This document shows, piece by piece, positions 1 through 22,965 of a DNA stretch of 22,965 nt (the stretch's first letter is position 1; each line of letters opens with the position of its first letter). The notes beneath the pieces were generated by a model. It did not search any database. It had not been told where the DNA came from and worked only from the letters and a program-made list of their open reading frames with translations. The DNA lies in the IMG/VR virus record IMGVR_UViG_3300042392_001284, positions 1 through 22,965 of that record, one strand, 5' to 3'. The translations under genes were made by a program, and so were the position numbers. The stretch comes from a virus.

Positions 1-1
1 G

Positions 2-199
2 TTGCAGTCGCCTACATACGTCAAAACCGTTACCGCTCCGATTGATCAGCTTACCAAGGAGCAGATCGACTTGTTCAATCGAAACTGGTCGAGAATGCTC
101 AAGCTCGAAACAGATAGAGCAATGATGCAGATGGAAGAAAATCAATCTGAAGAGAAGCAGCTTCAGGAAATGCGCCGTCAAGCTCGTCGCCGCGACTAA
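2..199 (+). CDS. Small charged hypothetical protein, probably truncated by the left edge
   Basis: The frame is open from the window edge. The first in-frame start is a TTG at position 2, so the true start may lie upstream and the 65 visible residues may be only a C-terminal part. The visible part is strongly helical and charged, with a Met/Glu/Gln-rich stretch followed by an Arg-rich tail (MRRQARRRD). Its TAA overlaps the next ATG in a TAATG arrangement, so the two genes are probably translationally coupled. I do not recognise the family. By position it closes a rightward run of genes that starts outside the window. Confidence 0.6.
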   Translation: MQSPTYVKTVTAPIDQLTKEQIDLFNRNWSRMLKLETDRAMMQMEENQSEEKQLQEMRRQARRRD

Positions 200-468
200 T
201 GAAAACCTCCCTCTCCAAAAAAGGTAACACCTACAAGGGGCGTAAGGTGACGCTGAACAAGCCCTTCTACACTCCTGGCGAGCGGAAGAAGAGCGCGGTG
301 TACGTCAAGAATCCGGCTGGCAAGGTTGTCATCGTCCGGTTCGGCGATCCGAACATGGAAATCAAACGCGACAATCCTGAGCGTCGTAAGAATTTCCGCG
401 CGCGGCATAACTGCGATACAGCGAAAGATCCTACCAAACCCAGAACGTGGTCGTGCAAAGCATGGTAA
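199..468 (+). CDS. Stand-alone 'KKGNTYKGRKV...RHNC...WSCKAW' phage domain, like the C-terminal tail of some head-maturation proteins
   Basis: This 89-residue basic protein has the signature of a small domain that I recall at the C-terminus of prohead protease or head-maturation proteins in marine and freshwater phages (I believe DUF6321; recalled, not searched). The signs are a lysine-rich start, a central FGDPNMEIKRD segment, then RRKNFRARHNC and a terminal WSCKAW. Here it is a separate gene with no protease domain upstream in the visible sequence. It starts in a TAATG overlap with the preceding gene, and the next gene begins 4 bp after its stop. The two conserved cysteines and the histidine could bind a metal. 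A structural or assembly role is inference from the family. Confidence 0.8.
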   Translation: MKTSLSKKGNTYKGRKVTLNKPFYTPGERKKSAVYVKNPAGKVVIVRFGDPNMEIKRDNPERRKNFRARHNCDTAKDPTKPRTWSCKAW

Positions 469-472
469 TTTT

Positions 473-661
473 ATGGACAAGATGAAACTTGGCGGTGGCG
501 GTCGTTACGAGAAGCTGATCGGCAGTCTTGAGAAGAAAGGCGTGAAAGATCCGAAGGCTTTGGCGAGCTACCTTGGCCGCAAAAAATACGGCAAGGCGAA
601 GTTCCAATCGCTTGCCGCTAAAGGTCGTCGCCGCGCCGAGCGTGAGAAGGCTAACGCTTAG
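473..661 (+). CDS. Small basic phage protein with a 'GGGGRY...YLGRKKYGK' motif
   Basis: This 62-residue protein is translated from the ATG at 473, 4 bp after the previous stop. The longer frame that opens at 326 lies inside the previous gene and is not used. It has a glycine-rich start (LGGGGRYEKL), a predicted helical segment (KKGVKDPKALASYLGRKKYGK) and a very basic tail. Short proteins with this 'KGVxDPxALAxYxGRKKYG' pattern are common in tailed phages next to head or portal genes, but I know no biochemical function. Its 3' end overlaps the end of the converging primase gene by 11 bp, with no terminator between the two transcription units. Confidence 0.75.
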   Translation: MDKMKLGGGGRYEKLIGSLEKKGVKDPKALASYLGRKKYGKAKFQSLAAKGRRRAEREKANA

Positions 662-2489
662 GATATCGTCCTTTGGAGTACGGTTTCTTAACCGACTCCT
701 TATCCACGACGAACTTCTCAGGCTCCGCGTAGTTCCATGAGATGTCGCCGCCCGTACCACGCTGGATCATAATCGATCCGGTGACTTTTCCGTCCTTATC
801 CGTCATGCCGGAACGGTCAGCTCGTTTCGCCATGCCGAGCATGAACTTGCGCGGATTGTTGAATCCAACCTCCTTCATCACAATCACCTCTCTCGCCCAG
901 TTCGTTAGATCCGACGATCCAAATCCTGAGTAGGCCAAATCTGCCACGCTCTCCGGTTTGTCGTCCTTACCCTTCGGCTTCGGGAAGTGATGGACGAGTA
1001 CCAGGACAACACCTGTCTCCATCATAATCGGCTGGAGCAGATGCCGCGTGAAGTTCGCGCAGACCTCGATATCCGCAGGATTGCCGCCCATGTAGGAGAG
1101 CAGCGGATCGATGTAAACCACGTCAGCCTTGGTCTTGCGAACGAGACGGCGGAGCATTGTGGCGAAGTCTGTTCCGGTTCGAACCGTTTCGCGGAAGAAG
1201 AGCATGTCAACACTCCGCAATCCTCGCTCCCAGTTCTCCTTTCCAAACGTCATCTGAGCTGCACCCTTGAGTGCGTCATGCTGATCGGCGATGTCGTTTT
1301 CCGCCTGGATGTAAGCCACTTTTAACGCCCGGACTGGCTTTACGCCAAACCACGCTTCACCGGACGCCCACTTCATCCCCTGATACGCGGCCATTGAGCT
1401 TTTGCCGCAACCACTTTGGCCTACGAAGAGAAGCGATGAACCACGACGTAGCCACCTGTCGCCGATCAGATTGTCAGGATCATTCTTCGGGTCGTACTCG
1501 ATGATGCTATCGAGCGAGAACTCCTGAGGCATGTCCTGCGACTCCAGATAGTCCGTGAACGCATCCCAGTTCACGACACCCACATTGATGGCCAACAGCT
1601 TCTGCTCATTGCCATCGCGCATCACACCGGCCAACCGGCTGAACCTGCTCGCGTTCTTGTTCTTTGGGTCGATGCCGAGAGCTTCTAACTGGCGATAGAC
1701 GACATCACGACGCTCGTTCCATTCCTCCTTGTTCGCCGCATCGACGCGCACCCAGCCGTGCAAGCTCTTGCCGCCGGAATCGATGACGACGGACATCGGT
1801 AGCTTCGACTCCTTGAGGATCGTCCATTGCTCGTCCTTGGTCTTCTCGTCCATCTCGACCAGCACATGGCGGAACGCTGCCACGCCGGAATCAGAACCAC
1901 TCTCATCGAAGCACGGGTTGACGCGGACGTATGCGCCACGGCTGTCAGGACCGTTCCACATAGCGCTGATGGGCGGCGTGAAATGGTTCTTAATCCATTC
2001 GTCGCGCTTGAGGAATGTACCCTTGGAGTTTGGTCGAGTCCGACCTTCGTCGTCGCTTACGATGTCATTGCAGATGCAGACAACTTCATCTGGTTCAAAG
2101 CAGGCTTTTAAGAAATCTATGGTTGAAAATCGAAAGTCCGATTGCGGAATTGCTTGGATCTTTCGCACCACGAACTTTCCGGTGGGTGATACTGGAGTTC
2201 CGCCCTGCCCCATGCCGGAATTCGATTCGAGAAGCCATCCACGCGGCTTGTCGTGCGCAACCTTGGACGCCTGATCGAGCTTATGCGCCAATTCGTTCGG
2301 CTTCCATGGTGGGAGGCATTTCGCGTTGTACTCGTGCAGGAGCGTCTCAGCATCCCCTGCATTCAGCTCAAAACCGTGTATGAGCGCGGTTGCTACTGCG
2401 AAGGTCGCGTTATGACCGCCTTGTCCGCTGACGGCTCCTGGCGTGTTTCTAATCCACGCACGCGCACGGTCGATCTTTGATTGATTCAT
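651..2489 (-). CDS. Primase-helicase fusion (PriCT-like, AEP primase-polymerase, RecA-like ATPase)
   Basis: This 612-residue protein probably primes and unwinds DNA at the phage fork. Residues about 1-85 resemble the helical primase C-terminal (PriCT-like) module. Residues about 165-300 look like an archaeo-eukaryotic primase core: an acidic pair in VEMDE (E212, D214), the SLH motif (242-244) and the SRFSRLAGVMR segment. Residues about 340-560 form a RecA-fold ATPase with Walker A GQSGCGKSS (357-365), Walker B VVYID (457-461) and a VHHF sensor segment (499-502). The DxD motif of AEP enzymes reads ExD here. The start overlaps the preceding stop in ATGA. It is the last gene of the leftward run. 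No DNA polymerase is visible, so synthesis may rely on the host enzyme or on a gene outside the window. Confidence 0.88.
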   Translation of the reverse strand: MNQSKIDRARAWIRNTPGAVSGQGGHNATFAVATALIHGFELNAGDAETLLHEYNAKCLPPWKPNELAHKLDQASKVAHDKPRGWLLESNSGMGQGGTPVSPTGKFVVRKIQAIPQSDFRFSTIDFLKACFEPDEVVCICNDIVSDDEGRTRPNSKGTFLKRDEWIKNHFTPPISAMWNGPDSRGAYVRVNPCFDESGSDSGVAAFRHVLVEMDEKTKDEQWTILKESKLPMSVVIDSGGKSLHGWVRVDAANKEEWNERRDVVYRQLEALGIDPKNKNASRFSRLAGVMRDGNEQKLLAINVGVVNWDAFTDYLESQDMPQEFSLDSIIEYDPKNDPDNLIGDRWLRRGSSLLFVGQSGCGKSSMAAYQGMKWASGEAWFGVKPVRALKVAYIQAENDIADQHDALKGAAQMTFGKENWERGLRSVDMLFFRETVRTGTDFATMLRRLVRKTKADVVYIDPLLSYMGGNPADIEVCANFTRHLLQPIMMETGVVLVLVHHFPKPKGKDDKPESVADLAYSGFGSSDLTNWAREVIVMKEVGFNNPRKFMLGMAKRADRSGMTDKDGKVTGSIMIQRGTGGDISWNYAEPEKFVVDKESVKKPYSKGRYPKR

Positions 2490-2710
2490 TCGATTCCAAG
2501 TTGTTTTCTCGCTAATTCCCCGCTTTGGCCAAGATCAGTCTTGGCTATCTCGCGAAGAACAGAATTTGATTTCTCTAGTTTCTGAAAAAGGAGAGCAAGC
2601 TCTTTGGGAGTCATCAGGTACTTGCTCCAATGCTGGATGGCGATGGAGCGTGACTGAAACTTCGCAAAGAGCTGCTCTTGTGCGGCGATGTATAGGTTAG
2701 GGCTTCGCAT
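2486..2710 (-). CDS. Hypothetical 74-residue helical protein
   Basis: This small protein is likely all helical (MTPKELALLFQKLEKSNSVLREIAKTD is not reproduced in full; the LFQKLEKSN part has heptad character). I do not recognise it. It ends in a 4-bp ATGA overlap with the primase-helicase start and begins 14 bp inside the end of the preceding small gene, so it appears to be part of one coupled transcript. The position next to the primase suggests a role in replication, but nothing in the sequence shows this. Confidence 0.65.
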   Translation of the reverse strand: MRSPNLYIAAQEQLFAKFQSRSIAIQHWSKYLMTPKELALLFQKLEKSNSVLREIAKTDLGQSGELARKQLGIE

Positions 2711-2882
2711 CGACCAGAACGAACTTGGCCTTGAATTCGGCTTTGGTTCGAACGTAGACCTTGCTCTTGCCTTCTCGCATGTAGGCCACGCCTGCCCACT
2801 TGGTTTCCCCGATCCGTATTTCTACGTCGTCGGAGAGGAGTTCAACCTCCACCGAGCTTTTTGCGGAGTTCCTGTATTTCAT
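2697..2882 (-). CDS. Hypothetical small beta-rich protein
   Basis: I place the start at the ATG at 2882, giving 61 residues beginning MKYRNSAK. A longer frame from 2933 would overlap the preceding gene by 92 bp, while a GTG at 2852 would give a shorter protein with an 11-bp overlap; no Shine-Dalgarno sequence decides between them. The body (VEVELLSDDVEIRI, then YMREGKSKVYVRTKAEF, then KFVLVD) suggests a small beta-barrel or sheet and resembles short phage proteins of the 'xVYVRxxxEF' type. Function is unknown. Confidence 0.5.
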   Translation of the reverse strand: MKYRNSAKSSVEVELLSDDVEIRIGETKWAGVAYMREGKSKVYVRTKAEFKAKFVLVDAKP

Positions 2883-3036
2883 CGTCTGAAGCGTCGTCGA
2901 GATGTCCTGATCCACTGCAATGCCAAACATCATCAGATTTTGGTTTGGGCTTACTCATCCAGCCGCGAAGAATGGCATACTCGATCAGCCGAGGCGCTTC
3001 CTTCAATAGTTGTTCTCGCGTAATTTCAGATTTCAT
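2842..3036 (-). CDS. Hypothetical 64-residue acidic-tailed protein
   Basis: I chose the ATG at 3036 because it begins 11 bp inside the end of the preceding gene; the frame opening at 3114 would overlap that gene by 89 bp. The protein starts MKSEITREQLLKEAPRLIEY, a helical segment of the kind found at the head of small phage regulatory or accessory proteins. It ends in an acidic stretch (HLDDASDDEIQELRKKL). I recognise no family. It belongs to the compact cluster of microproteins between the primase and the HNH gene. Confidence 0.5.
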   Translation of the reverse strand: MKSEITREQLLKEAPRLIEYAILRGWMSKPKPKSDDVWHCSGSGHLDDASDDEIQELRKKLGGG

Positions 3037-3223
3037 CAGGGTCAATTCGTTTGCCACGTCGTCCGTTTGGCCGTCGCATTCCAAGTTCGTTTCCAAGTTC
3101 ATTGGAAAATCCACGGCGAACCAGCCATTCCTTGTACTTCTTGTCGATGTAGGCGAAGTCTATTCTTGGCGTGGATTCATCTGCGTCTGCCACTCGGATT
3201 GTCTGTTGTTTAATTGCGCTCAT
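3026..3223 (-). CDS. Hypothetical 65-residue protein
   Basis: The start ATG shares one base with the preceding stop (TAATG at 3221-3225), the same coupling type seen at 199. The middle contains a DFAYIDKKYKEWLVRRGF segment, which should form an amphipathic helix, and the C-terminus is very basic (MRRPNGRRGKR). This may indicate nucleic-acid contact, but I know no family and make no functional call. Confidence 0.6.
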   Translation of the reverse strand: MSAIKQQTIRVADADESTPRIDFAYIDKKYKEWLVRRGFSNELGNELGMRRPNGRRGKRIDPDEI

Positions 3224-3420
3224 TATTTGTATGTCTCGGTTGTGTGTTTGTAGTGTCTCTCAGCTTGGGTGCAGTTGTAGCAGAGGTCATGTCCTCCGTA
3301 GCATCCGCACCCTAAAGATTTGAATAAGGTCTTGGCCAACCATTGGTACTCTGCGATGGCCGCTCGAAGCGTCTCAACGTCCGTCTCCTCTGCGAGAGGT
3401 TTCAGGTTATTCTCGCTCAT
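3223..3420 (-). CDS. Small protein with a Cys-rich putative zinc knuckle
   Basis: This 65-residue protein has a helical N-terminal half (ETDVETLRAAIAEYQWLAK) followed by CGCYGGHDLCYNC, a compact set of four cysteines and one histidine that could hold a zinc ion. The start codon overlaps the stop of the upstream membrane microprotein in ATGA. Short proteins with a helix plus CxC...CxxC knuckle are common in phage early regions. The specific function is unknown. Confidence 0.65.
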   Translation of the reverse strand: MSENNLKPLAEETDVETLRAAIAEYQWLAKTLFKSLGCGCYGGHDLCYNCTQAERHYKHTTETYK

Positions 3421-3536
3421 TTGAGGATAAACAGGATGAAGTACGCTGCGGTAATCACCACGCCAGCGGCGAACGCTGCTATCATCAACTCTTTGAGTTC
3501 ATCCTTTGATGGTGGACGATTGATTTTTCGATTCAT
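3417..3536 (-). CDS. 39-residue single-pass membrane microprotein
   Basis: This short gene is supported by 4-bp ATGA overlaps at both ends: its start lies in the stop of the HNH-type gene (3533-3536) and its stop in the start of the zinc-knuckle gene (3417-3420). The N-terminal half is polar and basic (MNRKINRPPSKDELKELM). Residues about 18-38 are a continuous hydrophobic segment (IAAFAAGVVITAAYFILFIL) ending in a lysine. The charge pattern suggests a cytoplasmic N-terminus. Function is unknown; it is one of three such microproteins in the window. Confidence 0.7.
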   Translation of the reverse strand: MNRKINRPPSKDELKELMIAAFAAGVVITAAYFILFILK

Positions 3537-4027
3537 ACGGCATCCTGTTTTTTGTGGTGATGATCTTCGTGACACCTCTTGCATAACCATCGCACTTTTA
3601 ATAAATCACTTTGATTGTAGCTATCATGATGTGCCTCCGGTTTGCAATGGCAACCGCATTTTGAACAGGAATTAGGCCTTGTCAGTTTTCCACTGGCAAT
3701 CGCATGTGTTATCGCGTTGTGAGCTTTTTGAAGATGCGGGCTTCTAACTCTCAACTTTCTCACACGAGCTGCCGCCTTTTCCCTGTGAATCGTAAGCGCA
3801 ACCGGATCAGACTTAATCGCTTCAATCTTTCTCTTTTCGTACACTTTCCATAAATCAGAGTTTGCAACGTAGTATGGCCTGTTGTAAGCGGAGTTGTAAG
3901 CTCCATGACAAACTTTGCACCAAGACTGAAAACCATCTTTGCTTGCTGACTGTTTTCTAAACAATTTAACCGGCTTTTCCTCTCGGCATTTAGAGCAAAT
4001 TTTTGTCCTGATTAGTTCTGTTGTCAT
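3533..4027 (-). CDS. HNH-type zinc protein, probable phage homing-like or recombination endonuclease
   Basis: This 164-residue protein has two zinc-binding modules. The N-terminal one has CSKCREEKPVKLF and a later CKVCHGAYN (a zinc ribbon often found at the front of phage HNH or endonuclease VII-like proteins). The C-terminal one reads CSKCGCHCKPEAHHDSYN and ends with RWLCKRCHEDHHH, matching the 'EAHHDDYxxPLxVRWLCxxCH' pattern of a widespread phage HNH family. The AHH is the likely catalytic centre. It may be a free-standing endonuclease that moves between phages or a processing nuclease. A GGAGG lies 10 bases before the ATG. It sits 3 bp after the RuvC-like gene. Confidence 0.75.
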   Translation of the reverse strand: MTTELIRTKICSKCREEKPVKLFRKQSASKDGFQSWCKVCHGAYNSAYNRPYYVANSDLWKVYEKRKIEAIKSDPVALTIHREKAAARVRKLRVRSPHLQKAHNAITHAIASGKLTRPNSCSKCGCHCKPEAHHDSYNQSDLLKVRWLCKRCHEDHHHKKQDAV

Positions 4028-4030
4028 AGT

Positions 4031-4495
4031 TCATCTTCCTCCACCTAGAGCATAGTGCAGAATCAAGAGGGCGTCGCAGTTGCGAAGCGTCACGTCTAGG
4101 TGTGGATACAATTCCTGGGCCTTCGCCTTGAGCTTGCGCTTCCAATCGGAATAATCCTTGCACGATGCTTTCCCGCCGAGTCCTAACGGAGCCTGCCACG
4201 CTTTTGGAGCTGCTCTGTGAAGAGCGTATCCGTATGCGTATGCAGCAGCTTCAACCCGACCAAGGTTTCTGTGAAGCACGGCCATCGACGAGCTTTTCGT
4301 CATGGGGGACACAAAGTTCGGAAGCTCCTCGATCCATAACTCTGAGTTGGCCACCTTTAGCTGATTGATCAGCGCGCAGATGTCCGGTAGTGATTCCGGC
4401 ATCTTTAACAGGACGATTCCGTCCGGTGTGTTGACTGCGAATCCGCCGCCGACACCAGGGTCAACGGCAACGATGGGTTTGTTTGATTTACTCAT
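4031..4495 (-). CDS. RuvC-like Holliday junction resolvase
   Basis: Starting from the ATG at 4495, this 154-residue protein has an RNase H-like fold signature: VAVDPGVGGGF (first catalytic Asp), LWIEELP (catalytic Glu) and a C-terminal RNCDALLILHYAL with the last acidic residue. These match the phage RuvC-like nuclease family that cuts branched DNA before packaging or during recombination. The longer frame that opens at 4579 runs into the SSB gene and is rejected. The start is 4 bp after the SSB stop, and the resolvase, SSB and SF2 helicase form a natural recombination and fork-repair module. Confidence 0.85.
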   Translation of the reverse strand: MSKSNKPIVAVDPGVGGGFAVNTPDGIVLLKMPESLPDICALINQLKVANSELWIEELPNFVSPMTKSSSMAVLHRNLGRVEAAAYAYGYALHRAAPKAWQAPLGLGGKASCKDYSDWKRKLKAKAQELYPHLDVTLRNCDALLILHYALGGGR

Positions 4496-4499
4496 TCGC

Positions 4500-4862
4500 T
4501 CAGTAACAAAGGATAGTGACGTTCTCGGCAGCGATTCGAACGGCTGATTTCGTGTCACCACCGTCCGACCACTTCTCAACCTTCACACGGCCTTTGACAC
4601 GCACCAGCGCGCCATTGGCGACTTCCATAATCTTCTCAGCCACTTGCCCCCATGAGGACAGTTCGAACTCATCGAAGTCTTCGTGGAATCGGCCATCCGC
4701 ATCCGTCCAATGGCGAGCGACGGATATAACGCGGCGCACCATAAGCGCACCCGTTTTGGTTTCTGTTTGACGGCTGATACCTCGAAGTTCGCCGATCAGA
4801 TAAACCACGTTCTCTGTGGGCGTGGCTGTTTCGTTTGTTGTCGTTGTAATTGATGCACTCAT
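4500..4862 (-). CDS. ssb: Single-stranded DNA-binding protein (OB fold)
   Basis: This 120-residue protein starts at the ATG at 4862, which overlaps the helicase stop in ATGA. After a Thr-rich leader it has an OB-fold pattern typical of SSB: VVYLIGELRG, RRVISVARHW, FELSSWGQVAEKIMEV and GALVRVKGRVKVEKW, followed by VRIAAENVTIL. The acidic C-terminal tip that bacterial SSB uses to bind partners is absent; it ends in ILCY. That makes recruitment of host SSB-interacting enzymes less likely. Role: protects single strands during replication and annealing. Confidence 0.88.
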   Translation of the reverse strand: MSASITTTTNETATPTENVVYLIGELRGISRQTETKTGALMVRRVISVARHWTDADGRFHEDFDEFELSSWGQVAEKIMEVANGALVRVKGRVKVEKWSDGGDTKSAVRIAAENVTILCY

Positions 4863-5941
4863 TGGATGAAGACACAACCTAGCTCCCGGTAGCATGCCAT
4901 GCGCTTTTTCGCGTGGTATGCTCCGATGGGGTGGAACTTGTCAGAAAAGTCCACGATTGTCGCACAGTTTTTGGAATCTGTTTTCCGCAGTGCGCGACTC
5001 GCTCGCTGGATCGTCTTCTGTGATGACCGACCGCCGCTCACCATGATGAGTAGTTCGACATTTGGAAGATCGAGTCCTTCGTCGGCCAATGATGTGGCAA
5101 TCATGGTCCGCAGTTTACCGGCCTTAAACTCCTCCATCGCGGCCTTGCGCTGCTTCTTCGCAATCTTGGAATGGACGAGCAGAGAATTCGGAATGCGCTT
5201 TTCGTAGTCCTCACCCAGCGTGATGCGAGGGATAAGGATGAGCGTCTGCATGTCAAGGTGGTCTAGCGCGTAGTTGATGGCGTAATCGTTGCGTTCCCGG
5301 TTCTCACAGATGCCGATTTCAACGAGCGATTCCCAGGCGCACATGCGCTTCAATTCGTCGTCACTTATCCGCATGTACCGACGGCGTGTGGTGAACAGTC
5401 GGTCGATGTTGTCATCGATCTTCTGCTGGATGTTGAGGTCGGTGGCATCGCTGATTTCGAGGTAAGCGTCGGCCAATGAATCGCCGATGTCGCTGCGCTT
5501 GATTTCGTAGACCTGATCGTGGAAGAGCGTTCGTGTTACGGCGTTGCGTTCTGGGTCGTCGCACCAAGGGGTAGCGTCGAAGCCGTAGCGTAGACCTCTG
5601 CATGACTCAATGATGCCGCGAAGGACACGGGCAGGGCTGTGTTTGCACTCATCGACTACGAGAAGGTTCTTGTTGCTGAAGTCCACCGTTTCGTGAGGGC
5701 ATCGCACCTCAACAATCTCATCAGGTACACCGGCAACACGGAGCGATGTTCGCGCTTGCTGACATGTCTCACGGGTTGGAGCGGTCCAACCAAACAACCA
5801 CTCAGGATACAATTCGTGGTAATGCTTGATGATACTCGCACCAATCCATGTCTTGCCGCTGCCAGCCGGTGCGATGATCAGACCGAATGAGTTCGTTTTA
5901 GCCCACTCTACTGCTTTCTGTTGGTAGTCTCTCAGATTCAT
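4859..5941 (-). CDS. Superfamily 2 DNA helicase (DEAD/DEAH-like, UvsW/Ssl2-type)
   Basis: This 360-residue protein begins LRDYQQKAV (Q-like motif). It has motif I APAGSGKT (24-31), motif Ia-like TAPTRE, motif II DECKH (97-101, in place of DEAH or DECH), motif III FDATPW, and C-terminal SF2 motifs ATSLADEGLDLP and QRASRALRKT. The set fits the phage SF2 helicases that remodel forks and recombination intermediates. It lies in an operon with SSB and the RuvC-like resolvase, overlapping SSB by 4 bp. Two stem-loops sit in the 82-bp gap before its start. The ATG at 5941 is preceded by an A/T-rich tract without Shine-Dalgarno. Confidence 0.9.
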   Translation of the reverse strand: MNLRDYQQKAVEWAKTNSFGLIIAPAGSGKTWIGASIIKHYHELYPEWLFGWTAPTRETCQQARTSLRVAGVPDEIVEVRCPHETVDFSNKNLLVVDECKHSPARVLRGIIESCRGLRYGFDATPWCDDPERNAVTRTLFHDQVYEIKRSDIGDSLADAYLEISDATDLNIQQKIDDNIDRLFTTRRRYMRISDDELKRMCAWESLVEIGICENRERNDYAINYALDHLDMQTLILIPRITLGEDYEKRIPNSLLVHSKIAKKQRKAAMEEFKAGKLRTMIATSLADEGLDLPNVELLIMVSGGRSSQKTIQRASRALRKTDSKNCATIVDFSDKFHPIGAYHAKKRMACYRELGCVFIQ

Positions 5942-5958
5942 AGTTTTAGGAAATTTGT

Positions 5959-6014
5959 CCCTCCGACCGCCGCTTCATGGTGGCCAGAGGGTGTTGTCCG
6001 TACCACACGGTACG
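5959..6014 (-). promoter_or_regulatory. Two stem-loops in the leader of the SF2 helicase gene
   Basis: One hairpin pairs CGTACC (5999-6004) with GGTACG (6009-6014) across a 4-base loop. The other pairs CCCTC (5959-5963) with GAGGG (5987-5991) and, inside it, CCGCC (5967-5971) with GGTGG (5979-5983). They fill most of the gap between the RHH-like gene and the helicase. They could slow or terminate transcription or shape helicase translation. No U-tract follows directly, so a simple intrinsic terminator is not certain. Confidence 0.45.
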
Positions 6015-6023
6015 AATCGCTTA

Positions 6024-6209
6024 CTAATGGGTGACTGCCGTCAATGATGCGCTTACTTGCGTCGTATTGCTCATCTTTGCCAGCAGTTCTCTCACCGCTT
6101 TTTCAGCGAGAAATCCGATCTTGATTCCATGCTTTTCGCTAACAGCGCGCAGCTCGGAATGAAGTTCTGAGTCGATTGTGATGACTGTGCTTTTCTTTTT
6201 GGTTTTCAT
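6024..6209 (-). CDS. Ribbon-helix-helix-like small protein (copy 1)
   Basis: The start at 6209 overlaps the upstream stop in ATGA; the frame opening at 6254 is rejected. The 61-residue protein has a short strand (KSTVITIDSE) followed by two helices (LHSELRAVSEKHG and GFLAEKAVRELLAK), the size and order of an RHH/CopG/Arc-type DNA-binding fold. It resembles the product at 8527-8688 along its length, including shared H...L...G-K and A-x-AV-x-E positions. It may act as a small transcriptional regulator, possibly of this early region; the target is unknown. Confidence 0.7.
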   Translation of the reverse strand: MKTKKKSTVITIDSELHSELRAVSEKHGIKIGFLAEKAVRELLAKMSNTTQVSASLTAVTH

Positions 6210-6751
6210 TCGCAGGTGTAGATTTTGTCGGTGGTTCGCAGGCCGGTGGGCCATTGAGGTTCGGTGAATGACTTCTCGATGAAGATGACCTTATCGGTGG
6301 GCTGGATGGTGAGTCGTTCGCCATCGGTTCGGATGAACATGAATTCTTTGGCTTGGTTGGGTTGTCGGCTCCAGCTATCGCCGATGGGAGCGGCGGTGAA
6401 GAGGTAGTCGCCGGTGATGATTTGATCGGCGCATTTGACCTGGCATTCGAGTCCTCGGAGGAAGGTGTACTCGATGGTAGTGAAGTCGGTTCCGTAGCAG
6501 TCCCATCGCTGGGCTTGCTGAGGTGTCCATTCAAGCTCTGGATCGGAGCTGAATGTTATGGCGTGAGGCGGCACCGCCCGGTAAACCGCGCCGCATTCGA
6601 GCATGATGGTGCAGCCCCACATCCGACCTGGGATGGATACTAGGCCGAACCAGACGCAGGGGATGAATGCTGTCCCGGATAATCCGAGGAAGGATGCTTC
6701 GACGAAGCAGTACTGATGGTGAGGCAATTGGCCTGCTTGTGAGTAGATCAT
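6206..6751 (-). CDS. Hypothetical 181-residue phage protein
   Basis: The ATG at 6751 follows GGAG at a 5-base distance and overlaps the upstream stop in ATGA, so the start is well supported. The protein is rich in aromatic residues and cysteines (for example FIPCVWFGLVSIPGRMWGC and LECGAVYRAVPPH) and contains SDPELEWTPQQAQRWDCYG. No catalytic motif or membrane segment stands out. The pattern suggests a compact beta-rich fold, and I suspect it is one of the conserved but uncharacterised phage early proteins. I give no function. Confidence 0.7.
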   Translation of the reverse strand: MIYSQAGQLPHHQYCFVEASFLGLSGTAFIPCVWFGLVSIPGRMWGCTIMLECGAVYRAVPPHAITFSSDPELEWTPQQAQRWDCYGTDFTTIEYTFLRGLECQVKCADQIITGDYLFTAAPIGDSWSRQPNQAKEFMFIRTDGERLTIQPTDKVIFIEKSFTEPQWPTGLRTTDKIYTCE

Positions 6752-6966
6752 GGTTTCTCCGTAAGTGACTTGATGTATCGTTTCCTCTCAGCCGGTTTGG
6801 CGTCGATGATGTACTGCAAAGCTCCGCAAGCATTCACGCTCGCGGTGTGTTCCCAGTCCTCTTTGTTGTCGTAGTACTCATGCCACCGCTCGCTGGGTGC
6901 GACGACAATCTGGCCGGTTCGATTGTGGCGGAACACGAATGCGGCAGGGCCGATGGGTACAATCAT
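6748..6966 (-). CDS. Hypothetical 72-residue protein
   Basis: The ATG at 6966 is chosen over one at 6981 because GGAGG lies 4 bases upstream and the codon overlaps the preceding stop in ATGA. The product begins MIVPIGPAAFVFRHNRTGQ, a beta-hairpin-like start, and ends in a basic helix (AKPAERKRYIKSLTEK). It overlaps the next gene by 4 bp. Family not recognised. Confidence 0.65.
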   Translation of the reverse strand: MIVPIGPAAFVFRHNRTGQIVVAPSERWHEYYDNKEDWEHTASVNACGALQYIIDAKPAERKRYIKSLTEKP

Positions 6967-7166
6967 CTTCCCTCCAACCATTTTTCGAGGTCGTTCAACT
7001 CGTTCACTTTGGCTTCGAGTTCTTTGATGCGGTCGTTGAGACGATTGAGTTCCATCACAATCCCCCGTGGACGTACGTCGCTTAGGGACTTACCTTCTGG
7101 AGTCTTGATGCTGAATCCATTCAGTGGAGGCATTCGTCGCAATACGATGTGGGTGTAGCGTTTCAC
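6963..7166 (-). CDS. Coiled-coil microprotein of the DRIK array
   Basis: The GTG at 7166 is the best start: GGAGGT lies 6 bases before it and the codon overlaps the stop of the membrane microprotein in GTGA. The frame opening at 7223 would run deep into that gene. The 67-residue product has a short basic beta-like head (VKRYTHIVLRR) and a C-terminal coiled coil containing LNRLNDRIKELEAKVNEL, the same DRIK-x-LE core seen in the array members at 7491-8530. Function is unknown. Confidence 0.6.
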   Translation of the reverse strand: MKRYTHIVLRRMPPLNGFSIKTPEGKSLSDVRPRGIVMELNRLNDRIKELEAKVNELNDLEKWLEGR

Positions 7167-7291
7167 CGATTTACCTCCTTCAGTATGAAGTAAGCCGAAC
7201 CAGCAATCACAAGTGCAAGCCACAGTTCTGGATGTCGCTTGTGGAACTCCAGCTCATCTTTAACTAATTCAATAACTTCTTTAAGTTTCAT
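7163..7291 (-). CDS. 42-residue single-pass membrane microprotein within the coiled-coil array
   Basis: The gene begins 2 bp after the upstream stop and ends in a GTGA overlap with the next gene. An amphipathic N-terminal half (MKLKEVIELVKDELEFHKRH) is followed by a hydrophobic segment PELWLALVIAGSAYFIL and a short charged tail KEVNR. The membrane part is short (about 16 residues), so it might lie in the bilayer or associate peripherally. Its AYFIL ending resembles the AYFILFIL of the microprotein at 3417-3536. It also carries the Shine-Dalgarno sequence of the next gene inside its last codons. Confidence 0.65.
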   Translation of the reverse strand: MKLKEVIELVKDELEFHKRHPELWLALVIAGSAYFILKEVNR

Positions 7292-7293
7292 AG

Positions 7294-7494
7294 TCAGAAT
7301 TCAATGAGGTGGTACAACCGTTTGCGAAGTTGGGCGACCTCGGCCCGCTTCTCAAACAGGTCGTGATAACGAGCGATGTTGTATCTGACCGATCCATGCT
7401 CGTCGTGTAATGAGTCGCAGTACTTTTCAAGAAAAGCGATGCGCTCCTCAGTGCGACGGATGCGCCAGTTGCGATACCATTTGAATGGATTCAC
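7294..7494 (-). CDS. Basic helical microprotein of the array
   Basis: This 66-residue product begins at GTG 7494, with GGAGGT 6 bases upstream and a GTGA overlap with the preceding stop. The sequence is helical and basic (FKWYRNWRIRRTEERIAFLEKY, split here for length, then KRAEVAQLRKRLYHLI). It has a heptad pattern in RRTEERIAFLEKY, so it may be a distant relative of the neighbouring coiled-coil proteins. Function is unknown. Confidence 0.65.
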   Translation of the reverse strand: MNPFKWYRNWRIRRTEERIAFLEKYCDSLHDEHGSVRYNIARYHDLFEKRAEVAQLRKRLYHLIEF

Positions 7495-7673
7495 AGCTTC
7501 ACCTCCTTCTCATTCCACAGCAGCAGATCCGCTCGCAATGCGTCGTTCTCGGCTTCCAGTTGCTTGATCCGATCCTCCAGTTTTCGCACCTCAAAGGCGA
7601 TTGCGCGGAGTTCGCGGCGGTCGTTGTAATCGGCAAAAGCCGGCAGGTCCAAGATTCGTTGCTCAACGCTCAC
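7491..7673 (-). CDS. Coiled-coil microprotein of the DRIK array
   Basis: This 60-residue product starts at GTG 7673, with GGAGG upstream and a GTGA overlap. It has an acidic head and a long coiled coil with the heptad core RKLEDRIKQLEAENDALRAD. The last residues, EKEVKL, correspond to the repeated DNA junction that also supplies the Shine-Dalgarno sequence and GTG for the following gene. It is a clear paralogue of 7876-8115 and 8276-8530 in the RIK-x-LE segment. Function is unknown. Confidence 0.7.
   Translation of the reverse strand: MSVEQRILDLPAFADYNDRRELRAIAFEVRKLEDRIKQLEAENDALRADLLLWNEKEVKL
7492..7508 (-). repeat. Junction repeat, copy 1 (stop/Shine-Dalgarno/GTG module)
   Basis: The plus strand reads CACAGCTTCACCTCCTT. 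On the coding strand it encodes the last residues of one gene, carries GGAGG and ends in the GTG start of the next. It differs from copies at 7877 and 8113 at three positions. Confidence 0.7.
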
Positions 7674-7879
7674 AGCTTGGCCTCCTTGGCTTTGCGCCCT
7701 TGGTCTTTTCTCAAAGCATCTCGCGCAGCATCACCTTCTGATCCATGACAATAGCAGTTTGAAACTGTATATTCGTACCAAGTAAGAGCTTCCTTTAGCC
7801 GTTTGATGCGGTCTTTGAGTCGAGTTATCGTTGCGGCAGTCTCAGCGGAATGACCCTGTTGTGGTGGTCGATACTTCAC
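7670..7879 (-). CDS. Coiled-coil microprotein of the DRIK array with a Cys/His insert
   Basis: This 69-residue product starts at GTG 7879 behind GGAGG and overlaps the preceding stop in GTGA. The coiled coil has the family core ITRLKDRIKRLKEALTW. After it comes SNCYCHGSEGD, a Cys-x-Cys-His insertion found in none of the other copies, then a basic tail ending KEAKL. The insert might bind a metal, but three ligands are few. Function is unknown. Confidence 0.7.
   Translation of the reverse strand: MKYRPPQQGHSAETAATITRLKDRIKRLKEALTWYEYTVSNCYCHGSEGDAARDALRKDQGRKAKEAKL
7671..7687 (-). repeat. Junction repeat, copy 2
   Basis: The plus strand reads CACAGCTTGGCCTCCTT, one base different from the copies at 7877 and 8113. 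It carries the GGAGG and the GTG start of the gene ending at 7491. Confidence 0.75.
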
Positions 7880-8115
7880 GGCTTGGCCTCCTTCAACGCT
7901 TGATCGGCCATAGCTGTGCAGTCCTTATTGCCGTAGAGTCGAAGCGCATACACTTCGCTCTCCAACTGTTTGATGTGTTTACACGCTGCTTTTGATGTCT
8001 TGTCCAAAGCCTCCTCCAGCCGCTTGATGCGTTGGTTGAGTTTTCTGTTCTCATTTAGCAGTTCGTCACGATGATCTGCTATCTCATCAATGATGCTTGA
8101 TTTTGGTAGATTCAC
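7876..8115 (-). CDS. Coiled-coil microprotein of the DRIK array, with YGNKxCTAxAD tail
   Basis: This 79-residue product starts at GTG 8115 with GGAGG upstream and a GTGA overlap. Two heptad stretches are visible (LLNENRKLNQRIKRLEEALD, then KHIKQLESEVYALRLY). The C-terminal part, LRLYGNKDCTAMADQALKEAKP, is shared with the protein at 8276-8530 (LRFYGNKGCTAVADKIL), so the two are recent duplicates in the tail while their N-termini differ. Function is unknown. Confidence 0.72.
   Translation of the reverse strand: MNLPKSSIIDEIADHRDELLNENRKLNQRIKRLEEALDKTSKAACKHIKQLESEVYALRLYGNKDCTAMADQALKEAKP
7877..7893 (-). repeat. Junction repeat, copy 3
   Basis: The plus strand reads CACGGCTTGGCCTCCTT, identical to the copy at 8113. 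It supplies GGAGG and GTG for the gene ending at 7670. Confidence 0.8.
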
Positions 8116-8279
8116 GGCTTGGCCTCCTTTTTAATTAGACTGAACAGTTCATCTCTTACGCGAAATTTTACGACCGCCTCAACCAATCCTCCGTCAGACG
8201 ATTCTCTCGCTTGTTCAGATTTTGCGTCGATTGCCGCGTCAATGTATTCCAATAGTTTGGTCAGTAGTTCTTCGTTCAT
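8112..8279 (-). CDS. 55-residue hypothetical protein in the coiled-coil array
   Basis: The gene is supported by an ATGA overlap with the start (8276-8279) and a GTGA overlap at its end. The helical product begins MNEELLTKLLEYIDAAIDAK, has a Ser/Gly-containing centre and ends KKEAKP, the same C-terminal tag found in 7876-8115. It lacks the DRIK core, so it shares only the junction sequence with its neighbours. Function is unknown. Confidence 0.65.
   Translation of the reverse strand: MNEELLTKLLEYIDAAIDAKSEQARESSDGGLVEAVVKFRVRDELFSLIKKEAKP
8113..8129 (-). repeat. Junction repeat, copy 4
   Basis: The plus strand reads CACGGCTTGGCCTCCTT, identical to the copy at 7877. It encodes the shared KEAKP tail upstream and the GGAGG and GTG for the gene ending at 7876. 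Confidence 0.8.
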
Positions 8280-8530
8280 ATCTTTGCATTCCTAGCTAGT
8301 ATTTTATCAGCAACCGCTGTGCATCCCTTGTTTCCATAGAATCGAAGCACTTCAATCTCACGCTCCAACCGCTTGATGCGCTCTTGCAGCCGCAGGTTCT
8401 CTTCATCCAACAATTGCTGCTGACGGATGATTGCATTGGACGCGGTGAGGTCGCGTTCGAGACTCCTGCACAGCATGCCGAGTTCGGCCACGTTGTGCGG
8501 TGTGCTGTCTGATATTGGGGTGTCGCTCAT
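8276..8530 (-). CDS. Coiled-coil microprotein of the DRIK array, with YGNKxCTAxAD tail (copy 2)
   Basis: This 84-residue product starts at ATG 8530 in an ATGA overlap. It begins MSDTPISDSTPHNVAELGML, then has a long coiled coil (LDEENLRLQERIKRLEREIE) and the tail LRFYGNKGCTAVADKIL. Proteins that begin 'DTPxTD' and continue into a helix with LERDLxxxN are common in phages and are generally annotated as hypothetical. The tail duplicates that of 7876-8115. Translation of the array probably depends on entry upstream, since no strong Shine-Dalgarno sequence precedes this ATG. Confidence 0.72.
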   Translation of the reverse strand: MSDTPISDSTPHNVAELGMLCRSLERDLTASNAIIRQQQLLDEENLRLQERIKRLEREIEVLRFYGNKGCTAVADKILARNAKI

Positions 8531-8688
8531 TTCGTTTCCTTTCCTTCCAAGTACTCACTCACCGCCTCATCTGCTACGTATTGCAGTTTGTAGCCTTTGC
8601 GCTTTGCGTATTCTTTGAGTCGCTTGTGCGTGTCGTCTGACACGACAAACATCTTGGCAACGGGACGTTTGGGTTTGGGTTTGTTCAT
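8527..8688 (-). CDS. Ribbon-helix-helix-like small protein (copy 2)
   Basis: The ATG at 8688 lies 1 bp after the thyX stop (TAAAATG), so I reject the longer frame from 8796, which is inside thyX. The 53-residue product starts with a basic arm (MNKPKPKRPVAKMFVVSDD) and then has two helices (THKRLKEYAKRKG and LQYVADEAVSEYLEG). It aligns with the 6024-6209 product without long gaps. It probably binds DNA as a dimer. It ends in ATGA overlap with the first coiled-coil array gene, which it could regulate, but this is inference. Confidence 0.72.
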   Translation of the reverse strand: MNKPKPKRPVAKMFVVSDDTHKRLKEYAKRKGYKLQYVADEAVSEYLEGKETK

Positions 8689-8689
8689 T

Positions 8690-9334
8690 TTATTCGCTCG
8701 TAATTGCCTCATGGATGACCTGGAAATGCTCGGCAAAAATGCCGTCTCGAATGGCCAGCGCGATCTGGCGATGCTCCTTCTGCGTACCCTTCGCACACCG
8801 CTGCTCGAAGTAATGAATCCATGAGCGAATGTTTCCAGTCATGTACAGCGTCGTCTGCGTGCAGAGCGGAAGAACCATGCGAGCAGTCTCGCGGCTCACA
8901 CCCTCCTGGAGGAGCTGGCGATAGGTCTTGAACGCAAGATCGACAGACTTGGCCACCGCGTCGTACGCCCAGTCTTGATCGAACGAATCACCACTTCCCT
9001 GGCGGTTGACTCGATCCTGAGTGCGAAGTTCGACCGGCTCGGGAACATCGCTTGGCGCATATCTTTGGCTCCACTCCTGGAAGCAGAACGATTTGTGTCT
9101 GATGATCTGAGCGGAGATGGCGCGGCTGGTCTGAATCTCGACCGTCATACTGGCCTGCTCGAAAATGCTCCAGTGGCCGTTCTTGATGCAGTAGGCCAGT
9201 AGTTTTGGAGCGGTGAGCAGACTCATCTGGTTCGACGGATTGCTGACACGGGCGGCGAACGTGATGAAGTCGGATGCGGTCATGTTACCGTCGCCGACAA
9301 GTGGTTTTGTGATTGCTGCGATTTTGACTTTCAT
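8690..9334 (-). CDS. thyX: Flavin-dependent thymidylate synthase ThyX
   Basis: This 214-residue protein converts dUMP to dTMP using methylene-tetrahydrofolate, FAD and NADPH, and so supplies the phage with thymidylate. The ThyX signature RHR-x7-S appears as R79-H80-K81, seven residues, S89, followed by QRY (90-92). Other family segments are HWSIFEQASMTVEI and RMVLPLCTQTTLYMTGN with RSWIHYFEQR near the C-terminus. Length is normal for the family. The middle Arg of the signature is Lys here. It starts at ATG 9334 without a visible Shine-Dalgarno. The 70-bp gap upstream holds no gene. Confidence 0.95.
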   Translation of the reverse strand: MKVKIAAITKPLVGDGNMTASDFITFAARVSNPSNQMSLLTAPKLLAYCIKNGHWSIFEQASMTVEIQTSRAISAQIIRHKSFCFQEWSQRYAPSDVPEPVELRTQDRVNRQGSGDSFDQDWAYDAVAKSVDLAFKTYRQLLQEGVSRETARMVLPLCTQTTLYMTGNIRSWIHYFEQRCAKGTQKEHRQIALAIRDGIFAEHFQVIHEAITSE

Positions 9335-9404
9335 GGATGCGAATTGAATTCTTAGGTTTGAGCGTTAACTAGGAATGCGCTCCCCTCCCCCCGTCTTCCT
9401 TAGT

Positions 9405-9839
9405 TTAGAACGGCTTTTCTTCGTCAGACTCAGGAGCAGTCGGCGCAGGAGCTGCCTTCATGTTCTTGATGCGATACGCCCTCTTCTTCTCGCCATTCGA
9501 TTCGTACTCTTCAGCACGAACGGTGATGGCCAGCTCAAGACCAATCATTGAGCGCAGGAAGTTGGCATAGCTGCCCTTGACGCCGAGGAAGTCCACCTCG
9601 GTTCCATCTGGCACATTGTGGTTGGTGGCGGCGACAAGCTGATTCACGCGGAACCAGACATTCTCCTGGTTGATAAAACGGTCGGCGATGCTCGATCCGT
9701 CCTCGGTTGCGAATGTCACCTTGCAGACCTCGCGGCCCTTGGCGTCGAGCGTTTCCTCGACCTTCATCACGGTGACGGTGTACTCGCCTTCAGCGTTGAT
9801 GTAGCTGCCTCCGGCGTCTTTGCGATTAACTTTGAACAT
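9405..9839 (-). CDS. DUF669-like phage protein (recombination-associated)
   Basis: This 144-residue protein begins MFKVNRKDAGGSYINAEGEY and continues with alternating beta strands (TVTVMKVEETLDAKGREVCK, then VTFATEDGSSIADRFI). Proteins of this shape near phage exonuclease and annealing genes are usually assigned to DUF669, which is thought to be an OB-like single-strand-binding protein. The Pro/Ala-rich tail ending ESDEEKPF is acidic, with a terminal Phe, like the partner-binding tip of SSB proteins. It may therefore be the SSB of the exonuclease/annealing system, whereas the other SSB here lacks that tip. Confidence 0.7.
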   Translation of the reverse strand: MFKVNRKDAGGSYINAEGEYTVTVMKVEETLDAKGREVCKVTFATEDGSSIADRFINQENVWFRVNQLVAATNHNVPDGTEVDFLGVKGSYANFLRSMIGLELAITVRAEEYESNGEKKRAYRIKNMKAAPAPTAPESDEEKPF

Positions 9840-9865
9840 ATTGTTTTAGGGATTTGGATTGTGGT

Positions 9866-10660
9866 CTAACTCTCGGATTTATTCAGCACCCATTTCGGGC
9901 ATGAAAGTGTTTGTGTCGCTGTCGGATAGGCTGGCCAACTGTCCAGTGCGCGGCACTCGTGGAGCGTCGAGATGGCTTTACGCCGCAGATTCTCACCGGC
10001 CTGAAGCCACTCGATGTCGAGCCGATAGATGCCAACGGCGTACGGAGCTTTGCGTTCCACGGCGACGAAGATGAAGTTCTCCGCTCCGGTCATGGCCAGA
10101 TAGTGCGCGGCTTGAATGTGGTAGCCGAACGAGGTGATTGTGCGGCTGAACGCTTCAGGCGATGCGTCGTCCGTTGTTTTCACATCGACCAGGGTGTGGT
10201 CCTCGACCCAAAGATCAGGGCGAGCTTTCAGAGGAATGCCGGTTTCCTCGTCCTCGGCAAACACACTGGCTTCGATCTTGTGGTTAAGATGAATGATGTC
10301 CCAGAACGGATGGCGACGGACACTGTTCGCGACGCCCTGGACATCGATGTCCTCGGCATGAGTCAGATGGATGCGTGACTTGTGCTGCTCCTTCCACGCT
10401 TTGCCTTCCTTGGTCCGACCGTCGATGTCCGGTGGGACAACGGCGACAACCTGAGAATAGAGTTGCGGTTCGAGAACAGCGGTATGAATCGCCGTACCCA
10501 TCTGCATAGCTTTCGTTGGCTCCTGATGCTCGTCCAGCGCGGCTTTGTAGTGCGCCGGTGACTTGAGGATCTTGGTCATCATCGACTTTGAGAGAGCGTC
10601 AACGGCGTGATACTTCTCGGCTGGCATGTCGAAGTTGATGTGGCGGTTTAGAATACTCAT
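9866..10660 (-). CDS. RecE-like PD-(D/E)XK exonuclease (DUF3799-type)
   Basis: This 264-residue protein is probably the 5'-3' exonuclease of a two-component recombination system. It begins with MPAEKYHAVDALSKSMMTKI and SPAHYKAAL, which mark this family, then GTAIHTAVLEP (His59). The active site is E130, D149 (KARPDLWVED), then D159-V-K161 (LVDVKTT), followed by the Q183...Y187 helix (GYHIQAAHYLAM). The spacing fits the lambda-exo/RecE/RecB nuclease fold. Its start overlaps the RecT-like stop in ATGA, which is the classical pairing of exonuclease and annealing protein. Confidence 0.9.
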   Translation of the reverse strand: MSILNRHINFDMPAEKYHAVDALSKSMMTKILKSPAHYKAALDEHQEPTKAMQMGTAIHTAVLEPQLYSQVVAVVPPDIDGRTKEGKAWKEQHKSRIHLTHAEDIDVQGVANSVRRHPFWDIIHLNHKIEASVFAEDEETGIPLKARPDLWVEDHTLVDVKTTDDASPEAFSRTITSFGYHIQAAHYLAMTGAENFIFVAVERKAPYAVGIYRLDIEWLQAGENLRRKAISTLHECRALDSWPAYPTATQTLSCPKWVLNKSES

Positions 10661-11490
10661 TCGAGTGTAGGAGCTGAAAATGCCTTAGCCTTGGAGATGA
10701 AGCTGTCAGGATCGGATACGATCATGTTGGCCACCTTGGTCGAGACATCGCGGAAGTTCTGACCTTCCTTGATTAGGTTCTTCGAGAGCAGGAACGCATT
10801 GGCGATGTCGCTGTGCGGTTCGAGGATTTGCTCCAGCTTGTCTGTCAGCGAGAAGGTCGATTCCGGCGTCACATTGACCGTCTGGCGCGTCGGAGTGGGT
10901 TGAGCGGGTGTTGATGGGGTGTTGAAGTCGGCGGCTTCCTCGGTGGCATAAACACCGGCAACAACCTCGGGAGCCAGCATGCGGATAGCCTTCGAGATGC
11001 AGCGAGCGCGGAGCATAGCCGACGGATCTTTCTGCCAGCCAGATCCTGGCTTTGCGGGTAATAGGCCAGCTTGCTTCGCATCTTCTGCGGTGAATCCGAT
11101 TTCGCATTCGTTGCCGTCGTACTTCCAGATGCCAATCGCGGCAGTCGAATCGAACTGCTTCCAGATGACCTTACCGCCGCGAGTCCGGTAACCGGCAAGC
11201 ATCGCGTCTGACCGCATCGTCAACGATCCGTTGACCAGATGAAACTCTCGCTTGAAATCGAACGGAGTCTTGCGTGTGGCCAGACACTCAAGGGCAATCA
11301 TGTTCCCTTGCTCATCCTTCTGACAATTAAAGACTCCGCTCCTGGCAATCCAAGATCCGAGTTCCTTCACCGCTTCAAGCGATGTCCCGATTCGAGAGTA
11401 GAACTCTCCGCTGTCAGTGCTGGTCGTTGCCAGCGATTGCGTTTGAGACGGCACTGCTACCGTCAGGTTGGTTTGTAGGTTGTTGCTCAT
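10657..11490 (-). CDS. RecT-like single-strand annealing protein
   Basis: This 277-residue protein is the likely partner of the RecE-like exonuclease and anneals single strands during recombination. The recognisable part is a central segment with KPGSGWQKDPSAMLRARCIS followed by KAIRMLAPEVVAGVYATEE, a pattern I associate with RecT/Bet-like annealing proteins. The C-terminal part, after a Thr/Pro-rich linker, is helical and acidic. It starts at ATG 11490 within the end of the upstream HTH gene (77-bp overlap in a different frame). No Shine-Dalgarno is clear. Homology to RecT is from motif memory and should be tested. Confidence 0.78.
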   Translation of the reverse strand: MSNNLQTNLTVAVPSQTQSLATTSTDSGEFYSRIGTSLEAVKELGSWIARSGVFNCQKDEQGNMIALECLATRKTPFDFKREFHLVNGSLTMRSDAMLAGYRTRGGKVIWKQFDSTAAIGIWKYDGNECEIGFTAEDAKQAGLLPAKPGSGWQKDPSAMLRARCISKAIRMLAPEVVAGVYATEEAADFNTPSTPAQPTPTRQTVNVTPESTFSLTDKLEQILEPHSDIANAFLLSKNLIKEGQNFRDVSTKVANMIVSDPDSFISKAKAFSAPTLE

Positions 11491-11743
11491 TTGTATTCTC
11501 TATCTGCTGTTTTGGTTTCTTGGCTGCGTATGGATTCACAGCTCCGGTCATTGCTCGACTCTCAAGAATCGCCGCGATGTCGGCTTCCGTGAAAAGGATT
11601 CGTCGGCCAATTCTCCTGTGCTGGATGCCGTCGTTGCGAACGATTCGCCTTAGCGTCTCGGTGCAGATTTGGAGCATCGCTGCTGTGGCTTTGGCGGTGT
11701 AGACTTTCAAGTTTGAAAAGGGGGATGGCAACTGGGTGATCAA
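11414..11743 (-). CDS. Helix-turn-helix DNA-binding protein (excisionase/MerR-like HTH)
   Basis: The N-terminal part (VYTAKATAAMLQICTETLRR, then IVRNDGIQHRRIGRRILFTEADIAAIL) is a typical excisionase-family winged HTH: helix, turn, helix and a basic wing. The rest is a Gln/Asn/Pro-rich tail ending in NDQH. The track-length start is a TTG at 11743, and a TTG at 11710 is also possible. The last 77 bp overlap the RecT-like start in another frame. It is flanked by the inverted repeats at 11726-11805, so it may control its own transcription and that of the recombination genes. Confidence 0.7.
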   Translation of the reverse strand: MITQLPSPFSNLKVYTAKATAAMLQICTETLRRIVRNDGIQHRRIGRRILFTEADIAAILESRAMTGAVNPYAAKKPKQQIENTNEQQPTNQPDGSSAVSNAIAGNDQH

Positions 11744-11805
11744 TCACGGGTGAAATCCAAAACACCCTGTCGTGTTACCTCAACACGCTCTACGCCCAGT
11801 TGCCA
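11726..11805. promoter_or_regulatory. Nested inverted repeats upstream of the HTH gene
   Basis: An 11-bp perfect inverted repeat joins TGGCAACTGGG (11726-11736) and CCCAGTTGCCA (11795-11805). Between the arms lie GTGAT-CA-ATCAC (11736-11747) and CGTGTT-ACCTC-AACACG (11771-11787), both perfect palindromes with short centres. The arrangement spans the likely promoter and start of the HTH gene and is what an operator, or a structured leader, would look like. No -35/-10 pair is convincing. Confidence 0.55.
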
Positions 11806-11844
11806 AAAAATTGTCATCGTTGCGGACGTAGTGTTGCAGTCGTC

Positions 11845-12291
11845 TCAAGTCGTTGCAAGAGGATTTTCAAAAATTTTTCGGCCTAGTCGTTGTTCGATTC
11901 TTTGGAGGTAGGCCACCTGCTCCGGTGTTCCGTTCACGCCGCTGCCATTGAGGAACGTCACGCGCTGATCCATGAGATGATCCTTGCGCCGTTGCCATTC
12001 CTTATCGGATTCGCCGTCGTCGCGTCGGATCGTGTACGGGCCGTTGCGGAGTTCCAGGGTGTACGTTTCGGCGTTCGGATTGAACGGTTGCCGCTCTGGC
12101 TTCGGGCCGAAGCCTTCGCAAGAGTCGTCGTCGTCCTCCTGATAGGACGAACGCTGTAACGCTTCATCGATCTTGCGTTCATGCTCCTTCAAAGTTTTTT
12201 CGATCCTGCCTAAACTCTTGGTTGCTCGCTCGACGAAACCGGCAAGCGTTGCAAAATTTTGTTCAAGTTGTGTGAGTTTATCGGTTTCCAT
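11845..12291 (-). CDS. Coiled-coil hypothetical protein, 148 residues
   Basis: The N-terminal third is a long coiled coil (METDKLTQLEQNFATLAGF, then SLGRIEKTLKEHERKIDEAL). A serine- and Asp-rich linker (EDDDDSCEG) and a beta-rich segment (AETYTLELRNGPYTIRRDDG) follow. I do not recognise the family. It is separated from the next upstream gene by 18 bp, and the palindrome-rich gap lies downstream of it on the transcribed strand. Confidence 0.65.
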   Translation of the reverse strand: METDKLTQLEQNFATLAGFVERATKSLGRIEKTLKEHERKIDEALQRSSYQEDDDDSCEGFGPKPERQPFNPNAETYTLELRNGPYTIRRDDGESDKEWQRRKDHLMDQRVTFLNGSGVNGTPEQVAYLQRIEQRLGRKIFENPLATT

Positions 12292-12309
12292 AGTCTGTTG
12301 GTTTCTGGG

Positions 12310-12813
12310 TTATTTCGAAGAATACTGCGGAAAGAGTCGTGCAAACTCGTCGGCCAAAGAAGGTTCGGTTGATTCCACGGGTTGCTCTTCAGCGGGTTCG
12401 TCGGCTGGCTCACCCGCTTTCCTATCATCGCCCCTCTTGCCCTTGCTTCGCTTTGCATTCTTCCGCTTGAGGCCTTCAACATCATCTTGTAACCGGCGCA
12501 CGGTTGACTTCAGAACGGCTAGCTGCCGCTCAAAAGCGCGATGCTCACGGATGATCGACAGCTCGCTTGTCTCCGCATCGCTCGGTCGGAATTCGCAGCC
12601 CTTCCACTGCCGCTCAATCTTGTCGAACACCAGCACCCGACACTTCGGATGCCGCATCGAATTGAACGCCCGTATCGCCGCCGCCAAGTCGCAACCCATC
12701 TCCTGTCCGATGTAGGCCAGAACTTCCGACTTGCTGGGGTCCAGATCGTGCCGCTTTGGTGGCATCTGGCTGAACATCGTTCTTGGTGTTTTTCCTGATG
12801 GTAAATAGCTCAT
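12310..12813 (-). CDS. Hypothetical protein with a central coiled coil and low-complexity acidic tail
   Basis: The frame opens with a TTG at 12852, and ATGs at 12846, 12837 and 12813 all remain possible; I report the shortest well-formed product (167 residues) because nothing upstream looks like a Shine-Dalgarno site. The folded part begins near PKRHDLDPSKSEVLAYIGQE and includes MGCDLAAAIRAFNSMRHPKC. A coiled coil (RQLAVLKSTVRRLQDDVEGL) leads into a Lys/Arg-rich patch and a Glu/Pro-rich tail. It is the first gene after the structured noncoding gap. Function is unknown. Confidence 0.6.
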   Translation of the reverse strand: MSYLPSGKTPRTMFSQMPPKRHDLDPSKSEVLAYIGQEMGCDLAAAIRAFNSMRHPKCRVLVFDKIERQWKGCEFRPSDAETSELSIIREHRAFERQLAVLKSTVRRLQDDVEGLKRKNAKRSKGKRGDDRKAGEPADEPAEEQPVESTEPSLADEFARLFPQYSSK

Positions 12814-13220
12814 AACGAACTCTAGTCTGCGGTTCATACCGACCATTGTCAAGGCCCGGAAGTTAGATTTCCATTTTCTCGGTTAGATTCAACTCTTCCA
12901 CGGTTAGCTACACGCACTATCTATTTCACTAAAATGAAACCCCCCTTGGGATTAAAAACCCAAGGAGGGGTGGTTTCATCCCGAAAACGGTATGCTTGCT
13001 CCCCGCCTTTGAGGGCGGTGTCGCAACCGTTCGGGATGAAAAAGAAGAAGATGCGTCGCTCAATCGCTCGACTTGAATGCCGCTCAAACGCTCTAAACGA
13101 CGCGCTGATGCGTTTTGATTGCTGGATGGTGTGATGACAGCGGACATGGGTTTGGGTGCGCTAGAATCGAATCGGTCGGACGACCTAGTTTTGGCAGTGG
13201 AATGGTGGCCGACGGGACAT
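12814..13220. other. Noncoding gap of about 400 bp between two leftward gene blocks
   Basis: No supported protein gene lies here. It contains the structured element described at 12934-13041, a TTGACA at 12845-12850 on the minus strand without a good -10 partner, and a short palindrome GGTCG-GA-CGACC near 13171. A plus-strand frame from 13036 to 13134 (33 codons starting MKKKKMRRS) is possible but has no Shine-Dalgarno and no coupling. The gap probably holds the promoter or processing site for the 12.8-kb leftward block. Confidence 0.6.
12934..13041 (-). ncRNA. Structured element with two large, partly exclusive stem-loops
   Basis: Read on the minus strand, the first stem pairs 13026-13041 with 12974-12991 (TTTCATCCCGAA, then CGGT, against the complement), and inside it CCGCC (13003-13007) pairs with GGCGG (13014-13018). 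The second stem pairs 12959-12979 with 12934-12950 (CCCAAGG arm against CCTTGGG plus ATGAAACC), and is followed by TTTCATTTTAG. The same TTTCAT/ATGAAA bases are needed by both stems, so the two cannot fully form together. This fits a terminator/antiterminator switch, an attenuator or a small structured RNA. I assign no known family. Confidence 0.5.
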
Positions 13221-13478
13221 CTAACTTTCTACGCGGTGAATGAACACCGGAGTCTGCTCGCCGACGTATGCTCCGGCTTGGTTGAATTCATGGTACTCGA
13301 CTGCTTCCTCGTAGGTCATACCGCTCGCTTGAAGGTTGGCCAACACCCTTTCGTAATCGTAGGCGACGACCGGGACGCTCCCGAACGACTCGCAGATGCC
13401 GATGATGCAGTCATCGAATCCGTCCATGAGAAGCAGGTCAGGATCGATTTCGGCCAGTCTATCTCGAATGTCGCTCAT
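13221..13478 (-). CDS. Conserved small phage protein ('EEAVEYHEFN...GE.TPVFI')
   Basis: This 85-residue acidic protein starts at ATG 13478 in an ATGA overlap. It begins MSDIRDRLAEIDPDLLLMDG and contains DCIIGICESFGSVPVVAYDY and MTYEEAVEYHEFNQAGAYVG, the wording of a small protein often seen in tailed phages of many hosts. I know of no demonstrated function. It is the last gene of the accessory block before the noncoding gap. Confidence 0.8.
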   Translation of the reverse strand: MSDIRDRLAEIDPDLLLMDGFDDCIIGICESFGSVPVVAYDYERVLANLQASGMTYEEAVEYHEFNQAGAYVGEQTPVFIHRVES

Positions 13479-13720
13479 GGCTTGGACCTTTCGGGCGTCG
13501 GATAAACATCGTAGTCCTCCGCCATCTCGAACGGCACGACCCGAATCCGACCTTGCGTGTACTCGCCGGGGTTCAACTCCTTGGCCGCCCGATCCGCCTC
13601 CTTGCGCGAGGAGAATTCGACCGTCTCGAATCGGACCACTCGCTCCTTCAGATCGGACCAGCCAATCGCGCCGCTGATCTGGATCTTGAATTTGGGCGGT
13701 GCGAATTGATTGCGGATCAT
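13475..13720 (-). CDS. Hypothetical small protein with 'KIQIS..GWSDLK' motif (paralogue of 15593-15802)
   Basis: The ATG at 13720 overlaps the upstream stop in ATGA; the frame from 13750 is rejected. The 81-residue product has KFKIQISGAIGWSDLKERVV, then VEFSSRKEADRAAKELN and GRIRVVPFE. The protein at 15593-15802 has the same order: RYKIQLSTSTGGWSDLRE, then RNAALAAREEF and RIVTAE. The pattern of strand, Trp-Ser-Asp-Leu, helix, strand suggests a small alpha/beta fold. Function is unknown. Confidence 0.65.
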   Translation of the reverse strand: MIRNQFAPPKFKIQISGAIGWSDLKERVVRFETVEFSSRKEADRAAKELNPGEYTQGRIRVVPFEMAEDYDVYPTPERSKP

Positions 13721-14022
13721 TGGCACCCTCCCTTTCGGATTATCGAGCAAACCGTCTCCGCATCGTCGATCAGCATTCTCCGCCGATTATCGCCCTCGAT
13801 GGTCGTGTCGCGGTACATCCGCGCGTAGAAAAGCGAGTCCTCCAGTATTGTTGCCGCGCAATCAGCGTTGCGGAGCCGGTTCGCCGCCTCGCGGAGCATT
13901 GGTGAATGCATCATGTGCGCGACTGATTCGAGATTCTCGATCAACTCCTTAAGCGGCATCGTGCTAGCCTGCACAAGAGCCGTTTCGGATAGGTTGCGGT
14001 AGAATTGTTTGCGGTCGATCAT
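13717..14022 (-). CDS. Hypothetical helical protein, 101 residues
   Basis: The product is probably all helical (MIDRKQFYRNLSETALVQAS, then LIENLESVAHMMHSPMLREA and AANRLRNADC). It starts at ATG 14022 in an ATGA overlap and ends the same way, so it is translated with its neighbours. I recognise no family or motif. The final KGGCQ has a terminal cysteine. Confidence 0.65.
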   Translation of the reverse strand: MIDRKQFYRNLSETALVQASTMPLKELIENLESVAHMMHSPMLREAANRLRNADCAATILEDSLFYARMYRDTTIEGDNRRRMLIDDAETVCSIIRKGGCQ

Positions 14023-14252
14023 TGCAGCGTCTCCGGTTCGCCGATCTGCATGAGCTTGTCGCCAATCTCGCGTTCGATGATCAATTCAAGGATCTGATGG
14101 CCGTCCGCGTCTATGAGGGAGCAAATGTGCCGGTCGTCGTCGTAGATCGAGAGCGGGGTGACTCCTGGCGTCTCGCATTCGCCGTTGATGATTGCGTTGA
14201 ACAGGTCAACGATGGTTTGGGCGTTGGTTTTGGACTGAATGGTTAGTTTCAT
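14019..14252 (-). CDS. Hypothetical 77-residue acidic protein
   Basis: The ATG at 14252 is preceded by an AATTC/AACC-rich leader without Shine-Dalgarno. The product begins MKLTIQSKTNAQTIVDLFNA and contains YDDDRHICSLIDADGHQIL. The Asp/His-rich stretches look like a small beta-rich fold with a helical start. Family not recognised. It overlaps the next gene by 4 bp. Confidence 0.6.
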   Translation of the reverse strand: MKLTIQSKTNAQTIVDLFNAIINGECETPGVTPLSIYDDDRHICSLIDADGHQILELIIEREIGDKLMQIGEPETLQ

Positions 14253-14266
14253 TGAATTGGTTGGTT

Positions 14267-14668
14267 TTACCGTCCGGTGAAAGTAGGGTTTTTACTGTCG
14301 AGTTTGTTTCGAGTCGCAACTGTCAAGGAATCCTTGACGGTTTGTTTCTCAAGCTCGCGCATGACCCGGCGGCCATAGGCGCGCGTGGATGATCTTTTAA
14401 GGGCTTTTGGCCCACCTTGCCAGAGCCGAGCTAAAGATTCGTCGCTGAGATTGCGTCCGTAATGCGAGAAATAGGACTCCGCGATGAAGATTGAGACAGC
14501 GCGATTCGTGACTTGGTTGTGCGCGTAATGCGTTCCCATGATGCGGTTCACGTCGCGGACCATGATCGATTTGATTTGTAGCGCGCCAAGTTCGCCGTGT
14601 TTGCCGCGCGCATGATCGGATCCGTTTGATTCGACCTGAATGAGAGCGGACAAGAGCAATGGATGCAT
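14267..14668 (-). CDS. Lytic transglycosylase/lysozyme-like protein
   Basis: This 133-residue protein has the start of a goose-lysozyme/SLT-like fold: LLLSALIQVESNGSDHARG, with Glu13 as the candidate catalytic acid, then GELGALQIKSIMVRDVNRIM and LARLWQGGP. Such enzymes cut the glycan backbone of peptidoglycan. It has no signal peptide or membrane segment, so it would need a holin or another exit route, or act in the virion. The usual lysis neighbours (holin, spanin) were not recognised, although a membrane microprotein lies about 3 kb upstream at 17804-17908. A GATTTGATTCGG leader precedes the ATG on the plus-strand view. Confidence 0.75.
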   Translation of the reverse strand: MHPLLLSALIQVESNGSDHARGKHGELGALQIKSIMVRDVNRIMGTHYAHNQVTNRAVSIFIAESYFSHYGRNLSDESLARLWQGGPKALKRSSTRAYGRRVMRELEKQTVKDSLTVATRNKLDSKNPTFTGR

Positions 14669-14702
14669 GATTTGATTCGGTTTTGCGGTTTATTCGTGGG
14701 AT

Positions 14703-14894
14703 TTACTGCTCGGTTTGCCAATGTCCGACTTCCTTTTGCTTTTGGTTCACGTTGACCATGCGCCATGCGCCGCAAGGGCAGACTTGCTTGACCGTCGCCC
14801 AGCCGTGCGCGCGTGGATTCGGGCGATTTGAATCAACCGGACCAGCGAAACAGCGAGTGATAAATGTCCTTGGTTTGTGAATGTGTTTCTTCAT
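14703..14894 (-). CDS. Small zinc-ribbon-like phage protein
   Basis: This 63-residue product begins MKKHIHKPRTFITRCFAG and ends VKQVCPCGAWRMVNVNQKQK plus EVGHW. The VCPCGA...RxVNVN pattern resembles half of a zinc ribbon in small phage proteins. The start ATG 14894 overlaps the preceding stop in ATGA. Function is unknown. Confidence 0.65.
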   Translation of the reverse strand: MKKHIHKPRTFITRCFAGPVDSNRPNPRAHGWATVKQVCPCGAWRMVNVNQKQKEVGHWQTEQ

Positions 14895-15031
14895 GGCTGG
14901 CCTTTCTCACGAACCACACGTCCGCCGAATCGTTTGACCAGTCGATACGCGTCGCGCTTGGCGTTGCGGCCCTGAAACGTGTACTCGCTTTTTCGGAATT
15001 TGCCGTAGTAGGCTGTCCAGTAGACTTTCAT
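14891..15031 (-). CDS. 46-residue basic hypothetical protein
   Basis: The gene is short but has ATGA overlaps at both ends. The product begins MKVYWTAYYGKFRKSEYTFQ and continues with GRNAKRDAYRLVKRFGGRVV. Its strand-then-basic-helix layout resembles small proteins of the 'xVxWxAxYGxFRKSxYTF' kind, probably a nucleic-acid-facing microprotein, but I cannot name a family. Confidence 0.65.
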   Translation of the reverse strand: MKVYWTAYYGKFRKSEYTFQGRNAKRDAYRLVKRFGGRVVREKGQP

Positions 15032-15342
15032 AGCTGGCCTCCCCTCGCCTTGGCGATTACCTCGCGCGCGTAGTCTAGGTCGTCGTCGTCGGCCATTGGA
15101 TGCGTGAGACGTTCAAGCGCGGAGAGAAGATCGGGGGCGGAGGCGATGAGCGTCGCATTTGCAAGCGGCTCATCCATGTGCGGCGCAAACGCGCTGACAT
15201 TGACTCGCGCAAGGACAAGCTCGCCCTGCGGATGATCTAATGAAGCCTCGCTTCCATCGATGACCTCAAGGACAGACAGTTTCGAGTCGAATCGATCCTC
15301 TTCGAATCGGACAAGCCAAGGGGCGGGGGTATGGGATTTCAT
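15028..15342 (-). CDS. Conserved phage protein ('HTPAPW...ASAPDLLSALE')
   Basis: This 104-residue protein starts at ATG 15342. The signs of the family are HTPAPWLVRFEEDRFDS near the start, LANATLIASAPDLLSALERL in the centre and AREVIAKARGG at the end. Such proteins occur widely in tailed phages and prophages and are annotated as hypothetical; no function is established as far as I know. It overlaps its downstream neighbour by 4 bp. Confidence 0.8.
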   Translation of the reverse strand: MKSHTPAPWLVRFEEDRFDSKLSVLEVIDGSEASLDHPQGELVLARVNVSAFAPHMDEPLANATLIASAPDLLSALERLTHPMADDDDLDYAREVIAKARGGQL

Positions 15343-15349
15343 TGGGTTC

Positions 15350-15586
15350 TTAGGCGTTGGAGTTTTTGGAGATGACCGCGAAGGCGCGCGAACCGTCGCA
15401 ATCTTGGCGAAGATCGGCGGTTGATAGGTAGAGGTATTCGCCGTCGTCGCATTTGACCGAGCGGAGGCGGACCGACATGCCGATCATGCGGCGCGTCCGA
15501 GCTTCCTGTCGGACCGCTTTCCGCGCGTCAGCATAGGAAGACGCAAACTCGGGCGAGGTATGATTGTATCCGATTCTGTATTTCAT
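15350..15586 (-). CDS. Hypothetical 78-residue basic protein
   Basis: The product has a beta-like start (MKYRIGYNHTSPEFASSYAD) and then a basic helix (ARKAVRQEARTRRM) and a C-terminal beta-rich part (GEYLYLSTADLR). The start resembles the two 'KIQ(I/L)S' proteins at 13475-13720 and 15593-15802, so it may be a third, more distant member. The leader before ATG 15586 contains AAATCCC. Function is unknown. Confidence 0.6.
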   Translation of the reverse strand: MKYRIGYNHTSPEFASSYADARKAVRQEARTRRMIGMSVRLRSVKCDDGEYLYLSTADLRQDCDGSRAFAVISKNSNA

Positions 15587-15592
15587 GGGATT

Positions 15593-15802
15593 TCAGGCGT
15601 AAATGTTCTCGGTTTCGGGAGTTTCGGCGGTGACGATGCGCGTCGTTTCGAGGAATTCGGACAGTTCGCCAAACTCCTCGCGCGCGGCAAGGGCTGCGTT
15701 CCGCGTGGGGAATAGGCACGGTTCGTAGTTCTCGCCGTCGGATGATTCGCGGAGGTCTGACCAGCCGCCGGTTGAGGTTGAGAGTTGGATTTTGTAGCGC
15801 AT
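15593..15802 (-). CDS. Hypothetical small protein with 'KIQLS..GGWSDLR' motif (paralogue of 13475-13720)
   Basis: This 69-residue product begins MRYKIQLSTSTGGWSDLRES and continues with FPTRNAALAAREEFGELSEF and RIVTAETPETE. The match with 13475-13720 lies in the first strand, the WSDL turn and the A-x-x-A helix. It follows the GTGGATTGATTGC leader at 15808-15820 and starts without a Shine-Dalgarno. Function is unknown. Confidence 0.65.
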   Translation of the reverse strand: MRYKIQLSTSTGGWSDLRESSDGENYEPCLFPTRNAALAAREEFGELSEFLETTRIVTAETPETENIYA

Positions 15803-15887
15803 GGGGGTGGATTGATTGCTGCGGATAGATTGGCCTACCCTTTCGCGTCACGCGTTGCCGCATGGCGCGCGGAGGATGGGTCAGCGG

Positions 15888-16157
15888 TCAGCTTAGGAAA
15901 ACATGCGCCATTGAACCGTCGGGGAGCGAACCGCTTACGAAAGTGCGGTTCCAAAAATTGGTTTCGCGGGGCCTGCCTTTGGCCGAATCTTCATCTAGGA
16001 AACGAGTCACAAGCGCGAGAACTGCCGCGCGGTGGGTTTCGTCGCCTGTCAATTCGTGCGGGAATGGAATCACGATAGAACCGCGCGCACACTTTGCTTT
16101 AATGCGTGAACCGTTGCTATCGGTTGCGGGAAGATATTTTGTGTGGATTGCCTGCAT
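15888..16157 (-). CDS. Conserved small phage protein ('IHTKYLPATDSNGSRIKA')
   Basis: I place the start at ATG 16157, because the frame opening at 16295 lies inside the next gene. The 89-residue product begins MQAIHTKYLPATDSNGSRIK, followed by AKCARGSIVIPFPHELTGDE. The 'ATxxxGSRIKAxxxxGS' pattern is a small beta-hairpin motif in many phage proteins of unknown function. A GATTTGATTTGATGG tract lies just before the ATG on the plus-strand view. Confidence 0.75.
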   Translation of the reverse strand: MQAIHTKYLPATDSNGSRIKAKCARGSIVIPFPHELTGDETHRAAVLALVTRFLDEDSAKGRPRETNFWNRTFVSGSLPDGSMAHVFLS

Positions 16158-16177
16158 GATGGATTTGATTTGATGGT

Positions 16178-16360
16178 TTAGGACAGGTTGAAGAGCGCGC
16201 GAAAGTCCGAATAGTCGTAACACAAGTCCGTCGCGAAGCGGTAGACACCAATGTCCTCCGCCCCGTCCGCGCGTCTGATCGTGACGAACTGCCACTTTTC
16301 GGCATGCATGATGAAAGGCTCTTCGAAGGCGCGCGCGCGTAGGAATTCCACAAGTTTCAA
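16178..16360 (-). CDS. Hypothetical 60-residue protein with TTG start
   Basis: A TTG at 16360 overlaps the preceding stop as TTGA, in line with the ATGA and GTGA couplings of the window, and AAAGG lies 8 bases upstream. The product begins MKLVEFLRARAFEEPFIMHA and continues EKWQFVTIRRADGAEDIGVY. An internal ATG at the MHAEKW position would give a 43-residue product. The frame opening at 16531 is rejected because it lies in the neighbouring gene. Function is unknown. Confidence 0.5.
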   Translation of the reverse strand: MKLVEFLRARAFEEPFIMHAEKWQFVTIRRADGAEDIGVYRFATDLCYDYSDFRALFNLS

Positions 16361-16776
16361 GCGGTAACCTTTCCCGTTTTGCGCGCTTCGAATTCCGCGC
16401 GATAGGCTTGGTGGAGGTCGTGAAGCTCGCGCAGGGTGTCCAGATCCGTGTAAATGTGGCGGTCTTGAAGATCCGAATAAATTCCGTCCAGATCGTCGCC
16501 TAGTAAATCGGACAGGGTGAGATATTGCCAACGAACCGGGAGCGGGAATTCCGCCTGAACGGCCGCGCGGTAAATACGGTAAGATTCGGAAACCTTAGAC
16601 TCAATCTCCTCGAGGCGCGCGCGGAAGGTTTCTAGCGTCCAGCCTTCCTTAAGGGTACAGACTTTCCAACCAAATCCTTCGTTTCGAAGAACTTTCCCGT
16701 TTGAACGGATGGAATAGGAAGTTTTGAGCTGATCGAAGCGCGCAAGCTCTCGGCCGTTTTTGCTTAGGGTTGCCAT
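16357..16776 (-). CDS. Hypothetical 139-residue protein
   Basis: Started at the ATG at 16776 (the frame opening at 16890 is in the next gene). The N-terminal segment (MATLSKNGRELARFDQLKTS) leads into YSIRSNGKVLRNEGFGWKVC, a beta-rich start, followed by an extended helical part (WTLETFRARLEEIESKVSES, then YRIYRAAVQAEF). The C-terminus has a DLDGIYSDLQDRHIYTDLDT repeat-like stretch of Asp-Leu pairs. Function is unknown. Confidence 0.7.
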   Translation of the reverse strand: MATLSKNGRELARFDQLKTSYSIRSNGKVLRNEGFGWKVCTLKEGWTLETFRARLEEIESKVSESYRIYRAAVQAEFPLPVRWQYLTLSDLLGDDLDGIYSDLQDRHIYTDLDTLRELHDLHQAYRAEFEARKTGKVTA

Positions 16777-16795
16777 AGTTTTGATGCGTTGGGAT

Positions 16796-17029
16796 TTAGA
16801 AAGTGCAGCATCCGCAGCACGGTGCGTCTTCACAACGGCCGCGTGCATTGCGGGTGCCAGTCCAGCCGGATGAAGTCTTGACGCATACAAGACCGGATTC
16901 CTCCGGCATGTTTCCAGTGCAAGCGTTGCAGTCTATGCGCCAGACACGGCCGCGCTTGGTGACGGTGCCAAGGCCTGAGGGAACGTATTCGTGACATTGG
17001 ACGCATTGTCCGGGATATCGGTTGATCAT
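16796..17029 (-). CDS. Cysteine-rich zinc-ribbon-like protein
   Basis: This 77-residue product has YPGQCVQCHEYVPSGLGTVT, then WRIDCNACTG, giving a CxxC...CxxC zinc ribbon of the kind seen in phage single-strand-binding or topoisomerase-like domains. The C-terminus adds a second cluster (CEDAPCCGCCTF). It starts at ATG 17029, behind the AATCCA-rich leader at 17030-17066. Its role is unknown. Confidence 0.7.
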   Translation of the reverse strand: MINRYPGQCVQCHEYVPSGLGTVTKRGRVWRIDCNACTGNMPEESGLVCVKTSSGWTGTRNARGRCEDAPCCGCCTF

Positions 17030-17033
17030 TGGA

Positions 17034-17066
17034 TTGATGGATTGAGTTTTGATTTGATGGATTGAG
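17034..17066. repeat. 13-bp direct repeat in the leader of the Cys-rich protein gene
   Basis: TTGATGGATTGAG occurs at 17034-17046 and again at 17054-17066, so the period is 20 bp. It makes part of the AATC-rich leaders that precede several genes of the accessory block. Confidence 0.7.
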
Positions 17067-17116
17067 ATTGAAGAGACGCGTCAACCTACCGACGGCCGAT
17101 AGATTGAAGCGGACCG

Positions 17117-17785
17117 TCAACCGGCCGTTGTGATTCGTTGCACCCGCTTTGCACCCGTTCCATGTGGCTTGAAACCGACAATGAATCCACGGTTGCCCTT
17201 GGCGCATAGGCGGCACTTGTCGCATGACAGGCTGTCAACGCGCTGCGCAGGACACACGACAACGCGGTTGCCCTCCGGTGTCGTGAATCGGTCCGCGCTG
17301 TCTTGTGGGACAACGGCCGCAACCGGCAAACCTAGCTTGGCAAGGGTGTCAGCATGCGACACCGAATTCGCGGACAGGTTGACAACGAAACCGCGCTCAT
17401 TGGCGGACCGTATCGCGGACAGGTTATCTGGCGTCAACGGTTTGTGGGTATAGGTGAAACCGCGCTTGCCAGTGTTTGCTTCCGTCAATTGCGAAAGAGC
17501 GGTTGCGTCAATTGAGTCACCGACACCGGGCAAGTCTCCAGCTTGGTTGTGACGCCACAACTGCCCGGCCGGGAAAGAGCGGACCTTAGACAGGAAGGAA
17601 GACCAGTCAAAGCCGCGCTGTCCGCTTGTTACCTTTGACCAGTGAAGCGCAAGCGGACCGGAGTCCGCATAGCAACCGTCTTTCTTGAATGGACATGCAT
17701 CACTGCAAGTGACGGCCGACGATGTGGAAACCGGAATAGGGCCGGTTTTCGCGTTTGAAGATTTGAGGGTGAGATGGACGTTCAT
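17117..17785 (-). CDS. Conserved phage protein with two cysteine clusters, possibly metal or Fe-S binding
   Basis: This 222-residue protein begins MNVHLTLKSSNAKTGPIPVS, a start I recognise from a conserved phage family without a known function. C27, C31 and C38 (TCSDACPFKKDGCYA) form a first cluster, and DSLSCDKCRLCAKGNRGFIV a second near the C-terminus. Between them lie SANERGFVVNLSANSVSHAD and LPVAAVVPQDSADRF, which look like alternating strands and helices. The layout resembles phage Gp37/Gp68-like proteins (possibly radical-SAM-like barrels), but this is only resemblance. It starts at ATG 17785 behind a TTGGATTGAG leader. Confidence 0.7.
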   Translation of the reverse strand: MNVHLTLKSSNAKTGPIPVSTSSAVTCSDACPFKKDGCYADSGPLALHWSKVTSGQRGFDWSSFLSKVRSFPAGQLWRHNQAGDLPGVGDSIDATALSQLTEANTGKRGFTYTHKPLTPDNLSAIRSANERGFVVNLSANSVSHADTLAKLGLPVAAVVPQDSADRFTTPEGNRVVVCPAQRVDSLSCDKCRLCAKGNRGFIVGFKPHGTGAKRVQRITTAG

Positions 17786-17803
17786 TGGTGATTGGATTGA
17801 GGG

Positions 17804-17908
17804 TTAGAATTGAGAGGCGAAGAAAAGGAAGTAAAAGGCGTAACCTAGGACAGCGTATGTGATGCAAAGGGCTAGGAAGGAAGAGAGTTTGCGGAGCGCG
17901 GATTTCAT
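17804..17908 (-). CDS. 34-residue single-pass membrane microprotein
   Basis: The first gene of the leftward run, 34 codons from ATG 17908 to TAA at 17804. A basic start (MKSALRKLSS) is followed by a hydrophobic helix (FLALCITYAVLGYAFYFLFF) and ASQF. The charge pattern places the N-terminus inside. Holin-like or signalling roles are possible for such a peptide, and a lysozyme-like gene lies about 3 kb downstream on the same strand, but nothing shows function. The leader ATTGCTGCGGACAGA is repeated, with small changes, before 15802. Confidence 0.55.
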   Translation of the reverse strand: MKSALRKLSSFLALCITYAVLGYAFYFLFFASQF

Positions 17909-18102
17909 TGCTGCGGACAGACTAGGGGAGAGATGGGAGAGAGTCAAAATAAATTTTGCTTTTCTTTTGAGAGAGAGTGAAAAGGGCCGGATTCATTGGG
18001 GAAAATGCGTGGTTTAGACGGTGTCAGGATTCAAAGTAGACAGCGTCTAAATTGGGAAGACAGGCCTTGCGAAAGACTACCTTGGATTGCAAGGTACTTG
18101 GC
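17909..18102. promoter_or_regulatory. Divergent intergenic region
   Basis: This 194-bp gap separates the leftward run from the rightward run and should hold promoters in both directions. It contains an A/T-rich tract with GAGAGAG repeats (17945-17985), the inverted repeat at 18013-18051, and a weak TTGACT on the minus strand without a good partner. A TTG at 18052 would extend the HTH gene by 17 codons. Confidence 0.55.
18013..18051. promoter_or_regulatory. Inverted repeat with 13-bp arms, candidate operator
   Basis: The left arm TTTAGACGGTGTC (18013-18025) and the right arm GACAGCGTCTAAA (18039-18051) match at 12 of 13 positions across a 13-bp spacer. It lies 51 bp before the ATG of the rightward HTH gene and about 100 bp from the leftward start, where a regulator could serve both. 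Confidence 0.6.
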
Positions 18103-18561
18103 ATGAAAGAGAAGCCATGGGAAAAGGCCAAGACTTTGTATCTGGCGGGGAAGTCGTGGAAAGCGATTTCAGACGAAACGGGACTAAATCAGTCAACGCT
18201 CATGAGCAAAGCCTCACGGGAGGATTGGACTAAGTTCAGGAAGGGGATGAGGGACACAATCTCTTCAAAAGAGATTCAATCCCTAGAAAGCCTGTCCGCT
18301 TTGGTCCGCTCAAAGTTAGCTGAGGACGCCGCCGCAACGATTGAAAGGATCGACAGCTATAACTTGGACGGGATAAAGGATGAAAGCGTGCGTGAGACTA
18401 TTCTGGGCAGCGTGGCGAAGCGATCGGCGCTTGTGTTCGGGTGGAGCGAACAAGGGGAACAAGCGAGTGTGTCCATCAATCTGTTGGGTCAGATGCCGGA
18501 TCGAAGCTCGGTTGAGGTCAACGTGAATGAGTCGCGCAGCTCGGACAGCAGCTCGGTTTAA
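18103..18561 (+). CDS. HTH protein, possible small terminase subunit
   Basis: Starting at ATG 18103 (AAGG lies 8-10 bases upstream) the product has 152 residues; a TTG at 18052 would add 17. Residues about 5-40 (WEKAKTLYLAGKSWKAISDE, then TGLNQSTLMSKASREDW) form a helix-turn-helix of the type found in small terminase subunits and DUF1804-like proteins. A long helical part follows (LESLSALVRSKLAEDAAATI) and the tail is Ser-rich. Small terminases bind the packaging site and hand DNA to the large subunit, and the position ahead of the capsid gene fits. The large terminase is not seen in this window, so a transcription-factor role is equally possible. Confidence 0.5.
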   Translation: MKEKPWEKAKTLYLAGKSWKAISDETGLNQSTLMSKASREDWTKFRKGMRDTISSKEIQSLESLSALVRSKLAEDAAATIERIDSYNLDGIKDESVRETILGSVAKRSALVFGWSEQGEQASVSINLLGQMPDRSSVEVNVNESRSSDSSSV

Positions 18562-18742
18562 AGTAAATATAACAGGTAATGTGCAACGCAGGGGAACTTA
18601 TGATCAGCATAAGTTTTGCTTATGACAGAAAAGGATTGTTTTCCTAGGGGTTGGCACGATTGTTGACGTAGGACCTGGCACCCCCTTTGCGGGTGGGCTT
18701 CGTTTACGATACCCCCCTCAAAAATTTTCCACCTTTTTGACC
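18562..18742. other. Intergenic region with half-site repeats and a GC-rich hairpin
   Basis: Apart from the CTTATG/CATAAG cluster and the CACCC (18679-18683)/GGGTG (18691-18695) hairpin, nothing in this 181-bp gap reads as a gene. The hairpin is followed by TTCGTTTAC, a weak tail for a terminator of the HTH gene. Confidence 0.5.
18597..18624. promoter_or_regulatory. Three alternating CTTATG/CATAAG half-sites at 11-bp spacing
   Basis: CTTATG (18597-18602), CATAAG (18608-18613) and CTTATG (18619-18624) follow each other with 5-bp gaps. The first pair is part of a perfect 8-bp inverted repeat (AACTTATG/CATAAGTT). The spacing is about one helical turn, as expected for adjacent repressor dimers or a cooperative operator. 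Confidence 0.55.
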
Positions 18743-19270
18743 ATGATAAACAAAATCAAAATCGGTCAAACTGTATCTTTAACAACCGCTGAGAGGAAGT
18801 TGGCCCACTTCATCGCCAAGAATCGCAACGGCAATAATCGTCATTTCAACATTACCAATTTGAAGATCAGTGCGCAGGATTCTGCGACTGTGGATTTGGA
18901 GGGTATATGCGGCGAGATAGCGTTCTGCAAGTTGTTCAACGTGTATCCTGATCTGGATACCGACCGTGAACCTCCGCATCCGCTTTACGACGCGACAATT
19001 CCGCCAGCGCCAGGATATCGCATCGATGTCAAAACAACCAAGTACGAGACTGGAAAGCTACTAGTCGATGCGCGCAAAGGCCCGAAAACCGATGGCGTTG
19101 ATTTCTATGTCCTAATGACCGGCTCATTCCCAGGTCCGTACACTTACCGTGGCATGATAGCGCGGGAGACGATCATCGCGCCTCATCGGATTGAGACAAT
19201 TAAGGGTTACCGCTCATACGCCGCCATCCAATCGGAGTTGGTGGCCAACCCTATGGACGCCACATTTTAA
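18743..19270 (+). CDS. PD-(D/E)XK-like nuclease-fold phage protein
   Basis: This 175-residue product starts at ATG 18743; a TTG six bases earlier is less likely. E58 in ICGEIAF, D83 in PLYDATIP and D95-V-K97 in YRIDVKTTKY have the order and spacing of a PD-(D/E)XK nuclease active site, as in restriction-like or Holliday-junction enzymes. A later strand is DGVDFYVLMTG. It is placed between the HTH gene and the capsid gene, so it could be a packaging- or DNA-processing nuclease, or simply a domain with a nuclease-like fold. Confidence 0.6.
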   Translation: MINKIKIGQTVSLTTAERKLAHFIAKNRNGNNRHFNITNLKISAQDSATVDLEGICGEIAFCKLFNVYPDLDTDREPPHPLYDATIPPAPGYRIDVKTTKYETGKLLVDARKGPKTDGVDFYVLMTGSFPGPYTYRGMIARETIIAPHRIETIKGYRSYAAIQSELVANPMDATF

Positions 19271-19461
19271 TTGACGCGATAAGCATTTCTATCGCTCCAT
19301 CCCGCGTAACGACCTTAAGAGTTGCATTCAACTGGTCATTGAATGCCCCTGTCTAAGCGGCAATGACACTCCGCATCGGAAGCGGTTGGATAATCAGCCA
19401 CCGTGTGGTGGATGGATAACCAGCCATAACGCAGATAACGTCGGTTTAATTTCATAATCTC
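19271..19461. promoter_or_regulatory. Leader region of the capsid gene with repeats
   Basis: This 191-bp gap contains an inverted repeat GCATTCAA (19324-19331)/TTGAATGC (19339-19346) and a 14-bp direct repeat, TGGATAATCAGCCA (19387-19400) and TGGATAACCAGCCA (19413-19426), with one mismatch. Between the direct copies is CCACC-GTGT-GGTGG (19398-19411). The ATG at 19462 has no Shine-Dalgarno. The whole likely carries the promoter and control region for strong late expression. Confidence 0.5.
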
Positions 19462-20700
19462 ATGTCTTGTCCTAATGTCTTCAACGCCTTTGCGGTGGCT
19501 ACCGAGTCGCTCGCTCAGGACGTTTATAAACGCGCCTCGTACCGCTCGATGTGGCTCAACATGATTGAGCGCGGCGAGTATCCTCAAGGTACTGGTCTGA
19601 CCCAGACCTCGTTCACCACCACCTCCATCGAGCCGACTGCGGCTGAGGAGTGGTCGGCCATCACGCTCGCCAGCGGCGAGAACGGTGGCGCTTGCGATGT
19701 CACCTACAATGACGTTCCGGTCGGCTATAATGCCGTCACCTGGAGTCCTGAGCGTTTCGCCCTCAAAGGTCCGCTCCTGTGTAAGGACGATCTGACCTTC
19801 GACCATCGCGTCGAGGCGTTCCTCCGTGTGTACTTGGAGAAGCTCTCGATCCGCGCTCAGCGCACTTGGGAGACTCGTTACCAGAACACCTTCGCCAAGT
19901 TCGCCATCAAGGCTGTGGCCGACTCGTCCTTCACTCAGGTTGAGACGATTCCGTCTGGCGTGAATGAGTTCCCCTGGATTCAGACCGGATCGGCTGGTCA
20001 GGCGCTCAATCAGTCCACCTCCGAGCTGACTCAGGAGATGCTCGATGTCGCCGCCGCCACGCTGATCCGTAACGGCGCGACGAATCCTGACAGCTCCGGC
20101 TTCATCAGCTACTCCAGCGATGGTCCGATCTTCCCGCTGTACATCGGCTTGGAGGCTTCGCAGCGCATCGCTCAGAACAACCCCGCGTTCCGTGAGGATC
20201 TGCGTCAGGCTGATATGGGCAGCGGCAGCGGCGCTGAGTTGCTCAAGCGCATTGGCGCGAATCGGGTCATCAAGAACTTCCGGCATGTGCCGAATCTGTT
20301 CCCGCCCCGGTTTACCTATGCCGGTGGCAAGTACACGCTGGTTCAGCCGTTCACCAGCTCCAGCGGCACGAAGGGTACGGTGTTCAGTGTCAACCCGAGC
20401 TGGACGACCGCTCCGTTCGAGGCTGCGTTCATTGTCACTCCGTATGTGTTCAAGTCGCACATCGTGCGTCCTGTGAACCGCGTTGGCGACTTGAGCTGGA
20501 TGCCGACCAACTACATGGGCGAGTGGCAGTGGGTGACTGGTGCCTACAAGCTCGATGTGGATTGCGCTGATCCGCTGGAGAAGAAAGGTCAGCATTACGC
20601 TGAGTTCATTCATGCGTCGGAGCCTGTTTTCACCAATCAAGGCATGACCATTATCTTCCGCCGTTGCACCGGCGCGCTCACACAGATCATCTGCTCGTAA
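19462..20700 (+). CDS. Putative major capsid protein
   Basis: This 412-residue product begins MSCPNVFNAFAVATESLAQD and continues VYKRASYRSMWLNMIERGEY, with segments such as FALKGPLLCKDDLTFDHRVE, ALIEKLSIRAQRTWET-like helices and a YQNTFAKFAIKAVAD stretch. I call it capsid because of its length, its position in the rightward structural run, the codon bias towards a few codons (as in abundant proteins) and the strong double terminator after it. The fold and the family were not recognised with certainty; a portal or another major virion protein cannot be ruled out. Confidence 0.55.
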   Translation: MSCPNVFNAFAVATESLAQDVYKRASYRSMWLNMIERGEYPQGTGLTQTSFTTTSIEPTAAEEWSAITLASGENGGACDVTYNDVPVGYNAVTWSPERFALKGPLLCKDDLTFDHRVEAFLRVYLEKLSIRAQRTWETRYQNTFAKFAIKAVADSSFTQVETIPSGVNEFPWIQTGSAGQALNQSTSELTQEMLDVAAATLIRNGATNPDSSGFISYSSDGPIFPLYIGLEASQRIAQNNPAFREDLRQADMGSGSGAELLKRIGANRVIKNFRHVPNLFPPRFTYAGGKYTLVQPFTSSSGTKGTVFSVNPSWTTAPFEAAFIVTPYVFKSHIVRPVNRVGDLSWMPTNYMGEWQWVTGAYKLDVDCADPLEKKGQHYAEFIHASEPVFTNQGMTIIFRRCTGALTQIICS

Positions 20701-20719
20701 TTGAGCTAATAATTCACAG

Positions 20720-20751
20720 ACCCGCAGGTCGAAAGGCTTGCGGGTTTTTTG
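20720..20751 (+). terminator. Intrinsic terminator after the putative capsid gene
   Basis: CCCGCA (20721-20726) pairs with TGCGGG (20739-20744), followed by six T at 20745-20750. It lies about 20 bp after the capsid stop and suits a rho-independent terminator on the plus strand. Confidence 0.85.
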
Positions 20752-20800
20752 TTTTCACGCATCATTGCGGCTCGGTTTAGTTTTGTAGTGTCAATGTGTT

Positions 20801-20840
20801 CACCCCTCATCAGCGTGTTGCGCGCTGGTGGGGGGTTTTT
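20801..20840 (+). terminator. Second intrinsic terminator
   Basis: CACCCCTCATCAGCG (20801-20815) pairs, with two wobble pairs, with CGCTGGTGGGGGG (20823-20835), followed by TTTTT (20836-20840). It reinforces the first terminator. The region between the two holds no gene. Confidence 0.75.
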
Positions 20841-20878
20841 GGCATTGACAGAGTAGGCCACAAAGTGATGCTCCCCGT

Positions 20879-21169
20879 ATGCCGGTATTTACCATCCCCG
20901 AAGGCGTTGAAATCCCCGAGAATCTGAAGGAAGGCGAGGCTTTCCAGACGATGGCGACTATCGTTCTTGGCAAGGGCGGCAAGGCTGAGGTCATCGAGAT
21001 TGATGGCATGGTCATTCCAGGCTACGAGAGTAAGAAGTCCAAAGGCAAGAAGATGGCCGAGCGCGGGGAGGATGAGGAGTACGAGGAGGAGGAGGAGGTT
21101 GCGGAGGGCGGCGGCGGGGAGGGTTTCATTGCCGAGGTGATGCGCCGTGGTTCTGGTCCGATGGCCTAA
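20879..21169 (+). CDS. Small acidic protein with a Glu/Gly-rich tail
   Basis: This 96-residue protein begins MPVFTIPEGVEIPENLKEGE, a beta-like head, then IVLGKGGKAEVIEIDGMVIP. From residue 52 it is Lys-rich, and then strongly acidic (EDEEYEEEEEVAEGGGGEGF) before the end MRRGSGPMA. It lies after the capsid terminators, so it probably has its own promoter; TTGACA at 20845 is a weak candidate, with no good -10. A decoration, scaffold-like or charged virion role is possible but unproven. Confidence 0.65.
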   Translation: MPVFTIPEGVEIPENLKEGEAFQTMATIVLGKGGKAEVIEIDGMVIPGYESKKSKGKKMAERGEDEEYEEEEEVAEGGGGEGFIAEVMRRGSGPMA

Positions 21170-21182
21170 ATTGTAAATCGAT

Positions 21183-21611
21183 ATGCCAAACATCACATGC
21201 GACGAGGCGGAGACGCTGATCAATGAGGCGGCGTCGCTGGGATGTCGTTCTCCGTGGGAGATTGAGTTGGCGAAGCTGGCTCTGGAGAATCGCATTGCCG
21301 CGTATCTTCAGGGCGGTGGCGCGACGCGCGGAACGTATCGGAGCGTGAGCGCGACGGGTAATGTCACGAGTGGTGATTATCTTCTGCTCTGCGATTCAAC
21401 CGCTGGAGCGGTGACGGTTACGTTGCCTCCGGCTGCGCTTGTTCCGGGTCGGATCTATGTGTTCAAGCGGATCAATGCCGGTGCGAACAACGTGGTTGTT
21501 GACGGCTATGCGTCGGAGACGATTGACGGGGCGACGACGTACACGCTGAGTTCTCAGTGGGCTGGCGTGACGGTTATGAGCAACGGAACCGCTTGGTTCA
21601 TCATCATCTGA
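21183..21611 (+). CDS. Tail-fibre-like protein with a shared Cys N-terminal module
   Basis: Residues 1-40 (MPNITCDEAETLINEAASLG, then CRSPWEIELAKLALENRIAA) form a helical module also found at the start of the next gene. Residues about 50-142 (SVSATGNVTSGDYLLLCDST, later VTVTLPPAALVPGRIYVFKR and GVTVMSNGTAWFIII) match a beta-rich domain that is common at the ends of phage fibre and host-binding proteins. The product is 142 residues. I infer a virion protein that binds through the N-terminal module and displays the beta domain. Confidence 0.75.
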   Translation: MPNITCDEAETLINEAASLGCRSPWEIELAKLALENRIAAYLQGGGATRGTYRSVSATGNVTSGDYLLLCDSTAGAVTVTLPPAALVPGRIYVFKRINAGANNVVVDGYASETIDGATTYTLSSQWAGVTVMSNGTAWFIII

Positions 21612-21612
21612 T

Positions 21613-21822
21613 ATGGCTAACATCTCCTGCGCGGAAGCTGCTAATCTGATCGCCGAGGCTTACGGCGCTTCGTGCAAGAGTCCGCGCGAGCGTAATCTGC
21701 TGGAAATTGGCCTACTCTGGGAGGCTGCGACGCTTGGCGGAACGGCTGACATCACGGCGGACAACACGGTGATTACGGCTGACAGCACGATCATCACGGC
21801 GGACATGACCGAATTTCTGTAA
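21613..21822 (+). CDS. Small virion-like protein with the shared Cys module and ITAD repeats
   Basis: The gene begins 1 bp after the previous stop. Residues 1-38 (MANISCAEAANLIAEAYGAS, then CKSPRERNLLEIGLLWEAA) align with the N-terminal module of the preceding protein: Cys, E-A, L-I-x-E-A, Cys, S-P and a run of helix residues. The tail is a short repeat, ITADNTVITADSTIITADMT. It has no receptor-like domain, so it may be a bare adaptor that occupies the same virion site, or a remnant of a larger gene. Confidence 0.75.
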   Translation: MANISCAEAANLIAEAYGASCKSPRERNLLEIGLLWEAATLGGTADITADNTVITADSTIITADMTEFL

Positions 21823-21849
21823 CTCGAAAAACAAATTATTTAATCAGAT

Positions 21850-22965
21850 ATGGCAAAGCAAACGATCAATATCGGAACAGCTCCGAACGACGGAACGGGA
21901 ACGCCGCTGCGGACCTCGTTCGATTACTGCAATCTGAACTTCACGGAGCTGTACACGGCAGTCGGCCCGAGCGGCAATAACATCGTCGTTCCTGGCTCCG
22001 CCACCATCACCGGCGATCTGACGGTGGATACGAACGTCCTGAAGGTCGACACGTCGAACAATCGGGTGGGTATTGGGACGGCAAGCCCCACTTCCGATTT
22101 GGACATTTTCCGTGCAAGCGGCAGCGGAATCACCTCTGGTATCTCACTGCGTACTGCTGCCGGTGCTGGCGGCGGTTCATTCATCAAATGGCTTGGTGCT
22201 GGCAGCAACGAAAAGGTTGCTCAGATTGACGGCGTTCTGAATGGAACCGATGTCGGCTATCTGTCGTTCCAATGCGGTAACGGTGCTGATGCGATGGCGG
22301 AGCAATACCGAATCGCTTCAAACGGCTTGTTCACATGGTTCGACGGCGCAGGCGGCACCCGAATGACCCTGAACTCCACGGGGCTGGGCATAGGCGTTAC
22401 GCCGAGCGCGTGGAATAACTCATACAACGTCCTTGACATCGGTCAGAATGGTTCGATTTCTGGCCGCACATCGACGAGCAACCAAGTTGACATCGTTTCA
22501 AACGGTTTCCGCAATGCTGGCGGCACTTGGGTTTACAAGCTGGCAACGTCGAATACTGCCGCTCGTTATTTGATTGATGGAAGTGTTGGAGCGCATTCTT
22601 GGTACAGTGGTGTCGCTGGAACGGCTGGAAATACCATTGCTGGTTTCTCGACGGCAGCGATGACGCTCGACGCGAGCGGGAATCTGTTGGTGGGGACGAC
22701 GAGTGCCGGTGGCAACCGACTCAATGTTCAGACCGCTTCTGGTGATTGCACCACGCTGATCAAGTCTCAAGCTGCTAACGTCAATTCGGCAATCGACTAC
22801 GTTTCCAGCTACGGAAACCACACCATCCGAAAGAGCGGAACCGCTGTTTGGGATTTCGGCGTCATTAATGACTCGTCTGCAACTCCTGCGTTTAAGATTT
22901 CAAACGCTTCCGCAGTTGGCGTTCAGCTTGTCTCAGGTGCCACCGCTTGGACCACGCTGTCCGAT
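21850..22965 (+). CDS. Tail-fibre protein, N-terminal 372 residues (cut by the right edge)
   Basis: The frame opens at ATG 21850 and stays open to the last base. The start, MAKQTINIGTAPNDGTGTPL and then RTSFDYCNLNFTELYTAVGP, is a widespread N-terminal fibre motif. The shaft holds degenerate repeats of the 'RVGIGTxxPxxxLxI' type (RVGIGTASPTSDLDIF, LGIGVTPSAW, LLVGTTSAGGNRLNV). The last residues, SGATAWTTLSD, are what usually precedes the S74-type intramolecular chaperone (SDxRLK), which would lie just beyond the window. It is likely the receptor-binding fibre. No Shine-Dalgarno precedes the start. Confidence 0.88.
   Translation, partial: MAKQTINIGTAPNDGTGTPLRTSFDYCNLNFTELYTAVGPSGNNIVVPGSATITGDLTVDTNVLKVDTSNNRVGIGTASPTSDLDIFRASGSGITSGISLRTAAGAGGGSFIKWLGAGSNEKVAQIDGVLNGTDVGYLSFQCGNGADAMAEQYRIASNGLFTWFDGAGGTRMTLNSTGLGIGVTPSAWNNSYNVLDIGQNGSISGRTSTSNQVDIVSNGFRNAGGTWVYKLATSNTAARYLIDGSVGAHSWYSGVAGTAGNTIAGFSTAAMTLDASGNLLVGTTSAGGNRLNVQTASGDCTTLIKSQAANVNSAIDYVSSYGNHTIRKSGTAVWDFGVINDSSATPAFKISNASAVGVQLVSGATAWTTLSD

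Follow-up and report, generated by a model that had tools for sequence, protein, structure and literature searches.

The array and its genes

The window, a stretch of 22,965 nt comprising positions 1 to 22,965 of the freshwater phage record IMGVR_UViG_3300042392_001284, carries on its minus strand, at 6963-8530, a chain of eight small genes designated g1 to g8 (Table 1). The original prediction had recognised a coupled minus-strand chain at this place and had counted six genes in it; the chain was found, with eight members. Adjoining genes overlap by 4 nt at six of the seven pairs, and g6 and g7 are separated by two bases. The start of g8 is most likely the GTG at 7166, which is preceded by a Shine-Dalgarno sequence, rather than that of an 86-aa reading. 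The core L-x-x-RIK-x-L is present in five of the eight genes (g1, g3, g4, g5 and g8), each with the version that had been predicted for it, and is absent from g2, g6 and g7. Two further elements were found as foreseen, namely the motif LRxYGNKxCTAxAD, common to the tails of g1 and g3, and a membrane microprotein inside the array, which is g7, with a best 19-residue mean hydropathy of 1.39. A frame similar by eye to g7 was also listed (EEWEFHKRQPEM...).

Table 1. Genes, joints and recombination-related proteins of the window
Feature	Position	Strand	Description
g1	8276-8530	-	84 aa; head MSDTPISDSTPHNVAELG..., core LQERIKRLE, tail EVLRFYGNKGCTAVAD; first slot
g2	8112-8279	-	55 aa; without core; C-terminal KKEAKP (junction)
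g3	7876-8115	-	79 aa; head MNLPKSSIIDEIADHRDELLNENRK, core LNQRIKRLE, tail ...LRLYGNKDCTAMADQAL-KEAKP
g4	7670-7879	-	69 aa; core LKDRIKRLK; C-terminal KEAKL
g5	7491-7673	-	60 aa; head SVEQRILDL...ELRAIAFEVRK, core LEDRIKQLE, tail ENDALRADLLLW, C-terminal KEVKL
g6	7294-7494	-	66 aa; without core
g7	7163-7291	-	42 aa; single hydrophobic stretch (membrane microprotein)
g8	6963-7166	-	67 aa; head KRYTHIVLRRMPPLNGFSIKTPEG..., core LNDRIKELE, tail KVNELNDLEKWLEGR; last slot
Core joint in g1	8363-8380	-	1 mismatch; repeat family D2
Core joint in g3	8014-8031	-	0 mismatches; repeat family D2
Second core-like repeat in g3 (HIKQLE), diverged	7960-7977	-	3 mismatches; repeat family D2
Core joint in g4	7793-7810	-	2 mismatches; repeat family D2
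Core joint in g5	7554-7571	-	3 mismatches; repeat family D2
Core joint in g8	7014-7031	-	CGCATCAAAGAACTCGAA; overlaps repeat D3, the other copy of which overlaps the g4 core
Junction g2/g3	8112-8129	-	AAGGAGGCCAAGCCGTGA; junction pattern; D1
Junction g3/g4	7876-7893	-	AAGGAGGCCAAGCCGTGA; junction pattern; D1
Junction g4/g5	7670-7687	-	AAGGAGGCCAAGCTGTGA; junction pattern; D1
Junction g5/g6	7491-7508	-	AAGGAGGTGAAGCTGTGA; junction pattern; D1
Junction g7/g8	7163-7180	-	AAGGAGGTAAATCGGTGA; junction pattern, 1 mismatch; D1
RecE-like exonuclease VIII	9866-10660	-	Candidate recombination partner; phrog_412, E 2.1e-79
RecT-like single-strand annealing protein	10657-11490	-	phrog_561, E 2.4e-22
Holliday-junction-resolvase-like protein (RuvC-like)	4031-4579	-	phrog_1770, E 1e-13
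Single-strand DNA-binding protein (SSB-like)	9405-9839	-	phrog_378, E 1.7e-9
Excisionase-like helix-turn-helix protein	11414-11743		

Two repeated joints

The core DNA joint, CGCATCAAGCGGYTGGAG, marks the point where a head joins a tail. Its pattern was matched five times in the window with at most three mismatches, against 0.12 matches expected, and five were reached in none of 100 shuffles; the matches are the cores of g1, g3, g4 and g5 together with the second core-like repeat in g3, the core of g8 being too diverged to match at this threshold. The second joint, the 18-nt junction AAGGAGGYNAAGCNGTGA, forms the end of one gene (KEAKP/KEVKL), serves the following gene as ribosome-binding site and overlaps the GTG start of that gene. 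Five junction matches were found in the window against 0.50 expected, a number equalled in none of 100 shuffles, and up to eight, with at most one mismatch, were found in one phage record. The double use of the shared KEAKP/KEVKL ends as the ribosome-binding site of the following gene had escaped the original prediction. When repeats were searched for in a pattern-free manner, the junction (D1) and core (D2) families came out first.

Conservation of each joint was assessed in loci that had not been fetched by that joint, which for the core left 186 of 456 occurrences. Among 48 flank-independent cores from such loci, the arginine at the fourth codon of the core was encoded by CGG in 93% (background 20%) and that at the first codon by CGC in 73% (background 28%); codon choice at this joint is more conserved than the protein sequence would require. 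Of 14,738 pairs whose flanks were unrelated, 5.9% shared an exact run of at least 20 nt at the core and 2.6% one of at least 23 nt, against 0.01% for runs of at least 15 nt in the control. In most pairs of unrelated joints the exact runs were short, with medians of 8 and 5 nt. At the junction, the bases of AAGGAGG were each conserved at 0.80-0.89 across 98 independent gene ends, a few of them belonging to unrelated ORFs, and the 4-nt stop/start overlap was present in 89 of these 98.

Probable exchange of heads and tails between phages

As had been anticipated, the same layout recurs in many other phages. Among the matches listed, 456 distinct cores were flanked by 133 left and 148 right clusters in 302 combinations, which included 56 full two-by-two sets. 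At least two right partners were found for 54 left clusters (maximum 30) and at least two left partners for 55 right clusters (maximum 22); across the loci collected, with 135 left-flank and 155 right-flank clusters, the g5 tail cluster alone was paired with 24 left clusters. When identical sequences were counted once, pairs alike on one side only numbered 1,266 (726 + 540) against 100 alike on both sides. Since this way of counting identical flank-core-flank sequences lowers the number of both-side pairs and hides exact duplicates, the pairs were recounted with duplicates kept in 238 of 353 loci, a locus being dropped if more than half of its 25-mers were shared with a longer one. This recount of 537 cores gave 1,714 one-side pairs (948 + 766) against 271 both-side pairs and left the main conclusions unchanged. 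Pairs with at least 90% DNA identity in one flank and below 50% in the other, as expected from recent exchange, were found.

The control for this flank table was provided by in-frame 18-mers common to ORFs of at least 200 aa in the same loci, for which 88.0% of pairs were alike on both sides and 1.2% were discordant. For pairs sharing the same core 18-mer, the corresponding values were 1.9% and 6.9%, the rest being mostly unlike on both sides, and they were 6.0% and 18.2% when the loci had been retrieved by other means than the core pattern. The ends of HSPs accumulated on the expected sides of the joints and were mildly enriched near the core (0.18 against 0.15 inside HSPs) and near the junction (0.12 on the left and 0.21 on the right against 0.11 inside HSPs). 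As this nearness is only mildly above the null within HSPs, the case is carried by the flank table and its control.

Replacement at the level of whole genes is suggested by the relatives L003 and L005-L009, which retain g1, with g2 beside it, and the g3 head, and differ from the window in the downstream genes. Modules were common even to phages whose RuvC-like proteins were less than 60% identical, comparisons of this protein being restricted to HSPs that spanned 60% or more of the longest. Among pairs below this identity, tails were shared by 152 of 2,445, and among those with RuvC-like identity of at least 90% by 48 of 440, related phages thus sharing modules somewhat more. The position of modules was ordered: in loci with at least three cores, the g1 head cluster took first place in 28 of 28 occurrences, and the g8 tail cluster lay at the array end (mean relative position 0.99, n = 36).

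The core pattern also drew in some unrelated ORFs, by eye helix-turn-helix proteins (in clusters L11 and R10) and ORFs of L095, L113 and L181, and cluster counts are therefore slightly inflated. Loci were fetched by the exact core, and further new ones by the exact junction, both sets being at-least counts, and relatives were taken as the best 80 of 179 and the best 80 of 92; these numbers are lower bounds, and the family is thus larger than counted. Taken as comparative sequence evidence, the data indicate that the array is very probably a mosaic, reassorted between phages at two short in-frame repeated joints.

Alternative explanations

Neutral shuffling, in which the joints are prone to recombination and the proteins have little function, would agree with an array content that varies even among related phages, a whole combination being common to 16 of the 440 pairs with RuvC-like proteins at least 90% identical (near-identical contigs dropped, loci partial). 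It is nevertheless unlikely, as frames and translational coupling are preserved and the slots are ordered, and as pN/pS was 0.05-0.49, and thus below 0.5, in all 27 clusters that yielded a value of the 30 examined. By this measure on the sequences the modules are under purifying selection.

A dedicated site-specific recombinase, an invertase or a diversity-generating retroelement could be envisaged as moving the modules, given the sharpness of the joints, the many combinations and the excisionase-like helix-turn-helix protein of the window. However, no inverted repeat marks the joints, a single weak pair (81%) overlapping one junction, and of six joint stretches folded as RNA, five were unremarkable and one, at a core, reached z -2.3. 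Furthermore, no reverse transcriptase or integrase was named among the 20 non-array window proteins scanned, which represent part of its ORFs, and the differences consist of whole modules rather than point changes. On the proteins and repeats covered, we consider a system of this kind very unlikely.

The original prediction had explained the array by tandem duplication of paralogues and their divergence inside the phage. In pairwise blastp without composition correction, g1 and g3 (E 9e-12, the tail module in common) and g5 and g8 (E 1.6e-6, 33 residues around the core) were indeed alike, and in L102 one tail is carried on two heads with 98% DNA identity. The similarity expected among the products did not extend further: most window pairs have the core alone in common, g1 and g5 giving E 6e-4 and the remaining pairs no better than E 0.002, with alignments chiefly in the core or in further heptads. 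Moreover, in 212 non-redundant core loci, only three left and one right within-locus pairs were at least 75% alike, where 200 permutations of the locus labels gave 17.8 and 19.3, the observed values lying below every permutation; for pairs at least 90% alike the values were 0 against 7.0 (left) and 1 against 5.5 (right), on the margin of the permuted values. Slot ordering may add to this depletion. Similar modules within a locus were thus fewer than in the permutations, and duplication as the source of the family has to be regarded as highly improbable.

Assembly chimeras, by which metagenomic contigs would have been wrongly joined at short repeats, were considered since all arrays found with this core lie on uncultivated contigs and 250 of the 302 combinations were seen in a single sample. 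Against this, 52 combinations recurred in at least two samples and 23 in at least three, and four full two-by-two sets were left when every combination was required to recur. The arrays following g2 likewise recur in two samples each (L003/L009, L005/L006 and L007/L008), and cultured Arthrobacter phages, described below, carry the same kind of head-tail swap, making an artefact highly improbable. Least probable of all is convergence of unrelated helical proteins on the same heptad without recombination, for while RIKxLE is plausible as a generic coiled-coil heptad with weak matches to many coiled-coil families, it would not account for near-identical DNA flanks on one side, the strong codon bias at the core joint or the exact runs of at least 20 nt shared by cores with unrelated flanks.

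Protein products and proposed mechanism

In the structural models, g3 was predicted to form a single helix (residues 5-76; mean pLDDT 86.4, pTM 0.52) and g8 a hairpin head, at low confidence, followed by a helix, and in both models a helix spans the core. In Pfam, none of the eight array proteins had a match that reached the curated cut-off (best E 2.7e-4), in agreement with the predicted set of short coiled-coil proteins without a named relative; matches in PHROGs were weak (best E 0.0027), as were those of seven array proteins in PADLOC (best E 0.0037), and most of them were to coiled-coil families. No defence or takeover family was convincingly matched by the array proteins, and family searches with a few relatives and with whole-gene cassettes of other loci were likewise weak. 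A tblastn search with g1 and g3 against 50,697 phage records gave matches at E 0.2 or worse only, and hence no convincing relative in an isolate phage, and one typical core protein, searched at E 0.1 among phages and among plasmids, had zero matches.

In the mechanism that we propose, the first joint would be the coding core of about 18-28 nt (RIKRLE with less conserved surrounding positions) within a long helix, where a crossover would exchange an N-terminal head relative to a C-terminal tail and preserve both frame and helix. The second joint, the 18-nt gene boundary, would allow whole genes to be exchanged or inserted, and since it consists of the last residues, the Shine-Dalgarno sequence and the start overlap, genes could be exchanged with translation still coupled. 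Exchange may be performed by a RecE/RecT-type annealing system of the phage, or by that of the host. RecE or RecT relatives were found in only 57 of 192 array loci, themselves partial stretches, and the link to RecET is therefore circumstantial.

The comparison of loci makes it likely that the array encodes a combinatorial collection of early microproteins, built by homology-driven in-frame recombination between phages at the two joints. It is conceivable, at a more tentative level, that these proteins are adaptors, helical and probably dimeric, which hit host targets early in infection, head and tail shuffling renewing their binding specificity. With a common helix core, the products of one array could pair together and so multiply the assemblies. 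Equally tentatively, the array may represent a dedicated phage system for microprotein diversification, in which both joints, coding and translational, would be kept by selection as recombination sites, and each phage would hold a non-redundant hand of head-helix-tail proteins drawn from a common pool and set in ordered first, middle and last slots.

Relation to known systems

Tiny early genes without any match abound in phage genomes. On our reading, one large group of these would be a kit of parts recombined at two recognisable joints and not separate families, which makes it possible to split such proteins into modules ahead of a search for function and makes the sites of exchange predictable. 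In the literature, we recognised no description of such an array layout.

A scan of host genomes gave one relative, a 4-kb contig of a Verrucomicrobiota bin with other phage-like genes, and a junction search of 387 Verrucomicrobiota genomes gave two matches, the genome of that contig and L289. The latter was rejected as an array relative, its match being the end of an unrelated 494-aa gene and taken as chance. Another locus drawn in by the junction pattern, L233, proved to be a different, GC-rich kind of phage and led to an analogue in cultured phages of Arthrobacter and Gordonia, in which the heads and tails of small proteins are swapped (Kukla gp75, Shoya gp50, BrayBeast gp49, TripleJ gp73, Faja gp49, Bauer gp58, YungMoney gp7, Guacamole gp76 and Getalong gp64). 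As in the array, one helical-looking head is put on several tails, one zinc-ribbon-like tail is put on several heads, and the genes mostly have 4-nt overlaps; in contrast to the array, the joint has a different sequence, ARKQQAALDAVR. The cultured Arthrobacter phages thus offer a testable case for how phages may renew host-directed proteins.

In the boundary-sequence model of lambdoid mosaicism (Susskind and Botstein 1978; Clark et al. 2001, HK620), as outlined in PMC3233612, short conserved sequences at gene borders enable whole-gene swaps by homologous recombination. The array similarly has a short conserved sequence bordering exchangeable genes, and in its relatives these borders enclose other genes; it differs in that the border is also a ribosome-binding site and a coding C-terminus, and in having a second joint within genes, in the coding frame. 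The promoter-stem-loop (PeSL) cassettes of T4-type phages (Arbiol et al. 2010; Comeau et al. 2014), in the account of PMC4503421, are likewise repeated elements mediating exchange in intensely shuffled regions, whereas the array element is translational and coding. No PeSL-type excess was found in the array, with one promoter-like sequence against 1.9 expected (sigma-70 consensus only) and three terminator-like sequences against 3.2, and the four junction RNA folds were ordinary (z -0.8 to 1.0).

Domain mosaicism of phage proteins, with fragments common to otherwise unrelated proteins, was described by Smug et al. (2023; PMC10684548), whose text stresses receptor-binding proteins, endolysins and polymerases, expects more cases in unknown-function and accessory proteins, and treats recent mosaicism of tape-measure proteins as unconfirmed, partly owing to their coiled coils. 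The array shows the same sharing of fragments, and unlike those cases its microproteins use one repeated DNA joint in tandem. Finally, for Rad52-like phage recombinases and homeologous exchange, PMC3945230 states that short exact homologies suffice for mosaics, 23-27 bp in the case of Red-beta. The RecT-like protein encoded by the window phage fits with this scheme; in contrast to exchange through homologies between related sequences, however, the array has the same joint in several in-frame copies within one genome.

Array layout

In the window, a complete IMG/VR record of virus class (22,965 bases), the array comprises eight minus-strand genes (g1 to g8) running from 8530 down to 6963, between thymidylate synthase and ribbon-helix-helix-like genes on one side and the gene at 6748-6966 on the other. 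The original prediction had described six coupled small genes; the coupling was borne out, with a 4-nt overlap in six of the seven neighbouring pairs (g6 and g7 are separated by two bases), while the number of genes rose to eight. The core L-x-x-RIK-x-L, at which an N-terminal head meets a C-terminal tail, occurs in five of the eight.

Features of the window in and around the array
Feature	Position	Remark
Helix-turn-helix protein resembling excisionases	11414-11743	just upstream of RecT-like gene; phrog_66, phrog_1840
Gene with strong Pfam DUF7227 match	17117-17785	E 9.8e-92
Thymidylate synthase gene	8690-9334	flanks array
Small ribbon-helix-helix-like gene, after thymidylate synthase	8527-8688	8527-8670 Arc-like, phrog_3180, E 1.4e-6
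g1	8276-8530 (-)	first array gene
g8	6963-7166 (-)	last array gene
Small conserved gene	6748-6966	other flank of array
Downstream neighbour of array	6206-6751	PHROG 'ferredoxin', host-takeover class, E 3.9e-16
Holliday-junction-resolvase-like (RuvC-like) protein	4031-4579 (-)	
RecE-like exonuclease VIII		recombination gene
RecT-like annealing protein		recombination gene
Two SSB-like proteins		recombination genes
Helicase		
Endonuclease VII-like protein		

Two repeated joints

A pattern-free repeat search returned two top families in the array region, a 19-nt element that marks the ends of five genes and an 18-nt element with five copies inside g1, g3 (twice), g4 and g5. The junction element at the gene ends (AAGGAGGYNAAGCNGTGA; five matches at three or fewer mismatches against 0.50 expected) is translated in the upstream gene as KEAKP, KEAKL or KEVKL plus the stop, the g7/g8 copy having diverged, and in the RNA forms a perfect Shine-Dalgarno sequence, after which comes a GTG start that overlaps the upstream gene's stop; the similar C-termini of the proteins are thus a by-product of the translation signal. 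The 18-nt element codes for the RIKRLE core (five matches against 0.12 expected), so that what the proteins have in common there is at once a heptad and a repeat in the DNA.

Judged by sequence, the core joint is conserved at the DNA level. Among 48 cores from loci retrieved by means other than the core, with each left or right flank cluster used once, the fourth-codon arginine is CGG in 93% (background 20%), the first-codon arginine CGC in 73% (28%) and the lysine AAG in 89% (66%). When 98 independent gene ends were aligned on the stop codon, AAGGAGG stood at 0.80-0.89 per base, the 4-nt overlap was found in 89, and tail, AAGGAGG and overlap together in 53; one of eight records searched held eight junction matches at one mismatch or fewer.

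Frames upstream of many array genes (as in loci L097 and L117) start ...SQGGQAV, the junction in another frame, and automatic start calls would overextend such genes. The core pattern is absent from 252 of 573 small ORFs with a KEAKP-like end, some having a close variant; these core-less ORFs are membrane microproteins and others resembling whole-gene cassettes.

Reassortment of heads and tails

Relatives of the array genes break at the core. Among the g1 relatives, analysed in 80 of 179 IMG/VR loci, the match often goes no further than residue 56-70 (of 84). Those of g3 stop at residue 34-45 or start at 32-48, the exceptions being a near-identical locus and a short match, and those of g8, analysed in 80 of 92 loci, span 1-66, 1-50, only 33-66 and the like. 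The g3 head is joined to four kinds of tail among six proteins, three of which carry variants of one tail, and the YGNK tail common to g1 and g3 was counted by eye on seven heads. Six near relatives (L003, L005-L009) keep g1, g2 and the g3 head and differ downstream, and in four of the six the array ends at the small conserved gene.

Flanks of 60 nt on each side of the core were clustered at 75% identity in 277 sequences (2.27 Mb), and locus and core totals are lower bounds for the family. At least 456 distinct cores fell into 133 left and 148 right clusters in 302 combinations, with two or more right partners in 54 left clusters (maximum 30) and two or more left partners in 55 right clusters (maximum 22). 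The left flank was at least 90% identical and the right below 50% in 726 pairs, the reverse held in 540, and both sides reached 90% in 100. Addition of g8-relative loci gave 538 cores, 135 x 155 clusters, 332 combinations and 1,025, 795 and 204 such pairs, both sets counting identical sequences once; with identical sequences retained, the 238 non-redundant loci out of 353 gave 537 cores, spread over 212 loci, and 948, 766 and 271 between-locus pairs.

A sample of 40,000 out of 151,761 pairs of 18-mers shared in frame by ORFs of at least 200 aa in the same loci served as a control; 88.0% of these had similar sequence on both flanks and 1.2% were discordant. For the 22,410 pairs with the same core 18-mer the figures were 1.9% and 6.9%, and for the 4,037 such pairs from loci retrieved by means other than the core they were 6.0% and 18.2%; most of the remaining pairs differed on both flanks.

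Among 577 core ORFs, 521 have one core, 39 two and 17 three; in L007 and L008 three cores are stacked in one 138-aa gene. The three-core genes look as though they had gained further helix modules at the joint.

Ordered slots and exchange between phages

Growth of the family by duplication and divergence, as originally proposed, is contradicted by the rarity of similar flanks within loci relative to permuted locus labels. Within-locus pairs at least 75% identical numbered 3 left and 1 right, fewer than in any of the 200 permutations, for which the expected numbers were 17.8 and 19.3 (3 and 2 against 12.1 and 11.5 in a first version counting identical sequences once), and at 90% they numbered 0 and 1 against 7.0 and 5.5. 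This depletion may partly reflect ordered slots. In loci with at least three cores, many of them fetched with g1 itself, the g1 head occupied the first slot in all 28 of its cases, the last slot was that of the g8 tail (n=36, with a mean relative position of 0.99), and order was kept in 14 of 14 tail pairs co-seen at least three times and 19 of 23 head pairs.

Tails at least 90% identical were common to 152 of 2,445 locus pairs with RuvC-like proteins below 60% identity and to 48 of 440 at 90% or above, and whole combinations to 29 and 16 (deduplicated, tails 77 of 1,851 and 25 of 328; combinations 8 and 10). The spread of modules is thus largely, but not completely, uncoupled from the rest of the genome. 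The combinations might instead be chimeras of metagenome assembly, and 250 of the 302 do come from one sample only; 52, however, occur in at least two samples and 23 in at least three, and arrays recur in two samples (L003 with L009, L005 with L006, L007 with L008), which argues against chimeras for the recurrent combinations and arrays.

RecE or RecT relatives were present in 57 and RuvC-like proteins in 92 of 192 array loci, over their available stretches. Exact pairing of 23-27 bp for Red-beta and 31-34 for RecA is stated to be required in excerpts of PMC3945230. Exact runs of at least 23 nt were found in 2.6% of 14,738 core pairs with unrelated flanks and 3.3% of 56,850 junction pairs; since each phage carries several cores and junctions, a pair of phages would often have one usable joint. 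Exchange at such joints may be carried out by the window's RecE/RecT-type system or by that of the host.

Putative function

Replication and recombination genes are among the minus-strand genes surrounding the array. The g3 model is a single helix (residues 5-76, mean pLDDT 86), and that of g8 a low-confidence hairpin with a confident helix at 32-65. On sequence grounds the modules are under purifying selection, with pN/pS of 0.05-0.49 in the 27 of 30 flank clusters giving a value (clusters L11 and R10 consist of unrelated ORFs of helix-turn-helix type). The host is a frequent target of small phage proteins (review PMC11323111, in part), and we tentatively suggest that the array proteins could be helical adaptors directed at host targets, to which they would bind through their heads and tails; their Pfam, PHROGs and PADLOC profile matches held no named family supporting this guess. 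A Verrucomicrobiota bin contig (L277) carries array-like genes with other phage-like genes, a weak host hint.

Comparison with known systems

Cultured Arthrobacter and Gordonia phages (L278-L287) show a similar head-tail swap, in which one zinc-ribbon-like tail sits on different heads and one small-protein head is combined with four kinds of tail. This head, found in Kukla gp75 and Shoya gp50, is followed by a different tail in BrayBeast gp49, by another in TripleJ gp73 and Faja gp49, and by yet another in Bauer gp58; between unlike tails, identity taken in 30-nt steps drops from 0.87-1.0 via 0.53-0.83 to 0.2-0.4 immediately beyond the helix ARKQQAALDAVR. The joint sequence differs from the window's joints, and we therefore claim the same kind of swap, not identity of the systems. 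In Shoya, an ERF-family annealing protein is encoded three genes downstream. A GC-rich phage contig (L233, 8015-10316) may hold a parallel version built on a different joint: its small minus-strand genes form a chain with overlapping starts, end in EVQP or EAQP and contain helices reading RIAELEA or RITELEA.

Gene swapping at phage boundary sequences (PMC3233612 and PMC4503421, in excerpts), exchange over short exact homologies (PMC3945230) and domain shuffling in phage proteins (PMC10684548, likewise) are already known, and no description of a tandem array combining a coding joint with a ribosome-binding-site joint was found in the open-access papers searched.
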